This document shows, in pieces, positions 1 through 64,000 of a stretch of DNA of 64,000 nt. The notes beneath the pieces are model-generated. The model saw only the letters and a list, made by a program, of their open reading frames with translations, did not search any database and was not told the DNA's origin. Location of the stretch: assembly GCA_029547805.1 (NCBI GenBank), contig JAKPOP010000023.1, positions 1 through 64,000 of the forward strand, in the 5' to 3' direction. Every line of letters starts with the position of its first letter. The stretch's first letter is position 1. A program made the position numbers and the translations under genes. This DNA is from Deltaproteobacteria bacterium. GTDB lineage: Bacteria > Myxococcota_A > UBA9042 > DTJE01.

Positions 1-1141
1 ACAGGCGAACCGGGACCGACGGCGAGTAGTGCCGCGGCAGCCGTCCGGGAGCCAGGGGCATGACATCTTCCGGGGCTCCCAGGATCGGTTCGACGCCCAG
101 GACCGACTGCAGGTCCTCGGCCGTCACCGCCCCTGGCCGCAGCACGACAGGTCGATCCCCTTCGAAGGCCACGATGGTGGACTCGATCCCGATGGCACAG
201 GGACCGCCGTCCAGCACGCAGTCCACCTCTCCCCCCAGTTGCTCCACCACGTGTTCCGGGCGGGTCGGACTGACATAGCCGAAGGGATTGGCCGACGGGG
301 CGCAGATGGGAACGCCGGAGGCGCGAATCAGGGCCCGAGCCATCGGGTGGGCCGGCATCCGAAGGCCCACGGTGTCCAGCCCGGCCGTCACCAGGTCCGG
401 CACCAGGGGCGTCCGGGGCAGCACCAGCGTCAGGGGCCCCGGCCAGAAGCGATCCATCAGCCGCCGGGCCCCGGACGGCACCTGCCGGGCCAGTCGATCC
501 ACCCAGGCCCGGTCCTCCAGGTGCACGATCAGGGGGTCGAAGAAGGGACGCCGTTTCACCTGGAAGATCCGCGCAACCGCCCGGGGATGGAGGGCATTGG
601 CCCCCAGGCCATAGACCGTCTCGGTGGGGAAGGCCACGATCCCCCCGTGGCGGATGCGCCGGGCCGCCCGAGCCAACGCGGTGTCCTCGGCGTCCGGCTT
701 CCCCTCCCGGAGGGTCGGGAGGGCGTCGGCCAGACCCGGCAATACCACGACGCCCTCCCCCACCTCGCCCCGAGGGTCTGGCCCCTCCCCCTCCCAGACC
801 AGGATTCCGGTGCCCCCGGTCGTCCCGAGGACCTCCAGGACCTCCGGACGATCCGTCACCAGGAAGGACCGATCCAGGTCGAGGGACCGCTCGCGCGCGA
901 TCTCCCGCATCGAGGCGGCGACCGCCGCAGGTGCCTCGGCCGTTTCCGACCGGAGGGGCGCCCGGTGCACGGCCACCCCCCATGCCTCCAGCGCCCCGCA
1001 GACCGTCGGGGCCTCCCCGAGAGCCCAGACCTCGAGGGACTGGCCCACCGCCTGCCAGACCCCCTCGGAACCGGCCGCCGAGGGGTCGCCCACCAGGAAG
1101 AGGCCCCGGCGCCCCGGGGTCCCATCGGATGCATCATGCAT
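1..1141 (-). CDS. tsaC: L-threonylcarbamoyladenylate synthase (TsaC/Sua5), 3' end outside window, with extra N-terminal domain
   Basis: Makes threonylcarbamoyl-AMP from threonine, bicarbonate and ATP, the first step of t6A37 tRNA modification in the cytoplasm. Translation of the minus strand from the ATG at 1141 is open to the left edge. The YrdC core begins near residue 168 with [18 protein letters not shown] and continues through the conserved GIEST segment to [11 protein letters not shown], the linker typical of Sua5-type proteins, so a C-terminal Sua5 domain probably lies outside the window. The first ~160 residues are not part of TsaC. They end in [15 protein letters not shown], which resembles the last motif of GmhB/histidinol-phosphatase-like HAD enzymes, but no DxD nucleophile motif is visible, so any HAD domain is degenerate. 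The gene is divergent from the pyr operon. The TsaC call is firm; the N-terminal domain is inference. Confidence 0.9.
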
Positions 1142-1191
1142 CACCGACCTCCGCCCCGGATGCTACGCCAAATCTCCCGGATTGGGGGCCC

Positions 1192-1220
1192 TTGCGGGGG
1201 CGAGGGGCATGGCATAGATT
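1192..1220 (+). promoter_or_regulatory. Candidate sigma-70 promoter of the pyr operon
   Basis: TTGCGG (1192-1197), a 17-bp spacer and TAGATT (1215-1220) lie just ahead of pyrR. The predicted start near 1227 leaves a leader of only about 24 nt. That is enough for the GAGGAA ribosome site at 1237 but far too short for a Bacillus-type PyrR antiterminator/terminator. Predicted by eye only. Confidence 0.5.
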
Positions 1221-1250
1221 ACGCGCGCCCGCGGACGAGGAACCCCGTCG

Positions 1251-1817
1251 ATGAAGGACGCACCTGCCTGGAAGGAACACCGGATCCTGATGGACGGGGA
1301 GGCCCTGAGGGCCGCCCTGGTGCAACTGGCGGACGCCATCTCGCCAACCCTGGACCTTCCGGGGGCCTGTCTCGTGGGCATCCAGACCGGGGGAGCCCAC
1401 CTGGCCCGGCGTCTGGCGGACCTGCGCCAGGCCCGTGGCCTGGCCCGGCCGCCCCTGGGCGTGCTGGACATCACCCTCTATCGGGACGACACCTTCCTGG
1501 GCCTCCAGCAGCCGGTCGTCCGGGAGACCTCCCTGCCCTTCGACGTGAACGGTTGCACGGTCGTGCTGGTGGACGACGTGCTCTACACGGGGCGCACCAT
1601 CCGGGCCGCCCTGGACGCCCTGGTGGACTTCGGGCGCCCCCGGGCCATCCGTCTGGCCGTGCTGGTGGACCGGGGCCTCCGGGAGTACCCCATCCAGGCC
1701 GACCACCTCGCCCTGAAGACCGACACCTCGCCCGACGAGACCGTCCAGGTGGAACTCACCGAGATGGGGCATCCCGTGGACCGAGTGGTCGTCTATCGCC
1801 GGGAGGGGAGCCGATGA
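1251..1817 (+). CDS. pyrR: PyrR: pyrimidine operon regulator / uracil phosphoribosyltransferase
   Basis: 188 residues, normal for PyrR. The PRPP-binding loop [13 protein letters not shown] lies near residues 104-116, and the type I phosphoribosyltransferase fold is continuous. Family members convert uracil and PRPP to UMP and, in many bacteria, regulate pyr genes. The ATG at 1251 follows GAGGAA. The stop overlaps the start of pyrB by 4 bases (ATGA), so the two are translationally coupled. The order pyrR-pyrB-pyrC' matches the Pseudomonas operon rather than the Bacillus one. The short leader argues against leader attenuation here, so its regulatory mechanism is open. Confidence 0.93.
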
Positions 1818-2746
1818 CTGCACGCATGAACCACCTGCTGGGCCTTGAAGGAGTGCCGCGGGAGCAGATCCAGACCATCCTGGACCTGGGACGGGAGTTC
1901 AAGGCCGTCGGCCAGCGGCGCATCAAGAAGGTCCCGACCCTCCGGGGCGTCACGGTGGTGCTGATGTTCATCGAGCCCTCGACCCGGACCCGGATGTCCT
2001 TCGAGGTCGCCGCCAAGCGCCTCTCGGCCGACACCCTCTCCTTCACGGCCTCCTCGTCGTCCCTGACCAAGGGCGAGACCCTGCTGGACACGGCGAAGAA
2101 CATCCTGGCGATGCGCCCGGACGTCCTGGTGCTGCGCCACCCCTACAGCGGCGCCCCCCACTTCCTGGCCCGGGAGATCCCGGCGGCCGTGGTCAACGCC
2201 GGGGACGGCCGCCATGAGCACCCGACCCAGGCCCTGCTGGACCTCTACACGATGTGGGAGAAGAAGGGCCGCATCGAGGGCCTGGAGGTGGCCATCGTCG
2301 GGGACATCCGCCACAGCCGAGTGGCCATGTCCAACGTCTGGGGGCTCACCACGATGGGCGCCCGGGTGCGCCTGGCGGGCCCCCGGACCTTGATGCCCCC
2401 CTTGGTGGACCGCCTCGGGGTCCAGGTCTTTGACCGGATCGAGCCGGCCATCGAGGGGGCCGACGTGGTGATGATGCTCCGGATCCAGAAGGAGCGGATG
2501 GGCCGGGACCTCTTCCCATCGGACCGGGAATACGCCCGCCGGTACGGCCTCGATGCTCGGCGCCTGGGCCTCGCCCGGCCCGACGCCCTGGTCATGCATC
2601 CCGGTCCCATGAACCGCGGCGTGGAGATCACCCCCGAGGTGGCCGACGGCCCCCAGTCGGTGATCCTGGAACAGGTCGAGAACGGCGTCGCGGTGCGCAT
2701 GGCGGTGCTCTATCACCTCTGCGCCCACCTGGTGGAGGGGGCCTGA
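1814..2746 (+). CDS. pyrB: Aspartate carbamoyltransferase catalytic subunit
   Basis: 310 residues. It condenses carbamoyl phosphate and aspartate to N-carbamoyl-aspartate in de novo pyrimidine synthesis. Visible signatures are the carbamoyl-phosphate site STRTRMSF near residue 58, [11 protein letters not shown] in the middle, and [11 protein letters not shown] near the end. Start chosen at the ATG overlapping the pyrR stop; an in-frame ATG four codons later is an alternative. The stop codon overlaps the next ATG (TGATG). No pyrI is present. Instead the partner gene is a catalytically dead dihydroorotase homologue, as in the Pseudomonas-type dodecameric enzyme, where PyrC' is needed for assembly of active transcarbamoylase. 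Confidence 0.96.
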
Positions 2747-4056
2747 TGAAGACGAGACTGGTCAACTGCGAGGTCCTGGATCCGGCGTCCGGCAAGCGCT
2801 TCTTCGGCATGGTGGAGTGGGAGGACGGCATCATCCGACAGGTCCGGAAGGCCGGCCCCGGCACCCTGTCCGAGGCGCCGGAGGGCGTCGCTCAGATCGA
2901 CGGCCACGGCCATCTCCTCACGGCCTCCTTCGTGGACCTTTACGGGGATTTCTGCGAGCCGGGCCACGAGGAACGGGAGGACATCACCAGTGGATCGCGG
3001 GCCGCCGTTGCCGGGGGGTTCACCGCCCTGGCCCTGCGCCCCGACACGGTCCCTCCCGTGGACGGGCCCGATGCGGTGCGCCTGATCCTGGAGCGGGTCC
3101 GAGCGGTCGGGCTGGTCGATGCCCGTCCCCTCGGGTCCCTCTCGGTGGGACTCCGGGGGGAGTCGATGGCCCCTCTGGGGGAGATGGCCGACGAGGGGGT
3201 CGCAGGCTTCAGCGAGGCGGACCGCTATCTGGCCCATGGAGGCTTCCTGCGCCACTGCCTGGAATACGCCTCGTCCCTCGGACGCCCGATCCTCCTGACC
3301 TCCGAGGACCCGACCCTCTCCGAGGGGGCCGCTCACGAGGGATTCGTCGCCACGATCCGGGGCCTGAAAGGCAGTCCGATGGCCGCCGAGGAGTCGGCCG
3401 TCGCCCGCCACGTCGCCCTGGCGGCCCTGACCGGTGTCCCGGTGCACCTGCTGAAGGTCAGCAGCGCCGCCGCGGTGCGGATCATCCGGGACGCGAAGGC
3501 CCGGGGACTGCCCATCACCGCCTCCACGACCGCCCACCACCTGGTCCTCAACGAGGACTCCCTCCTGGACTGGGACCCCCACCGGAAGGTCTGGCCTCCC
3601 TGTCGCACCGAGGAGGACCGCCAGGCGCTGGTCCAGGCCCTGAAGGACGGTACCCTGGACGCCATCGTGTCGGACCATGCCCCCAGGGCCATCGAGGACA
3701 AGGAACTGGAGTTCGACCTCGCGACCTGCGGCGCTGCGACCCTGGAACTGGTCTGGCCCCTGGTCCACGGACGGGTGCTGGCCGGAGAACTGGACCTGGT
3801 CACCGCCGTGCGGGCCCTCGCGTGGGCGCCCCGACGCATCCTGGGCCTCCCAGGGGGGGCCGTCGCCCCAGGACAGCCCGCGGACCTGGTGCTGCTGGAC
3901 CGGAAGACCGCCTGGACTGCCCGCTCGGGGGCCTTCCAGAGCCGCGCGGCCGGATGCCTCCTGGAGGGCCAGGAGGTCGTCGGGCGACCGGTCCTCACGA
4001 TCCGCGGCGGACGGGTCGTCTTCGACGCCCGGGGACAGCCGTCCTTCCCAGGTTGA
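2746..4056 (+). CDS. pyrC': PyrC': inactive dihydroorotase homologue, likely structural partner of PyrB
   Basis: 436 residues with an amidohydrolase fold that aligns throughout with dihydroorotase. The metal ligands are gone. The HxHLREPG motif reads YGDFCEPG (residues 66-73: His to Tyr66, His to Asp68, Arg to Cys70). The HCED position reads TSED (Thr185), the HVST position reads KVSS (Lys237). Only the aspartate of SDHAP (Asp310) remains. Without these histidines the zinc centre cannot form, so ring closure is not expected. Overlap with pyrB by one base and the Pseudomonas precedent make a non-catalytic subunit of an ATCase complex the best call. A functional pyrC must then be elsewhere in the genome. 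Confidence 0.88.
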   Translation: MKTRLVNCEVLDPASGKRFFGMVEWEDGIIRQVRKAGPGTLSEAPEGVAQIDGHGHLLTASFVDLYGDFCEPGHEEREDITSGSRAAVAGGFTALALRPDTVPPVDGPDAVRLILERVRAVGLVDARPLGSLSVGLRGESMAPLGEMADEGVAGFSEADRYLAHGGFLRHCLEYASSLGRPILLTSEDPTLSEGAAHEGFVATIRGLKGSPMAAEESAVARHVALAALTGVPVHLLKVSSAAAVRIIRDAKARGLPITASTTAHHLVLNEDSLLDWDPHRKVWPPCRTEEDRQALVQALKDGTLDAIVSDHAPRAIEDKELEFDLATCGAATLELVWPLVHGRVLAGELDLVTAVRALAWAPRRILGLPGGAVAPGQPADLVLLDRKTAWTARSGAFQSRAAGCLLEGQEVVGRPVLTIRGGRVVFDARGQPSFPG

Positions 4057-4065
4057 GAAGACCCG

Positions 4066-5355
4066 ATGGAGATTCGCGACCCCATCCACGGCCCTATCGC
4101 CATCGACTCCGGGGAGCGTCCCGTGCTGGATCATCCCCTCGTCCGGCGCCTGCGACGGGTCCGGCAACTCGGGTTTGCGGAAGCGACCTTCCCGGGGGCG
4201 GTCCACACCCGCTTCCTCCACTCGGTCGGGGCGATGCACCTGGCAGGACGGGCCTTCGAGATGGCCAGCCGGGACCTCCCGGACCTGCCGGACCGGGAGC
4301 GTCGGCGTCTGAGAACCTCCGTGCGCCTGGCGGCACTGCTCCACGACCTGGGGCATGGTCCCCTGTCCCACACCGGCGAAGGACTGCTGCCGCTCCTGGG
4401 CGCCCTGCCCCGGATTCCCCCGGGGTCGGACCCGGCCGCCCAGGCGACCCACGAGGACATGACTCGCGCCCTGGTCCTCGGATCGGACCTCCGAGACCTC
4501 CTGGACCACACCTTCCGGGACCTCGGCGTCGGGGCGATCGAGGTCGCGGCCCTGCTGGGATGGCCTGGCGAGGACCCCTTTCCCCTCCCCTCCGGAAGTG
4601 CACTGCCCCTGCTCCGGCAGTTGATCGCCGGGGAGATGGACGCGGACCGGATGGACTACCTGCGCCGGGATTCCCTGTTCACCGGCGCGTCCTACGGCCA
4701 CTTCGACCTGGACTGGCTGCTGTCCCACCTGGGGGCCCACCGGGTGGACGGCCAGTGGCACCTGGCCCTGGAGTCCCCGGCCCTCTTCGCCTTCGAGGAC
4801 TTCCTGCTGGCCCGCCACCACATGTTCCTGATGGTCTATGCCCACCGGCGGACACTCTGCTACCAACGACTGCTGGATCGCTTCATCGCCCAGCAGGGCT
4901 CCGACCTCCAGGTGCCCGCCGACCCGGATGCCTTCATCGGCTGCGACGACGACTGGCTGTGGTCCCGGCTGGCGGCCTCGACTTCCCCGTACGCCCGACG
5001 CATCATCGAGTATCGGCCCCTTCCCCTGGCGGTGGAGGTCTGGGACGACGAGGCCGATGCCCTGGAGGAGCGCAAGGAGGCCCTGTGCCGGGCCCTGCCG
5101 CCAGGAACGGAGTGGATCCGGGTGGAGTTCGAGTTCAGCCGGGAACACCCGGGGGGACGGCGGGGACCGGCGGCCGACCCCCTCTGGGTTCGGCTGACCC
5201 ACCCCGGTGCCGGGCGATCGACGATGCGGATGGACGACTACAGCGACCTCTATCTCCGGCAGGCCCGCCGCCGGAGGGTGGTCCGGATCCACTGCGAGGA
5301 CCCCCACGACCCCAGGGTGGCCGAGGTGCTGGCCCGGCCCCCGACAACGGAGTGA
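4066..5355 (+). CDS. HD-domain phosphohydrolase (dNTPase/SAMHD1-like)
   Basis: 429 residues. The N-terminus has the DPIHGPI opening typical of dGTPase/SAMHD1-like HD proteins, then the conserved HTRFLHS (residues 47-53) and the HD pair in LLHDLGHGPLSH (His93-Asp94), and a later DADRMDYLRRDS segment. These residues form a metal site that hydrolyses nucleotide phosphates in characterised relatives. Substrate is not evident from sequence. It starts 9 bases after pyrC' and sits 6 bases ahead of the next gene, so it probably shares the pyr transcript; a link to nucleotide balance is plausible but unproven. Confidence 0.85.
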   Translation: MEIRDPIHGPIAIDSGERPVLDHPLVRRLRRVRQLGFAEATFPGAVHTRFLHSVGAMHLAGRAFEMASRDLPDLPDRERRRLRTSVRLAALLHDLGHGPLSHTGEGLLPLLGALPRIPPGSDPAAQATHEDMTRALVLGSDLRDLLDHTFRDLGVGAIEVAALLGWPGEDPFPLPSGSALPLLRQLIAGEMDADRMDYLRRDSLFTGASYGHFDLDWLLSHLGAHRVDGQWHLALESPALFAFEDFLLARHHMFLMVYAHRRTLCYQRLLDRFIAQQGSDLQVPADPDAFIGCDDDWLWSRLAASTSPYARRIIEYRPLPLAVEVWDDEADALEERKEALCRALPPGTEWIRVEFEFSREHPGGRRGPAADPLWVRLTHPGAGRSTMRMDDYSDLYLRQARRRRVVRIHCEDPHDPRVAEVLARPPTTE

Positions 5356-5361
5356 ACCACG

Positions 5362-6180
5362 ATGGCTGACCTCTCGAACGATGTCCAGGCGATGATCGAT
5401 GCTGCCAACGAGATGCTCGAGGCGGGGGAGTACGAGCAGGCCTGGATGCTCCTGTCCCGAATGGACCAGCAGGACCCGGAGAACCCCGAGATCCTGATCC
5501 TGATGGGCGACGCATCGATGCAGATGGGCGACCCCAACCAGGCCCTGGAACTGTTCGACCGTTGCGTTGACCTGGACCCCGAGTGGTCCGACGCCTGGTC
5601 CGCCCGGGCGGGCGCCCTGCTGGAACTGGCCCTGCTGGACGAGGCCGCCGAAAACCTCCGCAAGGCCCTCTCCCTGGACCGGACCAACCCCGAGGCTCTC
5701 TACCTGCGGGCCATGGTGCTGGAACTCCAGGGGCGCTTCCGGGAGGCCGACGCGGCCTACCGTCGGGCCCATCGAGCGGCCCCTGACCGGAACCGGATCC
5801 CCTTCCGGATGTCCTGGAAGGAGTTCTCCCAGACGGTTCAGGAGGCCCTGTGGCAGCTCCCGGCCCAGTTCCGGGAACGGATGGATGCCGCCGGGGTCGA
5901 GATCCGGATCCTGGACGTGCCGGATCCCCAGGCGATGCTGGAAAGCGGCCTCTCACCCCAGGTCCTCGGTGCCTTCCAGGGGGCCTCGGTGCTCGAGGAG
6001 TCCGTGACGAATCCCCAGTCGGCCCTGCCACCGATGATCCACCTCTACCAGCGGAACATCGAACGCGTCTGCGCCAACCGGGACGAGGTGCGGATGGAGA
6101 TCCAGGTGACCCTCTTCCACGAGGTGGGGCACTACTTCGGCCTGGGAGAAGACGACCTGGCCCACCTGAACCTGGACTGA
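5362..6180 (+). CDS. TPR protein with C-terminal zincin-like metallopeptidase domain
   Basis: 272 residues. Residues ~1-130 form tetratricopeptide-like helices. The C-terminal ~120 residues resemble the type I zincin-like metallopeptidase family (PF06262), with HEVGHYFGLGEDD at residues 253-265 supplying the HExxH zinc motif and the downstream glycine and acidic residues expected of that family. No signal peptide, so cytoplasmic. Function of the family is poorly known. TPRs may present substrates or partners. The last 49 bases overlap the convergent radical SAM gene. Confidence 0.82.
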   Translation: MADLSNDVQAMIDAANEMLEAGEYEQAWMLLSRMDQQDPENPEILILMGDASMQMGDPNQALELFDRCVDLDPEWSDAWSARAGALLELALLDEAAENLRKALSLDRTNPEALYLRAMVLELQGRFREADAAYRRAHRAAPDRNRIPFRMSWKEFSQTVQEALWQLPAQFRERMDAAGVEIRILDVPDPQAMLESGLSPQVLGAFQGASVLEESVTNPQSALPPMIHLYQRNIERVCANRDEVRMEIQVTLFHEVGHYFGLGEDDLAHLNLD

Positions 6181-7508
6181 TCGCGCCCCCTCGATGGCCC
6201 CGGCGTCCGAGGATCCGCGACCAGATGCCGGATGGCGGACCGCGCGGCCTCCAGTCCCAGGTGGGACCAGTGCCACTCCCGCTCGGCCTCCCGGGGCGAG
6301 GTGACCCGCAGGCGGGCCCGGCCCCCGACCTTCCGGGCCAGCAGGGACAGGCGACGGCGCAGGACCGGGACACCGGCGAAGGGGGCTCCCTCCAGCGGCG
6401 TGAACCGCTTCGGCACGAAGGGGGACACCGAGAGGGAGACCGAGACCCGCTCCGCCAGGGCCTCCACGAGCCGAGCCAGTTCCTCCACGTCCTGATCCTC
6501 TTCCCCCGGCAGGCCCACCATCGCGTAGATCTTGAGCCGGTTGAGGCGGTGGATGGCCGCCAGGTCCGCGCAGGCCCGAAGGTGGTCCTCGGTCACGCCC
6601 TTCCGGATGGCCCGGCGCATGCGTTCCGAGGGCCCGTCCGCCGCCACGGTCAGGGTCCGCAGCCCCGCGGCCGCCAGGGCCGAGACCAGGTCGGGGGTCG
6701 CCCGGTCGGCCCGGATCGACCCGAGGGTCACCTCGGCCCCGCGGGACTTCAGGGCATGCACCAGGTCCAGCAGTTCCGGATGGTCCGACACCGCGGCGCC
6801 CAGCAGGCCCACCCGGGTCGCATCTCGAGGCACGGCCTCCAGAATGCGGGTCGCCGGGACGAACCGGGCCCGGCCCCCGCCTCCCCGGGCCACGCAGAAG
6901 GTGCATGCCCTCGGGCATCCCCGCCCGACCTCCACGAGGAAGGCCCCACCGAACTCGTTGGGTTCCCCCGCGAGCCGGGACCGGACCGGGGGATCGGACG
7001 GCCCCGAGTGGACCGGCGACGGCACGGTCATCCCGATCGACGGGACCCAGACTCCCGGGATCCCCGCCAGGCGCTCCAGGGCATCCTGCCGATCTCGGGC
7101 CTCGTCCACCGCCTGCCGCAGCATCGGGAAGGCCTGGTCCGCCTCTCCCACGAAGACGGCGTCGGCCACCGCTCCCGCCAGGTCCGGGTTCGAGAGGGTC
7201 AGGGGACCGCCGGCGATGACCAGGGGGTCCGACCCGGGGCGATCGGCGGCAACCGCCGCGATCCCCGAGTCCCAGAGCGCCCGGACCCAGTCCTTCACCT
7301 CCAGTTCCCAGGCCACTGAGGTCCAGATCACCTGGAACTCCCCCAGGGACCGCCCGCTCTCGAGGCTGCGCACTGGACCAGCGCGCCCGGTCTCGGAGAG
7401 GCAGGCCCGCTCGACGGGCCCCAGGCCCGCGAAGGCAGCATGGAATCCCAGGGACGAATGGGCCAGGGACCTGGCGACGGGGGAGAAGAGGACCTGGTCC
7501 GAGGTCAT
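6132..7508 (-). CDS. Radical SAM protein with B12-binding-like N-terminal domain
   Basis: 458 residues. The first ~185 residues resemble a cobalamin-binding fold (LVIAGGPLTLSNPD and DAVFVGEADQ are typical late strands), although no DxHxxG cobalamin-histidine motif is visible. The radical SAM cluster motif CPRACTFC uses Cys198, Cys202 and Cys205, followed by the standard barrel (KIYAMVGLPGEED). It resembles uncharacterised families of B12/radical SAM proteins known from archaea and deltaproteobacteria. Start: ATG at 7508, coupled by an ATGA overlap to the upstream phospholipase-like gene. Substrate unknown. Cell location is cytoplasmic. Confidence 0.85.
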   Translation of the reverse strand: MTSDQVLFSPVARSLAHSSLGFHAAFAGLGPVERACLSETGRAGPVRSLESGRSLGEFQVIWTSVAWELEVKDWVRALWDSGIAAVAADRPGSDPLVIAGGPLTLSNPDLAGAVADAVFVGEADQAFPMLRQAVDEARDRQDALERLAGIPGVWVPSIGMTVPSPVHSGPSDPPVRSRLAGEPNEFGGAFLVEVGRGCPRACTFCVARGGGGRARFVPATRILEAVPRDATRVGLLGAAVSDHPELLDLVHALKSRGAEVTLGSIRADRATPDLVSALAAAGLRTLTVAADGPSERMRRAIRKGVTEDHLRACADLAAIHRLNRLKIYAMVGLPGEEDQDVEELARLVEALAERVSVSLSVSPFVPKRFTPLEGAPFAGVPVLRRRLSLLARKVGGRARLRVTSPREAEREWHWSHLGLEAARSAIRHLVADPRTPGPSRGRDQSRFRWARSSSPRPK

Positions 7509-8425
7509 GGAGCCCAGGCCGCCATCAGCGGTCGGTTCGACGAGGGTCCGGCCGATGGGACTCCCGGCAGGGCCTCCAGCGCATACCGCAGGCGGGACTC
7601 GGTCTCGGCCAGCACCTCCTGTGGCGACCCGCCCTCCCCTGGCCGGCCCTCCTGTCGCAGGCGTCGAAGGGCCCGAGCCGCGGCCAGGGCCTCGATGCCT
7701 CGGGGATCGATGGCCACGATGGGGGCCTCCCGCAGGTGCCACAGCACCTGTCGCTGGGCAGCCAGGGCGAGGTCCCGCACCCGGAGGACCTGGGCGTCTT
7801 CCAGGGGGAGGCGGGACCGACGGTCCAGCCACATCGACCATCGTCCGAATCCCTCGTGGCCCTGGGCCCGCATCACCAGACCGGTCAGGTGTACCTGGAA
7901 GTGTCGTCCCGGGAGGCTGTTCCGGACCGTCCGCCGCAGCAACCGACGGTGCTCCAGGGGCTCTGCCCGCCTCAGGCGATCCACGGCCTCCCCGGCCCGG
8001 TCCCGAAGGCGGGCATCGAGTCGGGACTCCCAGTAGAGGTGCCCGGCAGTGGGATGGCCCGCCGAGGCAATCACCCGCTCCGGCACATAGAGATTGTGGG
8101 CAACGGTGTCCGCCGCCAGGTGGCACAGGTAGCCCAGGAAGACCGCCCGTTCGGCCTCGATCCGCGTCGTCTCGAACTGCCGGAAGGCATGGACCCAGTT
8201 GTGGCTGTGGCGACGATAGGGGGCCAGATTCTTCGCCAGCGAGCGGTCCGGGTCCAGCATCCCCCGGAGAAAGGCGTCCGGGTAGCGACGAATCACCCGA
8301 CGCACCCCGGCCCCGAAGAGGGCCGCCGAGGCCACCAGGTCCAGGCCCATGTCCAGGTGGGCAACCGGCCCGAACGCAAAGGCACTCGCCGGGAACAGCA
8401 GCAAGGCGAGCAGGATCCAGAACAT
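7505..8425 (-). CDS. Zinc-dependent phospholipase C-like exported protein
   Basis: 306 residues. A signal peptide (MFWILLALLLFPASAFA) precedes FGPVAHLDMG. The histidine-rich segments HSHNW and FLGYLCHLAADTVAHN fit the Zn_dep_PLPC family (PF00882), whose members hydrolyse phospholipids using three zinc ions. Start set at 8425 because it begins the signal peptide exactly and follows a strong GGAGGGAGG site; an upstream in-frame ATG at 8503 would bury the signal sequence. It is translationally coupled to the radical SAM gene behind it, an odd pairing of an exported and a cytoplasmic enzyme. Confidence 0.8.
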   Translation of the reverse strand: MFWILLALLLFPASAFAFGPVAHLDMGLDLVASAALFGAGVRRVIRRYPDAFLRGMLDPDRSLAKNLAPYRRHSHNWVHAFRQFETTRIEAERAVFLGYLCHLAADTVAHNLYVPERVIASAGHPTAGHLYWESRLDARLRDRAGEAVDRLRRAEPLEHRRLLRRTVRNSLPGRHFQVHLTGLVMRAQGHEGFGRWSMWLDRRSRLPLEDAQVLRVRDLALAAQRQVLWHLREAPIVAIDPRGIEALAAARALRRLRQEGRPGEGGSPQEVLAETESRLRYALEALPGVPSAGPSSNRPLMAAWAP

Positions 8426-8552
8426 TGGCCTCCCTCCGGCCGGCGGCCAAACGATGGCGATTCCGATCCAAAAAGGCAAGCGAAGCGAGAGCAACATCGA
8501 CAAGAAAGCCCCCTTTCTTTAGGCTTGGGGGGATCTTGTCGGGAGGCCTTCG

Positions 8553-11500
8553 ATGACGGGTCAGTCGCCCAGGGTGGGAGGACGGTCGCCAGCGGCGTTG
8601 CTGGCGGTTCTGGGAACGGTGGGCTGGGTCGTGGCCTGTGGTGGAGGAGAATCGGTGCAGGACCTGCACCCGGGCACCGATCTGGTGACGCAGGACCGTT
8701 TCGACGACGCCTCGCCGGACGTCCCCGGGGATACCGGCAACGACGTCCGGGAGGAGGCCGTCCCAGAGGACGCGGGGGACGGCCTGCAACCGGACGCCCC
8801 CGAGGAAGACCTCGCCCAGGACCTCGCCCAGGAAGATGGCCCCTCCGGGGACCTCGGGGACGCCGAACCCCTCGATCCCGGGGAGGACGCGCCGGTATCG
8901 ACCGATGCGACTCCGGACGATGATGGCGGAACGACCCTGCCGCGCTGCCCCCTCCCGGTCGAGACGGTTCCCCCGGGGACCTGCCGGTTCGAGGCAGGAC
9001 AGAGCGGGTGGACCTGGGTCCAGGGGAACCTGCTCGTGCCGCGAGGGACCCCGGGCGTCCCTGGCGGCATCCTGGAGAACGAGCCTCTGCTGGTGGACCC
9101 GGAGGGGCTGATCCGGGGCGTTGGATGCGCCGAGGTCGTGGCCATTGCCGAGGCGGAGACCGCCCGCAGGGTGGTCTGCCGGGATGTCCTGGTGACGCCG
9201 GGCCTGATCAACGGGCACGACCACATCACCTACACCGGCAACACCCCCAAGGGCCACGGCACCGAGCGCTTCGAGCACCGGCACCAGTGGCGACGGGGGC
9301 TGGACGGGCATACCCGGATCTCCGTGCCCTCCACCGCCGGTGGGGAACAGGCCGGGGAGTTGCGCCAGGTGCTGGCCGGAACGACGTCCCTCTTCGGGTC
9401 GGGCAAGGGGACGGGCCTGCTCCGGAACCTGGACCAGGATGGCATGGAGGGATTCCCGGCGGGACGGCTGGCGGACTACCAGACCTTCCCCCTGGGGGAC
9501 TCGGACGGCACGATGCTCGCGTCCGGGTGCGGCTACCCCTCGATTCCCAATCCCGCCACCGTGGACCAGAAGCCCTGCTGGATCCCCCACGTGGCCGAGG
9601 GCATCGACGCCCGAGCCCGCAATGAACTGCTCTGCATGGTCACTGAGGCGATCCCCGGTGCGAAGAAGGTCTTCCGGCGAGCCGGCCAGGGCCTGATCCA
9701 CGGCGTCGGGTTGCTGGCTTCCGATATTGCCGTGCTGGCGGCACGCCAGATCGCCCTGATCTGGTCGCCTCGCAGCAACATCGACCTCTACGGCCGGACC
9801 GCCGCTGTGACCGTCTATGCCCGATTCGGGGCATTGATTGGCCTGGGGAGCGACTGGACCGCGTCGGGCAGCGTCCACATGCTCCGGGAACTGGCCTGCG
9901 TGGACCGCTACAACCGCGACAACCTCGGTGGTTTCTTCAGCGATCGGGACCTGCTGGACATGGCCACCGAGAACAACGCCCGGGCCTTCGCCCTCGATGA
10001 CTTCATCGGCGTGCTGGCCACCGGCCGCCAGGCGGACCTGGCCCTCTGGGACGCCTCGGTTCACCGTCGGGAACGGGCGGTCCTCGATGCCTCGCCGGCC
10101 GACGTGGTGCTCGTGGTCCGGGCCGGCAAGGCCCTCCACGGCGACGCGGCGCTGGTCGCCGCCTGGACCGGCGACGACAGCGGCTGCGAGCCGATCGACG
10201 TCTGCGGCCGGGCCAAGCGGGTCTGCGCGAAGCGGGAGACTGGCAAGACCTTTGCCGAGCTCCAGGCCACCGTGTCCTATCCCCTGCTCTTCTGCGGGGT
10301 CCCCGACCAGGAACCCTCCTGCGTCCCGGCCCGGGACGTGGACGGCTATGACGGCCTGCCCGAGGCAGGAGACAGGGATGGGGACGGGGTCCCCGACGAC
10401 CTGGACCTCTGCCCGACCGTCTTCGATCCCCCGAGCCCTCTCCAGGACGGGCGACAACCGGACTGGGACGGGGACGGCCTCGGCGATGCCTGCGACCCCT
10501 GTCCCCTGGACGCCCTCCTGGAGGACTGCCGGGTCCCGAACTCCGACGACCTGGACCAGGACGGCATCCGGGACGAGGCGGACCTCTGTCCGATGGTGCC
10601 GGACAACGGGGCGGACCGGGATGGCGACGGCAAGGGCGATGCCTGCGACCTCTGTCCCGACGCCCCCAACCCCGGAACCGCATCCTGCCCCGCCACGATC
10701 CCCCAGATCAAGACCGGCGTGATCCCGACCGGGGCCACAGCGCGGATCTCCGACGTGCTGGTGACCGGCGTCGGGCCCGCCGGCGGGTCCCCGGTGGGGT
10801 TCTTCGTGCAACAGGTCCCGGGGCCCGCCGAGTCAGCGGGGCTCTACTGCTACACCGGGGCCTCCTTCTCTCCGTTCCCCCGTGTCGGGGACCGGGTGGA
10901 CGTGGACGGAACCGTCACCGTCTACTACGGCCAGATCGAGTTGTACCGGATCACCTCGGTGACCATCCGGAGCCGGGACAACCCTCCCCCGGACCCCGTG
11001 GTTGCGGCCCCGGCGGAGGTCTCCACCGGGGGTCCCCGGGCCGCCGTCCTGGAGGGCATGGTGGTCGAGGTCCAGGACGTGGAGGTCACCAACGCCTCCC
11101 CGACGCCCGGTTCCGGGGATACGACACCGACCTACGAGTTCGAGGTCACCGGGGGGTTGCGGGTCGATGACTTCCTCTACCGGACGCCGGACTTCCCGGT
11201 CCTGGGGGACGGCTTCTCCCGCATCCGCGGGGTGCTTCGCTACGCAAACGGCCATTCCAAGCTGGAGCCCCGGTCCGAGGACGACCTGCAGCGAATCGCC
11301 ACCAGCCCGACACTGGTCTCCCTGGCACCGTCCCTCGCCTTCGCTCTGGCCGGCGACCCGGCGGGCCCCACGGTGCCCCCGTTGCAGGTCGCCCTGCGGC
11401 GCCCGGCGGCGGTCGACACGCCGGTGGCCGTCACCTCCTCGGACCCCTCGCTGGTGTCCGTCCCCGGAGACCAGGTGGTGATCCCTGCCGGGCAGGCCTC

Positions 11501-12428
11501 GGCGGAGGTCCCGGTGTTGGCCTTCGACGGGAGCGCGGTTCCGGTCGTCCTCACAGCGTCCCTCGGGGATGTCGCTCTGCAGGCCCAGGTCCGGGCCGTG
11601 GCCCCCGACGAGACCCCGGTGCCCGTCTCGGCCACGCCGAACCCCCTCGTGACCACCACCCAGGGAAGTCTGACGGTCGAGGTCACCCTGGACATCCCCC
11701 ACTTCGGGGTCGAGGCATTGCAGGTCCCCCTGACCATCGACCCGCCGGAGATCGCGACGGCTCCCGGATTCCTGGAGGTCCCGCCCCGGAGCCGGTCCGG
11801 GACCTTCCGGTTGACCGGGGCCCAGACCGGAACCGGCACCTTGACCATCGGCACGGGCCCAACGGCGCTGGCCGTGCCTCTGACGGTCACCGACGCCCCG
11901 GGCCGGGTGCTGCTGGCGGAGGTCTTCTACAACCCCGCGAGCACCGACGACCAGCTGGAGTGGGTCCGGCTCTACAACGACGGGTCCTCCCCGGTGGACC
12001 TGGCCGGGTGGTCCCTGGCCTGGGCAGGTTCGGACTGGACCTACGGCCGCATGGACCTCTCGGGCACCATCCCGCCCCGGTCCTGCCTCCTGGTCGGCGG
12101 GCCCCAGTCCACGGCCGGCAACTTCTCCCCGGTCTTCGATCTCGCGCAGGACTTCAACCCCGACATCCAGAACTCGGGCACCACCGCCGATGGAGTCGCC
12201 CTGTTCCAGGTGCCTGCGTCCCAGGTCCAGGGGACCAGCGTCCCGAAGGATGCGGTGATCTATGGCGGCGCGAACAGCAGCAACCTGATCGACGAGACGG
12301 GGCAGGTCAACCCGCCCGACGTGGCCGACGCCGGGAGCGGCAAGTCCATCCGGCGCAAGGCGGACGGATCCTGGGAGGTCGCCGCCACCCCGACCCCGAA
12401 CGACTGTCCCGCCATCGTGATCCCCTGA
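8553..12428 (+). CDS. Multidomain lipoprotein: amidohydrolase, thrombospondin type 3 repeats, OB-like region, lamin-tail domain
   Basis: 1291 residues. Signal peptide with lipobox ending VVACGG (Cys29), then an Asp/Glu/Pro-rich spacer (~35-125). Residues ~150-540 are an amidohydrolase of the AtzA/TrzN type: HDH (His222, His224), PHVAE (His347), LIHGVGLL (His384) and GSDW (Asp435) supply all five metal ligands, so catalysis is expected. Residues ~608-705 carry calcium-binding thrombospondin type 3 repeats (DRDGDGVPDD, DWDGDGLGDACD). Then an OB-like region (~720-900), Ig-like stretches, and a C-terminal lamin-tail domain (from ~1135). GGGAGG precedes the ATG. It should sit on the outer membrane or cell surface. 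Substrate unknown. The fusion is unusual. Confidence 0.85.
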   Translation: MTGQSPRVGGRSPAALLAVLGTVGWVVACGGGESVQDLHPGTDLVTQDRFDDASPDVPGDTGNDVREEAVPEDAGDGLQPDAPEEDLAQDLAQEDGPSGDLGDAEPLDPGEDAPVSTDATPDDDGGTTLPRCPLPVETVPPGTCRFEAGQSGWTWVQGNLLVPRGTPGVPGGILENEPLLVDPEGLIRGVGCAEVVAIAEAETARRVVCRDVLVTPGLINGHDHITYTGNTPKGHGTERFEHRHQWRRGLDGHTRISVPSTAGGEQAGELRQVLAGTTSLFGSGKGTGLLRNLDQDGMEGFPAGRLADYQTFPLGDSDGTMLASGCGYPSIPNPATVDQKPCWIPHVAEGIDARARNELLCMVTEAIPGAKKVFRRAGQGLIHGVGLLASDIAVLAARQIALIWSPRSNIDLYGRTAAVTVYARFGALIGLGSDWTASGSVHMLRELACVDRYNRDNLGGFFSDRDLLDMATENNARAFALDDFIGVLATGRQADLALWDASVHRRERAVLDASPADVVLVVRAGKALHGDAALVAAWTGDDSGCEPIDVCGRAKRVCAKRETGKTFAELQATVSYPLLFCGVPDQEPSCVPARDVDGYDGLPEAGDRDGDGVPDDLDLCPTVFDPPSPLQDGRQPDWDGDGLGDACDPCPLDALLEDCRVPNSDDLDQDGIRDEADLCPMVPDNGADRDGDGKGDACDLCPDAPNPGTASCPATIPQIKTGVIPTGATARISDVLVTGVGPAGGSPVGFFVQQVPGPAESAGLYCYTGASFSPFPRVGDRVDVDGTVTVYYGQIELYRITSVTIRSRDNPPPDPVVAAPAEVSTGGPRAAVLEGMVVEVQDVEVTNASPTPGSGDTTPTYEFEVTGGLRVDDFLYRTPDFPVLGDGFSRIRGVLRYANGHSKLEPRSEDDLQRIATSPTLVSLAPSLAFALAGDPAGPTVPPLQVALRRPAAVDTPVAVTSSDPSLVSVPGDQVVIPAGQASAEVPVLAFDGSAVPVVLTASLGDVALQAQVRAVAPDETPVPVSATPNPLVTTTQGSLTVEVTLDIPHFGVEALQVPLTIDPPEIATAPGFLEVPPRSRSGTFRLTGAQTGTGTLTIGTGPTALAVPLTVTDAPGRVLLAEVFYNPASTDDQLEWVRLYNDGSSPVDLAGWSLAWAGSDWTYGRMDLSGTIPPRSCLLVGGPQSTAGNFSPVFDLAQDFNPDIQNSGTTADGVALFQVPASQVQGTSVPKDAVIYGGANSSNLIDETGQVNPPDVADAGSGKSIRRKADGSWEVAATPTPNDCPAIVIP

Positions 12429-12480
12429 CGTCCATTCCCGATCCTCGCCTTGCTCTCGGCCCGGATTTCACCGCCATCGT

Positions 12481-12508
12481 TTGCCACAATCGCCAGGGTC
12501 CGTAGAAT
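12481..12508 (+). promoter_or_regulatory. Candidate sigma-70 promoter of the radical SAM array
   Basis: TTGCCA (12481-12486), 16-bp spacer, TAGAAT (12503-12508). Start of transcription would fall near 12515, about 20 nt before the first radical SAM ATG at 12534. The same -10 hexamer is used by the tRNA-Gly promoter in this window. Predicted by eye. Confidence 0.5.
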
Positions 12509-12533
12509 AGCCCTGCGGGTTGCGGGAAGTCCC

Positions 12534-13595
12534 ATGAAGCCGACGGTTCCCGAGCGATCGGAGATGCCTCTCCCCGGGACCTCCCGGGTCGGGGACCGCC
12601 TCCACGTCTGCGTCGGCTACGTCTGCAACAACAACTGCGTCTTCTGCATGGAGGACGACCGGGCGGCCCGACGACGCCGGCTGGAGGCCCAGACCCCCGA
12701 GGACGTCCGGCGCATGATGACGATGGACCCCGATGCCCGGGAGGTGATGTTCACGTCCGGCGAGCCGACCACCCATCCCCTGCTCCCGGCCTACATCCGC
12801 ATGGCCCGGGATCTGGGTTTCCCGGTCGTCGGGCTGATCACCAACGGGCGGCGGCTGGCCTACCGTCCCTACGCCCGGGAACTGCTCGAGGCGGGTCTGA
12901 ACCACGTGCTGGTGAGCATCCACGGTCCCAACGCGAAGATCCACGACATGCTGACCCGCAGCAAGGGCGCCTTCGTCCAGGCCTGCACGGGCCTCGCAAA
13001 CCTCGCCGTGCTCCGGGAGGAGTTCCCGGACCTGAAGGTCCACACGTCCTACGTCGTCAATTCATACAACTACAAATACTTCCTGGATTTCTATCAGGCC
13101 ATGGCCCCGCTGCGGGTGGACCAGCACGTCTTCAACGTGATGATGCCCGATGGCCGAGGCGGGAGGCACATGGAGTCCCTGATGGCCCGTTATGCCGACA
13201 TCGCCGCCGAGTTCCGCCGGTTCGTCGAGGCCCTGCCGCCCGAGGGCGTCGCCAAGGTCTTCCTGCTGGACATCCCCTACTGCACCACCACGGCGCTGCC
13301 GGACCCGGTCCGGGGCTACGTGGAACGATATTTCCACTACGAGCCCGACGGGGAGGTGGGGTTCCCGACGGTGCCTCCTGGAGAGACGGGGGACCTGCTC
13401 CAGGAGGGCGCCCTGGACGGGGAACAGACGCGCTACACCCGGGTCGCCAAGAGCGCCCATGACGCGGCGATGCGGGTGAAGCGCCCCGAGTGCGCCTCCT
13501 GCGGATTCGACGCCGTCTGTCGAGGGGTCTTTCGAAGTTACGTCGATCGGTTCGGCTGGGACGAGTTCGTCCCGGTGACCGGGAAAGGGGTGTGA
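12534..13595 (+). CDS. Radical SAM protein, array member 1
   Basis: 353 residues. Cluster motif CNNNCVFC (Cys31, Cys35, Cys38), glycine motif SGEPT, and a C-terminal auxiliary cysteine motif CASCGFDAVC (CxxCx5C) of twitch/SPASM type followed by YVDRFGWDEF. A PYC motif near residue 250 is shared with member 2. The start at 12534 is preferred over an in-frame upstream ATG at 12450, because the predicted promoter lies between them and the cluster motif is then at the usual distance. First of four paralogues on one strand. Likely a peptide- or small-molecule-modifying enzyme with an extra Fe-S cluster; substrate unknown. Confidence 0.85.
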   Translation: MKPTVPERSEMPLPGTSRVGDRLHVCVGYVCNNNCVFCMEDDRAARRRRLEAQTPEDVRRMMTMDPDAREVMFTSGEPTTHPLLPAYIRMARDLGFPVVGLITNGRRLAYRPYARELLEAGLNHVLVSIHGPNAKIHDMLTRSKGAFVQACTGLANLAVLREEFPDLKVHTSYVVNSYNYKYFLDFYQAMAPLRVDQHVFNVMMPDGRGGRHMESLMARYADIAAEFRRFVEALPPEGVAKVFLLDIPYCTTTALPDPVRGYVERYFHYEPDGEVGFPTVPPGETGDLLQEGALDGEQTRYTRVAKSAHDAAMRVKRPECASCGFDAVCRGVFRSYVDRFGWDEFVPVTGKGV

Positions 13596-13599
13596 CGGC

Positions 13600-14562
13600 A
13601 TGGCAACCGAGGACCGGCGCACGGAACGGGTGGACATCAAGACCGGCTGGAACTGCAACAACCGGTGCGTCTTCTGTGTCCAGGGCAACAAGCGGGCGAA
13701 GTTCGGCAACAAGCCCACCGAGGAGGTCAAGCGCCTGCTGGAGGAGGCCCGCCGGGACAGCGACAGCATCGTCTTCACCGGCGGCGAGGTCACGATCCGC
13801 CCGGACCTGGTGGAACTGGTGCGATACGCCCGGGACCTGGGCTACACCAGCATCCAGATCCAGACCAACGGTCGCATGCTGGCCTACCGGAAGGTCTGCG
13901 AGGACCTGATCGCCGCCGGTGCCAACGAGTTCAGCCCGGCCCTCCACGGTCACACGCCGGAACTGCACGACTACCTCACGTGCAGCCAGGGGGCCTTCCG
14001 GCAGACCGTCAAGGCCATCCGCAACCTGAAGGAACTGGGCCAGTACGTGCTGACCAACTCGGTGGTCACCCGGTCGAACTACCGCACGCTGCCGGAACTG
14101 GCCTCCCTGCTGGTGGCCCTCGGAGTGGACCAGTTCCAGCTGGCCTTCGTGCATCCCCTGGGCACCGCTGGCGAGAACTTCTACGCGGTGGTTCCCCGCC
14201 TCTCCCTCTGCGAGCCCTACGTCCACAAGGCCCTCGACATCGGCATCGCCGCCGGACGACGGGTGATGACCGAGGCGATTCCCTACTGCTTCATGGTCGG
14301 CTACGAGCCCTGGATCGCCGAGCGGATCATGCCCCGGACCAAGATCTTCGAGGGGCACCTGACCATCGCGGACTACACCGAGCACCGCCTGACCGAGGGG
14401 AAGGCCAAGGGGCCCCCCTGCGAGGCATGCGCCTTCAAGGGTCTCTGCGAGGGCCCATGGCGGGAGTACCCTGAGCACTACGGCTGGGACGAGTTCGTGA
14501 CCCGGAAGGACCTCTCGGGAGCCCACCCCGCGACCTTCCAGGTTCGGGGGAGCCCGGCATGA
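13600..14562 (+). CDS. Radical SAM protein, array member 2
   Basis: 320 residues. Cluster motif CNNRCVFC (Cys19, Cys23, Cys26), FTGGEVTIRPD glycine motif, IPYCFMVGYEPW in the second half, and C-terminal CEACAFKGLC (CxxCx5C) followed by YPEHYGWDEF. The C-terminal tail closely parallels member 1, so the two arose by duplication. It starts 4 bases after member 1 and overlaps member 3 by 4 bases. Function unknown beyond radical SAM chemistry with a probable auxiliary cluster. Confidence 0.85.
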   Translation: MATEDRRTERVDIKTGWNCNNRCVFCVQGNKRAKFGNKPTEEVKRLLEEARRDSDSIVFTGGEVTIRPDLVELVRYARDLGYTSIQIQTNGRMLAYRKVCEDLIAAGANEFSPALHGHTPELHDYLTCSQGAFRQTVKAIRNLKELGQYVLTNSVVTRSNYRTLPELASLLVALGVDQFQLAFVHPLGTAGENFYAVVPRLSLCEPYVHKALDIGIAAGRRVMTEAIPYCFMVGYEPWIAERIMPRTKIFEGHLTIADYTEHRLTEGKAKGPPCEACAFKGLCEGPWREYPEHYGWDEFVTRKDLSGAHPATFQVRGSPA

Positions 14563-15953
14563 CCTCGCTGGATTCCCTCCGGGCCCGGCAGGAGGCCGTC
14601 GGCGAGCAGCGCCTGTGGGTCCGCCTGACCCGGGCCTGCAACAACCGCTGCCTCTTCTGTCACGACGTCGGGGCCCAGAACGGGACGATCGTCCCCGAGG
14701 AGGAGGTGCTGGCGCGGCTCCGGGAGGGTCGTGCCCGGGGCTGCACCCGGGCCATCCTCAGCGGCGGGGAGCCCACGATCCACCCGCGGTTCCTGGACCT
14801 GGTGGCCGCGGCCACCGGGATGGGCTACAGCTGGGTCCAGTGCGTCTCGAACGGGCGCATGTTCGCCTACCCGAAGTTCGCGGCCCGGGCCGTCGCCGCG
14901 GGGCTCCGGGAGGCCACCCTCTCGATGCACGACCATACGCCCCAGGTCTTCGAGGAACTGGTGGGCGTCTCGGGGGCCCATGCCCAGTCCCTCCAGGGCC
15001 TCCGGAACCTGCTGCGCCTGGGGGTGGTGGTGTCGGTGGACGTCGTGCTGAACCGCCGAAACCTGCCCCACCTCAAGGAACTGCTGGAGTTCTACGTGAA
15101 CGAGGGCGTGCTGGAGTTCGACCTCCTGCACCTGATCCCCTTCGGCCGAGGCTTCGACGACCACCGGGAGGCCCTGTTCCCCGAGCCGGAAATGGTTGCC
15201 CGGGAACTCCACCGGGCCCTCGACTGGGCCCGGACCGTGCCCGGGATCTTCCTGTGGACCAACCGCCTCCCCATCGAGTTGCTCGAGGGCCACGAGGACC
15301 TCTTCCAGGACCCCCATAAGATCTACGACGAGGTCCTGGGCGAGCGGGAGTCCTTCCGGGCCCTCTTCCGGGACGGCACGCCGCCCGAGTGCGAAGGCCC
15401 CCGGTGTCCCCACTGCTTCCTCCGGCCCTTCTGCGAGGAGGCCCGGGCCACCGCGACCCGCCTTCGGGACCCGCGGCGAGCCCGGGCGAAGGCCGTGGAC
15501 GATGGCCCCGGTCCGAGGCCCCTGGAGGTGACGGCGGCCTTCTGCCGGGAGGCCGCAGGGATGTCCGACGAGGCCCTGCACGGCCGGGTTCCCGACCGAT
15601 GGGCCCTCCCGGCCCCCGAGTCCCTGACGGAGGCCCTGGAGGTCCTGCCGCCCCTGGCGGAGGTCCAGGCCCTGTCCCGCCGCCTGGGGCGACCGGTCCA
15701 GGGCCTCCCGGCGTGCCTGGGGGGTCCTCGGCCCCTTCCTGGAGGCGAGGATGACGCCCTCGCCTTCCAACCGCCCGATGGCGAACCCCTCTCGGAACGT
15801 CATCTCCCGGACTTCATCGCCCACTTCATCCGGCACCGCTACCGGGTCAAGAGCCTGCGGTGTCGCACCTGTCGCCTCGATGCCCTGTGCCGGGGCCTCC
15901 CGGTCCATGCAGCCCGCATCTGGGGCCTCGGCGTCCTTCAACCGGAGCAGTGA
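14559..15953 (+). CDS. Radical SAM protein, array member 3, with extended C-terminus
   Basis: 464 residues, the longest of the four. Cluster motif CNNRCLFC (Cys27, Cys31, Cys34) and LSGGEPTIHP. It carries two CxxCx5C motifs, CPHCFLRPFC in the middle and CRTCRLDALC near the C-terminus, separated by ~130 residues that the other members lack. The PxC motif seen in the other three is replaced by LPIELLEGHED. Overlap of ATGA with member 2 and a 2-base gap to member 4 indicate one polycistronic message. It may bind two auxiliary clusters or act as a platform for the others; that is inference. Confidence 0.83.
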   Translation: MTSLDSLRARQEAVGEQRLWVRLTRACNNRCLFCHDVGAQNGTIVPEEEVLARLREGRARGCTRAILSGGEPTIHPRFLDLVAAATGMGYSWVQCVSNGRMFAYPKFAARAVAAGLREATLSMHDHTPQVFEELVGVSGAHAQSLQGLRNLLRLGVVVSVDVVLNRRNLPHLKELLEFYVNEGVLEFDLLHLIPFGRGFDDHREALFPEPEMVARELHRALDWARTVPGIFLWTNRLPIELLEGHEDLFQDPHKIYDEVLGERESFRALFRDGTPPECEGPRCPHCFLRPFCEEARATATRLRDPRRARAKAVDDGPGPRPLEVTAAFCREAAGMSDEALHGRVPDRWALPAPESLTEALEVLPPLAEVQALSRRLGRPVQGLPACLGGPRPLPGGEDDALAFQPPDGEPLSERHLPDFIAHFIRHRYRVKSLRCRTCRLDALCRGLPVHAARIWGLGVLQPEQ

Positions 15954-15955
15954 CC

Positions 15956-16888
15956 GTGGCGAACCTGGGCTACATCCAAGTGACGCGCCTGTGCAACCAG
16001 AAGTGCCGGATCTGCAGCAACCCCGAGCGGGAGGCCACCCTGAGCCTGGAAGAGGCCTTCCGGATGATCGACGACTTCCAGGCCCGGGGATATGACGGGG
16101 TGATCCTGACCGGCGGGGAACCGACCCTCCACGAGGGCATCCCCGAGATGCTGACCCACGCCCGGGAACGGGGGCTCCATGCCCGGATGATCACGAACGG
16201 CCAGCGGCTGGCGGACCGGGACCTGATGCAGCGCTACGTCGCGGCGGGGCTGAACCACCTCCACGTGTCGATCCTGTCCCCGGACCCGGAGGTGCAGGCC
16301 TTTCTGACCTGCAACGAGGCGAGCCTCGATCGGGCCTTCCGGACCATCGAGAATGCCGGGGCCCTGGGCGTGAACGTGGACGTGAACACCCCCATCAACC
16401 ACTACAACGCGAAGGACCTGGACCGGCTGGTCCGCCTGATCGTGGACCGCTTTCCCTTCGTGCGGCACTTCGTCTGGAACAATCTGGACCCCAGCATGAA
16501 CCGGGCCGCCCAGAACCCCGACGTGATCCACCACCTCTGGGAGTTCGAGGTCTCCCTGTTCCGGGCCATGACCTTCCTGCAGTCCACCGGCAGGACCTTC
16601 CGGGCCGAGAAGGTCCCCCTGTGCTACATGGCCGAGTTCGCCTGGGCCTCCACCGAGACCCGAAAGATCGTCAAGGGCGAGGAGCGGATCGTCCGTTTCC
16701 TGGACGAGAAGGGGATGGTCCGGGAGACGGCCTTCCGCCACGGCAAGGCCGAGGCCTGCTCCCGGTGCACCTTCGACCCCATCTGCGCCGGCCTCTTCGA
16801 CATGGACGTACACTACTCCTCCAGCGAGTTGTTCCCGGTCTTCCTGGACCCGGAACCGGTCCGGCAGCGCATCCTGTCGGAGGACTGA
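15956..16888 (+). CDS. Radical SAM protein, array member 4
   Basis: 310 residues from a GTG at 15956, 2 bases after the stop of member 3, with GGAG upstream in that gene. Choosing this GTG places the cluster motif CNQKCRIC at Cys13, Cys17, Cys20, in line with the short N-termini of radical SAM enzymes. An in-frame ATG at 15860 would add a proline-rich leader inside the previous gene and is rejected. LTGGEPTLHEG, VPLCYMAEFAW and C-terminal CSRCTFDPIC (CxxCx5C) match members 1 and 2. Last of the array. Product unknown. Confidence 0.83.
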   Translation: MANLGYIQVTRLCNQKCRICSNPEREATLSLEEAFRMIDDFQARGYDGVILTGGEPTLHEGIPEMLTHARERGLHARMITNGQRLADRDLMQRYVAAGLNHLHVSILSPDPEVQAFLTCNEASLDRAFRTIENAGALGVNVDVNTPINHYNAKDLDRLVRLIVDRFPFVRHFVWNNLDPSMNRAAQNPDVIHHLWEFEVSLFRAMTFLQSTGRTFRAEKVPLCYMAEFAWASTETRKIVKGEERIVRFLDEKGMVRETAFRHGKAEACSRCTFDPICAGLFDMDVHYSSSELFPVFLDPEPVRQRILSED

Positions 16889-16925
16889 CGGGCCGGCCGC
16901 GGCATCGGGGACGGCGGGAGGCGGC

Positions 16926-18221
16926 ATGGACCTGGAGACCATCCCCCGGGTGGCGGCGGTGCTGCTGGCGGGGGTCTGCGCCCTGACCGACTGGGCCCGG
17001 CACAAGATCTACCACAAGGTGCTGCTGGCGGGGCTGGCGGTCTGGGCGATCTGGATGCCGGCCTTCGCCCTCTGGCACCACCTCGGCGCCGAAGATTCCA
17101 TCCGGGCCTTCCCCGAACTGGGCACCTGGTGGTGGGAGGACCCGGCGCCTCCCCCGCGCCCCCCCGACCAGGCCCCCTCCCCCTTCGATCGTGGCCGCCA
17201 GGAGTCCCTCTGGGACCGACAGGACGACGGGAGCCGTCCCGGGGACACGCCCGAGGCCCGGACGGAACAGGCCTCACCGCGCCTGCTTCCGTGGCTGGCC
17301 CGGGTCCTGGCCAACGGCGCCCTGGCCTTCCTGGTGGGGTTCGGGCTCTGGTGGGGCGGCCTCTGGGCGGCCGGCGACGCGAAGTTGTTTGCCGTGCTGG
17401 TGCTGCTGATTCCCCTCTCGACCTACCGGAACGCCTTCTGGCCCTTCTTTCCCGGCTACGTGCTGCTGTTCAATACCTTCTTCTCGGTGATGGCCCTGCT
17501 GGCCGTCGAACTGGTCGCCCGGGGCATCCGGCAGGCCGTCCGGCCGACCCCCGACGAGGCCGACGCCTGGCGCGACGCCTGGCGATGGCTCCGGGGACAC
17601 GTCCAGGAACTGGCCATCGGGTTCGTGGGCATTCTGTTCCTGTTCCTGGCCATCAAGACCCTCCGGGGGCTGACCCGGGACCTGCTGACCGAAATCACCC
17701 CCCTCCGGAGCGGCACCCTGATCTACTTCCTGCTCTTCCTGATCTTCACGCCCCTGACCCGCTGGATGCGCCGGTGGTATGTCGGCATCCCCGTCGGGGT
17801 GGCCGTGACGGCCTACATCGTCCATGCCGCGATCTGGCCCACCGATCAACACAACCTCAGGTCCATCCTGACCATGAGCGGCTGGGCGGTGGGGGTGATC
17901 CTCTTCCTGGTCATCTACCGACTCTATCTGGCGGTCTTCGATTTCCGATCCATTGGCGTCTGGCAACTGGAGGCCCGGATGATCCCGGCCCGGCGGACGC
18001 TGGAGGTCCTCAAGGAGGACATGGACCTGGTCCGGGAGAAGATGGGCCCCGTTGGCCCCGACGGCCTGACTGCGGTGCAGGCCGAGGTCCTGCGCCGCTG
18101 GTGGATCGACAAGGGCAAGGGCGGACGCATCCACGTCGCCAAGACCTTCCCCTTCGCCCCGGCCCTCTTCGTCGGCACGGTCCTGACCGTCTGGTTCGGC
18201 GGCTACCTGGTCCGGGTCTAG
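16926..18221 (+). CDS. A24 prepilin-peptidase-like integral membrane protein
   Basis: 431 residues. The two catalytic aspartates of the A24 family are present: Asp22 in LTDWARHKI, equivalent to the usual DlrxrxIPN loop, and Asp151 in WAAGDAKLF, the conserved GDxK. Between them is an 80-residue Pro/Asp/Arg-rich insert (~60-120), and after them a ~270-residue extension with several more membrane segments that ordinary CpaA/TadV enzymes lack. GGGAGGC precedes the ATG. The gene is 37 bases behind the radical SAM array on the same strand, so it may be co-transcribed. Family members cleave leader peptides of pilins. No pilin gene lies nearby. The last 4 bases overlap the convergent nucleotidase. 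Confidence 0.75.
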   Translation: MDLETIPRVAAVLLAGVCALTDWARHKIYHKVLLAGLAVWAIWMPAFALWHHLGAEDSIRAFPELGTWWWEDPAPPPRPPDQAPSPFDRGRQESLWDRQDDGSRPGDTPEARTEQASPRLLPWLARVLANGALAFLVGFGLWWGGLWAAGDAKLFAVLVLLIPLSTYRNAFWPFFPGYVLLFNTFFSVMALLAVELVARGIRQAVRPTPDEADAWRDAWRWLRGHVQELAIGFVGILFLFLAIKTLRGLTRDLLTEITPLRSGTLIYFLLFLIFTPLTRWMRRWYVGIPVGVAVTAYIVHAAIWPTDQHNLRSILTMSGWAVGVILFLVIYRLYLAVFDFRSIGVWQLEARMIPARRTLEVLKEDMDLVREKMGPVGPDGLTAVQAEVLRRWWIDKGKGGRIHVAKTFPFAPALFVGTVLTVWFGGYLVRV

Positions 18222-19948
18222 AATCCCTCGATGCGGCCTGTGGACGGGGGGTCGATGCGGCCCAGGCGGCGGAGCACCCGGATCGCGGCCTCCCGAAATG
18301 GCTCCCCTTCGCCAAGCACTCGAAAGCGATCCGGCGGCAATTTCCCGAAGAAACCATCCATCCGGTCCCCGCCACGGACCAGATAGGCGCTGGTGACCAC
18401 CCGGTACCACCGTGACGGGTCCAGAGGGCGACCGGAAGGGTCCCGGAGGACCACCCGGCCGCCCGGATAGACGCTCACCCGAAGACCCGACACGGCGGGC
18501 AACTTCCGCACCTCCCGGACCCACTTCTCAGCCAGTTGCTGGATCTCCTCGCCCGTCATCCGGATCTCGACGATGGGGTCCTCGAAGGGCCACACCCGGA
18601 AGATGTCGCACCGGGTCAAGGGCCCCTGACGCAGGCTGTCCCGGGTGCCCCCGGCATTCACGAAGGCGAAGTCTGCCGGGCCGCTCCCCTCATCAGAAGT
18701 ACCGGCCGCGGCCTCCCGCATCAGGTCGGCCGCCAGGTTCGCCATCGGGGACTCGGTGCCCCTCCGCTGCAGGAGGTCTGCCGTCGCCACGGCGATGACG
18801 TCCCGGCACTCCTCGGCGACGGTCTCATTCCATCGGGCCACCAGCGCCGACACCTCCGGGTCCGCTGGCGCCGGCCCGACATATCCGGCCCAGCCAGGCT
18901 GGCAGACCCGGGAATCAGGACGCTCCGCAGGACAGACCGGGACCAGCGGCAGGGCCTCGACGCCCCCGGGAAGGACCTTCCCCCGGGCATCCACCCGGAT
19001 CCGGGCCCGGGCCACGAAGGACCCCTGGCCGGGGGTCTCCAGCACGGGGATGGGACCCTTCTCCCCGGTCAACCAGGCGTGGGCATGCCCGGCCAGGATC
19101 AGGTCCACCTGCCCCTGAAGGCCCTCCTGCAGGGCCCGCAGTTCGCCGTTGAGCCGGCAGCCCCGGTCCCCGGGGCCCGGCATCGCGGACCCGCGACCGC
19201 ACTGGCCATTCACGTGGGCCAGCAGCACCACCACGGAGGCCCCCTGCCGGCGCAGGTCCGCCACCACCTCCCGGGCCTCCTGGACCGGGTCCGTGAACAC
19301 CAGCCCCCGGCTCCCCTCCCGATTGGACACGTAGGGCGTGGAACGGGTCACGACACCGGCCACCCCGACCCGGATGCCGTCAATGTCCAGCACCACCCCG
19401 GGACGGGTCCCGGGCCACTCCACCCGCTGCCCATCCCCTTCCCGACGCACATTGGCCACCACGATCGGCTGTCGGGACCGGGCCAGGACGGCCCGCAAGG
19501 CACAGGTCGGGTCCGCCACGGGCTCCCCCGCCTTCTCGGGACCGCACCCGGCATAGTCGAACTCGTGGTTGCCGATGGTGCGGACGTCGTACCCGGCGGC
19601 ATTGAAGAACTCCGCGCAGGGCATTCCCTCCATCCGGTTCATGGCCAGGTCGCCCTGGAAGCAGTCCCCCACGTCAGCCACCAGCACCGGGCCCCCGGCA
19701 TCCGCCCGCAGCCGTTCCAGCAGCCCGGCCACCCGATCGAAGCCCCCGAGGGTCCCGTCCCGCCCCCCGGCCACCTCCGACATCAGCACCCCGTCCAGGG
19801 CCCCATGAAGGTCGTTGGTGGCCAGGATGGTCAGGACCCGTTCCTCCGCGGGGACCGGCCCGGTCCCCGTTGGGACCATCGCCGGTCCCCCGGCACAGGC
19901 CAGCGCTACAAGCAGTCCCCCGACCCCCGGCAAGGCGTTTCCCCGCAT
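18218..19948 (-). CDS. 5'-nucleotidase / UshA-type metallophosphatase lipoprotein
   Basis: 576 residues. Short signal peptide with lipobox LVALAC (Cys18). N-terminal metallophosphatase domain with ATNDLHG (Asp46, His48), DVGDCFQGD, GNHEFD (126-131) and AGHAHAW, the complete binuclear metal site. C-terminal 5'-nucleotidase domain from ~residue 390 with NAGGTRDSL and YLVRGGDRMDGF. Family members hydrolyse nucleotides or UDP-sugars in the periplasm to salvage nucleosides and phosphate. It follows the TPR gene at 19952 after 3 bases, so the pair forms one operon. Confidence 0.88.
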   Translation of the reverse strand: MRGNALPGVGGLLVALACAGGPAMVPTGTGPVPAEERVLTILATNDLHGALDGVLMSEVAGGRDGTLGGFDRVAGLLERLRADAGGPVLVADVGDCFQGDLAMNRMEGMPCAEFFNAAGYDVRTIGNHEFDYAGCGPEKAGEPVADPTCALRAVLARSRQPIVVANVRREGDGQRVEWPGTRPGVVLDIDGIRVGVAGVVTRSTPYVSNREGSRGLVFTDPVQEAREVVADLRRQGASVVVLLAHVNGQCGRGSAMPGPGDRGCRLNGELRALQEGLQGQVDLILAGHAHAWLTGEKGPIPVLETPGQGSFVARARIRVDARGKVLPGGVEALPLVPVCPAERPDSRVCQPGWAGYVGPAPADPEVSALVARWNETVAEECRDVIAVATADLLQRRGTESPMANLAADLMREAAAGTSDEGSGPADFAFVNAGGTRDSLRQGPLTRCDIFRVWPFEDPIVEIRMTGEEIQQLAEKWVREVRKLPAVSGLRVSVYPGGRVVLRDPSGRPLDPSRWYRVVTSAYLVRGGDRMDGFFGKLPPDRFRVLGEGEPFREAAIRVLRRLGRIDPPSTGRIEGF

Positions 19949-19951
19949 CGT

Positions 19952-22585
19952 TCACCTCCCGGGCTTCCGGTCCCGGTCCGGGGACGCGAGGGCCTTCTGG
20001 AACTCCCGCCAGGCCTGCTTCTGGATGTCGGAGTAGGAATATCCCGCCGCCTCGGCCGCCTCCACGCCTCCCTGGAAGAGGGGATGTCCCTTCAGGTGGC
20101 TGGTCCAGATCTCCCGGGCCTCCTCCAGGCGCCCGAGCCGGAACAGGGTCAGGGCCAGACCCAGCAGGTTGTCCGGCTCCTGGTCATCGATGGCCAGCGC
20201 CGCCCGGAAGGACGGCTCGGCCTCGTCGTAGTGCCCCTGGTCGAACTGGGCGTAGGCCAGGGCCCCCAGGACCATCGGGTTGCCCGGGGATTCCCGAAGG
20301 CAGGTCCGGAGGTCCACCTCGGCCTCCTCGGCCCGCCCGGCGAGCATCCGGGCCAGGGCCCGCTGATACCGGAGGTCCGTGTTCCCAGGGTCCTGGTCCA
20401 ACAGGAGTCCCAGGATCCCCAGGGCCTTCCGGTAGTCCTTCTCGGCCATGGCCTGCCGGGCCCGGAGGAGGTCCGAGGCCTCCGCCCCCGTTCCTGCCGT
20501 CCCGCCACCTGCGATGACCCTCCGGGCCTCCTCGGGACGATTCAACAGCAGCCAGGTGTCCGCCAGCGTCTCCCGATTTCCGCCAGTGCGGAGGGTCTGA
20601 TCCGTCGCATGGCGCATCACTGTGATGGCCAGGTCCCGCATGCCCCGGCGAGCCAGTTCCACCGCCGCCGCCGAAGTCATCATGGGATCGCTGGGGGGCA
20701 CCGCCATCAGTCGGGCCCTGCCCTCCCGGACCCAGCCGTCGTGCCGCTCCCGAAGCAACTGGATCGTGACGACCCACAGGGCCGAGACGGTCTCCTCCAT
20801 CGACGGCCGAACCCGAGCCAGGGCGCTCCGGTAGGCCCCTCGGGCCTGGGTCTCCCGGCCGGCCTCCAGGAAGTGTCGCGTCGCGATGAGGTCCAGCATC
20901 ACCTCCTCGCCAGGGTTCTCGGCCCACCCTCGGGCCTTTCGTGCCCAGGCAAGGGCGGCCCCGGCCAGAGAGGTCCCCGGGGCCTTGTCCACCAGTTTCA
21001 CCAGTGCCCGGATCACGGCCTTGCGCTGGGCGACGGGAGTCCCCGGACGAACCACGTGGCGCCCCAGGCGGTCGATCAGGTATCGCTGAACCTCCTCGGG
21101 AGTGGCCTCCTGCAGCAGACGCAGCACCTCCTCCGGCTCCGGCGGCGGCTGCAGCCACTCCTGGATCGCCGAGGTCCCCCGATCGTCCCCCTTCCCTGCC
21201 GCCTTCTCGACGGTTCCCCAGGCCCAGACCCGCAGGGAGCGGCCACACTCCGCCCCAAAGCCGCCCGCCTCCAGCACCTCCAGGGCCTCCCGGGCCATTC
21301 CCCCCTCGATCAGCGTCCTGGCCCATTCGCATCGTCTCTGGGACTGCCCCGGGAACTCCGGACCCCGGGCCAGGGCCTCCAGCAGGACCAGGCGATCCGC
21401 CGCAGTGCCGATCACGGGCACCGTGTCATCCACCCGACGCCAGAGACCCGCCAGGCGTGGCGTCTCCCCTCTGCGGACCAGGACCGCAACCTGTTCCGGC
21501 GAAAGGGATTGGAGGGCCAGCAGCGCCAGGGCCCCGGGCGTGGGGCAGTCCTTCCCCGGGAAGCGCCTTGCAAGGTCCTCGACCAGCGACGCGATGGGGC
21601 CCGTCACCGCCGGACTCAGCAGCCGGTTCTGGGCCAGCCGGAGCGCCGGGGTCTGGAAGGGAAGCATCCGCTGAATCAGCGTCATCCCCTCGAGCAGCGG
21701 CGACTTGCAGAGGGCCTGGTCGCCGCCCAGGGCCCGGGCCAGGTCCTCGGAACGCCCCGTCGCCAACGCCGCAGCCGTCGCCAGCACCCGGGCCGTCATG
21801 AGCGGATTCTGGATCCCCGACGTCCCCGGGAATTCCTCCTCGTCGTCCCGGTCCGCCTCGGCAGGCTCCTCGGTCGCGGGGGCCTCCCCACCCGCCTCAC
21901 CGGAGGACTCCCCCTCCTCTCCCTCCTCGCCGGAGGGGGCGGCTCCGAGGTCCTGGACCAAGAGATCCTCCTCGGTCGTCGTCCCGCCATCTTCGGCCCC
22001 GACCATCTCCTTCCACAGGCCGGTCTGACGGAGGGCCTCGATCCGGGCCATCGCCCTGGACAAGACCTCGGCGGGGTCCCCCACCATCGCCGACAGCAAC
22101 AGGTGGCGACGCACACGCTCCGCCCACCGACGAACCGCCTTCTCGTCGGCCCCCTCGGGGGGACGATCCGGCGGTTCCGGGCAGATCTGCAGCCCCCGCC
22201 GGGCCATCCCGTCGTCCACCTGGTGCTGCTGCTCGAACAGAACCAGGGGCAGGAAGCAGTGGACCTCCCGGATCAAGGCCGGGGTGTCCGCCGGGTCGAA
22301 GTCCTGGGTCCGGGGCTGGCGACGGCGACAGGACTCCAGGGCCTCGGCCGCTGCCAGGACATCCCGGACCTCTCCCCGGCGCATGGCCCAGGACAGGGCG
22401 CCCAGGATCTTCCGCTCCAGGGCCTGGTAGGCCGCAGGGTCCGGCTGCCGAGGACACCCCTCGATCACCTGGGCGACGAGGTCCCCGTTCCCGAACTCCT
22501 CTGCCTGCAAGGCCCCCAAGGGCCACGTCAGGCCCAGGAACATCACCAGCCACCAGCCTCCCACCCGTGCGCCCCGGAATGCCAT
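19952..22585 (-). CDS. Exported TPR-rich protein of unknown function
   Basis: 877 residues from the ATG at 22585; a GTG one codon upstream is equally spaced from the GGGAGG site. Signal peptide (WWLVMFLGLTWPLGALQAEE), then a long helical repeat protein. A Glu/Gly-rich low-complexity spacer lies near residues 215-255, and clear tetratricopeptide units fill the C-terminal ~250 residues (ALGILGLLLDQDPGNTDLRY, ALAYAQFDQGHYDEAEPSF). No catalytic motif seen. It is likely a periplasmic scaffold. It is transcribed ahead of the nucleotidase and divergently from the symporter, 109 bases away. Confidence 0.75.
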   Translation of the reverse strand: MAFRGARVGGWWLVMFLGLTWPLGALQAEEFGNGDLVAQVIEGCPRQPDPAAYQALERKILGALSWAMRRGEVRDVLAAAEALESCRRRQPRTQDFDPADTPALIREVHCFLPLVLFEQQHQVDDGMARRGLQICPEPPDRPPEGADEKAVRRWAERVRRHLLLSAMVGDPAEVLSRAMARIEALRQTGLWKEMVGAEDGGTTTEEDLLVQDLGAAPSGEEGEEGESSGEAGGEAPATEEPAEADRDDEEEFPGTSGIQNPLMTARVLATAAALATGRSEDLARALGGDQALCKSPLLEGMTLIQRMLPFQTPALRLAQNRLLSPAVTGPIASLVEDLARRFPGKDCPTPGALALLALQSLSPEQVAVLVRRGETPRLAGLWRRVDDTVPVIGTAADRLVLLEALARGPEFPGQSQRRCEWARTLIEGGMAREALEVLEAGGFGAECGRSLRVWAWGTVEKAAGKGDDRGTSAIQEWLQPPPEPEEVLRLLQEATPEEVQRYLIDRLGRHVVRPGTPVAQRKAVIRALVKLVDKAPGTSLAGAALAWARKARGWAENPGEEVMLDLIATRHFLEAGRETQARGAYRSALARVRPSMEETVSALWVVTIQLLRERHDGWVREGRARLMAVPPSDPMMTSAAAVELARRGMRDLAITVMRHATDQTLRTGGNRETLADTWLLLNRPEEARRVIAGGGTAGTGAEASDLLRARQAMAEKDYRKALGILGLLLDQDPGNTDLRYQRALARMLAGRAEEAEVDLRTCLRESPGNPMVLGALAYAQFDQGHYDEAEPSFRAALAIDDQEPDNLLGLALTLFRLGRLEEAREIWTSHLKGHPLFQGGVEAAEAAGYSYSDIQKQAWREFQKALASPDRDRKPGR

Positions 22586-22694
22586 CACCGCAGACCTCCC
22601 TCGGCAGGCCCGCCCAGTGTATCATTCTGGCCGCCTCGGGGATGTCGCCGCAGGGCCCCCCGGAGGAATCCCCTGGAGGAAGGGCACGTTTCAG

Positions 22695-24155
22695 ATGGTT
22701 CTGGGCGCGGTGATCGGCTACCTGCTGCTGACGCTGGTGATCGGGTTCGCCGCGTCCCGACTGGTCCGTTCCTCCAAGGACTTCATCGTCGCCGGTCGAA
22801 GTCTGCCCCTGTCGATGACCTCGATGGCCCTCTTCGCCACCTGGTTCGGCGCCGAGACGATGCTGGGGGCCTCGACCCGGGTCCAGCACGAAGGCCTCAT
22901 GGGGGCTATCGAGGACCCCTTCGGGGCCTCCCTCTGCCTGGTCCTGATCGGGGCCTTCTTCGCCAGGCCCCTCTACCGGTCCGGCCTCTACACCTTCGGG
23001 GACTTCTTCCGGGTGCGCTACGGACGCACGGCCGAGATGATCGGCAGCCTCTTCATCGTCATCTCCTACTTCGGGTGGGTCGCCGCGCAGATCGTGGCCC
23101 TGGGCATCCTGTTCCACAGCCTCACGGGCTTCTCGGTGCAGGTCTCGATGGGGATCGGCTTCTCCCTGGTCGTCTTCTACACCTTCCTGGGGGGGATGTG
23201 GGCCGTCTCGATCACCGACTTCGTCCAGACCCTGATCATCCTGGCGAGCCTGGTGGTGCTCTGCTGGGTGATCCTGGGCAAGGCCGGGGGGCTCGACGCC
23301 GTGCTTGCGGACCGTCCCGAGGGATTCTTCTCCCTCTGGCCCGAGCCGGGATTCCGCCCGATGGTGGAGTACCTGTCGGCCTGGGCGGCCATCGGCCTGG
23401 GGTCGATTCCCCAGCAGGACCTCTTCCAGCGGGTCAACTCGGCGAAATCCGAAAAGATCGCGGTCCGTGGGGCCTGGATCGCCGCAGGTCTCTACCTGAC
23501 CGTCGCCGCCATGCCGCTGCTGCTGGCCCTCGCGGTCCGGAACATCGACCCGTCTCTCTACGACCTCCCGGATCGGCAGTTCGTGCTGCCGGCCCTGGTC
23601 CGGACCCACGCCTCCCCGTTCCTCCAGATCCTGTTCTACGGAGCCCTGCTCTCGGCCATCCTGAGCACCTCCAGTGCCGCGGTGCTGGCCCCGGCGGTGA
23701 TCCTGTCGGAGAACTTCCTGAAGCCCTGGTTTCCCCGCCTGACCGATCGGGGATTCCTGTGGATGAATCGCCTGTGCGTGGTGATCATCGGCGCCATCGC
23801 CTTCTCGCTGGCCTTGCCCGCCTCTCACGAGGCGATCGGCGAGGGGGCCCGGGAGGCCGGGGGTCTCCCGAGCATCTTCGAACTGGTGGCCGATTCCTAC
23901 GTGGCGACGCTGGTGGGACTGCTGGCGCCCTTGACCGCCGGGATCTGGTGGCGGCGGGCCACCCACCTCGGTGCGGTGGCCTCGATGATCACGGGCATCC
24001 TGGTCTGGGCGGTGATGAACTACCTGCTGGACCTTGGCTGGGCAGCCCGACTCTCGGGGCTCCTGGCGAGCATCGTGGCCCTCGTCGGCGTGAGCCTGCT
24101 GGACCCGACCCCGCCCAGGGCCCAGGTCTCCCAGACCGCACCCACGGGCCCCTGA
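22695..24155 (+). CDS. Sodium:solute symporter (SSS family)
   Basis: 486 residues with about 13 hydrophobic segments. Family landmarks are FAASRLVRSSKDFIVAGRSL at the N-terminus, WFGAETMLGAS in TM2, and SIPQQDLFQRVNSAKSEKIA after TM6. Transporters of this family couple solute uptake to Na+. Substrate cannot be read from sequence. The ATG at 22695 with GGAGGA upstream is chosen; an in-frame ATG at 22617 would add a hydrophilic leader. The next gene follows after 142 bases. Confidence 0.87.
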   Translation: MVLGAVIGYLLLTLVIGFAASRLVRSSKDFIVAGRSLPLSMTSMALFATWFGAETMLGASTRVQHEGLMGAIEDPFGASLCLVLIGAFFARPLYRSGLYTFGDFFRVRYGRTAEMIGSLFIVISYFGWVAAQIVALGILFHSLTGFSVQVSMGIGFSLVVFYTFLGGMWAVSITDFVQTLIILASLVVLCWVILGKAGGLDAVLADRPEGFFSLWPEPGFRPMVEYLSAWAAIGLGSIPQQDLFQRVNSAKSEKIAVRGAWIAAGLYLTVAAMPLLLALAVRNIDPSLYDLPDRQFVLPALVRTHASPFLQILFYGALLSAILSTSSAAVLAPAVILSENFLKPWFPRLTDRGFLWMNRLCVVIIGAIAFSLALPASHEAIGEGAREAGGLPSIFELVADSYVATLVGLLAPLTAGIWWRRATHLGAVASMITGILVWAVMNYLLDLGWAARLSGLLASIVALVGVSLLDPTPPRAQVSQTAPTGP

Positions 24156-24297
24156 TGGACGTTCTCCATGCCCCGGGCGGAGGGCGCGCCCCGCGAGCGG
24201 TGCGAGGCCCCCGGCGATGGACGGAGCCCGCTCTCCCATTCAGGGAATCCAGGGCAACGGTGCTACACTCGTCCCGGCACCGGAAGGGAAGAGGGCC

Positions 24298-25137
24298 TTG
24301 GGTCTCCGGATCCCCAGAGGTTGCCTGGAGCCGCTGCTGGTCCTGGCGGTCGTCCTGCCGGCCATGCGCCCGGCCTTCGCCGAGACCCCGGAGGAGTCCT
24401 TCCGGGAGGCCGAGAACGCCTTCCGCTTCCAGGACTGCCCCGGGGCCATCGCCCGCCTGCGCCCTCTCCTCTATCCCGAGGTCACCCTGACCTCCCTGGA
24501 CCTGATCCTGAAGGCCCGGGAGTACCTGGGTGCCTGCGAGTTCTGGACCGGCAACGAGCGGGCGATGGAGGACGAGTTCATGGCCCTGCTGATGCTGTCG
24601 CCAGGACATCGCCTGGACGCCTTCTACTACCCCCCGACGCTGATCGAGAAGTTCGAGGCGATTCGCCGGCGGCTGATCGACCTCCACATGATCCCCTCGG
24701 ACGCCCCCGAGAAGCCCGAGCCTCCCCCGACCCCCTGCGAGCGCCAGGAGGTCCAGGTGACCCGGCGCCACTGGGCCCCGATGCTGGTCCCCTTCGGGGT
24801 CGGACAGTTCCTGAACGGCCAGTCCACGAAGGGAGCCCTGTTCCTCACGGGGGAGGCCCTGACCCTGGGACTGAACGTCGGCTCCTACGTCGCCATCGAG
24901 TCCCTGCGGGGGTCCGACGGGCGGTTCACGGCGGCCAACGCCAGGACCGCCCGGGACCTCCGCATCTCGCAGTACGTGGGCCTCGGGGCCTTCGTGGCCC
25001 TGGCGGTGTGGGGCATCGTGGACGCCTTCCATCACTTTGAGCCCGAGGAATCCTCGGTCAGAATGGTGCCCTGCCCCGGGCCGGCGTCACCGGGGTCGTC
25101 GCTGGCCCCGGGGATCTCCCTCTGCGCGAAGTTCTAG
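24298..25137 (+). CDS. Exported helical-repeat protein with C-terminal membrane segments, unknown function
   Basis: 279 residues from the TTG at 24298. That start follows GGAAGGGAAGAGG and opens directly on a signal peptide (CLEPLLVLAVVLPAMRPAFA). An in-frame ATG at 24217 is possible but would bury it, and TACACT at 24264 could be a -10 element between the two. After the signal come TPR-like helices (EESFREAENAFRFQDCPGAI), a proline-rich hinge with Cys, then GVGQFLNGQSTKGALFLTGE and a further hydrophobic helix, a pattern seen in uncharacterised myxobacterial proteins. Its stop codon lies inside the ribosome site of the sigma-54 regulator, so they are probably expressed together. Confidence 0.65.
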   Translation: MGLRIPRGCLEPLLVLAVVLPAMRPAFAETPEESFREAENAFRFQDCPGAIARLRPLLYPEVTLTSLDLILKAREYLGACEFWTGNERAMEDEFMALLMLSPGHRLDAFYYPPTLIEKFEAIRRRLIDLHMIPSDAPEKPEPPPTPCERQEVQVTRRHWAPMLVPFGVGQFLNGQSTKGALFLTGEALTLGLNVGSYVAIESLRGSDGRFTAANARTARDLRISQYVGLGAFVALAVWGIVDAFHHFEPEESSVRMVPCPGPASPGSSLAPGISLCAKF

Positions 25138-25147
25138 GAGGTGGTTC

Positions 25148-26938
25148 GTGGCGAGCCTGCTGATCCTCTCCCCCAAGGAGCCCCCCCGGTCGGTCCCACT
25201 GTTCCGGGCCACCACGACCCTGGGACGGGACCCGGCATGCGACGTCCCCCTGACCGGCGCGGGCCTCTGCGACCTCCATGCCGAGATCGTCCAGGAAGGG
25301 AGCCTGTTCCAGGTCCGACGCCTGGACAGTGACGGCGAGGTGCTGGTCAACGGGCGCAAGGTGAAGTCGGCCTATCTGGATCCCTGGGACGTGCTTCGGT
25401 TGGGGGATCGGACCCTCCTGTTCGCCCCGGGGGACCAGGCGCCCGGTGCAGCCGGGGCCGGGGAGTCGGCCCACACGCACCTGGAGAGCCTGGCCGACTT
25501 CAGCCGCCGCCTGATGGAGGCCCGGGACCTCGACAAGGCCCTCAACACGCTGCTGGACGAGGCCCTCCACCTGACCCGGGCCGAGAAGGGCTTCATCCTG
25601 CTCGTCGAGGGCGACCGCCCCTCGGTCCGCGCGGCCCGGAACATCGACCGGAAGACCCTGCCCGACGACGAGGTCCTCTTCAGCGAGAGCGTGCTCCAGA
25701 AGGCCCTCAAGGACGGGGAGCCGCAACTGGTCGTCGATGCCCTGAACCGTCCCGAGTTCTCCACCTGCACGTCGATCATCAACCTGCGCCTGTCCTCGGT
25801 GGCCTGCATCCCTCTCAAGATCGCCGGAGAGACCCGGGGCGTCCTCTACCTGGGGACCGACCGCCTGGTGAACCTGCTGGACCCGGCCCATCTCCGGACC
25901 CTGCAGATCTTCGCAGCCCAGGCGGCGATGATCCTCCAGAACCTGGCCCTGATTGCGGCGCTGGAGCAGGACAACCGGCAGTTGAAGCAGGAGGTTCAGG
26001 CGAGCCGGTTCGGGTCCCTGGTGGGGTCCTGCCCGGGCATGATGGAGGTCTTCGAGCGCATCCATCGCCTGGCCCCATCCGACGTCCCGGTGCTGATCCT
26101 GGGGGAGACGGGGACGGGCAAGGAACTGGTGGCCCGGGAACTCCACGGGCGGAGCCCCCGGGCCGGGGGTCCCTTCGTCGCGGTGAACTGCGGGGCGATC
26201 CCCGAAAACCTGATCGAGAGCGAACTGTTCGGCCACGTCCGGGGGGCCTTCACCGGCGCCGTGGCGGCCACCATCGGGAAGTTCCAGGCCGCCCATCGAG
26301 GCACCCTCTTCCTGGACGAGATCGGGGAACTGCCCCCGGCCCTGCAGGTGAAACTGCTCCGGGTGCTCCAGGACGGCCTGGTGACCCGGGTCGGAGGCAC
26401 CCGCCCCGAACGGGTGGATGTCCGGGTCCTGGCGGCCACCAACCGCGATCTCCGCGAGGACGTGCGCCGTGGGCGCTTCCGGGAGGACCTCTACTACCGG
26501 GTCGCGGTGGTGTCCCTGACCCTGCCTCCACTCCGGGAGCGGGGCGGGGACATCGACGTGCTGGCACGGTTCTTCCTGCATCGCTTCGCGACCGAGAGCA
26601 GCGCCGTCGCCCGATCCTTCAGTACCGAGGCCCTCAAAGCGATGCGGGGCTACGCCTGGCCCGGGAACATCCGGGAGCTGGAAAACCGGATCCGCAAGGC
26701 GGTGCTGTTCGCCACCGGACCCGTGGTGACGCTGGAGGACCTGGACCTCCCGAAGGCGGACGACCGCCCGGTGGTCCCGCTGGCCGAGGCCCGGGAACGT
26801 TTCGAGCGCGACTACGTGCAGGAGGTCCTGCGACGGAACCAGGGCAACCGGACCAAGACGGCCCGGGACCTCGGCGTCGAGCCCCGGACCATCTTCCGCT
26901 ACCTGGAGCGGGAGCGGGCCTCGGGGAAGGACGTGTAG
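25148..26938 (+). CDS. Sigma-54-dependent transcriptional activator with FHA and GAF domains
   Basis: 596 residues. FHA domain (~15-95, LGRDPACDVPL) for binding phosphothreonine, GAF sensor (~115-270), AAA+ core (~290-525) and Fis-type helix-turn-helix (~550-596, NRTKTARDLGVEPRTIFRYL). The AAA+ part has Walker A GETGTGKE (319-326), the sigma-54 loop GAFTGA (366-371), Walker B GTLFLDE and the arginine-finger region. It is therefore a true activator of RNA polymerase with sigma-54, probably responding to a Ser/Thr kinase through FHA, as known for myxobacterial relatives. GTG start at 25148 after a perfect AGGAGGTGG; upstream ATG at 25037 rejected. Confidence 0.93.
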   Translation: MASLLILSPKEPPRSVPLFRATTTLGRDPACDVPLTGAGLCDLHAEIVQEGSLFQVRRLDSDGEVLVNGRKVKSAYLDPWDVLRLGDRTLLFAPGDQAPGAAGAGESAHTHLESLADFSRRLMEARDLDKALNTLLDEALHLTRAEKGFILLVEGDRPSVRAARNIDRKTLPDDEVLFSESVLQKALKDGEPQLVVDALNRPEFSTCTSIINLRLSSVACIPLKIAGETRGVLYLGTDRLVNLLDPAHLRTLQIFAAQAAMILQNLALIAALEQDNRQLKQEVQASRFGSLVGSCPGMMEVFERIHRLAPSDVPVLILGETGTGKELVARELHGRSPRAGGPFVAVNCGAIPENLIESELFGHVRGAFTGAVAATIGKFQAAHRGTLFLDEIGELPPALQVKLLRVLQDGLVTRVGGTRPERVDVRVLAATNRDLREDVRRGRFREDLYYRVAVVSLTLPPLRERGGDIDVLARFFLHRFATESSAVARSFSTEALKAMRGYAWPGNIRELENRIRKAVLFATGPVVTLEDLDLPKADDRPVVPLAEARERFERDYVQEVLRRNQGNRTKTARDLGVEPRTIFRYLERERASGKDV

Positions 26939-26952
26939 GGCTGATCCAGATG

Positions 26953-26971
26953 TCCCGCCTGGGAGGCGGGA
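26953..26971 (+). terminator. Inverted repeat after the sigma-54 activator gene
   Basis: TCCCGCC - TGGGA - GGCGGGA, a perfect 7-bp stem, starts 14 bases after the activator stop codon. No T-run follows, so it is at best a weak or Rho-assisted terminator, or an mRNA-stabilising hairpin. Confidence 0.35.
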
Positions 26972-27031
26972 ACGGGGCCGCCACGGTCCCTGGACGCCCA
27001 CATGTTCTTGGTTTTATTGGAGGTTCCTAGG

Positions 27032-27556
27032 TTGGCATCCCTGGCACGAAGCCTGCACTGCTGGGCCACGAGGATCGGGGTCATCGGGGCCCTGGTCCTG
27101 CTGGTCCCGGCAGGGGGATGCCTGTGGTGGCCCGACATCGACGAACGCACGACGGTCTCCCAGCCACCGGTCATCGACCGGGGGAAGATCCCCGATCCCT
27201 CGCCGGACCGGCTGGTGCAGTTGCAGACCGTGGTCGCGGTCTTCTCCCTGGCAGGGGCCATCTCGGACCCGGACACCCCGCTGGAGGCCCTCCAGGTGCA
27301 CTGGTACCTGGGCTATCCCGAGTATCTGGCGGCCCGGAAGGTGCCCAAGGGACCGGACTTCATCGCCCAGACGAGCATCCGGCTGAACGTCTGCGCCTTC
27401 CAGGAAGAGTTCGACCTGGGGGGAGGCCGGGCATTGCTGGAGGCCTTCGTCTCCGACGGGCCGATCGGCTACGACCCGGACTCGGGACGGGTGTTGACGA
27501 GCGGCTATGCCTACGTGGCCTGGGAACTGGATGCGTCGGGGGTGGTCTGCCCATGA
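27032..27556 (+). CDS. Lipoprotein of unknown function
   Basis: 174 residues from a TTG at 27032, preceded by TTGGAGG at good spacing. An in-frame ATG at 27002 lacks a ribosome site. Signal peptide with lipobox LVPAGGC, then CLWWPDIDER. The mature part (~130 residues) has two further cysteines (LNVCAF and the C-terminal VVCP) and a predicted beta-rich character (ALQVHWYLGYPEY). I do not recognise a family. It overlaps the next lipoprotein gene by 4 bases (ATGA), so the two are co-expressed and may form a complex at the membrane. Confidence 0.65.
   Translation: MASLARSLHCWATRIGVIGALVLLVPAGGCLWWPDIDERTTVSQPPVIDRGKIPDPSPDRLVQLQTVVAVFSLAGAISDPDTPLEALQVHWYLGYPEYLAARKVPKGPDFIAQTSIRLNVCAFQEEFDLGGGRALLEAFVSDGPIGYDPDSGRVLTSGYAYVAWELDASGVVCP
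27042..27057 (+). promoter_or_regulatory. Sigma-54 (-24/-12) promoter-like site
   Basis: TGGCACG-AAGC-CTGCA matches the consensus TGGCACG-N4-TTGCW in all but one position, with GG and GC exactly 12 bases apart. It lies 104 bases after the gene for a sigma-54 activator. It overlaps the first codons of the lipoprotein gene starting at 27032, so transcription would begin inside the signal-peptide region and serve downstream genes, or the site is fortuitous. Confidence 0.4.
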
Positions 27557-29424
27557 ACGGACACGCTGGACGGACACGCCCGGTCCTGGCGGGTCTCCTC
27601 GGGCTGCTGCTGGCGGCAACGGCCTGCGGAACGGACGCCACGGGACTGTCGGGGGATGCGGGAAGCGGCCCGGCGACCCCGGCCTTCTCCGAGGCAACCG
27701 CCTGTTCCCGGGACTCGGATTGCCCCGCGGGAAGCGCGTGTAGCCGGACGGCTGGGGTCTGCGCCTCCCTGGCCCCCCTGGATCAGGCCTTCTCGGTCGA
27801 GGTGCTCCCGGAGGCCTCGAGCGGCCTCCCGGGGGACCAGTTTCCTCGGGTCATGGTCTCGGCCGGTGGGACGCTCCACCTCTCCGTGGCGCCCCCGGCG
27901 GTCGTCACGGGCCGGGTGCGACGTGCGGTGGCCGGGGCAAGGGCCTGGACCGGCAATGGGCAGGAGGCGGGCGAGGCCAGCGGCGCCCCGGTGATGGGGC
28001 GACTGGTCGCCGTGGCCGATGGCCGGATCCCCGGAACCCAGGTCTGGAGCGAGGCCACCGTCGCCGGGGGGGCATCGGAAGAGGCCTCCGAGGGGACCTA
28101 TCGCCTGGCCCTGGTCTCGGGCCTGACCTATCGGGTCACCTTCGTGTCGGAGAAGGCCGGGCCCGACTCCCTTCCGTCCCATTCCTTCGACCTGACCGCC
28201 ACCGGAGACATGTCGCTGGACATCGTGCTTCCGCCCGAGGATGCATACGTTCCCATCTCGGGACTGGTCCGGGCGGGAACGGGGACGCCGGTTCCGGTGC
28301 GAAACGCGACCGTCTCCTGCGTCGTCGGCGGCAATCCGGTGGGAACCACCGCCACCTCGGGCATCGACGGGATGTTCTCCCTCTTCGTGCCGCCAGGGAT
28401 CGGGCCCGTGGAACTCCGGGTGGCCCCGGGATCAGGCCGGGACCCCTTTCCCGAACGAGTCTTCCAGTGGCAGGAAGGACTTTCGAGCCTCGAGCAGGAC
28501 TTCGCCTCCGGCGGCGGCCTGCTGATCCTGGACCTGGGCGACCTGCCCCCGATCCGGACCGTGACGATTCAGGTGCTGGGAGGAGGTACCGACGGCCAAC
28601 CAGTCTCGGGCGCTCGGGTCCGGGCGGCTGGATTCGCTGGCAACGGCACCGTCACCCGGTCCTCGGTGACCGGCAGCGACGGGCTGGTCACGCTGACCCT
28701 GCCCGAGGGACGCTACCGGGTCGGCATCTTCCCGCCCCAGGGGACCCCATACGCAACGGCATACCGGGACCTGGACCTGGCGATGGAGGACGGCGTGGCC
28801 TTCCTGGTGGTGCTGGACCCGCGTCCGGTGCTCCGGGGTCAGGTCCTTCGTGCCGCCGACGGGTCCCCGCTGCCGGGGGCCGTTCTGACCCTCTGGACCC
28901 GGGAGGACCCCTCCGTGGCCGGTACGGCCTCTCCCCGGGAGAGCACCGTCACGATCACGGCTGACGCTCAGGGTGGATTCGAGACGCCTCTGGACCCGGG
29001 GCGATGGGCCGCATCGCTGGTTCCTCCGCCCCGGAGCGGCCTGCCCAGAATCGCCTGGCCCACCCTGGACATCACGGAATCGAAGGACCTCCGGGTGCAG
29101 GTCCCGGAAGGCATGCTGATCCGGGGATCGGTCCGGCGGTCCGGGTCGCAGGAACCCCTGGTTGGAGCCACGGTCCGCGTGATGGTGCCACTGACGCAGA
29201 CCCAGTCCGACGCCACCTGGTCCCTGGCCCAGACCTCCTTCGCGGTGACCCTGACCACCCTGGCCGAGGTCCAGACCCGGGAGGACGGGACCTGGGATGC
29301 CATCGTGCCCTTCCAGGATCCGGGCCAGCGGGAGGGCGATGCGACGCCGCCCGAGATGGGCTCCGGCGGCAACGGTACGGACGGCGTGGAGTCCTTCGGC
29401 ACGCCGCTTCCCGAATCCCTCTGA
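27553..29424 (+). CDS. Large lipoprotein with carboxypeptidase-regulatory-like (Ig-fold) repeats
   Basis: 623 residues. Lipobox LAATACG. A short Cys-rich segment CSRDSDCPAGSACSRTAGVC (residues ~52-71) resembles a disulfide knot seen in many myxobacterial lipoproteins. The rest consists of repeated beta-sandwich units of the carboxypeptidase-regulatory type (GLVRAGTGTPVPVRNATVSC, GQVLRAADGSPLPGAVLTLW, GSVRRSGSQEPLVGATVRV). No enzymatic motif. Probably a surface adhesion or scaffold protein. Start fixed by the ATGA overlap with the previous gene. Confidence 0.75.
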   Translation: MNGHAGRTRPVLAGLLGLLLAATACGTDATGLSGDAGSGPATPAFSEATACSRDSDCPAGSACSRTAGVCASLAPLDQAFSVEVLPEASSGLPGDQFPRVMVSAGGTLHLSVAPPAVVTGRVRRAVAGARAWTGNGQEAGEASGAPVMGRLVAVADGRIPGTQVWSEATVAGGASEEASEGTYRLALVSGLTYRVTFVSEKAGPDSLPSHSFDLTATGDMSLDIVLPPEDAYVPISGLVRAGTGTPVPVRNATVSCVVGGNPVGTTATSGIDGMFSLFVPPGIGPVELRVAPGSGRDPFPERVFQWQEGLSSLEQDFASGGGLLILDLGDLPPIRTVTIQVLGGGTDGQPVSGARVRAAGFAGNGTVTRSSVTGSDGLVTLTLPEGRYRVGIFPPQGTPYATAYRDLDLAMEDGVAFLVVLDPRPVLRGQVLRAADGSPLPGAVLTLWTREDPSVAGTASPRESTVTITADAQGGFETPLDPGRWAASLVPPPRSGLPRIAWPTLDITESKDLRVQVPEGMLIRGSVRRSGSQEPLVGATVRVMVPLTQTQSDATWSLAQTSFAVTLTTLAEVQTREDGTWDAIVPFQDPGQREGDATPPEMGSGGNGTDGVESFGTPLPESL

Positions 29425-29507
29425 TCCCGCTCGGAACGCCGGAAAATCCCTGGGAATGCTGCGGGGAATCCCGGGAGGGACCCGCGCAGGACCCGGGTCA
29501 GGGGGCC

Positions 29508-29894
29508 CTACCAGGCCCCGCATGCCTCCACGGCCTCCTCGGGGCCCATCGTCTGGAGGGCCTGGCAGGAGGCATTGGGCAGGGCGCAGAGGCACTCACG
29601 CATCGCGGCGGCGGCCGAGGACGTCAGGTCCCCCTGGGCCTGTGCGCAGTCACCATACCGTGCGACGAACCACCGATGGCACCCATCCAGATCCGGGTAC
29701 GCCTCGCACCCCGCCACCAGCCGGTCACAGAGGACCGTCTGGAAGCGCTCGCAGGCGGCCTGCTTTCCGGTGACTTCCTGTTCGGCGCAGGCGGGGGCAT
29801 CGGGACCCAGATCGGTGACCCCGGGGGAGGCATCGTCGCAGGCGAAGGCCCAACAGGAACCCAGCAACATCAACAGCCCGAACGCGCGACGCAT
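29508..29894 (-). CDS. Small cysteine-rich lipoprotein
   Basis: 128 residues. Signal peptide MRRAFGLLMLLGSCWAFAC with lipobox, then an acidic linker and a domain with eight cysteines (CAEQ, CERF, LCDRL, GCEAY, GCHRW, DCAQ, CLC, SCQAL) ending VEACGAW. The cysteine spacing suggests several disulfides in an exported fold. Proteins of this look are frequent and uncharacterised in Myxococcota. GGGAGGGGG lies upstream of the ATG. It is convergent with the large lipoprotein gene at 27553, 83 bases away. Confidence 0.75.
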   Translation of the reverse strand: MRRAFGLLMLLGSCWAFACDDASPGVTDLGPDAPACAEQEVTGKQAACERFQTVLCDRLVAGCEAYPDLDGCHRWFVARYGDCAQAQGDLTSSAAAAMRECLCALPNASCQALQTMGPEEAVEACGAW

Positions 29895-30064
29895 CGGCAG
29901 CCCCCTCCCAGTTGCCCCAGCATTACCACCAATGGGGCCTCCGGATCAATCCCTTTCGGGCCTTGCCGGACCCCAGGAGCCGCCGTCTGCTCTGCCTTGG
30001 AAACCATTCGAACAGGTCGGCCTTCTCCTTGACGGGTGAGAGGATGCCCAGGGAGAATGCGGTC

Positions 30065-31159
30065 ATGAGCGATGCCCCCTCTCTGGAGTTCCGCTGGGGC
30101 CCGACGCTGGACCGGGAGTCGGTGCCCGACCGCTTCCGGGAGGTCCAGCAGGCGCTCCGAGGACGGACCGCCCCGCAGGTCCGACTGGACCTCGGGGGGG
30201 TCGAACGCATGGACAGCAGCGGGGCCGCGCTGTGCCACCTGCTGCGCCAGCAGGTCCTCCGCCAGAAGGGCACCCTCCGGCTGGCAGGCGAGAGCGAGGC
30301 GGCCCGAGAGGCCCTGTCCCTGTTCCGGGTCTCCTCCCAGCAACCGGTTCCTCCCGCTGCTCCTCCAGGCTTCTTCCAGGCCGTGGGGGACGCCATCGTC
30401 CGGGCAGGATCGGCCTTGGTGGACCTCCTGGTGCTGCTCACCGACACGCTGCACTTCACCGGCAAGGGCCTCGTCTCCCGCCGGGAGCGGATCCGGGGTG
30501 AGGCGGTGCTGGAGCAGATGGTCCGGATCGGCCTGGAGTCCACGGGCATCGTGGCGCTCGTGAGCCTGCTGGTCGGCCTCACCGTCGCGCTGCAATCGGC
30601 CTACCAGTTGCGCCAGTTCGGGGCCAACATCTACCTGGCGGACCTGATCGGCATCTCCATCACCCGGGAGATGGGCCCCCTGATCACCGCGATCCTCATT
30701 GCCGGGCGCAGCGGGTCGTCGATTGCCGCCGAGATCAGCACGATGGTGATCACCGAGGAGGTGGACGCCCTGCGGGTGATGGGGCTCAACCCCTCTCGTT
30801 TCCTGCTGGTGCCTCGGTTCCTGGGCATCTCCCTGACCCAGCCGCTGCTGACGGTGGTGGCCGACGTGCTGGGGATCTTCGGGGGATTCGTCATCGCCAC
30901 CACCTACCTGGACATCAGCGCCCGGGCCTTCGTGGACGAGTTGATCTCGGCCCTGATGGTGAAGGACCTGATGACGGGGCTGGTCAAGAGCGTGGCCTTT
31001 GCCTGGATCATCGTGTTCGTGGGAGCCCAGCGGGGCTTCCGGGTCACCGGCGGGGCCGAGGGAGTGGGCAAGGCGACGACCTCCTCGGTGGTGATCTCCC
31101 TCTTCGGGGTCATCGCGGCCGATGCCTTCTTCAGCCTGCTGTTCTACTTCGGAGACTGA
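30065..31159 (+). CDS. mlaE: MlaE-type phospholipid ABC permease with N-terminal STAS domain
   Basis: 364 residues. Residues ~1-95 form a STAS domain (VRLDLGGVERMDSSGAALCHLL), which in Escherichia coli is a separate protein, MlaB. The rest is the MlaE permease with about five membrane helices and signature stretches ITREMGPLITAILIAGRSGS and EEVDALRVMGLNP. It moves lipids between inner membrane and the MCE protein. The ATG at 30065 follows AGGGAG; an upstream in-frame ATG at 30044 is less well placed. TTGACG at 30029 and GAGAAT at 30053 could be a promoter but would give almost no leader. First gene of a five-gene operon. Confidence 0.92.
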   Translation: MSDAPSLEFRWGPTLDRESVPDRFREVQQALRGRTAPQVRLDLGGVERMDSSGAALCHLLRQQVLRQKGTLRLAGESEAAREALSLFRVSSQQPVPPAAPPGFFQAVGDAIVRAGSALVDLLVLLTDTLHFTGKGLVSRRERIRGEAVLEQMVRIGLESTGIVALVSLLVGLTVALQSAYQLRQFGANIYLADLIGISITREMGPLITAILIAGRSGSSIAAEISTMVITEEVDALRVMGLNPSRFLLVPRFLGISLTQPLLTVVADVLGIFGGFVIATTYLDISARAFVDELISALMVKDLMTGLVKSVAFAWIIVFVGAQRGFRVTGGAEGVGKATTSSVVISLFGVIAADAFFSLLFYFGD

Positions 31160-31163
31160 CCGG

Positions 31164-31970
31164 ATGAGCGATTCCGACCCCATCGTCGTGATCGATCACC
31201 TGACGGCGGGGTACGGCAGCCGCCCGATCCTCCAGGACCTCTCGCTGCAGATCCGCCAGGCACGCATCACCGCGGTGGTAGGCCCCTCGGGATGCGGCAA
31301 GAGCACGCTGTTCAAGTGCATCGTCGGGCTGCTGCGCCCCTGGTCCGGCACGGTCCGGGTCGCAGGACAGGACCTCACGGCCATGGACGAGGACCGGCTG
31401 CCCCAGGCCCTGGCCCGGGTGGGACTGCTGTTCCAGCAAGGGGCCCTGCTCAACAGCGTGCCGGTGCGGGAAAACGTGGCACTGCCACTCCGGGAGCACA
31501 CGCGACTGGAAGAGCCGGTGATCCAGGAGATCGTCCGGTTGAAGCTCCAGGCGGTCGGCCTCTCCCATGCCATCGACCTGCTTCCTGCCGAACTCTCGGG
31601 GGGCATGAGGAAGCGGGCGGCCCTGGCCCGCGCCATGGCCCTGGACCCGGACCTGCTGCTGTGCGACGAGCCCTCGGCAGGCCTGGACCCGCCGACCGCT
31701 GCGGACCTCGATGCCCTGATCCTGCGCCTCAAGGAGACCTTCCACATGACCGTGGTGGTGGTCACCCACGAGTTGCCAAGCATCGACCTGATCGCCGACG
31801 ACGTGGTGTTCCTGGGGCGGGGCGGCACGCTTCACTTCGCCGGGCCCCTGGCCGAGGCGAAGACGTGCCGGGTGCCCGAGGTGCTGGACTTCTTCGCCCG
31901 CCGTCCCGGCACCCGGGAGGAAGGGACGTGCAGTCTGCTGGACCTGATGCGCCAGGAGTGCGAACCTTGA
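31164..31970 (+). CDS. mlaF: MlaF-type phospholipid ABC transporter ATPase
   Basis: 268 residues. Walker A GPSGCGKST, ABC signature LSGGMRKR, Walker B LLLCDEPSAGLDPP and switch histidine in VTHEL are all intact. The LSGGM signature and its adjacent KR pair are characteristic of the Mla/Mce ATPases. Energises lipid movement by the MlaE permease encoded 4 bases upstream. The start at 31164 is the ATG after the mlaE stop. Confidence 0.94.
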   Translation: MSDSDPIVVIDHLTAGYGSRPILQDLSLQIRQARITAVVGPSGCGKSTLFKCIVGLLRPWSGTVRVAGQDLTAMDEDRLPQALARVGLLFQQGALLNSVPVRENVALPLREHTRLEEPVIQEIVRLKLQAVGLSHAIDLLPAELSGGMRKRAALARAMALDPDLLLCDEPSAGLDPPTAADLDALILRLKETFHMTVVVVTHELPSIDLIADDVVFLGRGGTLHFAGPLAEAKTCRVPEVLDFFARRPGTREEGTCSLLDLMRQECEP

Positions 31971-32025
31971 CGGGAACGTCACGGGAGCCGACAGGCGGCC
32001 CGGGGGCCGCCGGGGGAATCGGGCC

Positions 32026-33039
32026 ATGATCACCGCAGCCCAGAAGGTGCGACTGGGGGTCTTCGTGGTGACCACCACGGTCATCTTCGCAGGGACCCTC
32101 ATCGTCCTGACGGGCCTGCGCCTGTCGGAACAGCGCGACTCCTACGTCATCCGCTACCGCATGAGCCTCAGCGGCCTGGAGCCCTCGGCGTCGGTGAAAC
32201 TGAACGGCGTCCGGGTGGGCCGGGTGGAGTCCATCCAGATCGACCGGGAGGACCCGAACGTGGTGGTCGTGGAGGTGAGCCTGGAGCACGGAACCCCGGT
32301 CAAGAAGGACGCGAAGGCGGTGGTCACCCTGACGGGCATCACGGGGCTGAAGTACATCGAGATCACCGGGGGGTCCCGGGAGGCGCCCTTTGTGGAGCCG
32401 GGCGGGGAGATCCCGGCGGGGGAATCGGTGCTGGATCGCCTCACGGGACGCGCCGAGGACATCGCCGAGCGCATCCAGTTGCTGGTGGAGCAGTTGAACC
32501 GCTTCACCGACGACGAGGTCCGGGGCAAGGTCCTGGCCACCGTGCAGCACATCGATGAACTGGCCGTGTCGGCCGGGGCCACCATCGAGGAGAACCGCCC
32601 GGCCATCCGGGACCTGGCCGAGTCCCTCCGGGACGCCGGCGCGCGGGTGCAGGCGGCGGTGCGGGTCCTCGAGACCGACCTGACGGCGGCCTCCCGGAAC
32701 GTCCGCCTGCTGTCGGAACGGCTCGAAAAGGAGGTCGAGCCGGGACGGGTGAAGGCCATCGCCGGCAACCTGGACCGGGTCGTGGCCCAGGTCCGGGCGG
32801 CAGTCGATCGGGCCAACCTGCCGGAGGTCGGGTCCCGAGTGGAAGACTTCAGCACGACTGCGGTGCGACTGGCCCAGAATCTCAACGTGACGGTCCTCCG
32901 GGCCCGAGAGGACCTCTACGCGGCGCTCCAGTACCTGCTGGAGACGCTGGAGAACCTGTCGGAGTTCTCCCGGCAGATTCGAGAGAACCCCGGGTCCCTG
33001 CTGGGCAGCGGCGAGGAGAAGGAGAGGAAGATCCGATGA
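32026..33039 (+). CDS. mlaD: MlaD-type MCE-domain lipid-binding protein
   Basis: 337 residues. One membrane anchor (residues ~8-30), an MCE domain (~38-120, SLSGLEPSASVKLNGVRVG) that forms hexameric lipid-transfer rings in homologues, and a ~200-residue alpha-helical coiled-coil C-terminus (AEDIAERIQLLVEQLNRF, ASRNVRLLSERLEKEVE). The long helical tail is longer than in E. coli MlaD and resembles PqiB/Mce1-type needles that could span part of the periplasm. Its stop overlaps the next gene (ATGATGG). Confidence 0.93.
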   Translation: MITAAQKVRLGVFVVTTTVIFAGTLIVLTGLRLSEQRDSYVIRYRMSLSGLEPSASVKLNGVRVGRVESIQIDREDPNVVVVEVSLEHGTPVKKDAKAVVTLTGITGLKYIEITGGSREAPFVEPGGEIPAGESVLDRLTGRAEDIAERIQLLVEQLNRFTDDEVRGKVLATVQHIDELAVSAGATIEENRPAIRDLAESLRDAGARVQAAVRVLETDLTAASRNVRLLSERLEKEVEPGRVKAIAGNLDRVVAQVRAAVDRANLPEVGSRVEDFSTTAVRLAQNLNVTVLRAREDLYAALQYLLETLENLSEFSRQIRENPGSLLGSGEEKERKIR

Positions 33040-33839
33040 TGGGCCGAACCCGTCTCTCAGAGGGCCCCAGGCGGTCCGCCGCGCTGATCCTCGGGGCCCT
33101 GACCTGCGTCGGGACCTGGGCCTGCGGCTCCAGCCCCCAGAAGGCCTACTACACCCTCTCCTACCCTCTGGCCGAGGACCGGGTCACCGAGGCCCGGCCC
33201 CCACTGCACCCCGTCCGGCTTCGCCTGCGTCCCTTCGAGGTGGCCCTGCCCTACGACCGCCCCCAGATGGTCTATCGCCAGACCCCCTACGAGTTCCAGT
33301 ATGACCCCTACCGCCTCTGGGCCGCCAAGCCCCAGCACATGCTCCGGGAACTGGTGGAGGACCACCTGCAGGCGGCGCACCTGGTGGCCGAGGTGACCCG
33401 GACCTACGGCGAGGAACCGCCCCCCTACGAGTTGAAAGGCGAGGTCCTGGCCATCGAGGAACTGGACGCCGGCGACACCTGGTTCGGCCATCTGGCCATG
33501 CGCTTCGAACTGGTCCGCACCCGGGACCAGGTGACCCTCTGGCACTACCAGTTCGACCGGAAACGGCAGGTGGGGAGGCTCGCGCCGGCCCTGATCGTCC
33601 GGGCCATTTCCGAGATCCTCCAGGAAGAGATGCAGCGGGTCACGGTGGCACTGGACCAGACGCTGGCCCGGGATCGGGGCGTCATGCCGACGTTGTCCGC
33701 TGCCACGGCCCCGGGTCCTGCCGACGCGAAGACTGGTGCGCCCGTTCCCTCTTCCCAGGGCGGGGCCTCCGGGCCGGCGACCTCCCCCGATTCTGAGGAC
33801 AGGCTGCCCCTGATCGTGCCGGACGACGAGGTGCGCTGA
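33036..33839 (+). CDS. ABC-transport auxiliary lipoprotein (PqiC-like)
   Basis: 267 residues. Lipobox GTWACGSS, then YYTLSYPL and the ABC_trans_aux fold (PF03886), as in PqiC and the lipoprotein partners of MCE systems. The core includes VRLRLRPFEVALPYDRPQMV and LGHLAMRFEL-type strands. The final ~60 residues are a Pro/Ser/Gly-rich tail ending LPLIVPDDEVR. Anchored to the outer membrane it could dock the MCE needle. Overlaps mlaD by 4 bases and the next gene by 1. Confidence 0.83.
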   Translation: MMGRTRLSEGPRRSAALILGALTCVGTWACGSSPQKAYYTLSYPLAEDRVTEARPPLHPVRLRLRPFEVALPYDRPQMVYRQTPYEFQYDPYRLWAAKPQHMLRELVEDHLQAAHLVAEVTRTYGEEPPPYELKGEVLAIEELDAGDTWFGHLAMRFELVRTRDQVTLWHYQFDRKRQVGRLAPALIVRAISEILQEEMQRVTVALDQTLARDRGVMPTLSAATAPGPADAKTGAPVPSSQGGASGPATSPDSEDRLPLIVPDDEVR

Positions 33840-35548
33840 TGCGTCGCCTGGTGCCCATCGCCTGGGTCTCCTGGTGCCTGGGCATGGGCCTTGCCCAGGA
33901 CGGGTGGGCCCAGGAGGAACGGGGGTCCTCGGAGGCGGCCTCGGAAGAGGCGGCGCCGATCACCGCTCCGGCAGAGTCCATCGCAGCGCCTGGGGCCGAG
34001 GCCCCCATGGGGACCCAGGACCCCGCAGGCAGGCGGGTGCCCTCCTCCCGGCTGGCGGCGCTGGAACGCCCCGAGACCTGGGACCAGCCCGCCACCGCCG
34101 AGCAACTGAGCCTGGACCCCACCCTGATCCCGCCCGGGAAGGGGGCCATCTTCGTCCCGGCGATGACCGACCCTCGCCTGGAGCCGCCCTGGCTGGTGCT
34201 GGGGGAGAAGAAGAAGGTCCTGGAGAGTCTTCCTCCCGGCCGCCGGGCCATCGTCCCACCGGGCATCTACGAGGTCCGCCTGGGAAGCGGGTCCCTGGAC
34301 GAGCGCATCCGGAAGCGGGTGCTGGTCCGGGAGGGACAGACCACCGTGATCCCGGCCACCTGGTCCACGCTGGTCGTTCAGGTGGTGGACGAATATTCCC
34401 AGCCCTTCCGGGGGTCCTATGAACTGCTGCGGCTCCCGGAACGGCGGAACCTGGGCCTGGGCCTGGGCGCCGACGTGGAGATCGGCGAGGAGGCCCGGTC
34501 CTGGGTGCTGGAACCCGGGGACTACATGCTTCTGAAGACCGGGGAAAACCCCACGGCACGACGGGACTTCTACACCTTCCGACTCCGTCCCGGAGAGCGG
34601 TCGGTGGTGACGCTGGTGATGGACCGGAACACCGGCAACTTCCTGGGAGCGGGGGAGGTTCCGGTCCAGGGGCTCCGGGCGCGGCTGCCCAAGGACTGGA
34701 CCGTCCGGCTGGCCGTGGGGGCCGATGCGGAGTTCAACCGCCGGTCGGACCTCGCGGGGTTCACGTCGGGCTACGGGTTCACGCTGGGAGGCTACCTGGA
34801 CCTGATGGGCCTCTACCGGCCCCGACAGCACTACCTCTACCTGCGGCTGAAACTGGAGGAGAAGCAGGTCAAGATTCCGAACCAGCCCTTCCAGAAGGAC
34901 CTGGACGAGTTGAAGGCCGACGCCCTCTACGTCTATCGGGTGCTGCCCTGGCTCGGGCCCTACGTCCGGGTCGGGGGCACCACGGCCCTGTTCCCGGGCT
35001 ATGCCTGGCTGGGAAGCCCCACCGAGGTGGTGGAGGTGGACGCCGCCGGCCAGCCGGTGCGAAGCCTCGGGGTCTTCGAGGGCAAGTACCGCCTGTCTGA
35101 TTCCCTGGCCCCGACGGAGGTGAAGGGCGGAGCGGGACTCGGCTTCCTGGTGACGGGGATCTACTGGTTCGACGCCAACGTGCGCATCGGGGTCGGCACC
35201 AGGTACCTCTGGACCCGGGGCCTCATGGCCCCCGCGGGGTCCTCCACGAGTCCCCGGGCCCTCTACCTGCGGCGCAAGGACAACGCCTGGCAGACCGGGA
35301 TCGAGGGTACGGTGATCGCGAGCCTCCGGTGGACCCGCTGGCTGCTGGCGACGTTGGAGTTCGAGGCCCTGGAGCCCTTCACGGACTTCCGGCACCCGAT
35401 CCTGACCTGGGACAGCAACGTTGGCATCCGCCTGGCCTCCTTCGTGTCGGTGAACTACCTCTACCGGATGATCCTGGACCAGGACCGGTCGGAGCATCTC
35501 CAGACAGAGCATCGGGTCCTGCTGCGCTTCACCTGGCAGATCCTGTGA
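33839..35548 (+). CDS. Outer-membrane beta-barrel protein, last gene of the Mla-like operon
   Basis: 569 residues. Signal peptide ending GWAQEE, a low-complexity Ala/Glu/Pro spacer to ~residue 70, two small beta domains (~95-270), then alternating hydrophobic strands to the end (GYGFTLGGYLDLMGLYRP, HYLYLRLKLEEKQV, VGTRYLWTRG), with the C-terminal residue preceded by aromatic HRVLLRFTWQIL, the usual barrel-insertion signal. I do not recognise a named family. Its position suggests an outer-membrane port or partner for the lipid transporter, replacing MlaA. Confidence 0.72.
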   Translation: MRRLVPIAWVSWCLGMGLAQDGWAQEERGSSEAASEEAAPITAPAESIAAPGAEAPMGTQDPAGRRVPSSRLAALERPETWDQPATAEQLSLDPTLIPPGKGAIFVPAMTDPRLEPPWLVLGEKKKVLESLPPGRRAIVPPGIYEVRLGSGSLDERIRKRVLVREGQTTVIPATWSTLVVQVVDEYSQPFRGSYELLRLPERRNLGLGLGADVEIGEEARSWVLEPGDYMLLKTGENPTARRDFYTFRLRPGERSVVTLVMDRNTGNFLGAGEVPVQGLRARLPKDWTVRLAVGADAEFNRRSDLAGFTSGYGFTLGGYLDLMGLYRPRQHYLYLRLKLEEKQVKIPNQPFQKDLDELKADALYVYRVLPWLGPYVRVGGTTALFPGYAWLGSPTEVVEVDAAGQPVRSLGVFEGKYRLSDSLAPTEVKGGAGLGFLVTGIYWFDANVRIGVGTRYLWTRGLMAPAGSSTSPRALYLRRKDNAWQTGIEGTVIASLRWTRWLLATLEFEALEPFTDFRHPILTWDSNVGIRLASFVSVNYLYRMILDQDRSEHLQTEHRVLLRFTWQIL

Positions 35549-35591
35549 CGGGAACGTCCAGGGGCGGGGGACGCGAGGTGGAGACGCGGGG

Positions 35592-35617
35592 CCCCGACCC
35601 CCAGGCCGGGTCAGGGG
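35592..35617. terminator. GC hairpin between convergent genes
   Basis: CCCCGACCC - CCAGGCC - GGGTCAGGGG forms a stem with one bulged base between the barrel gene and the end of the convergent HAD gene. No T-run on either strand, so bidirectional termination is only a suggestion. Confidence 0.3.
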
Positions 35618-36438
35618 GCCGTCGCCGCCAGCAGGTCCGCCACCTCCTGGAGGTCCCGGAAGACCAGGTCCGGCCCCTCGGTGACGCTCTCCAGGTCCGC
35701 CAGGGAGGTCTCGCCGGAGAGGACCAGCACCGCCAGCATGCCGCTCCGCCGGGCCATCGCCACATCGGTGTAGAGGCGGTCTCCGATGTAGGCCAGCCGG
35801 GCGAGGGGTCGCCCCAGGCGCTCGGAGACGGCCTGGGCCATGCGGGTCTCGGGCTTTCCGATGACCAGGTCGGCGCCCCGGCCGGTGCTCCGCTCCACCA
35901 GGGCCAGGAATGCCCCCACGTCGGGCCAGTATCCCCCCTCCACGGGGCAGTTCACGTCGGGGTGGGTGGCCACCAGGGGCAGGCCCGCTCGGACCGCATC
36001 GCACAACCGGACCAGTCGGGCAAAGTCCATCGTGGTGTCGTAGGCCAGCAGCACGAGGTCCGCCTCGTCGATCCGGTCGGCCAGGGGCACCCCCGCCTGA
36101 ACCACTTCCTGTCGGAAGGACGGCGTTGCGAACAGCAGGACCCGCTGGCCGGGGCGCTCCCGGTGGAGGTAGGCAATCGCCGCCTCGCCGCTCGTCATCA
36201 CGTGATCGGCCCCCACGGGCAGGCCCATCCCCCGGATCTTCTGGCCGTACTCCTCGCGGCTCCTGGAGGAGTTGTTGGTCAGAAAGACGAAGGGCAGCCC
36301 CCGGGCCAGGCAGAGGTCCACGAAGTCCCGGGCCCCCGGCAGCAGACGCCCCCCGAGGTAGGTGGTCCCGTCCATGTCCAGTGCGAACCCGTCGGTGTGC
36401 CGCAGCCGTTCCAGGGCCCCTGCCGTCCGTTCGATCAT
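35611..36438 (-). CDS. HAD-IIA family phosphatase (NagD-like)
   Basis: 275 residues. Motif I DMDGTTYLGG (nucleophile Asp21, acid/base Asp23), motif II LTNNSS, and motif IV IGDRLYTDVAMARRSG, with a C2-type cap between them. Family members dephosphorylate nucleoside monophosphates, p-nitrophenylphosphate or glycerol phosphates. Start at the ATG at 36438 after AGGGGAG. It is divergent from another HAD phosphatase 77 bases away, so the two may share a control region. Confidence 0.88.
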   Translation of the reverse strand: MIERTAGALERLRHTDGFALDMDGTTYLGGRLLPGARDFVDLCLARGLPFVFLTNNSSRSREEYGQKIRGMGLPVGADHVMTSGEAAIAYLHRERPGQRVLLFATPSFRQEVVQAGVPLADRIDEADLVLLAYDTTMDFARLVRLCDAVRAGLPLVATHPDVNCPVEGGYWPDVGAFLALVERSTGRGADLVIGKPETRMAQAVSERLGRPLARLAYIGDRLYTDVAMARRSGMLAVLVLSGETSLADLESVTEGPDLVFRDLQEVADLLAATAP

Positions 36439-36515
36439 CGTCGCAACTCCCCTGTCGCCATTGACAGCCCTTGCCGGGCCGTGATTCCATCCATCGCCCT
36501 GTCCTGGAGGCCCCC

Positions 36516-37265
36516 ATGGCCCCTGCACTGCCCTTTCTGGCACCTTTTTCCCCGGCGGTCCAGACCGTGGTCGAGTCGGTGCTGGCAGAAGTCCAGCATC
36601 CATCGCGGGTCGTGGCGGCGGTGGACGCCGACGGCACCCTCTGGCGCCACGACATTGGGGAGCACTTCCTCCAGTGGATCTCCGGGCGGCTCCCCGACTC
36701 GCCGGAGACGCCGCTGCTCCCCCCGGAGACCTGGGACCGCTATCTGGCCCTGCTATCGGAGGACCGCTGTCGGGCATACGCCTTCGCCGTGGAGGCGATG
36801 GAGGGGCTTCCGCTGTTGGAACTGCTCTATGCGGTGGACTACGTCGCGGCCCAATGGCGCCACTACCGCCCCCGGATGGCCCAGTTGCTCGAGGGACTGC
36901 GCGGTGCCGGCGTCGAGGTGGTGGTCGTCACGGCCACCTGGGAGACCCTGGTCCGCCACGCCCTGCTCCGGATGGAGGTCGATGCGCCGGTGCTGGGGAT
37001 CGAGAGCGGGCACCGCTACCACGGGGGCGTGGGGGTCGTGCTGAACGGACAGGTGGAGCGGCCGGTGACCTGCATGGAGGGCAAGGTGGAGGCCCTTCAG
37101 AAGTACCTGGACTGCCGCCCGACGCTGGCCATCGGGGACAGCCTCGGGGACCTGCAGATGCTGGAGGCGGCGAGGCATCGGATCGTGGTGCGCCATCGCC
37201 GGGACCCGGTCAACGACCTGGCGCGCATCGCCCGGGAGCGGGGCTGGCCCGTCGAGGTGTTCTAG
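36516..37265 (+). CDS. HAD-IB family phosphatase (phosphoserine-phosphatase-like)
   Basis: 249 residues. Motif I VDADGTLWRHD (Asp37, Asp39), motif II VVVTATWE, lysine motif EGKVEALQKYL and motif IV IGDSLGDLQMLE. The arrangement with a helical cap after motif I is that of HAD subfamily IB, which includes phosphoserine phosphatase and many lipid-phosphate phosphatases. Substrate not evident. The ATG at 36516 follows GGAGG; an ATG at 36471 lies upstream in frame and is not preferred. Confidence 0.82.
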   Translation: MAPALPFLAPFSPAVQTVVESVLAEVQHPSRVVAAVDADGTLWRHDIGEHFLQWISGRLPDSPETPLLPPETWDRYLALLSEDRCRAYAFAVEAMEGLPLLELLYAVDYVAAQWRHYRPRMAQLLEGLRGAGVEVVVVTATWETLVRHALLRMEVDAPVLGIESGHRYHGGVGVVLNGQVERPVTCMEGKVEALQKYLDCRPTLAIGDSLGDLQMLEAARHRIVVRHRRDPVNDLARIARERGWPVEVF

Positions 37266-37629
37266 TTGGTCACGATGAAGCGTTGCGCCAGGCGTTCTCC
37301 CCATCCCTGCGCAGGGTCGAAGACATCCCGACTGTCTGGGGATCCATGTGAAGCCGTCGGTCGTGACGACTTCCCCGCCGCAAGTCGCACAGGCGAATGC
37401 CCTGAACGAGGCAACCCGACAACCTCTCGATGCCAGGACGCCTGGTTCGTGGACGGACGTTCCCGGTGGCGATCCGCGCGTGACTGACCGTCCATCCGAC
37501 GGCCCATTCGCAGGTGACCAATCAGTGCGTCCGCCCGCTTGACAGTCACCGGGATTGGAGCGAATGACGCAGCGCACAAGGCGGCGTCAGAGAACGCACC
37601 TTGGGCCGCGACATGGGCGGAGGTGACGC
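37266..37629. other. 364-bp gene-poor stretch at the left border of the exporter locus
   Basis: No recognised gene. The minus strand is open with a Cys-containing stretch (FACATCGG and later SGCLRPCAG) that may be a gene remnant, but no start, family or codon bias supports it. TTGACA at 37539-37544 is a good -35 hexamer, but the downstream -10 region (GCGAAT around 37560) is poor. GGAGGTGACGC just before 37630 gives the next gene a strong ribosome site. Confidence 0.4.
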
Positions 37630-38613
37630 ATGGGCTGGCGGAGAACGGAGACGACGGTTGCCTGGGGAGCAGTCCTGGCCATGACGGTCGCACTGGCCTC
37701 CTGCGGCGGCCCCCGGGAGACGGCCTCCCTCGTTGTGATGGGCCTGATCGACGCCACGGAGATTGACGTGGCCTCAAAAGTCCCGGGTCGGGTGAAGGAA
37801 CTGAAGGTCCGCGAGGGCGACCATGTCCAGGCGGGTGACACCCTGGCCGTGATCGAGAGTCTGGAGATCGACGCGAAGGTCCGCCAGGTCAGCGCGGCCA
37901 TCGAGGCGGCCCAGGCCAGGCTGAAGATGGCGCGCAAGGGTGCCCGCGACGAGGAGCGAGAGCAGGCGAAGAAGGCCCTGGACGCGGCACAGCATCAGGT
38001 CGATCTGGCCAAGAAGATGTACGACCGTATGAAGGCCCTTCTGGACCAGGGTTCGGTGCCCCAGGCGACCTACGACGACGTGGCCTTCAAATACGACGTG
38101 GCCAGGGACCAGTTGCAGATCGCGCAGGCGCGCTACGACATGGTCAAGAAAGGGGCGCGCGACGAGGAGATCGAAGCCCTGGAGGCGCTGGTGCGGCAGG
38201 CGGAGGGCACGCTGGACGAGGTCAGGGCCTACGAGGCCGAGACCGATCAGAAGGCCCCCATCACTGGCGAGGTCACGAAGGTCATGGTGCATGCTGGCGA
38301 GCTGGCTGCGACGGGCTATCCGATCGTGACGCTGGTCGACCTGACTGATATCTGGGCGACGTTTGCGGTGCGCGAGGACCTGTTGAAAAGGCTGCCGATG
38401 GGTGCCAGACTGACCGCCGAGGTACCCGCTCTGGGAAAGACGGTCGAATTCCAGGTCTTCAACATCTCGGCACTGGGTGACTTTGCGACGTGGCGGGCCA
38501 CCTCCGAGAAGAACTCATTCGACCTGAAGAGCTTCGAGGTAAAGGCCCGGCCCGTGACACCGGTGGAGGGGCTGCGGCCCGGCATGACGGTCCGCTGGCG
38601 CGTGACTGACTGA
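37630..38613 (+). CDS. HlyD-family membrane-fusion lipoprotein
   Basis: 327 residues. Lipobox ALASCGG (Cys25) replaces the usual membrane helix. Biotinyl-lipoyl halves flank a long coiled coil: KVPGRVKELKVREGDHVQAGD, then helices ~70-205 with the duplicated KGARDEE motif, then APITGEVTKVMVHAGELA and a beta-barrel domain. It should link an inner-membrane exporter with the outer membrane. Codon choice (more GCG and CGC than neighbours) suggests foreign origin. Followed by two ABC-2 permeases. Confidence 0.88.
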   Translation: MGWRRTETTVAWGAVLAMTVALASCGGPRETASLVVMGLIDATEIDVASKVPGRVKELKVREGDHVQAGDTLAVIESLEIDAKVRQVSAAIEAAQARLKMARKGARDEEREQAKKALDAAQHQVDLAKKMYDRMKALLDQGSVPQATYDDVAFKYDVARDQLQIAQARYDMVKKGARDEEIEALEALVRQAEGTLDEVRAYEAETDQKAPITGEVTKVMVHAGELAATGYPIVTLVDLTDIWATFAVREDLLKRLPMGARLTAEVPALGKTVEFQVFNISALGDFATWRATSEKNSFDLKSFEVKARPVTPVEGLRPGMTVRWRVTD

Positions 38614-38661
38614 TCCCGCAGGACGCCGACCGGACGGCGACCCGTTCCCCGGGAGAGACCG

Positions 38662-39885
38662 ATGCCCGAACTCGCACCTGATGACGGCCCGGCCAAGCGC
38701 CACTGCCTGATGCGGGACTTCGCGCGCGGGTTCGGCGACCAGGCCCTCCGTTTCGTCCGGATTCCGCGGATGGCGATCCTCCTCGTGATGCTCCTGGCCC
38801 TGTCGTGGCTGGGGATGGACATCTACCGCAGCCTGGTCCTGACGGACATCCCGGTGGCCGTCCTGGACCTGGACAACTCGCACATCAGCCGCACCCTCCG
38901 CGAGTACCTGTCGTCCGCCCGGGAGTTGCGGGTGACCGCGAAGCCCCCGCAGTCGGTGGAAGAGGCGCAGGGGATGCTGACGCGGGGCGACGTGGCGGCC
39001 ATCCTCGTGATCCCCGACGACCTCTCGACGGACCTCAAGCATGGGCGGCGGCCCCGGGTCCTGCTGGCGGTCGACGGCAGCAACATCGTCATCGGGAAGA
39101 ACGTCTACAAGGCGATGGCGAAGGCCGTGGGGACGGTCGCGGCCGGTGTGCAGATCACCTACGTGACCAGACTGGGCGAGCCCAAGGACCTCGCGATGGG
39201 CCGGGTGGTGCCGGTGGTGATCGAGGAGCAGTTCGCCTTCAATCCCGGCACCAACTATGCCATCTACGTCGGGGCGCCTCTGTTGTTCTTCCTGCTGCAC
39301 GTCTTCATCCTGCTGTGCACCCTGACGGTTCTGATCCCGGAGGCTTCCGGTGTTCCGGCGCCCCCAGGAGGCGAGCCGAAGGCCTCCATCGCGGGCCGCC
39401 TGCTGATGATCGCCCTGTTGTGCCTGGGCCTGGGGCTGATGCAGATCTACGCCTATCTGCCCCACATCGAGGTCGTCGCGCAAAGTGCCTTCCCCCTCGT
39501 TCTGGCCATGCTGGCGGCCATGGTGGTCCTGGACATGCTGATGGCGGGTGCGTGCCTGATGGTGCTGCCCACATCGGTCAGTTCGATGCAGGCCGCGATC
39601 GTGCTGGGGATGTTGTCGCTGATGTTCAGCGGGGCAACCTGGCCGACCGACATGTTCCCGCACGCCCTGCAAACGGTGGGTTCCGTGATGCCGCTGACGC
39701 CGTTCCTGAAGGCATCGCAGGTGTTCCTCAACTACCCGGTCGCCTGGGACGACATGTCGGGATACGTCGCGGACTTCGGTCGGCAGGCTGCGGTCCTGGG
39801 AGGTGTCATCATGGTGGCTGCTCCCGTGCGCCATCTGACGCGCGGCTTGCGCGATCGCCTGTTCCGGCGAGGGAGGCCCACATGA
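38662..39885 (+). CDS. ABC-2 type permease, first of two
   Basis: 407 residues. One N-terminal helix (MAILLVMLLALSWLGMDIYR), an extracytoplasmic domain of ~170 residues beginning TDIPVAVLDLDNSHISRTL, then five helices with SGATWPTDMFPHALQ near the end, the layout of YhhJ/YbhR-like ABC-2 exporters. Overlaps the second permease by 4 bases (ATGA). No nucleotide-binding protein is encoded beside it. Probable substrate class is drugs, lipids or other hydrophobic compounds, judged only from the HlyD partner. Confidence 0.85.
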   Translation: MPELAPDDGPAKRHCLMRDFARGFGDQALRFVRIPRMAILLVMLLALSWLGMDIYRSLVLTDIPVAVLDLDNSHISRTLREYLSSARELRVTAKPPQSVEEAQGMLTRGDVAAILVIPDDLSTDLKHGRRPRVLLAVDGSNIVIGKNVYKAMAKAVGTVAAGVQITYVTRLGEPKDLAMGRVVPVVIEEQFAFNPGTNYAIYVGAPLLFFLLHVFILLCTLTVLIPEASGVPAPPGGEPKASIAGRLLMIALLCLGLGLMQIYAYLPHIEVVAQSAFPLVLAMLAAMVVLDMLMAGACLMVLPTSVSSMQAAIVLGMLSLMFSGATWPTDMFPHALQTVGSVMPLTPFLKASQVFLNYPVAWDDMSGYVADFGRQAAVLGGVIMVAAPVRHLTRGLRDRLFRRGRPT

Positions 39886-41042
39886 TCGGGCGCCCGCTGC
39901 TGCGCGCCATCGTGGATGAGTGGCGCTTCCTGGCGGGGCGCGGGCGATCGACCCTCATCGTCCTGCTGGGGATCCCGTTCTTCTACCCGGTCGTCATCGC
40001 GTGGCTGTACGCGGAGAACCAGCCCGTGGAGCGTCCGATCCTGGTCGTGGACGACGACAACTCCGCCCTGTCGAGACGGCTCGTGACGGATCTGGAGGCC
40101 ACGCACGAACTGCGGATTGTCGGCCGACCCGCCACGGCGGAGGAGGGATTCCACCGGATCCTGCAAGGCGACGCCGAGGCGGTGGTGTGGATCCCGCCGG
40201 ACCTCGCCACGGACGTAAAGCAGGGGCGACAGGGCCATGTCAAGGTATGGGTCAACGCAGGGAACATGCTGACCTACTCGGTGGCCTACGCTGCGATCAG
40301 CAATGTCATGCAGCACCTCACCGAGGACCTCGACGTACGCTACTTCGTCGAGAAGGGCATCCCCAGGGACGCTGCAACGAACCGGGTCATGCCGATCCTG
40401 CGGGACGATCGCATCCTGTTTCGCCCGGACCTCTCCTACGGAAGTTATCTGGTCCCCGGGGTCATGATGGTGGTCTTGCAGCAGCTCATCCTGGTCGCGC
40501 TGGCCTTCTCGTGCGGCATGGCCCGTGAGTTCCATCTGACGTGGCCTGGAACGGAGGCAGCGACGGCCTGGGGCAAGGTCTTCGGCCAGTTCCCGGTCTA
40601 TATGCTTGGCGCGGCGTTCCTGGCGCTGTTCCTGTTCCCCCTCTGCGGCTGGCCCGATGCCCGACCTGGCGCGCTGCTGGTGGTCATGACGGCCTTCCTG
40701 GTTGCGATGGTCCCGGTAGCGGTCCTGGTGGCTGGTCCGGCGCGCGACCGCTACTACGCATTCCTGATGCTGATGCTGCTGTCGTCGCCGATCTTCATGG
40801 CCAGTGGCTACGCGTGGCCCATGAACCATTTGCCGACGTACATCCAGGTACTGACCCTGGCCATCCCGCTGCGTCCGGCGTTGTCGGCGATGCAACTGGT
40901 CTCGGTGAAGGGTTGCAGCCTGGGCGAGGTCGCGCCGCAATTGCTGCACCTGGGGGCTCTGGCGGTCGGCTGGACGCTGGTCACCCTGGTCTTCCAGTGG
41001 CTGGCCGCGCGCTTCCGGGGGGGGCGGGCGAGCCTCGGCTGA
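39882..41042 (+). CDS. ABC-2 type permease, second of two
   Basis: 386 residues. Paralogue of the preceding gene: helix STLIVLLGIPFFYPVVIAW, then PILVVDDDNSALSRRLVTDL in the extracytoplasmic domain and DLATDVKQGRQGHVKVWVNA aligned with the matching part of gene one, then five helices with SGYAWPMNHLPTYIQ. Likely forms a heterodimer with the first permease. Last gene of a three-gene unit that lacks an ATPase. Codon style as in its two partners. Confidence 0.85.
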   Translation: MIGRPLLRAIVDEWRFLAGRGRSTLIVLLGIPFFYPVVIAWLYAENQPVERPILVVDDDNSALSRRLVTDLEATHELRIVGRPATAEEGFHRILQGDAEAVVWIPPDLATDVKQGRQGHVKVWVNAGNMLTYSVAYAAISNVMQHLTEDLDVRYFVEKGIPRDAATNRVMPILRDDRILFRPDLSYGSYLVPGVMMVVLQQLILVALAFSCGMAREFHLTWPGTEAATAWGKVFGQFPVYMLGAAFLALFLFPLCGWPDARPGALLVVMTAFLVAMVPVAVLVAGPARDRYYAFLMLMLLSSPIFMASGYAWPMNHLPTYIQVLTLAIPLRPALSAMQLVSVKGCSLGEVAPQLLHLGALAVGWTLVTLVFQWLAARFRGGRASLG

Positions 41043-41235
41043 CGTCCCGCCAACGCGTCGCTGGAGGCCTTGCCTCCACGCCATCGCCAACTCCTGCCTC
41101 CAGTCGATGCCCAATGCGTCTGCCATCCACCCGGTCTTTCCCGTCGCGGATCGAGACCAGACACCATGGTTGGAGATCCTTGAGGGGAGGCTGGGACGAC
41201 GGTCAGTGGGTTGGAGGCAACGACTGGTGATGGGT
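41043..41235. other. 193-bp spacer at the right border of the exporter locus
   Basis: Lies between convergent genes. The minus strand can be read as a short peptide rich in Trp/Arg, but I recognise nothing. No hairpin with a T-run is visible, and no repeat of the left border was found by eye. Confidence 0.3.
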
Positions 41236-42570
41236 TCAGCGGCCCTTGGGACGGGCGTTCCAGAGGCCGGCCATCAGGGTGGCGGGGACCAGGGAGAGGG
41301 CAGCCAGCAGGGCGAAGATCACGGTCCACTGGGTCATCGGCAGGAAGGAGGGCCAGGACCCGGCGGAATCGGCGATCCACCGAGGGGCCTGGTCCCGGAG
41401 CCACCCGACCCCGGCGCCGGAGAAGATCGACCCGGCGGCCCCCAGGGCCATTGTGAAGCCTGTTGCGGCGGCGGTGGCCGCAGGGTCCACGTCGGCGGTG
41501 GCGGCCCCGCTCATGAGCATGTCGGGTCCGTAGATCAGGAAGCCGGCGAGGCCCAGCATGGCGGTGGCCTCGACCCACTGTCCCTTCGGCACGAAGAGGA
41601 AGCCGCCGCAGACGAGGGCCAGGGCATAGAGGCTGATCGCGCACACCGGCGCCCGGCGCCCGCCGAAGAGGCGGTCCGAGAACCACCCGGCAGAAACGGC
41701 ACCGACGGCCCCGATCAGGGGCAGGGCCACGGCGGTGAAGGCGCTGCCCTTGATGCTGCGGCCGTGGAAATCGTTCATGTAGGTGACGGCCCAGTTCATG
41801 AAGGCGTAGCGGACGCCGTTGGCGCAGAAGAAGGCGACCCCGAGCACCCAGAGCATCCGGTTGGTCAGGGTCAGTCGGAGGATCTCCCAGGAGGAACGGG
41901 CGACGACCGGAGCGACGTGGGTCCCGGACGGTGCGGAGGTGGTCGCCGGGAGGTCGTCCCGGATCGTGCCGAGCCCCACCTCCTCGGGACCATCCCGGAG
42001 GCCGAACCAGAAGGCCACGGCCACCGGGGCGAGGATCATCGCCGGGACCGAGAAGGCGGCCCGCCATCCCATCGACTCGCAGAGGACGCCGGCCAGCAGC
42101 CAGGCCAGCACGTTGCCGACCTGGTAGCAGGTGCTGATGAGGCCGACCACGAGTCCCCGTCGCTCGGTGCGGGTCCAGTTGGTGATGGTCTTGACGACGA
42201 GGGACCACCCGGCAGACTGGGCCAGGCCGTTGAGGCCCCAGAGGGCAAGCATCATCGGGTAGGAGGTGGCGAGGGAGAAACCGAGATTGGCGGAGACGAT
42301 CAGGATCATCGCGATGGTCATCAGCCGACGTCCGCCCAGGCGTTCCCCGACCTGGCCGTTCAGGAACTGGCCGATGGCGTAGATGGCGGCATAGACCGAG
42401 GGGATCATGCCGACCTGGGCCGCGGTCCAGTCGGGGAACTCCTTCAGGATCAGGGGCTGTGCCACGGCGAAGTTGAGGCGGCAGAGGTAGTAGGAGGCGT
42501 AGGCGCCCCAGAGGAGGGCGAAGGTCTGATACTGCCAGCGGCGCAGCGTCGAGGCATCCGGTTGGGCCAT
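41236..42570 (-). CDS. MFS transporter, organophosphate:phosphate antiporter (GlpT/UhpT) family
   Basis: 444 residues, twelve predicted helices. The N-terminus YQTFALLWGAYASYYLCRLNFAVAQP is the characteristic opening of the GlpT/UhpT family, and GVRYAFMNWAVTYMND in TM7 also fits. Relatives exchange glycerol-3-phosphate or sugar phosphates for phosphate. Start chosen at the ATG at 42570 with GGAG upstream. The gene is divergent from a FGGY sugar kinase, which suggests use of a polyol, sugar or its phosphate. Confidence 0.87.
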   Translation of the reverse strand: MAQPDASTLRRWQYQTFALLWGAYASYYLCRLNFAVAQPLILKEFPDWTAAQVGMIPSVYAAIYAIGQFLNGQVGERLGGRRLMTIAMILIVSANLGFSLATSYPMMLALWGLNGLAQSAGWSLVVKTITNWTRTERRGLVVGLISTCYQVGNVLAWLLAGVLCESMGWRAAFSVPAMILAPVAVAFWFGLRDGPEEVGLGTIRDDLPATTSAPSGTHVAPVVARSSWEILRLTLTNRMLWVLGVAFFCANGVRYAFMNWAVTYMNDFHGRSIKGSAFTAVALPLIGAVGAVSAGWFSDRLFGGRRAPVCAISLYALALVCGGFLFVPKGQWVEATAMLGLAGFLIYGPDMLMSGAATADVDPAATAAATGFTMALGAAGSIFSGAGVGWLRDQAPRWIADSAGSWPSFLPMTQWTVIFALLAALSLVPATLMAGLWNARPKGR

Positions 42571-43049
42571 CGGGGGTTGCTCCGTCAGGGTCCCGGCAGG
42601 GGCCGGGCCTGGACTTCCTAGCATTGCCGTCGTTTCCCGGCAAGGCGGATTTCTGCAGACCGATCGTCCGCGGCCGCCAGGAGGATGCGGGGCGACGGGG
42701 GCGGGGGAGCGGGACGGGCCCTCCGGACTCGACGTCGCCCCGGGGGCGCTGCCCCCGGGACGCGTCTGCACCTCGGCGCGCGCGAGGGCATCGATGGCCC
42801 CCGCAAGGGCGCGCGCGCCTCCGGAGCGTCCTCCGGGGCCCGCCCCGCTCCCCCGGCGGGGCGTTGGATGCTTTGGTCAGCACGTCCTTTGGTCCCGGCG
42901 CCAGGAAACCCAGCCAAAACTGGGATGGCCGACGGATGGGCTTCCGGTGCTGCACCGACCGGGTCCCTTGAGAAAAAACGGCCTGAGCGGGATGCGGACC
43001 AGAGACCCCCGGTGTATGCTCCGAGGGACGACCCGGCGGAGGAGCGGGG
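42571..43049. repeat. Gene-free 479-bp divergent region with GC-rich palindromes
   Basis: Separates the transporter and the FGGY kinase. It contains a perfect 9-bp inverted repeat CCCGGGGGC-GCT-GCCCCCGGG (42741-42761), CGCCCCGC-N7-GCGGGGCG (42841-42863), and runs of alternating GCGCGC around 42780 and 42810. These look like repetitive extragenic palindromes rather than terminators, since no T-runs follow. Copies elsewhere cannot be judged from this window. TATGCT at 43015 is a possible -10 for the kinase gene without a clear -35. Confidence 0.5.
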
Positions 43050-44603
43050 ATGGGCGACCTGGTGCTGGCCATCGACGTGGGGACCCAGAGCAGCCGGGCC
43101 CTGGCCTTCGACGCCCGGGGAGACCTCGTGGACAAGGCCCGGGTGCCCTACCAGCCTCCCTATCTCTCTCCACGCCCGGGATGGGCCGAACGGGACCCGG
43201 AGGCCTTCTGGGAGGACCTGGGGACGGCCTGCCGGACCCTCTTCGCCCAGGGCCGGGTCACGCCGGATCGGGTGGCCGCCGTGTGCCTGACCTTCCAGCG
43301 GAACACGGTGATCCACCTGGGTGACGACGATCGGCCCTTGCGACCGGCCATCGTCTGGCTCGACCAGCGACGATGCTCTCGCCCCCCTGCCCTGCCCCTC
43401 CACTGGCGGCTGGCCTTCCGGATGGCCGGCGCCACGACGACCGTCCAGGCCTTCCAGGCCGAGTCGGAGGCCAACTGGGTCGCGGAGCACGAGCCGGAGG
43501 TCCACCGGCGCACCCGGCGCCTGGTGTTCCTGTCGGGCTACCTGACCCTCCGGATGACGGGAGAGTTCGCCGACTCTCTGGCCTGCCAGGTTGGCTACCT
43601 CCCCTTCGACTTCAAGAGGCAGGCCTGGGCCGATGCCCTGGACTGGAAATGGGCGGCCCTGGCCATCCGCCGGGACCAGTTGCCGTCCCTGGTCCCCCCG
43701 GGCCGGCCCCTGGGGAGCGTCACGGCATCGGCGTCGGCCCACACGGGCATTCCGGCAGGGATTCCCGTGATCTCGGGAGGATCGGACAAGGCGTGCGAGG
43801 TGCTGGGGTGCGGCTGTCTGGCCCCGCACCAGGGCTGCATCGGCTATGGGACGACCGCCACGCTGAACATCGACTCGCCACGCTACGTGGAGCCGGTCCG
43901 GCTGGTCCCGCCCTACCCGAGCGCCCAGCCGGGGCACTACAACCTGGAATACCAGATATTCCGGGGGTTCTGGATGGTGACCTGGTTCAAGGAGCAGTTC
44001 GCCCAGATCGAGGGACAGCGCGCCGCGGAGCGGGGCATCGCCGCCGAGGCGCTGCTGGAGGAGGAGGCCCGGGAGGTCCCCGCCGGCTCCCTGGGCCTGG
44101 TCCTGCAGCCGTTCTGGACGCCGGGCGTGCGCCATCCGGGACCCGAGGGCAAGGGGGCGATCATCGGCTTCGGCGCCGCCCACCGGAAGCCCCACATGTA
44201 CCGGGCGTTGCTGGAGGGCCTGGCCTACGAACTGCGAAGCGGCCGGGAACGCATCGAGGCCCGCACCGGCGTGCCGATCACGGAGGTGACCGTCTGCGGC
44301 GGGGGGTCCCGGAGCGACCTGGCCCTGCAGATCGTGGCGGACGTCTTCCGCCTGCCAGCCCGGAGGCCCGCCCACGACGAGGCCTCGGGCCTGGGCGCGG
44401 CGGTGCTGGGTGCCTGGGGCGTCGGCCTGCACCCCGACCTGGCGGCGGCGGTGGCGGCAATGACCCGGCCCGGCGCCCGGTTCGAGCCCGTCCCGGATCA
44501 CGCGGCCCGGTACGACGACCTCTACCGGGAGGTCTATGCCCCGCTCTACGGACGGCTCCGCCCGCTCTACCGGGCCATCCGGCGCATCACGGGCTACCCT
44601 TGA
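43050..44603 (+). CDS. FGGY-family carbohydrate kinase
   Basis: 517 residues. Actin-like ATPase fold with phosphate-1 loop IDVGTQSSRALAFD, the substrate-region PGWAERDPEAFWED, phosphate-2 GYGTTATLNID and the C-terminal FGGY signature area VTVCGGGSRSDLALQIVADV. Phosphorylates a sugar or polyol with ATP; the exact sugar cannot be assigned. The insert after WLDQRR and a phenylalanine-rich GFWMVTWFKEQF segment set it apart from glycerol and xylulose kinases. GGAGGAGCGGGG lies before the ATG. The 3' end overlaps the convergent PEBP gene by 17 bases. Confidence 0.88.
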   Translation: MGDLVLAIDVGTQSSRALAFDARGDLVDKARVPYQPPYLSPRPGWAERDPEAFWEDLGTACRTLFAQGRVTPDRVAAVCLTFQRNTVIHLGDDDRPLRPAIVWLDQRRCSRPPALPLHWRLAFRMAGATTTVQAFQAESEANWVAEHEPEVHRRTRRLVFLSGYLTLRMTGEFADSLACQVGYLPFDFKRQAWADALDWKWAALAIRRDQLPSLVPPGRPLGSVTASASAHTGIPAGIPVISGGSDKACEVLGCGCLAPHQGCIGYGTTATLNIDSPRYVEPVRLVPPYPSAQPGHYNLEYQIFRGFWMVTWFKEQFAQIEGQRAAERGIAAEALLEEEAREVPAGSLGLVLQPFWTPGVRHPGPEGKGAIIGFGAAHRKPHMYRALLEGLAYELRSGRERIEARTGVPITEVTVCGGGSRSDLALQIVADVFRLPARRPAHDEASGLGAAVLGAWGVGLHPDLAAAVAAMTRPGARFEPVPDHAARYDDLYREVYAPLYGRLRPLYRAIRRITGYP

Positions 44604-45159
44604 CCTGCTTCTGGTAGGTCCCGATCAGCACGGCCTCGGCAATCACGGCCCCCCGCATCGCCTCCTCCACCTGGGCCCGAGTGGGGTTCCGGAGGTCCGG
44701 CAGCACGCGATCCAACGCGAAGAGGCGGAAGTGGTACCGGTGCCGTCCGATCGGCGGGCAAGGACCGCCCCAGCCGACCCGGTTCCAGTCGTTGACCCCC
44801 TGGGCCGTGCCCGGTGGCAGGTCCGATGCGGATCGGACCGCCTCGGGAAGGCCCGTGGCATCGGGCGGCAGGTTGTACAGCACCCAGTGGACCCAGGTCC
44901 GGGTCGGCGCCGCCGGGTCCGGGGCATCGGGGTCATCGACGATCAGCACCAGGGACCTGGCCCGGGACGGGACCCCGGTCCAGGCCAGGGCCGGCGAGAC
45001 GTCCTCGCCCTCGCAGGTGTAGCGGGCGGGGATGGGGCCGTTGGCCTCGAAGGACGGCGAGGTCACTCGCATCGTCGATACCGGCCCCGCCTCGCCGCTA
45101 CCGGAAGCGCAGGCCAGCCCGATCAGGGCCGGCCCCAGGACCCACCGATGGCATCCCAT
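44587..45159 (-). CDS. PEBP-family lipoprotein (YbhB/YbcL-like)
   Basis: 190 residues. Signal peptide with lipobox ALIGLAC. The phosphatidylethanolamine-binding-protein fold shows IPARYTCEGEDVSPALAW, LIVDDPDAPD, WVHWVLYNLP, and GRHRYHFRLFALD, covering the anion-binding pocket. Bacterial members are often exported and of unclear function; some resemble kinase inhibitors. ATG at 45159 after GGGAGG. Confidence 0.88.
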   Translation of the reverse strand: MGCHRWVLGPALIGLACASGSGEAGPVSTMRVTSPSFEANGPIPARYTCEGEDVSPALAWTGVPSRARSLVLIVDDPDAPDPAAPTRTWVHWVLYNLPPDATGLPEAVRSASDLPPGTAQGVNDWNRVGWGGPCPPIGRHRYHFRLFALDRVLPDLRNPTRAQVEEAMRGAVIAEAVLIGTYQKQVKGSP

Positions 45160-45201
45160 CAACGACCTCCCGGACTGTCGATCCGTGTTCCCCGTACCCC
45201 G

Positions 45202-45360
45202 TCAGCGCCTCAGGAAGCCCTTGCCGCAGCCGGGGCAGCGCTTGCCCTCGTGCCCGTGGGAACTGCACCACCAGCGGCGGCAATGGTCGCACTGGAAGAA
45301 GATCTTGCCGCTCCGGTCGGTGTTCTTGCAGCCGCTCGCCTCGCACTGGATCGTGGCCAT
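45202..45360 (-). CDS. 52-residue zinc-binding protein
   Basis: Eight potential zinc ligands in 52 residues: CEASGC, CDHCRRWWC, HGHEGKRC and CPGC pattern (MATIQCEASGC opens the protein), ending GKGFLRR. The CxxC...CxxH/CxxC arrangement resembles AN1-type or treble-clef zinc fingers. The ATG at 45360 has AGGAGGG upstream and a convincing promoter. Basic C-terminus suggests nucleic-acid or protein binding. Role unknown. Confidence 0.7.
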   Translation of the reverse strand: MATIQCEASGCKNTDRSGKIFFQCDHCRRWWCSSHGHEGKRCPGCGKGFLRR

Positions 45361-45391
45361 GGGCCCTCCTGTGGTGATGAAGAACGAGGTC

Positions 45392-45420
45392 ATTTTCTTC
45401 CAGGGTCTTCTCCGTGTCAA
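45392..45420 (-). promoter_or_regulatory. Candidate sigma-70 promoter of the small zinc protein
   Basis: On the minus strand TTGACA (45415-45420), 17-bp spacer, GAAAAT (45392-45397). Transcription would start near 45385, giving a leader of about 25 nt that contains AGGAGGG. One of the closest matches to consensus in the window. Confidence 0.6.
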
Positions 45421-45672
45421 GGGGTCCCGGCGGACCGAAACCGGCCCCGTCGATGGACCTCCCGGCCCGAGGTGTCGCCGCGCCTTCTGCCCTCGGGCCC
45501 ATCGGACAGGAGGAGTGTTCGTGGGATGGAAGGTATGATGTCGTTGTCCCGGGGGTCGCGGTGCCACGGGACCTGGCGTCGCAGGTCGGGAGCACGGTGC
45601 GGTCCTGCAGGGCTCCGGGCAGCAGACTGTGGGGTGGAGGCCGGGATGGATCGAGGGGCGAGGAGACCGACC

Positions 45673-47559
45673 TTGAAAGGACGGGCGTGGCTGGTGCTCC
45701 CGGCCTGCCTCTGGGGCGCGTGCGCCGGAAACTCGTCGGACCCGGGGCAGGATCCCGGCACCGAGACCGATCTGTCGGTCCGGATCCCCGAAGACCTGAC
45801 TCCAGGGGATGGCCCGGAGCCCGGCGTTGGGGATGCCCGGGACCCTGGGGCCGCGCCAGACCAGGGGATCGACGACGGCCCACGGGCCGACCCTGGTGAT
45901 GCCGGCGGGGACCTGGCCGTACCGGCCGATCCGGGCGAACCCGACCTGGGGTCCTGGGACCCGGGCCTGGGATTGGACCCCGGATCACCCGACCTGGACG
46001 GGCCGGACCTTGGCCCCTGGGACCCCGGCCTCTTCGACCCGGGTCGTCCCGACCCCGGCGGGAGCGACCCGGGACTCACGGACCCCGGCGAGAACGACCC
46101 GGGGCCGACCGATCCCGGACCTCTGGACCCCGGCGCCATTGACCCCGGAATCACCGACCCCGGGCCGCTGGATCCCGGCATCCTGGACCCGGGGACTCCC
46201 GACCTCGGTGCCTCGGATGCTGGCGCTTGTCCCCAGGTTCCGGAACCCGATCCCGTGGCCGCCGAGCCCCTGGCCCCCATGGACCCCGCCGGCCGGGTCG
46301 AGACGGTCAGGTCCTCGGGCTTCACCGACGAGTTCCTCTACGACGGCACCGGCCTGCTGAAGATCGGCACCCGGCGCGAGTGGGGCGCCAGCATCGTGTT
46401 CTTCGGCATGACCTCCGGGGGCCCCGGCATGAACGCCACGAACGTCATCGACGCCAACGACACCGGTCGCGAGGTGCAGATCGCCCTGTACGACCCGGAC
46501 CGCCAGATGCAGGGGTGCGCGGCGGCCGCAGCCTGCCGCACCGCGCCCGAGACGGCATGCCCCACCTCGATCACCTACCTGGGATGGAACCCGGTGCAGG
46601 GTGGCAACGAGTGCAACCGGGGCAGCCCGGCGACCACCACCCAGGCTCCGGGCGTGCTGGAGGCGGTCGTCCAGCCCCTGTTCTGGAACCCCGACTGGCA
46701 GTCGGCCACCTGCGTCAACACGGGCTGCCAGGACCCGACTCTCCGGACCCTCGTGTCCGACGTGCGCTACACCCAGCGCCTGCGATTCGTCCGCACCCAC
46801 ATCGTCGAGATGCAGATGGCCGTCGAGAACCTCTCGGACGTGGAACACGCCCCGACGGTCCAGGAGTTCCCGACGCTCTACGCCTCCTGGGGCCAGGGCG
46901 GCCCGGACCTCGACGTGATCCTGGACTCCACCGGGACCCAGGTGGCCGTGGACATCCCGGCCAACGACGGCTTCTTCTATCGGGACTTCGACAGCCCCGG
47001 CGGCTTCGTGTCGCTCCAGGGACCCACGCAGGAATACGGCGTCGGGCTCTACTACGAGAACCGGCTCACGCAGTTCCAGGCCTGGCAGAAGCAGGGGGTC
47101 TTCAACAACGTGCGGGCGCGCTTCCGGTTCGGGCTGCCGGCCCGGGGGGTCGTGATGGCACGGGCCTACCTGATCCTGGGGTCCTTCTCCACGGTGGCAT
47201 CGGAGGCGGCCTGGCTGGACAGGCACCTGGCGCCGTTCGGGGTCATCGACGAGCCGATCGCCGACGCGCCGGTCCGGGGTGCCACGCTGGTTCGGGGGTG
47301 GGCCCTGGACAATCGGGGGGTCGTGGGGGTCGAGGCGCTGATCGACGGCACCGTCCGGGGGACGCTGACCTACGGCACCTCGCGCCCGGACGTGTGTCGC
47401 GTCTGGCCCGGCTACCCCCAGTGCGACGCAGTGGGGTGGCAAGGGACCCTGGACCTGTCCGGGGTCACGCCGTGCGCCCACCTGCTGGAGGTCCGTGCCC
47501 GGGACGCCGACGGGAACGCCCGGGTGATCGGGCGCCGTCGCATCCAGGTCGTTCCCTGA
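45673..47559 (+). CDS. Surface lipoprotein with DPG pentapeptide-like repeats
   Basis: 628 residues from the TTG at 45673, which follows GAGGAG and opens a clean lipoprotein signal (MKGRAWLVLPACLWGACAG). An ATG at 45646 after GGAGG is nearly as good and would add nine residues. Mature residues ~20-185 are a low-complexity Asp/Pro/Gly spacer with a DPGxx period (DPGPTDPGPLDPGAIDPG). The rest is a beta-rich domain of ~320 residues with paired cysteines and no recognised family, then a C-terminal Ig-like unit (GATLVRGWALDNRGVVGVEA). Probably displayed on the outer membrane with the spacer as a stalk. Confidence 0.72.
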   Translation: MKGRAWLVLPACLWGACAGNSSDPGQDPGTETDLSVRIPEDLTPGDGPEPGVGDARDPGAAPDQGIDDGPRADPGDAGGDLAVPADPGEPDLGSWDPGLGLDPGSPDLDGPDLGPWDPGLFDPGRPDPGGSDPGLTDPGENDPGPTDPGPLDPGAIDPGITDPGPLDPGILDPGTPDLGASDAGACPQVPEPDPVAAEPLAPMDPAGRVETVRSSGFTDEFLYDGTGLLKIGTRREWGASIVFFGMTSGGPGMNATNVIDANDTGREVQIALYDPDRQMQGCAAAAACRTAPETACPTSITYLGWNPVQGGNECNRGSPATTTQAPGVLEAVVQPLFWNPDWQSATCVNTGCQDPTLRTLVSDVRYTQRLRFVRTHIVEMQMAVENLSDVEHAPTVQEFPTLYASWGQGGPDLDVILDSTGTQVAVDIPANDGFFYRDFDSPGGFVSLQGPTQEYGVGLYYENRLTQFQAWQKQGVFNNVRARFRFGLPARGVVMARAYLILGSFSTVASEAAWLDRHLAPFGVIDEPIADAPVRGATLVRGWALDNRGVVGVEALIDGTVRGTLTYGTSRPDVCRVWPGYPQCDAVGWQGTLDLSGVTPCAHLLEVRARDADGNARVIGRRRIQVVP

Positions 47560-47567
47560 CCCGGATT

Positions 47568-48110
47568 TCAGTCCTGGGGAGACCCCGACGGCGACAGCCG
47601 GCGGACCACCCGTACCTCGAAGCGGCGACGCCAGGACAGACGGCGGCCCAGGGCCCGGTCCAGCAGCGCCACGCCCCCCAGGCCGATCCCGGCGCCCAGC
47701 ACCGCGGCGCCGGCGGCCCATAGGTCCCGGGCCGGCGAGGTCAGCCCCGACAGCCAGGCCCAGGCCGCGGCCCCGAGGCCCGCCATCCCCACGAGCGGAA
47801 TGCCATAGGCCAGGCCCGCCGCCAGCGCCGCCGAGGGGCGCCGGGTTCCCACCAGGACCCGATCCCCGACCGAGACCCGGACGTCGGCCTCCAGGATCAT
47901 CGCCCGGACGTCCTGTTCCCCGGGCACGCAGACATGCCTCGCGTGGCAGCCGGCACAGGCCGAGGCCCGCTGCACGATGACCTCGACCCGCCCGTCGGGA
48001 AGCACCCGGGCGACCTGCGCCTCGACCCCGTCGCCGCAGTCCCCCGGCGGGATCGCGACCGGGGCCCTGTCCTGGGAGGAACCGTCCTGGACCGGCGGAA
48101 GGGCCGTCAC
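47568..48110 (-). CDS. rseC: RseC/RsxC-type SoxR-reducing-system-like membrane protein
   Basis: 180 residues. GTG start at 48110 overlapping the rnfB stop by 4 bases (GTGA). A cysteine cluster ACAGCHARHVCVPG precedes two membrane helices, the RseC (PF04246) layout. RseC is associated with Rsx/Rnf complexes in Proteobacteria, where it takes part in reducing SoxR. Last gene of the rnf operon; the highly basic C-terminus is cytoplasmic by prediction. Confidence 0.82.
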   Translation of the reverse strand: MTALPPVQDGSSQDRAPVAIPPGDCGDGVEAQVARVLPDGRVEVIVQRASACAGCHARHVCVPGEQDVRAMILEADVRVSVGDRVLVGTRRPSAALAAGLAYGIPLVGMAGLGAAAWAWLSGLTSPARDLWAAGAAVLGAGIGLGGVALLDRALGRRLSWRRRFEVRVVRRLSPSGSPQD

Positions 48111-49027
48111 GAGGCATCCCCGGCTGGCGCAGGCGACGCCGCCGCCTTCCGAGCGGCCTCCTCGGCCTTTCGCTCCGCCTGCCGGGCCAGGGCCTGTTCC
48201 CGGACCGCCGGGTCCGGGGTCACGCGGGCCGCCATCGTGCCGGGCTTGCAGGCATCGATGCACAACCCACAGGACACGCAGCGGGAGTGGTCGAAGACCG
48301 GCAGGTTGCCCTTCATGGCCAGGGCCTCGTAGGGGCAGACCTTCACGCACTGGCGGCACGAGATGCACCCTGCCGAGCAGACCTTCCGGACCTCCCGGGC
48401 CGCAAGGCGCGTGTGGCAGGCCACCGTGACCCGGGCGGTGCAGGGCTCCAGCACCATCACGCCCTTGGGACACGCCTTCACGCACTGGCCGCAGGCCGTG
48501 CACCGCTCCCGGTCCACGATGGGCAGGCCGTCGGGTCCCATGTGGATCGCGTCGAAGAGGCACGCCTCCACGCAGTCCCCGAGCCCCTCGCAGGCGTCGG
48601 GGCAGCCCTTGCTGCCGCCCTCGGTGAGCAGCGTCACGGCCTTGCAGTTCCGCACGCCTGCGTAGTGGAACCGGGTCGGGCAGGCCTGGTGGCCGCCGCC
48701 GCAGCGGACCACCGCGACCATCCGGACCTTTTCCTCGATGGCGATCCCCAGGATCGCCCCGATGCGCCGCACCGCCCCGGCCCCGCCAGGGGCACAGAGG
48801 TCCGGCGCCGCCTTCCCGGCGACCACCGCCGCCGCGTAGCCCGAGCACCCCGGGTAGCCGCAGCCGCCGCAGTTCGCCCCCGGGAGGGCCTCGGTCACCT
48901 GCCCGATCCGGGGGTCCTCGTCCACCCGGAAGGCCCGGGACGCCGCCGCGAGGACCGATGCGGCCACGGCCCCCACCGCCCCCAGCGTCCCGCCTGCCAC
49001 CAGGATGCCCTGGACGTCCATCTCCAT
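48107..49027 (-). CDS. rnfB: Rnf complex subunit B (multi-Fe-S ferredoxin-like protein)
   Basis: 306 residues. N-terminal membrane anchor, a 4Fe-4S motif CGGCGYPGC with Cys78 (Cys53, Cys56, Cys61, Cys78), then a further cysteine-rich block and three ferredoxin-like motifs, CTACGQCVKACPKG, CISCRQCVKVCPYE, CVSCGLCIDACKPG. The number of clusters exceeds the E. coli protein and resembles the form of Acetobacterium-type RnfB, which accepts electrons from reduced ferredoxin. GGGAGG before the ATG. Confidence 0.94.
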   Translation of the reverse strand: MEMDVQGILVAGGTLGAVGAVAASVLAAASRAFRVDEDPRIGQVTEALPGANCGGCGYPGCSGYAAAVVAGKAAPDLCAPGGAGAVRRIGAILGIAIEEKVRMVAVVRCGGGHQACPTRFHYAGVRNCKAVTLLTEGGSKGCPDACEGLGDCVEACLFDAIHMGPDGLPIVDRERCTACGQCVKACPKGVMVLEPCTARVTVACHTRLAAREVRKVCSAGCISCRQCVKVCPYEALAMKGNLPVFDHSRCVSCGLCIDACKPGTMAARVTPDPAVREQALARQAERKAEEAARKAAASPAPAGDAS

Positions 49028-49101
49028 CGCCTCCCGGTCCCCTTCCCGGCATCATCCCGGAAGCGGGACCTCGATTCCCCTCGTTGCCTCCGCCGACCGC
49101 A

Positions 49102-49692
49102 TCACACCTTGACGATCCCCGAAAATCCCAGGAAGGCCAGCGACAGGATCCCGGCGGTCAGCAGCGCGATGGGCATGCCCCGGAAGGCCCGGGGCGTGTC
49201 CCTCAGCAGTGCCAGGCGCTCCCGGATCGCCGCAAAGAGCACCAGCACCATCCCGAACCCGAGGGCCGACCCCAGCGAGAAGACCAGGGCCTCCATGAAG
49301 TCGAACTCCTTCTTGATGGCCAGCAGCGAGGCCCCCAGCACGGCACAGTTGGTCGTGATCAGCGGCAGGTAGATCCCCAGCGCCTGGAACAGGGACGGCG
49401 AGAACTTCCGGATCGCCATCTCGACGAACTGCACCAGGGCGGCGATGACCAGGATGAACAGGATGGTCTGGAGGTACTGGAGGCTCAGGGGGACCAGCAC
49501 CGCGCCGTAGAGCAGGAAGGTGATCACCGAGGCCAGGACCATCACGAAGATCACCGCCGCGGCCATGCCCAGGGCCGAGTCCACCTTCCGGCTGACGCCC
49601 AGGAAGGGGCAGATCCCGAGGAACTGGGCCAGCACGAAGTTGTTCACGAACATGGCCCAGAAGACCAGTTGCAGATAGGCGACCGCGTCCAT
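49102..49692 (-). CDS. rnfA: Rnf complex subunit A
   Basis: 196 residues, six membrane helices. NNFVLAQFLGICPFLGVSRK at the N-terminus is the family signature and carries the conserved half-membrane cysteine. The central motif TTNCAVLGASLLA supplies the second cysteine, together predicted to hold an intramembrane Fe-S cluster with RnfE. Start at 49692 after AGGGGAGGTG. RnfE ends 3 bases upstream. Confidence 0.95.
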   Translation of the reverse strand: MDAVAYLQLVFWAMFVNNFVLAQFLGICPFLGVSRKVDSALGMAAAVIFVMVLASVITFLLYGAVLVPLSLQYLQTILFILVIAALVQFVEMAIRKFSPSLFQALGIYLPLITTNCAVLGASLLAIKKEFDFMEALVFSLGSALGFGMVLVLFAAIRERLALLRDTPRAFRGMPIALLTAGILSLAFLGFSGIVKV

Positions 49693-49694
49693 GA

Positions 49695-50297
49695 TCACCT
49701 CCCCTTCCGGGCCTGCATCGCGGCCATCAGCAGCCCCAGGGTCAAGAATCCCCCCGGCGGCAGGATCATCACGAGGGCGGCGTGGGCCTGGAACCCCCGG
49801 CCGAGGACCGGCATCCCCAGCAATGTGCCGTTGCCCAGCAGTTCCCGGATTCCCCCGAGGACCGTGATCGCCAGCGTGAACCCGACCCCCATGCCGATCC
49901 CGTCGAGGGCCGATTTCCAGACAGAGTTCTTCGACGCGAAGGCCTCGGCCCGGGCCAGGATGATGCAGTTCACGACGATCAAGGGGATGAAGACCCCCAG
50001 GGACCGGTGGAGGTCCGGCAGGAAGCCCTCCATGACCAGGTCCACCATCGTCACGAAGGAGGCGATGACGACGATGAAGGCCGGGATCCGCACCGCCGAC
50101 GGGATGACCCGGCGCAGCATCGAGATCACCACGTTCGAGCAGGTGAGGACGAAGATCACCGCCGCGCCCATGCCCAGGCCGTTGGCCAGCGTCGTGGTCA
50201 CCGCCAGGGACGGGCACATCCCGAGCACCATCACCAGCAACGGGTTCTCGGCCCAGACCCCCTTGCCCAGTTCCTGCAGCGCCGTCCGTTCACTCAT
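49695..50297 (-). CDS. rnfE: Rnf complex subunit E
   Basis: 200 residues, six helices, paralogous to RnfA with inverted topology. ENPLLVMVLGMCPSLAVTTT carries the first conserved cysteine and IPLIVVNCIILARAEAFAS the second. With RnfA it forms the core of the ion-pumping complex. Overlaps the rnfG end by 8 bases, which ties translation of the two. Confidence 0.95.
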   Translation of the reverse strand: MSERTALQELGKGVWAENPLLVMVLGMCPSLAVTTTLANGLGMGAAVIFVLTCSNVVISMLRRVIPSAVRIPAFIVVIASFVTMVDLVMEGFLPDLHRSLGVFIPLIVVNCIILARAEAFASKNSVWKSALDGIGMGVGFTLAITVLGGIRELLGNGTLLGMPVLGRGFQAHAALVMILPPGGFLTLGLLMAAMQARKGR

Positions 50298-50982
50298 GGC
50301 CGCCTCCCGGAACGGGATCCTGCTGGCCCGGGTCCGCCTGGCCCGCCGGGGCGGTCCCCGGGGTCCCTGCCCCTGGCGTTCCCCGTCCCCCGTGCTCCCG
50401 GAACAGCCGCGCCGCCTCGCTGATCGACTCGGCCACCACCCGGGAGGTGATCGTCGCGCCGGTAATGGCGTCCACGGTGCCCCCGTCCTTCTTGACCTTC
50501 AGGGGCTCCCTGGGGACCTCGAACCCCTCGAACTGCCGCGCGAACGGCGGTTCCAGGGCCTTGGTCCCGAGCCCCGGCGTCTCCTTGTGCTCCAGGAACC
50601 GATAGCCCCGGACCCTGACCGTCCCCGCCGGGTCCCCCTCCAGCCCCACCAGCACCTTGACCGGACCGCCGTAGCCCCGAGGGTGGATGACCTGCACGGC
50701 GCCTCCGGTCACCTGCCCGCCCTTCCGGGCCATGAAGACCACCGGCAGGCGATTCGCCTCCGAGTCCGTCGGAGCCGACGGGTCCGCCGCACCCACCACC
50801 ACCCGCTCGTCGGTCGGAACGTTGTCGAACTCCGGCAGCACCGCCTGGAGGGCCTGGAGCGTCCGGGCCTTCCGGGAGGCCGCAATGGGCTCCCGGGTCG
50901 CGTCGTGGACCAGCGCCAGCAGGCCCGCCGATCCCCCGGCGATCAGCGTCAGCACCACCACATAGCGCAATTCCTTCGGCAT
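50290..50982 (-). CDS. rnfG: Rnf complex subunit G (covalent FMN protein)
   Basis: 230 residues. One N-terminal membrane anchor, periplasmic domain with DAITGATITS (residues 171-180). The family motif attaches FMN to its last threonine, here Thr179 by alignment. A Pro/Gly-rich tail of ~35 residues follows the domain. Start overlaps the rnfD stop (TGATG). Confidence 0.92.
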   Translation of the reverse strand: MPKELRYVVVLTLIAGGSAGLLALVHDATREPIAASRKARTLQALQAVLPEFDNVPTDERVVVGAADPSAPTDSEANRLPVVFMARKGGQVTGGAVQVIHPRGYGGPVKVLVGLEGDPAGTVRVRGYRFLEHKETPGLGTKALEPPFARQFEGFEVPREPLKVKKDGGTVDAITGATITSRVVAESISEAARLFREHGGRGTPGAGTPGTAPAGQADPGQQDPVPGGGHE

Positions 50983-51998
50983 CAGGCCGCCTCCTTGGCC
51001 TTCGGCACGCCGCGCCCGAACGGCGTCGGCACCATGCGGTCGATCAGCGGCGTGACCGCGTTCATCAGCAGGATGGCGAAGGACACGCCCTCGGGATATC
51101 CGCCCCACAGGCGGATCACCGCCGTGAGCAGCCCGCAGCCGACCCCGAAGATCAGCCGTCCCCGGAAGGTCATCGGCGAGGTGACCATGTCGGTGGCCAT
51201 GAAGAAGGCCCCGAGCATCAGCCCGCCGCTGACGAGGTGGAACCACGGGGTCCCATGCTGGGGTCCGCCGAAGACCCAGACCGCCCCGGTCACCGCGACG
51301 ACCGTCCCCAGGAAGGTCGCCGGGATCTCCCAGGTGATGACCCGCCGGGCCAGCAGCACCAGGCCTCCCAGCAGCAGGGCCGCCGCCGAGACCTCCCCCA
51401 GGGATCCGCCCACCTGGCCCACGAAGAGGTCCATGCTGCTGGCGGCGATCTCCGACAGCCGCCCCTCCTTCAGCAGTCCCAGGGGCGTCGCGCCGGTCAT
51501 CGTGTCCAGCGTCGCCGCATCCACGAGACCCCGGACCCCCGGTCGCAGCCAGGTCGTCATCTGGGCCGGCCAGGCCACCAGCAGGAAGACCCGAGCCGTC
51601 AGGGCGGGGTTGAACAGGTTGGACCCGAGCCCCCCAAAGACGTGCTTCGCCAGGAAGATCGCCACCACCGACCCGACCAGAATCATCCACCAGGGAGTCG
51701 TGGGGGGCAGGTTCATCGCCAGCAGGAGGCCCGTCACCAGGGCCGACCCGTCCCGGATCGACCCGGGCGTCCTGAGCCATCGCAGGCACGCCCACTCGAC
51801 GGCCAGGCAGCCGGCCACGGCGATGACATGGACCCGGGCCGCCTCCAGGCCGAAGAACCACAGGGACACGGCCACGGCCGGCAGCAGTGCCAGGACCACC
51901 CATCGCATCACCGACGGGATGGAGTCCCGATCCCTCAGATGGGGCGAGGGACCGACAAACAGCCGTCGATCTTCACCGGTGCTGGTTGTTTCGCTCAT
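50982..51998 (-). CDS. rnfD: Rnf complex subunit D (covalent FMN membrane protein)
   Basis: 338 residues, about nine membrane segments. The FMN attachment motif TGAT is in DTMTGATPLG (Thr171), as in NqrB/RnfD. Other hallmarks are NLFNPALTARVFLL and FMATDMVTSP. The start codon at 51998 lies within the 3' end of rnfC, giving a 26-base overlap. Confidence 0.95.
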   Translation of the reverse strand: MSETTSTGEDRRLFVGPSPHLRDRDSIPSVMRWVVLALLPAVAVSLWFFGLEAARVHVIAVAGCLAVEWACLRWLRTPGSIRDGSALVTGLLLAMNLPPTTPWWMILVGSVVAIFLAKHVFGGLGSNLFNPALTARVFLLVAWPAQMTTWLRPGVRGLVDAATLDTMTGATPLGLLKEGRLSEIAASSMDLFVGQVGGSLGEVSAAALLLGGLVLLARRVITWEIPATFLGTVVAVTGAVWVFGGPQHGTPWFHLVSGGLMLGAFFMATDMVTSPMTFRGRLIFGVGCGLLTAVIRLWGGYPEGVSFAILLMNAVTPLIDRMVPTPFGRGVPKAKEAA

Positions 51999-53331
51999 GC
52001 AACCTCGCCTTCGCGATGCGGAACCACTGGACCAGATAGCGGTCCGCCGGACAGACCCAGGCACAGGAACCGCACTCCATGCAGTCCCGAACGTGGAGCC
52101 GTTCCGCCCCATCCAGGTCCCCCGCCTCCAGATGCCACGCGATGATGGCCGGGGCCAGGCCCAGGGGGCAGATGTCCACGCAGCGGCCGCAGCGCAGACA
52201 CGGCCCAGGCCAGAGTTCCTCCTCCGACGGTGCCGGCAGGAACAGGAATCCCGAGGACCCCTTCACGACCGGCACCTCCAGGTCCACCTGGGCGACCCCC
52301 ATCATCGGCCCGCCCATCACGACCCGCCCCGGAGGCGACGTCAGGCCGCCGCAAGACGCCACCAGGTCCGCCAGGGGCGTCCCGATGCGCACCCGCAGGT
52401 TCTTCGGTTCGGCGATGCTCGGACCGGAGACCGTCACCACCCGTTCGATCAGCGGAATGCCCTGCCGGACCGCACGGCTGACCGCCGCCGCCGTGGCGAC
52501 GTTCTGGACCACGACGCCCACGTCCATCGGCAGTCCCGGCGGCGCCGGCACCACCCGTCCGGTCAGGGCCCGGATCAACTGCTTCTCGGCCCCTTGCGGA
52601 TACTTGACCCGACAGGCCTGGACCGAGACGGCCGGGTCCCCGGCGAAGGCCGCGGACAGGCGATCGATGGCATCGGGCTTGTTGTCCTCGATGCCCACCA
52701 GCACGCGGTCCACGCCCAGGATGCGCCGGAGGATCCGGATGCCGTCCACGACCAGGTCCGTCTCCTCCAGCATCACCCGGTGATCGCAGGTCAGGTAGGG
52801 CTCGCACTCGGCACCGTTGATCACCAGCGTGTCCACCGGCTTCTCCGGCGGCGGGGCCAGTTTCACGTGGGTCGGAAAGGTCGCCCCGCCCAGGCCGACG
52901 ATGCCCGCGTCGCGAACCCGATTCCGGAGGTCCTCCGGGGAGGCCCGATCGGGGTCCAGGGGGGGCATCCGGACCGGCTCCGGGGGCCAGGAGGCCCCCT
53001 CGGGGGCATCGGCGGGCGGCGCCTCTCGCGCCTCGATCACCACCGCGTCGGTGGTGAAGCCCCCGGGGTGACGATGGCGGGCGATGGCCGTGACCTCCCC
53101 GGCGATGGGGGCATGGATCGGGGCCGACACGTAGCCTCCGGCCTCAGCAACGACCTCTCCCTCGGCCACCCGCTGGCCGACCTTCACCACCGCCTTTGCC
53201 GGCGCCCCCAGGTGCTGTCGCAGCGGCAGCACCACCCGGCCGGGAAGCGGCATCGTCTCCACGGACCTTCCCGCGGTCCGATCCTTGTGCTCCTCCGGGT
53301 GAACGCCCCCTCGAAAGGTCCTCCGCGCCAT
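51973..53331 (-). CDS. rnfC: Rnf complex subunit C (NADH-binding, Fe-S)
   Basis: 452 residues. N-terminal RnfC barrel-sandwich domain (~30-110), FMN/NADH-binding complex-I-51-kDa-like domain (GLGGATFPTHVKL, NGAECEPYLTCDHR), and two 4Fe-4S motifs CLRCGRCVDICPLG and CMECGSCAWVCPAD near the C-terminus. It passes electrons between NAD(H) and the ferredoxin-side subunits. ATG at 53331 with GGAGG upstream. First gene of the operon, in the C-D-G-E-A-B order. Confidence 0.95.
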   Translation of the reverse strand: MARRTFRGGVHPEEHKDRTAGRSVETMPLPGRVVLPLRQHLGAPAKAVVKVGQRVAEGEVVAEAGGYVSAPIHAPIAGEVTAIARHRHPGGFTTDAVVIEAREAPPADAPEGASWPPEPVRMPPLDPDRASPEDLRNRVRDAGIVGLGGATFPTHVKLAPPPEKPVDTLVINGAECEPYLTCDHRVMLEETDLVVDGIRILRRILGVDRVLVGIEDNKPDAIDRLSAAFAGDPAVSVQACRVKYPQGAEKQLIRALTGRVVPAPPGLPMDVGVVVQNVATAAAVSRAVRQGIPLIERVVTVSGPSIAEPKNLRVRIGTPLADLVASCGGLTSPPGRVVMGGPMMGVAQVDLEVPVVKGSSGFLFLPAPSEEELWPGPCLRCGRCVDICPLGLAPAIIAWHLEAGDLDGAERLHVRDCMECGSCAWVCPADRYLVQWFRIAKARLHERNNQHR

Positions 53332-53559
53332 GCCAGACCTCCGCTGCGGCCACCCGAACCGGGCCGCGGGCGAAGGGTATCGCAGCAGCATGGGCCGGCC
53401 AACCCGGATCGAGGGAAAAGTCGCGTTTTGATCGCGGACTGTCGCTGGACCCGTTTGGGGGCGATTTCGACCGGACCCGGGATCCCGTCCGGACCGATCG
53501 TTCCGCCTTGCGGCCAACTCTCGGCCCGTGGCATAAGGCGCCCGGTGAGGAGGTGCCAC
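53332..53559. promoter_or_regulatory. Divergent control region between rnf and the DHOD-like gene
   Basis: 228 bases without a gene. It must hold both promoters. TTTTGATC near 53436 is the only AT-rich spot; I could not place convincing -35/-10 pairs. GTGAGGAGGTG before 53560 is a strong ribosome site. Confidence 0.4.
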
Positions 53560-54543
53560 ATGGCGAATCTGGCGACCACCTGGATGGGTCTTCCGTTGCG
53601 GTCTCCCCTGATCGTGGCCTCTTCCGGCCTGACCCGGGGTCTCGAGGACATCCGGGCCTGCGAGAAGGCGGGGGCCGGAGCGGTGGTGCTGAAGTCCGTC
53701 TTCGAGGAGCAGATCCTCGCGGAACTGCGCAGCATGGGCGTCGGCTCCATCGAGGGTCCCGAGCACCCCGAGGGGGATGACTACGTCGCGCGCTACGGTC
53801 GGCGCCATGCCATCGACGAGGCCCTGGAGACCCTGAGCCAGTGCCGTCGCGAGGTGGGGATCCCCGTCATCGCCAGCATCCACTGCGCCACTGCCGAGGG
53901 GTGGCAGGAGTTCGCGGTCCGGGCCGCCGAGGCCGGAGCCGCCGGCATCGAACTGAACGTCTTCATTCCCCCCATGTCCCCGGAACGCGACGGGGCCTCC
54001 ATCGAACAGGTCTATTTCGACGTGGCCCGGAGCGTGCGGCAGGTCGTGGGCATCCCGGTCTCGCTCAAGATCGCCCCCTACTTCTCGGGCCTGGCCCGCA
54101 CGGCGGTGCTGCTGTCCCGGGAGGTCCAGGGCCTGGTGCTGTTCAACCGGTTCGTGCATCTGGACATCGACCTCGATCGCCTGGAGGTGGTCACGACCCG
54201 GGCCTTCAGCGACCCCCGGGACCTGGAGGCGCCCCTTCGGTGGACCGCATTGCTGGCAGGACGGGTGCACTGTGACCTGGCGGTCACGACGGGCGTCCAC
54301 GATGGCGAGGGCGCGGCAAAGGCCCTGCTGGCCGGCGCCTCCGCGGTGCAGGTCTGCTCGGCCCTCTACCGCCACGGCATCGAACACCTGCGGACGATGG
54401 CCGACGGGCTTGTGGCCTTCATGGAGCGGCACCGGTTCGCCCGGGTGTCCGACTTCCGGGGCCGTCTGGCCCAGTCGCACCTCGAGTCCCCGGCAGTCTG
54501 GGAGCGAGCCCAGTTCATGAAGGTCCAGGCCGGCATCGAGTAG
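53560..54543 (+). CDS. Dihydroorotate-dehydrogenase-like flavoprotein
   Basis: 327 residues with the class 1 DHOD TIM-barrel: LRSPLIVASSGLTR, AVVLKSVFEEQI, SLKIAPYF, and a late FMN-phosphate region AAKALLAGASAVQVCSAL. At the place of the catalytic cysteine (normally NxSCPN) it reads ELNVFIPP, so the general base is missing and dihydroorotate is unlikely to be the substrate. Annotated homologues exist as DHOD-like proteins of unknown role. It is divergent from the rnf operon, so an electron-transfer role is conceivable. Its stop codon (54541-54543) touches a displaced tRNA-Gly fragment. Confidence 0.85.
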   Translation: MANLATTWMGLPLRSPLIVASSGLTRGLEDIRACEKAGAGAVVLKSVFEEQILAELRSMGVGSIEGPEHPEGDDYVARYGRRHAIDEALETLSQCRREVGIPVIASIHCATAEGWQEFAVRAAEAGAAGIELNVFIPPMSPERDGASIEQVYFDVARSVRQVVGIPVSLKIAPYFSGLARTAVLLSREVQGLVLFNRFVHLDIDLDRLEVVTTRAFSDPRDLEAPLRWTALLAGRVHCDLAVTTGVHDGEGAAKALLAGASAVQVCSALYRHGIEHLRTMADGLVAFMERHRFARVSDFRGRLAQSHLESPAVWERAQFMKVQAGIE

Positions 54544-54583
54544 CGGGAGACAGGACTCGAACCCGCGACGTCCACCTTGGCAA
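54542..54583 (-). repeat. Displaced 3' end of tRNA-Gly: att-like repeat, left end of a small island
   Basis: The 41 bases 54543-54583 repeat the 3' portion (T-arm, acceptor strand, part of the anticodon loop) of the intact tRNA-Gly at 56045-56116, in the same orientation, with three mismatches. This is the arrangement left when an element integrates at the 3' end of a tRNA gene. It has no 5' half and cannot be a tRNA. Confidence 0.7.
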
Positions 54584-54666
54584 CCGGAACTCCCCCCGAA
54601 AAGTCGGTGAGGATGGAACCCGATCCGGAGCTAGTTCCTTGCGGAAGCGACCTGCCTTCCTGAGCC

Positions 54667-54695
54667 TTGCGCCGCACGTTGTTAGTTGCTAACAT
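54667..54695 (+). promoter_or_regulatory. Promoter with overlapping palindromic operator of the toxin-antitoxin pair
   Basis: TTGCGC (54667-54672), 17-bp spacer, TAACAT (54690-54695). The palindrome GTTAG-TTG-CTAAC (54681-54693) overlaps the -10 hexamer, as expected for an antitoxin-repressed promoter. Not tested. Confidence 0.5.
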
Positions 54696-54723
54696 CACGT
54701 CCGGTGGCACCGGGGCGAAGCCC

Positions 54724-55045
54724 TTGAAGACACCGAAACTGGCCCGGCAGGAGCTGCTCATCCGGGTATCACGGGCCATCGAATCCGGCGAGTACCGGAT
54801 CCTGCCGCACGCTCGGCAGCGGTGCGACGAACGTCAGGTCTCGCCCCCGGACATCGAGACGGCGCTCCAGGCCGGGCGGTACGTGCCCTAGCCGGGATCG
54901 CTACGACGACCAGTACCGGGACTGGTCGTACTGCTTCGAGGGCGCCTCGGTCGATGGCGACCCGTTACGGGTGGTCGTCGCCTTCGAGGACTGGATGCTC
55001 GTGGTCACCGTGGTCGCGCTGGGCCAGGGTGCCAAGGAGGGATAA
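54724..55045 (+). pseudogene. DUF4258-type toxin gene interrupted by a +1 shift
   Basis: The first part, from TTG 54724, encodes RILPHARQRCDERQVSPPDI and stops at TAG 54889-54891. The frame one base later continues at once with SRDRYDDQYRDWSYCFEG and ends VVVAFEDWMLVVTVVALG before TAA 55043-55045. Joined by a one-base shift, GRYVP+SRDRYDD gives a complete DUF4258 protein of about 106 residues, the toxin-like partner of HTH antitoxins. Either the gene is dead, the sequence has a one-base error, or the site GTG-CCC-TAG-C promotes +1 slippage. The start is preferred over upstream ones because the promoter and operator lie before it. Confidence 0.6.
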
Positions 55046-55048
55046 GCC

Positions 55049-55483
55049 ATGGCCGACATCCTTACCATGGAACTGGGCTTCCCCATCCTGCTCGTGAACC
55101 CCCCGATGATCGAGGTCAGGGGCGAGCGCGTGCCCGACATCAACCTGAGGGCGCTCCAGGAGGCCGCCTTCCGCTTGCTGGTCGTCAAGCCCGGCCGCCT
55201 GACCGGGGCCGAGGTGCGCTTCATCCGCAAGCACCTGCGGATGCGACAGGCCGACCTCGCGCGTGTCCTGAACATGGCGAACCATTCGGTCGTGTCGCAG
55301 TGGGAAGGCCGCGAAGACGACCCAGCGGGGATGGATTACAACACGGAGGTGCTGCTCCGGATCTGGATGGCCGCGAAGGTCGGACAGGCGGATCGCCTCC
55401 TCGAACTGCTGGAGCAGTTGAAGAACCTGTCCCCCGAGGCATCTCGGGAGCCCTTGCACGTCTCGCTGGAGGACGCGGCCTGA
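55049..55483 (+). CDS. HTH antitoxin of MqsA/YgiT type without zinc finger
   Basis: 144 residues. C-terminal helix-turn-helix EVRFIRKHLRMRQADLARVL followed by VSQWEGREDD and LLRIWMA, the usual antitoxin pattern. The N-terminus has the beta segment FPILLVNPPMIEVRGERVPD but lacks the CxxC zinc finger of classical MqsA. ATG 3 bases after the toxin frame. It would bind the palindrome upstream and repress both genes. Intact reading frame although its partner is interrupted. Confidence 0.75.
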   Translation: MADILTMELGFPILLVNPPMIEVRGERVPDINLRALQEAAFRLLVVKPGRLTGAEVRFIRKHLRMRQADLARVLNMANHSVVSQWEGREDDPAGMDYNTEVLLRIWMAAKVGQADRLLELLEQLKNLSPEASREPLHVSLEDAA

Positions 55484-55724
55484 CGATGACCTTCACGGCG
55501 AAACGGAGCCTGCACCTCGCATTCATGTCCTCGTTCACGTAACCGCATGGCCGCGCCTCGGCCAGGGCCGGAATCCAGCCCTGTTTCATGGCCACGCGGC
55601 TGTCCGTCCAACAAGTGATCCCGACGTTCGAACGAAAGGGTCTGATCCCGCGGGAACCCGGCGTGGCACGGTCGATCCGGGTCCACAACTCGTCGGGAAG
55701 GAGGGGCTTTGCCATGCCCCTCAT
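55484..55724 (-). pseudogene. IS5-family transposase remnant
   Basis: From ATG 55724 (GGGAGG upstream) the minus strand reads MRGMAKPLLPDELWTRI, the opening of IS5-type transposases, then after a deletion GITCWTDSRVAMKQGW, which parallels the GMTCWRRLRDW block of that family. The DDE core is absent and the frame then runs into the antitoxin gene with no further similarity. No terminal inverted repeats seen. A decayed fragment, roughly 60 codons recognisable. Confidence 0.5.
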
Positions 55725-56009
55725 GTCGCCTCCCTTGGCCACGAACGCCAGACTCACGACATGGTTTGATTGGACGCTCCTGGTGGGGGGATGAACGCTC
55801 GGGGTGACCAATCACAGGGACTCGCACTGGCGCCAGGGTGCGTGCCCCGCGCCAGCACGTGGGCGTCACGAAAGATGGGCGGTCCTCGCCAAGAGGCCCT
55901 GCGGCCCCCAACCCCGGATTCCAACCCGCCCGAACCCCATTGCTTCGACCCGCCCTGCGACTCGGGCGAGTGCTGCGACCGACACGGGAAAATCGATGCT
56001 GTCAGACAC
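55725..56009. other. Gene-free part of the island
   Basis: 285 bases between the transposase remnant and the tRNA terminator. Open frames are short and without family resemblance. No integrase, repeat array or promoter recognised. Confidence 0.4.
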
Positions 56010-56038
56010 GAAAAAGCCCCGGGGTCACCGGGGCTTCA
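56010..56038 (-). terminator. Rho-independent terminator of tRNA-Gly
   Basis: On the minus strand GAAGCCCCGG-TGAC-CCCGGGGCTTTTT: a strong GC stem followed by five T, starting 7 bases after the tRNA 3' end. Textbook intrinsic terminator. Confidence 0.85.
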
Positions 56039-56043
56039 TCGCG

Positions 56044-56116
<73 letters not shown>

Positions 56117-56141
56117 CTGGTTTTCAACAGAGCCGAGGCGG

Positions 56142-56169
56142 ATTCTAGCCAGCAGCGCCCCCCTGTCAA
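56142..56169 (-). promoter_or_regulatory. Sigma-70 promoter of tRNA-Gly
   Basis: On the minus strand TTGACA (56164-56169), 16-bp spacer, TAGAAT (56142-56147). Transcription would start near 56135, about 19 bases before the tRNA. The closest match to the consensus in this window. Confidence 0.8.
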
Positions 56170-56226
56170 GGAAAAAGTGGAGTCGCGCCTTGCGGCCGGC
56201 GCCGATTTCCGGTAAGGTCCCGCCCG

Positions 56227-57660
56227 ATGATGGATCCGGAAGCACCAGGATCACCCGTCACCACCTTCGAGGCCCTGGGCCTGGATCCCCTGGTGCTCCA
56301 GGGGGTCCGGGATGCGGGGTACCAGAACCCCCTCCCGGTCCAGACCGAGTCCTTCGCCCCCGCCCGGGAGGGACGGCACGTCGTCGTGCAGTCCCGCACC
56401 GGCAGCGGCAAGACGGCGGCCTTCGTGCTGCCGCTCCTGCACCGGATCGACTTCTCCTCCCGGAAGCCCCAGGTGCTGGTCCTGGCCCCGACGCGGGAAC
56501 TGGCCCTCCAGGTCCACGAGGAGTTCCAGCGCCTGGGCCGATACTGCGGACTGCTGTCGGTCTGCATCTACGGCGGCACCCGCTACCAGGAACAACTGGA
56601 TGCCCTGGCGTCCGGCGTACAGGTCGTCGTGGGCACCCCCGGCCGGGTGCTGGACCACCAGCGCCGAGGCACGTTCCGCACGGCGGACATTCGGGCCCTG
56701 GTTCTGGACGAGGCCGACGAGATGCTGTCGGCGGGCTTCTACGAGGACATCCGGAAGGTGCTGGCAGCCCTCCCGGGACTCCGGCAGGTGCTGCTGTTCA
56801 GCGCCACGCTGCCGGAGCACCTGATGCAGTTGATCGGGCGTTTCATGCCCAACGCGGTGCGGCTGGACCTCTCCCAGGACCGGGTGGACGTGGACCGGAT
56901 CGAGAACGTCGGCTACCCGGTGGACCCGACCGGGAGCAAGTTGCGGACCCTGCTGGCGGTGCTGGAGGCCGAGGACCCCCGGGCCGCGATCGTCTTCTGC
57001 AACACCCGGGCCGAGACGGAGCGGGTGACGGCCTACCTGCGTCGCCGGGGCTTCGATGCGGCCCTGCTGAACAGCGACCTGAGCCAGACCGACCGGGAGC
57101 GGGTGATGGCCCGCATGAGGTCGGGACGGCAGCGCCTGCTCGTGGCCACCGACATCGCGGCCCGGGGCATCGACATCTCGTTCCTGCCCTGCGTGATCCA
57201 CTTCGACCTGCCCCAGGACGTCCAGCAGTACATCCACCGGACCGGCAGGACGGGGCGGGTGGACCGCATGGGGCGGGCCATCTCGCTGCTGACCATCACC
57301 GACACCCAGTCCCTGCGCCGACTGGAGTGGACCTACGGGATTCGCCTGAAGATGCTCGAGACCCCCAGCCGGGAGGAGACGCTGAAGATGCTGGCCGAAC
57401 GCCGTGTCCGGGAACTGAAGGAGATGATCGAGGCCGGCCGGGTCATCCCGGAGGAGTTCCTGGCCATCGCCCGGGAGATCCTGGAGGACCCCGATGCGCC
57501 GCGGCTGGTCGCCTCCCTGGTCGATGCCTGGCTCACGCAGGCCTCCGAGGAACCCCGCCGGCCAGAACCCTCGGAGGCTCCCCGACGCGATCCTCCTCCG
57601 AGTTCCCGACCCGCCGGCGGCAACGGCCCGCGAGAGGGGGGACGGCGTCGCCGCCGCTGA
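56227..57660 (+). CDS. DEAD-box ATP-dependent RNA helicase
   Basis: 477 residues. All motifs are present: Q-motif region FEALGLDPLVLQGV, Walker A SRTGSGKTAAF, PTRELALQ, GTPGRVLDH, DEADEML, FSATLP, VFCNTRAETERV, ATDIAARGID, HRTGRTGR. The C-terminus is a basic, disordered Arg/Pro tail (ESSEAPRRDPPPS region ending GGRRRRR) as in CsdA/RhlE-like enzymes, useful for RNA binding. Remodels rRNA or mRNA structure using ATP. First gene to the right of the tRNA-Gly promoter, divergent from it. Confidence 0.94.
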   Translation: MMDPEAPGSPVTTFEALGLDPLVLQGVRDAGYQNPLPVQTESFAPAREGRHVVVQSRTGSGKTAAFVLPLLHRIDFSSRKPQVLVLAPTRELALQVHEEFQRLGRYCGLLSVCIYGGTRYQEQLDALASGVQVVVGTPGRVLDHQRRGTFRTADIRALVLDEADEMLSAGFYEDIRKVLAALPGLRQVLLFSATLPEHLMQLIGRFMPNAVRLDLSQDRVDVDRIENVGYPVDPTGSKLRTLLAVLEAEDPRAAIVFCNTRAETERVTAYLRRRGFDAALLNSDLSQTDRERVMARMRSGRQRLLVATDIAARGIDISFLPCVIHFDLPQDVQQYIHRTGRTGRVDRMGRAISLLTITDTQSLRRLEWTYGIRLKMLETPSREETLKMLAERRVRELKEMIEAGRVIPEEFLAIAREILEDPDAPRLVASLVDAWLTQASEEPRRPEPSEAPRRDPPPSSRPAGGNGPREGGRRRRR

Positions 57661-57759
57661 TCGGGAAGCGTCCTCGCTCCGTCTCCTTCCACATAGCCCC
57701 CGATGGCGCTTTTCAGGAGCCGGCGACCGGAATAGACTCCGGGGCTCGGGAGGGCTCCC

Positions 57760-59304
57760 ATGCGACTCCTCGATGCCCGCACCACCCGGGAACTGGACCG
57801 CGAGGCGATCCAGGACCGGGGCATTCCCGGGCCGGTCCTCATGGAGCGGGCAGGAACCGCCGTGGCCCAGGCCGTCCGGGAGGTGGCCCGGCCGGGACGA
57901 CCGGTGCTGATCCTCTGCGGCCCGGGCAACAATGGGGGGGACGGGCTCGTGGCGGCACGAATGCTGGCCACCTGGGGCATCCCGGTCCGAGTGGCCCTGC
58001 TGGCCCGCAAGGACGACCTCCGGGGCGATGCGCGGCTCCAGGTGCCCCCCCTGGAGGGGCTGCCGGTGGACCTCGAGGAGTGCCCGGACGGCATCCCCGA
58101 GTCCTTCTGGGACCACGAGGCGGGAGCAGTGGTCGATGCCCTCTTTGGCACCGGCCTGACCCGTCCGCTGGAGGGTCCCTTCCGGGACGCGGTGGAACGG
58201 GCGTCGGCCCTCCCCTGCCCCAGGATCGCCGTGGACATCCCCTCGGGCGTGGACTCGGACCACGGTCGCGTCCCGGGCCCGGCCTTCCAGGCGGACCTGA
58301 CCATCACCTTCGAGACGCTCAAGGTGGGGCACTTCGCCTGGCCCGGCCGCGCCCGCTGCGGAACCGTGCGCATCGTCCCCATCGGCCTCCCCGAGGACCT
58401 GGTCGCCCGGGCCCCCGGAGTGCTGCTGGTCTGCGCGGCGGATGCAAGCCGGGCCTTTCCCCCCCGGGACCCGGGGGCCTTCAAGAATCAATACGGCCAC
58501 CTGCTCGTCGTGGGGGGCCTGCGGGGAAAGGTGGGCGCGGTCCTGCTGGCGGGGCAGGCAGCGCTCCGGGCCGGGGCGGGTCTGGCGACCCTCGCGGTGG
58601 AGACCCGGGCCGCCGACGTCCTGGAGGGCCGGGTCCCGGACCTCATGGTCGAGGTGGCCTGGAAGGAGGCCGGGGACTGGATCGAACCGGCGATGCCCGA
58701 CCTCCAGGGCTTCGTCCAGCGCTACTCTGCGGCGGTCGTGGGCCCGGGCCTGGGTACCCGTCCGGGAACGGCCTCCCTGCTCCGGGACCTCCTGGCCACA
58801 CGCCTTCCACTGGTCCTGGATGCCGATGCCCTCAACGTGCTGGCGACGGACCCGGACCTGCGCCCGGCCATGCATTGCGTTGCGACCCCCCATCCGGGTG
58901 AGGCAGGCCGCCTGCTGGGCCTCCCGACCGCCGCAGTGCAGGAGGACCGCATGTCCGCGGCCGACGCCCTGACCCGCCGCCTGGAATGCGTGGTCGTGCT
59001 CAAGGGGGCCTCGACGGTCGTCGCCTCCCGCGACGGACGCCGGGCCATCGTCCCCACGGGGGGCCCGGGCCTCGCGGTGGCCGGTACCGGGGATGTCCTC
59101 TCGGGGGTCCTGGGAGCCTTGCTGGCCCGGGGAATGGACCCCTTCGACGCGGCCTGCGCCGGGGCGTGGATCCATGGCCGCGCGGGGGACCTGGCCACGG
59201 AGATGCGGACCGAGTGGGGGGTCCTGGCATCGGACGTCCTCGATCGCATCCCCGCCGCCATCGCCGCCGCCCGCGCCGAATCCCCGAGGGAGAAAGCGCC
59301 ATGA
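57760..59304 (+). CDS. nnr: Bifunctional NAD(P)HX epimerase/dehydratase
   Basis: 514 residues. N-terminal YjeF/epimerase domain (~1-215) with GPGNNGGDGLVAARML and VDALFGTGLTRPL, and IPSGVDSDHG. C-terminal ribokinase-like dehydratase domain (~225-510) with VVGPGLGTRPG, ATPHPGEAGRL and PGLAVAGTGDVLSGVLGA. It repairs hydrated NADH and NADPH using ATP or ADP. The stop overlaps the next start by 4 bases (ATGA). Confidence 0.95.
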   Translation: MRLLDARTTRELDREAIQDRGIPGPVLMERAGTAVAQAVREVARPGRPVLILCGPGNNGGDGLVAARMLATWGIPVRVALLARKDDLRGDARLQVPPLEGLPVDLEECPDGIPESFWDHEAGAVVDALFGTGLTRPLEGPFRDAVERASALPCPRIAVDIPSGVDSDHGRVPGPAFQADLTITFETLKVGHFAWPGRARCGTVRIVPIGLPEDLVARAPGVLLVCAADASRAFPPRDPGAFKNQYGHLLVVGGLRGKVGAVLLAGQAALRAGAGLATLAVETRAADVLEGRVPDLMVEVAWKEAGDWIEPAMPDLQGFVQRYSAAVVGPGLGTRPGTASLLRDLLATRLPLVLDADALNVLATDPDLRPAMHCVATPHPGEAGRLLGLPTAAVQEDRMSAADALTRRLECVVVLKGASTVVASRDGRRAIVPTGGPGLAVAGTGDVLSGVLGALLARGMDPFDAACAGAWIHGRAGDLATEMRTEWGVLASDVLDRIPAAIAAARAESPREKAP

Positions 59305-60194
59305 CCCGCCCTCGGGCCCTGCTGGTGACGATGCGCCCGGCCCAGTGGGTCAAGAACGTCTTCGTGATGGCCCCGGCCGTCTTCGCCCGGGCCCACAGCC
59401 TGGGACACCCGGAGGTCTTCGCCCGGGCCTTGCTGGCCACGGCGGTCTTCATCCTGCTGTCGGGAGCCGTCTACGTGATGAACGACGTCCTGGACGTCGA
59501 AAAGGACCGCCTCCACCCCGTGAAGCGCCTGCGGCCCATCGCCTCCGGAGCCTTGCCGGTGGACCGGGCCGTCGCCGGCGGACTGCTCTGCCTGGCGGCC
59601 TCCTGGGCCCTCGGATACCTCCTGGGCCCGGGCTTTCTTCTGACCTCCCTGGCCTACCTGGTCCTCAACGTCGCCTACAGCATGTCCTGGAAGCACATCG
59701 CCTACCTGGACGTCCTGTCCATCGCCCTGGGCTTCCTGCTCCGGGTCCTGGCCGGGTCCTTCGCCATCGGCCTGGCCCTGGACGAGGTCTCGGTCTTCCT
59801 GTTGCTGTGCACGTTCCTGGTGGCCCTCTACCTGGCCCTGGGCAAGCGTCGCCACGAACTCGCCTCCATGGGAAACGGCGTGGACCAGTCCGCCCGGCCG
59901 GCCCTCCGCCAGTACCGGCTCCATCATCTGGACCTGGCCCTCCGGGTCCTTGCGGGGGTCACCCTGGCGGTCTATGCCGTGTACACCGTGGCGCCCCAGA
60001 CCCGGCAGTACTTCGGTCATGCCCGGCTGGCCTGGACCATCCCCTTCGTGGCCGTCGGGCTCCTGCGCTTCCTGGTGCTGCTGAAGCGGTCCGGCGAGTC
60101 CCGGAGTCCCACGGACGTGATGATCCGGGACCCCTGGTTCCTGGCAAACGGGATCGCCTATGGCGTCACCGCTGCACTGGTCATCTACCTGTGA
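59301..60194 (+). CDS. UbiA-family prenyltransferase, DPPR-synthase-like
   Basis: 297 residues, about eight membrane helices. First Asp motif NDVLDVEKDRLHPVKRLRPI (residues 61-80) has the NDxxDxxxD prenyl-diphosphate site. The opening MRPAQWVKNVFVMAPAVF matches decaprenyl-phosphate phosphoribosyltransferase-like members rather than UbiA proper. Those make decaprenyl-phosphoryl-ribose precursors for envelope polysaccharides. A second Asp motif is in AYLDVLSIALGF. Substrate pairing is inference. Confidence 0.83.
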   Translation: MTRPRALLVTMRPAQWVKNVFVMAPAVFARAHSLGHPEVFARALLATAVFILLSGAVYVMNDVLDVEKDRLHPVKRLRPIASGALPVDRAVAGGLLCLAASWALGYLLGPGFLLTSLAYLVLNVAYSMSWKHIAYLDVLSIALGFLLRVLAGSFAIGLALDEVSVFLLLCTFLVALYLALGKRRHELASMGNGVDQSARPALRQYRLHHLDLALRVLAGVTLAVYAVYTVAPQTRQYFGHARLAWTIPFVAVGLLRFLVLLKRSGESRSPTDVMIRDPWFLANGIAYGVTAALVIYL

Positions 60195-60211
60195 AGGAGG
60201 CATCGGGAACC

Positions 60212-60649
60212 ATGCCAGCCGCCCATCGCGTTCCCCTGGGCAGGCCTTCCTGGAGACGCATGCTGGTCCTGACCGTGCTGGCAACCGGCTGTGCCTCGGC
60301 CCCGAAGACCCAGGCGGACCGGCTCCGGGAGATGCTGGAGGTGCTGGCGGAGTCTCACCAGCGGGACTCCGCCTTCCTGGTCCGCCTGAATCCCGTGCCC
60401 TGCGGATGCCCCGAGTGGGAGGTCCACCTGGAGGGACGATGGCATCGGGCCTTCCTGGAACCCTCCGGCGATCCGGTCGAGGCGATCCGAAAGGAACTCC
60501 AGGACCCCGACGGAAGGGCCCTGCCCCGGACCATCCGGGTCCTCGGGAAACTCTCCACCGGCGTCCGGATGTCCGACAACCGGACCCAGTGCCTGGTCCT
60601 GAAGGTCTTCGGCCCCTGCCAGGACGAGGAGTGCGAACCCGTACCGTGA
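60212..60649 (+). CDS. Small lipoprotein of unknown function
   Basis: 145 residues. Signal peptide with lipobox VLATGC, then an ASAPKTQADRLREMLEVLAE helix and a small domain with paired cysteines (PCGCPEWEVHLEGRW and GPCQDEECEPVP). GGAGG lies 12 bases before the ATG at 60212. No recognised family. It begins 17 bases after the prenyltransferase, hence likely in that transcript. Confidence 0.68.
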   Translation: MPAAHRVPLGRPSWRRMLVLTVLATGCASAPKTQADRLREMLEVLAESHQRDSAFLVRLNPVPCGCPEWEVHLEGRWHRAFLEPSGDPVEAIRKELQDPDGRALPRTIRVLGKLSTGVRMSDNRTQCLVLKVFGPCQDEECEPVP

Positions 60650-60686
60650 ACAGGCGTCCCCGCGAGGGGGCCGCCAGGAGGCGACC

Positions 60687-62351
60687 ATGGACCGACTGAT
60701 CGAGTGCGTCCCGAACTTCAGCGAGGGACGAGACCGGACCACCATCGACGCCATCACCGCTGCCATGGAACGGGCGGGGGCCAAGGTGCTGGACGTGGAG
60801 ATGGGCGCCGCGGCGAATCGCACCGTGGTGACCCTTGCCGGGCCCCCGGAAACGGTCCTGGAGGCCGCCTTCGAGGGGATCCGGACCGCCGCCGATCGGA
60901 TCGACATGACCCGCCATCACGGCGAGCACCCCCGCCTTGGCGCCACCGACGTCTGCCCCCTGGTGCCCCTCCGTGGCGTCACGCTGGAGGAGTGCGCGGC
61001 CCTGGCCCGGTCCCTGGGGGAACGGGTGGGGCGCGAACTGGGCATCCCGGTCTTCCTCTACGAGGCGGCCGCCACCCGCCCGGAGCGGACGAGCCTCGCG
61101 ACCATTCGCCAGGGGGAATACGAGGGGTTGGAGGCCCGCCTCCAGGACCCTGACTGGCAGCCCGACTTCGGCCCGGCCCGGTTCCTGCCCCGGACCGGCG
61201 CGGTGGTCATCGGCGCCCGGCCCATCCTGATCGCCTACAACGTGAACCTGAACACCCGGGACCGGACCCTGGCCAGCCGCATCGCCGTCCGGGTCCGGGA
61301 GGCCGGCGGCATCGCCCGAGGAACCGACGGGGAGCGGCTGCTGGACCCCGAGGGGCGCCCCGTGAAGGTCCCTGGAACCCTCCGGGCGGTTCGGGCCGTC
61401 GGCTGGGTGATCGACGAGTACGGCATTGCCCAGGTCAGCGTGAACCTGCTCGATCACCGGGTGACGCCGCTCCACGAGGTCTTCGAGGAGGTCCGGCGCC
61501 AGGCCGACTCCCTGGGGGTGCGGGTGACGGGCAGCGAGGTGGTGGGCCTCCTGCCGCTGGAGGCGCTGCTCCAGGCAGGACGCCATTACCTGGAACGGCA
61601 GGGGGCCTGTCCCGAAGCCCCGGAACCCGATCTGGTCCACCTCGCGGTCCGATCCCTGGGTCTCCACGACGCCAGGCCCTTCGACCCCCGGCGAAAGGTC
61701 ATCGAGTACCGACTCGAGGAGGGGGAGTCCCGGCTCACGGACCTCCCGGTCACGGACTTCGTGCACCGGGTCTCCGGCGATGCCCCCACCCCGGGCGGCG
61801 GGTCGGTGGCGGCCCTTGCCGGTGCCCTGGGATCGGCCCTGGTGGCGATGGTCGGCAACCTGACCTGGCGACGGCCCGAGCGGAAGGACGACCGGGAGGA
61901 ACTGGCCAGACTGGCCCGGGAGGCCCAGAACCTCAAGGAGCGACTGCTCCGGGGGGTCCACGAGGACAGCGCGGCCTTCGACGCCATTCTGGCGGCCCGG
62001 AGGCTCCCCCAGGGCACCGACTCCGAGAAGGCGGCCCGGGCCGAGGCCATCCGCCGGGCGGAGCAGCGGGCCGTGGAGGTCCCCTGGGAGACCCTGGAGG
62101 CTGCCGCCCGGGTGGCGGAACTGGCTGCCCAGGCCGTCGCCGTCGGCTACGAGCAGTGCCGTTCCGACGCCGGGGCGGCCGCAGCAATGGCCGTGGCTGC
62201 CGCCGAGGGGGCCGCCCTGAACGTCCGAATCAACCTGGTGGGTCGCACCGACCCCGAGGCAGAGTCCCTTCGACGCCAGGCCCTGGAGGTCCTCTCCCGG
62301 GCACGGGGGGCCGGGCACGCGGCCCTGTCGGCCCTCGACGCCACACTCTGA
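60687..62351 (+). CDS. ftcD: Glutamate formimidoyltransferase / formimidotetrahydrofolate cyclodeaminase
   Basis: 554 residues, a fusion of both halves. Residues ~1-330 are formimidoyltransferase (LIECVPNFSEGRDRTTIDAI, GATDVCPLVPLRG, LIAYNVNLNTRD). Residues ~350-554 are cyclodeaminase (DAPTPGGGSVAALAGALGSA with the Gly-rich folate site, then helices rich in Ala). Together they take formimino-glutamate from histidine breakdown to 5,10-methenyl-THF with ammonia release. GGAGG before the ATG at 60687. No hut genes are in the window. Confidence 0.95.
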   Translation: MDRLIECVPNFSEGRDRTTIDAITAAMERAGAKVLDVEMGAAANRTVVTLAGPPETVLEAAFEGIRTAADRIDMTRHHGEHPRLGATDVCPLVPLRGVTLEECAALARSLGERVGRELGIPVFLYEAAATRPERTSLATIRQGEYEGLEARLQDPDWQPDFGPARFLPRTGAVVIGARPILIAYNVNLNTRDRTLASRIAVRVREAGGIARGTDGERLLDPEGRPVKVPGTLRAVRAVGWVIDEYGIAQVSVNLLDHRVTPLHEVFEEVRRQADSLGVRVTGSEVVGLLPLEALLQAGRHYLERQGACPEAPEPDLVHLAVRSLGLHDARPFDPRRKVIEYRLEEGESRLTDLPVTDFVHRVSGDAPTPGGGSVAALAGALGSALVAMVGNLTWRRPERKDDREELARLAREAQNLKERLLRGVHEDSAAFDAILAARRLPQGTDSEKAARAEAIRRAEQRAVEVPWETLEAAARVAELAAQAVAVGYEQCRSDAGAAAAMAVAAAEGAALNVRINLVGRTDPEAESLRRQALEVLSRARGAGHAALSALDATL

Positions 62352-62373
62352 TGGCCGCACTGGAGGAAGGCGT

Positions 62374-63582
62374 TCAGATTCCGCGGGTCCGGCCGTCCTC
62401 TTCCCGGAGGGCCTCCTCCGCCTCCGGGCTTCCCCGGCCGCCTTCGGTCGTCACGGACCAGGGGCGGGACAGGAATGCCCCGCCGGCTTCGGGGGACTCC
62501 AGCACCACCCGCCCGCGGAAGGTCAGTTCCAGCCGCATGGACTCCGTGTCGAACCCCAGGGTGTCGAGCGCCACCGGGACCTCCCGGGCCTCCGTCCCCT
62601 CGCCGACCACCACCTGGGGACGCACCCCCGGCAGGTTGAAGACGAGGTAGCCGTCAGGAGTCAGGTTCCGCAGCAGGAAGACCTCGTCCCCCTGCAACCT
62701 GGGAAAGACCAGGCCCGGGGCCCCGCACTGGAAGAACTCCGGGGCCAGCAATGGCGGCTCGTATTCCCGCAGCATCGCGATGGCCGCCGCATCCGCCTCG
62801 GGGTCCAGGGAGTCGGCCTGGGCCCGGACCAGGTCCCGGACACGGGGTGCATCGTAGGGTGGCACTCCCGCAAAGGCCGCCCGGGGATACCAGGCCCGGC
62901 CATAGGGGCCCAGGAGGGCCGGCCAGGGGACCGTCTCGGGGGTCCCGATCTCCTGCACCAGGGTCTCGGGAGTCAACAGCCGCTCCGGGTCCTCGACCTG
63001 GGGCAACCACAGCCCATCGAGGCCCTCCGGGGAGTTCTGGATGCAATAGCCCCGTCCGAAGGGGTTGGTCGGGCAGGGAACCTCCACCACCGTGTCGGTT
63101 CCCGGCACCCGGAAGCGGGCAGTGCCCCCATAGGCCGCCCACGGGGTCACGGGGACCTTGCGCACCGGCTCGGGGTCCGTGAAGCGCGGCAGGTCCTCCA
63201 CAGGCTTCTTCAGCGACGGATTGGCGGGGCCGCGATAGACCGCCTGTCGAGCCCCGAAGACCCGCAGGACCCGACGATGCCGCCCGATGCCCACCTCGAC
63301 GTCGAACTGCGGTACGGCCGTCCCGCCCGGGGCGTGGGCGGTGGCCAGCACCACCACGTCCGCCTGGTCCTTCCGGAAGGCCAGGTCCGACTCGGCCCGC
63401 AGCGGCACCGCCGCGGGGTCGTCCCCCTCCCAGGGCACGTCCGCCTCCCGGATCACCGCCGGCTCCGGGTGCGGCCTGGGGATGCGGTCCTCCCCGACCA
63501 GGAACGCCGCCTTGGCGATCACCACGCCCAGGGGGGAACCGTCCAGGTCCACCGCGCAAAACCGGAAGGTCGTCCAGTCCAA
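62374..63582 (-). CDS. DUF2169 family protein, type VI secretion accessory
   Basis: 402 residues. It begins WTTFRFCAVDLDGSPLGVVI and carries KAAFLVGED, VTPWAAYGGTARF and TNPFGRGYCIQNSPEGLDGL, the DUF2169 (PF09937) signatures. Such proteins lie next to VgrG genes and act as adaptors/chaperones loading effectors on the type VI spike. Here it follows a VgrG-like gene by 31 bases, which supports that role. Transcribed toward the ftcD gene. No effector lies within the window. Confidence 0.85.
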   Translation of the reverse strand: MDWTTFRFCAVDLDGSPLGVVIAKAAFLVGEDRIPRPHPEPAVIREADVPWEGDDPAAVPLRAESDLAFRKDQADVVVLATAHAPGGTAVPQFDVEVGIGRHRRVLRVFGARQAVYRGPANPSLKKPVEDLPRFTDPEPVRKVPVTPWAAYGGTARFRVPGTDTVVEVPCPTNPFGRGYCIQNSPEGLDGLWLPQVEDPERLLTPETLVQEIGTPETVPWPALLGPYGRAWYPRAAFAGVPPYDAPRVRDLVRAQADSLDPEADAAAIAMLREYEPPLLAPEFFQCGAPGLVFPRLQGDEVFLLRNLTPDGYLVFNLPGVRPQVVVGEGTEAREVPVALDTLGFDTESMRLELTFRGRVVLESPEAGGAFLSRPWSVTTEGGRGSPEAEEALREEDGRTRGI

Positions 63583-63613
63583 AGCCTCCTCCGTTCCCGG
63601 GACCCCGGCCTTC

Positions 63614-64000
63614 CTAGTTGATGTTCACCACCGATCCCTTGATGGTCATGGCCGACGAGGACTTGATGTCCGCGGTGGCCGACGACTCCACCTTCATGGC
63701 GCTTCCGGACTTGATCGTGGTGGTGCTGGACGACTGGGTGACCAGCGTCTTGCAGTCGATCTTGACCTCGCCGTTCGGAGCCGAGATCAGGATGTTGCCC
63801 TTGGCGCTCTTCACCTCGATCCGCTGGTTCGTCGAGTCGATCAGGACGTAGTTCTCCTGCTTCCGGTCGTAGATCTCGATCTTCTCGGCCCCACCGGTGT
63901 GGTCCAGCACGATGAAGTGACCGTCCCGGGACTTGTGCCCCTTCGCCGCGTTTCCCTTCCCGATCTTGGTCTGGAGGACGATGCGCTCCTTGCCCTCCTC
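63614..64000 (-). CDS. C-terminal part of a VgrG-type type VI secretion spike protein (cut by right edge)
   Basis: Open from the right edge to the TAG at 63614-63616, ~128 residues visible. KGHKSRDGHFIVLDHTGG is a typical VgrG OB-fold to needle transition, followed by a triple-helix beta repeat (KIEIYDRKQENYVLIDSTNQ, RIEVKSAKGNILISAPNGEV, VKIDCKTLVTQSSST) of gp5-like type. It punctures target membranes and carries effectors. The N-terminal part is outside the window. Confidence 0.8.
   Translation of the reverse strand, partial: EEGKERIVLQTKIGKGNAAKGHKSRDGHFIVLDHTGGAEKIEIYDRKQENYVLIDSTNQRIEVKSAKGNILISAPNGEVKIDCKTLVTQSSSTTTIKSGSAMKVESSATADIKSSSAMTIKGSVVNIN

Follow-up and report, generated by a model that had tools for sequence, protein, structure and literature searches.

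A conserved operon of four HxsC-like radical SAM genes and a FlaK-like membrane protease gene, probably a detached module of the HXS peptide-modification system

The stretch of DNA analysed here, referred to as the window, is 64,000 nt of contig C11 in an assembly of 4.08 Mb and 32 contigs. A run of five genes on the forward strand was confirmed at 12534-18221, and the gene calls agree with the initial annotation, which had described four tandem radical SAM genes with an A24-like membrane protease gene 37 nt behind them. The radical SAM genes, designated RS1 to RS4, are at 12534-13595, 13600-14562, 14559-15953 and 15956-16888, with a gap of 4 nt between RS1 and RS2, an overlap of 4 nt between RS2 and RS3, and a gap of 2 nt before RS4, which starts with GTG. 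The A24-like gene is at 16926-18221. The single candidate promoter previously placed in front of the run was recovered as a TTGCCA-16-TAGAAT site at 12481-12508, on the same strand and preceding RS1; it has 10/12 matches in a consensus scan (0.2 expected in shuffles), a match that does not in itself indicate function. Rfam and tRNA scans found nothing except a tRNA-Gly. A further radical SAM gene is located outside the array, approximately 5 kb upstream on the minus strand (6132-7508).

All four enzymes pass the cut-off for the Pfam Radical_SAM domain (PF04055), and each contains a CxxxCxxC motif and one C-terminal CxxCx5C motif, or two in the case of RS3 (residues 283 and 435). The SPASM Pfam domain was not matched by RS1-RS4 at E 0.01, though the auxiliary-cluster CxxCx5C motif occurs in all of them; their placement among the twitch/SPASM enzymes is thus only putative. 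The nearest named family is HxsC4 (NCBIfam NF038332) for RS1 (335 bits, E 5e-100), RS2 (165 bits) and RS3 (97.5 bits), and HxsC (TIGR03977) for RS4 (87 bits). However, the curated cut-offs are missed by all, as HxsC4 requires 500 bits and the HxsC scores of 69-101 bits, the highest for RS2, are below the 268 required. None of the four was assigned to a known tRNA or cofactor pathway. The enzymes are diverged paralogues with about 26-31 % pairwise identity. In a cross-phylum tree each type is grouped apart, with support of 100 for RS4, 99 for RS1 and 84 for RS2, while the grouping of RS3 requires two changes. Therefore, judged from this tree, RS1-RS4 are ancient, distinct HxsC-like types and not recent duplicates.

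According to its AF2 model (pLDDT 78.6), the fifth protein is a membrane enzyme of the prepilin-peptidase (FlaK-like) type, as had been proposed. Plain Foldseek against the PDB gave no significant match, and a search for PDB sequences with the A3 profile came back empty. However, when the Foldseek candidates were re-aligned using VIA-align 2, FlaK (3S0X) was recovered with a Z of 13.0 and an rmsd of 3.2 over 170 residues, versus 4.9 for the next row. D22 and G150-D151-x-K153 are invariant in two alignments, each containing 17 relatives, and the motif around the second Asp reads WAAGDAK, which is not a strict GxGD. The window protein was unmatched by PF01478 at E 0.01; its relative in genome G014 passes (31.1 bits vs 26.5). 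There is one Cys, at residue 18. The cytoplasmic CxxC pairs of PilD-type enzymes are thus absent, and with them a Zn-type methyltransferase motif. Two features of the initial annotation needed to be revised. The 'long insert' (approximately residues 87-115) is a variable, proline-rich linker that is modelled with low confidence or disordered and is missing in several relatives, and the '~270-residue extension' consists of extra membrane helices and a C-terminal part that is itself covered by the match to FlaK.

The order RS1-RS2-RS3-RS4-A24 is kept in all 11 untruncated loci, which range from the genus of the window up to its order and have varying flanks; two additional loci are cut off by contig ends. 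This recurrence of the block, which the initial annotation had listed as a check to be made, is far beyond chance, and within its family the array always includes the A24 gene. The A24-like protein was present in 18 of 36 relatives, including almost every member of the window's family, and in just 20 of 284 genomes sampled from its phylum. In more distant genomes, RS2-RS3-RS4-A24 is retained at one locus (L036), and RS4-A24 is retained at L033, L034 and L035 as well as at a number of loci from other phyla. The nearest named records are Myxococcota metagenome assemblies.

Components of the His-Xaa-Ser (HXS) system were found elsewhere in the window's genome. It encodes HxsB (TIGR03978; 543.9 bits, cut-off 370), HxsD (TIGR03976; 51.8 bits when the genome was searched and 50.1 for the protein itself, barely reaching the cut-off of 50) and an HxsD-like protein (61.6 bits, cut-off 41). 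These genes share one locus on contig C9, where one of the two HxsD-type proteins is long and the other short, and where a fifth HxsC-like radical SAM enzyme is also encoded. The precursor, which the initial annotation had expected to be encoded elsewhere or to be very small, was identified on contig C10 (G000:C10:47333-47590) as an HxsA4-type peptide of 85 aa that ends in (HGS)n-W and has the sequence MATRLPVFKKRLQDFLSSEEGKITRGQAAAVGSFLLMAGASGHALA...EQHCSHGS...HGSW. Its score against the HxsA4 profile (47.8 bits) is under the cut-off of 55, which is passed by the precursors of G007, G020 and L111. HxsA, the HXS core and the array each lie on a different one of three contigs, and no physical linkage was seen in this genome. 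Of the substrates suggested in the initial annotation, a leader-bearing peptide encoded elsewhere in the genome is probably correct. A pilin-like substrate is not supported, as the partner found genome-wide is a His-Xaa-Ser repeat peptide, accompanied by HxsB and HxsD.

HxsA is flanked on one side by a conserved gene of about 190 residues and on the other by ccmE/ccmF (L205:6616-10885), and these neighbours are kept in about 10 genomes of family f1. The number of HXS repeats was 7 in the window's genome, 16 in a sister genome and 32 in G005 (L154, L153). Either the count varies between genomes or it is collapsed by assembly.

A scan with RS4, the most widespread member, identified 274 related loci, in groups that include Myxococcota, Elusimicrobia, Spirochaetes, Omnitrophota and Azambacteria, and in a Bdellovibrio-labelled MAG. 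Among the 80 loci kept for neighbourhood counts, HxsB was found within about 10 kb at 25, and an ORF with a His-Gly-Ser repeat run at 20. Array members are physically linked with HXS genes at L131, L135, L083, L085 and L111. In G014 (L131), the RS1-RS4 array adjoins HxsD-HxsD-HxsB in divergent orientation, and at loci of Spirochaetes, Azambacteria and Elusimicrobia, RS2, RS4 or A24 are accompanied by HxsB and HxsD genes. No such linkage was found in the window's genome or in family f1. HxsB scored above its cut-off in all 26 of the RS4-bearing genomes tested vs 0 of 14 control genomes. Six of the 36 relatives (G016, G019, G023, G024, G026 and G035) lack HxsB; the peptidase is absent from these too, and no HGS-type repeat array was found in them. 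One genome, G062, contains A24 and HxsB, yet has no (HXS)n match.

Some RS4-related loci include other gene types. At L062:4707-9006, NifH and two nitrogenase-component-1-like proteins (identified using Pfam) are directly upstream of RS2/RS4 homologues, and similar nitrogenase-like sets, judged by N-terminal sequence, were seen at L051, L091, L107, L097:1696-3675, where NifH is fused to RS3, and L219, where the set is beside HxsD-HxsB-HxsA, which ties a nitrogenase-like reductase to HXS genes. At Elusimicrobia-type loci (L089:11468-12733; L056, L069, L070 and L075), RS4 is fused to RS3, and a peptide beta-hydroxylase of the aKG-HExxH type (confirmed for L089) follows, replacing A24. A ferredoxin-like gene of 73 residues is directly 3' of RS4 at seven loci, e.g. 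L077:7049-7270.

The array could belong in the HXS family tree but work on another, unseen substrate, with HXS genomes simply keeping several radical SAM arrays. We consider this unlikely, as array members are directly linked to HxsB, HxsD or HxsA in several phyla, HxsB accompanies RS4 in every RS4-bearing genome tested and the leader motif of HxsA tracks the peptidase (see below), although there are about 70 radical SAM matches in the window's genome, family f1 shows no linkage among the loci of HxsA, the HXS core and the array, and some RS4 homologues have nitrogenase-like or ferredoxin genes as neighbours but no HXS gene nearby.

The leaders of the HxsA precursors conform roughly to LPxFKKxxxxFLSSEEGK. 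SEEGK was found in the leader in 25 of 25 genomes that have the A24-like protein and a readable precursor vs 1 of 29 genomes without the protein, the sole exception being G004, which is 82 % complete and belongs to the window's family. A hydrophobic segment follows the motif in 25/25 of the genomes with A24, and 4/29 of those without it score as hydrophobic (Fisher p ~1e-11 for hydrophobicity, kinship ignored). Five genomes with A24 that were reached via other loci and examined after the hypothesis had been formed all had the predicted leader (5/5), and a sixth, G063, fits too. In G047, an Elusimicrobia-type genome without A24, the motif is altered to SEEAK. On the HxsB tree, the SEEGK-A24 association is represented by three independent contrasts on well-supported branches (four on all branches), all concordant; the sign test gives p 0.25 on the well-supported branches, and three or four contrasts cannot reach significance. 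The association is therefore suggestive support for leader trimming. Tree tests for hydrophobicity yielded just one or two contrasts and lack power.

A hydrophobic leader was rejected as the sole predictor of A24 because it is too loose, with G047, G054 and G055 scoring as hydrophobic without A24. In G055, the hydrophobic stretch is not at the usual leader position, and the HxsA leader of G054 (L107:6723-7103) includes a Tat-like TRRDLV motif. TRG-Q is doubtful as a universal cleavage site, as the Gly is replaced in G013, G020, G027, G030, G033 and G060. A point against leader cleavage is the acidic EE that precedes the Gly of SEEG, since known substrates have positively charged leaders. In family f1, the hydrophobic segment ends in ALA, a possible signal peptidase I site.

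This last feature would suit a different role for the A24-like protein, be it structural, in export or in another HXS step, with the HxsA segment removed by signal peptidase I or left uncut. The persistence of the hydrophobic segment without A24 in G047 and, in Tat-like form, in G054 points the same way. However, D22 and G150-D151-x-K153 are invariant in the 17 relatives of each of the two alignments, and A24 is tracked by SEEGK, not by hydrophobicity alone, so that such a role appears improbable. Least probable is that the protein acts as a prepilin peptidase, serving pili or type II secretion, and that the radical SAM enzymes modify pilins: the A24/FlaK fold would allow it, and in G014 an RS4-A24 pair immediately precedes an operon for type II secretion (secretin, T2SSE, T2SSF and T2SSG; C125, L033:211-10210), but the window's genome (on C23) and G014 each encode a separate canonical A24 prepilin peptidase, the other A24 loci read show no constant pilin neighbour, though pilin-like genes are near L111, and the single Cys leaves no Zn-type methyltransferase motif. 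The canonical peptidase of G014 also led us to reject type II secretion as a general role for A24.

The presence of HxsB, HxsD, a fifth HxsC-like enzyme and HxsA in the genome, together with the linkage in other phyla, therefore favours the reading that the operon is a detached module of the HXS peptide-modification system, with the FlaK-like protease cutting the HxsA leader. We assign this reading a probability of roughly 0.68. The array is judged to be a real, new variant of this predicted system, in which an intramembrane aspartyl protease probably serves as the leader peptidase. In the proposed sequence of events, HxsB and the HxsC-like RS1-RS4 would act in turn on HxsA, probably on the (HGS)n core, and HxsA would then insert into the membrane through its hydrophobic segment. 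The protease would cut the leader at the cytoplasmic face of the membrane, most likely after the Gly of SEEG-K or at the nearby TRG-Q, and the modified repeat peptide would be released at or across the membrane, as a membrane-bound or exported product. FlaK cleaves its substrate after a conserved Gly preceding a hydrophobic helix (PMC4985597) and is, by analogy, the model for this cut. With the small number of independent contrasts taken into account, trimming of the HxsA leader is rated as a likely candidate activity of the FlaK-like protein. A more specific version, in which a presenilin/FlaK-type intramembrane aspartyl protease is the dedicated HxsA leader peptidase (SEEG-K) and follows up to six radical SAM enzymes (HxsB, the fifth HxsC-like enzyme and RS1-RS4) acting on one (His-Gly-Ser)n core, is put forward tentatively, as about equally likely to be right or wrong. 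The analysis connects four more types of HxsC-like enzyme, and a membrane protease, with the HXS system; it also names the HxsA precursor in the same genome and makes a sharp prediction, namely cleavage in the SEEGK-hydrophobic leader.

The HXS system (NCBIfam HxsA4, HxsB, HxsC4 and HxsD) was reportedly predicted by Haft and Basu. It is a proposal from genome mining that, to our knowledge, still awaits characterisation. Haft and Basu are cited for HxsB and HxsC in PMC9062424, and no paper on the product or modification chemistry of HXS was found in the open literature searched. The window's genome shares with the system HxsB, HxsD and a precursor consisting of a leader plus (HXS)n, and the array enzymes are nearest to HxsC4/HxsC. 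It differs in having four additional HxsC-like enzymes, of types that separated anciently, in one operon with a dedicated FlaK-type peptidase, in having its parts spread over three contigs and in that RS1-RS4 are under the HxsC/HxsC4 cut-offs. The protease resembles FlaK, the archaeal preflagellin peptidase, in its fold (170 of 186 residues of 3S0X, including the C-terminal part), two invariant Asp and GDxK. However, it is bacterial, has about 430 residues and a variable linker, and carries additional membrane helices that separate its GDxK helix from the C-terminal part; its proposed substrate is a modified repeat peptide, not archaellin. Known RiPP leader peptidases are Cys, Ser and metalloproteases, including the intramembrane M50 protease EpeP. 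A review of RiPP leader proteases from 2023 (PMC10885120) contains none of the terms 'aspartic', 'aspartyl', 'A24' and 'prepilin'. The window protease would, like the known enzymes, remove the leader from a peptide, here one modified by radical SAM enzymes, but is of the aspartic GxGD class; if this is correct, a protease class would be added to the maturation of peptide natural products, and the product would be placed at the membrane or outside the cell.
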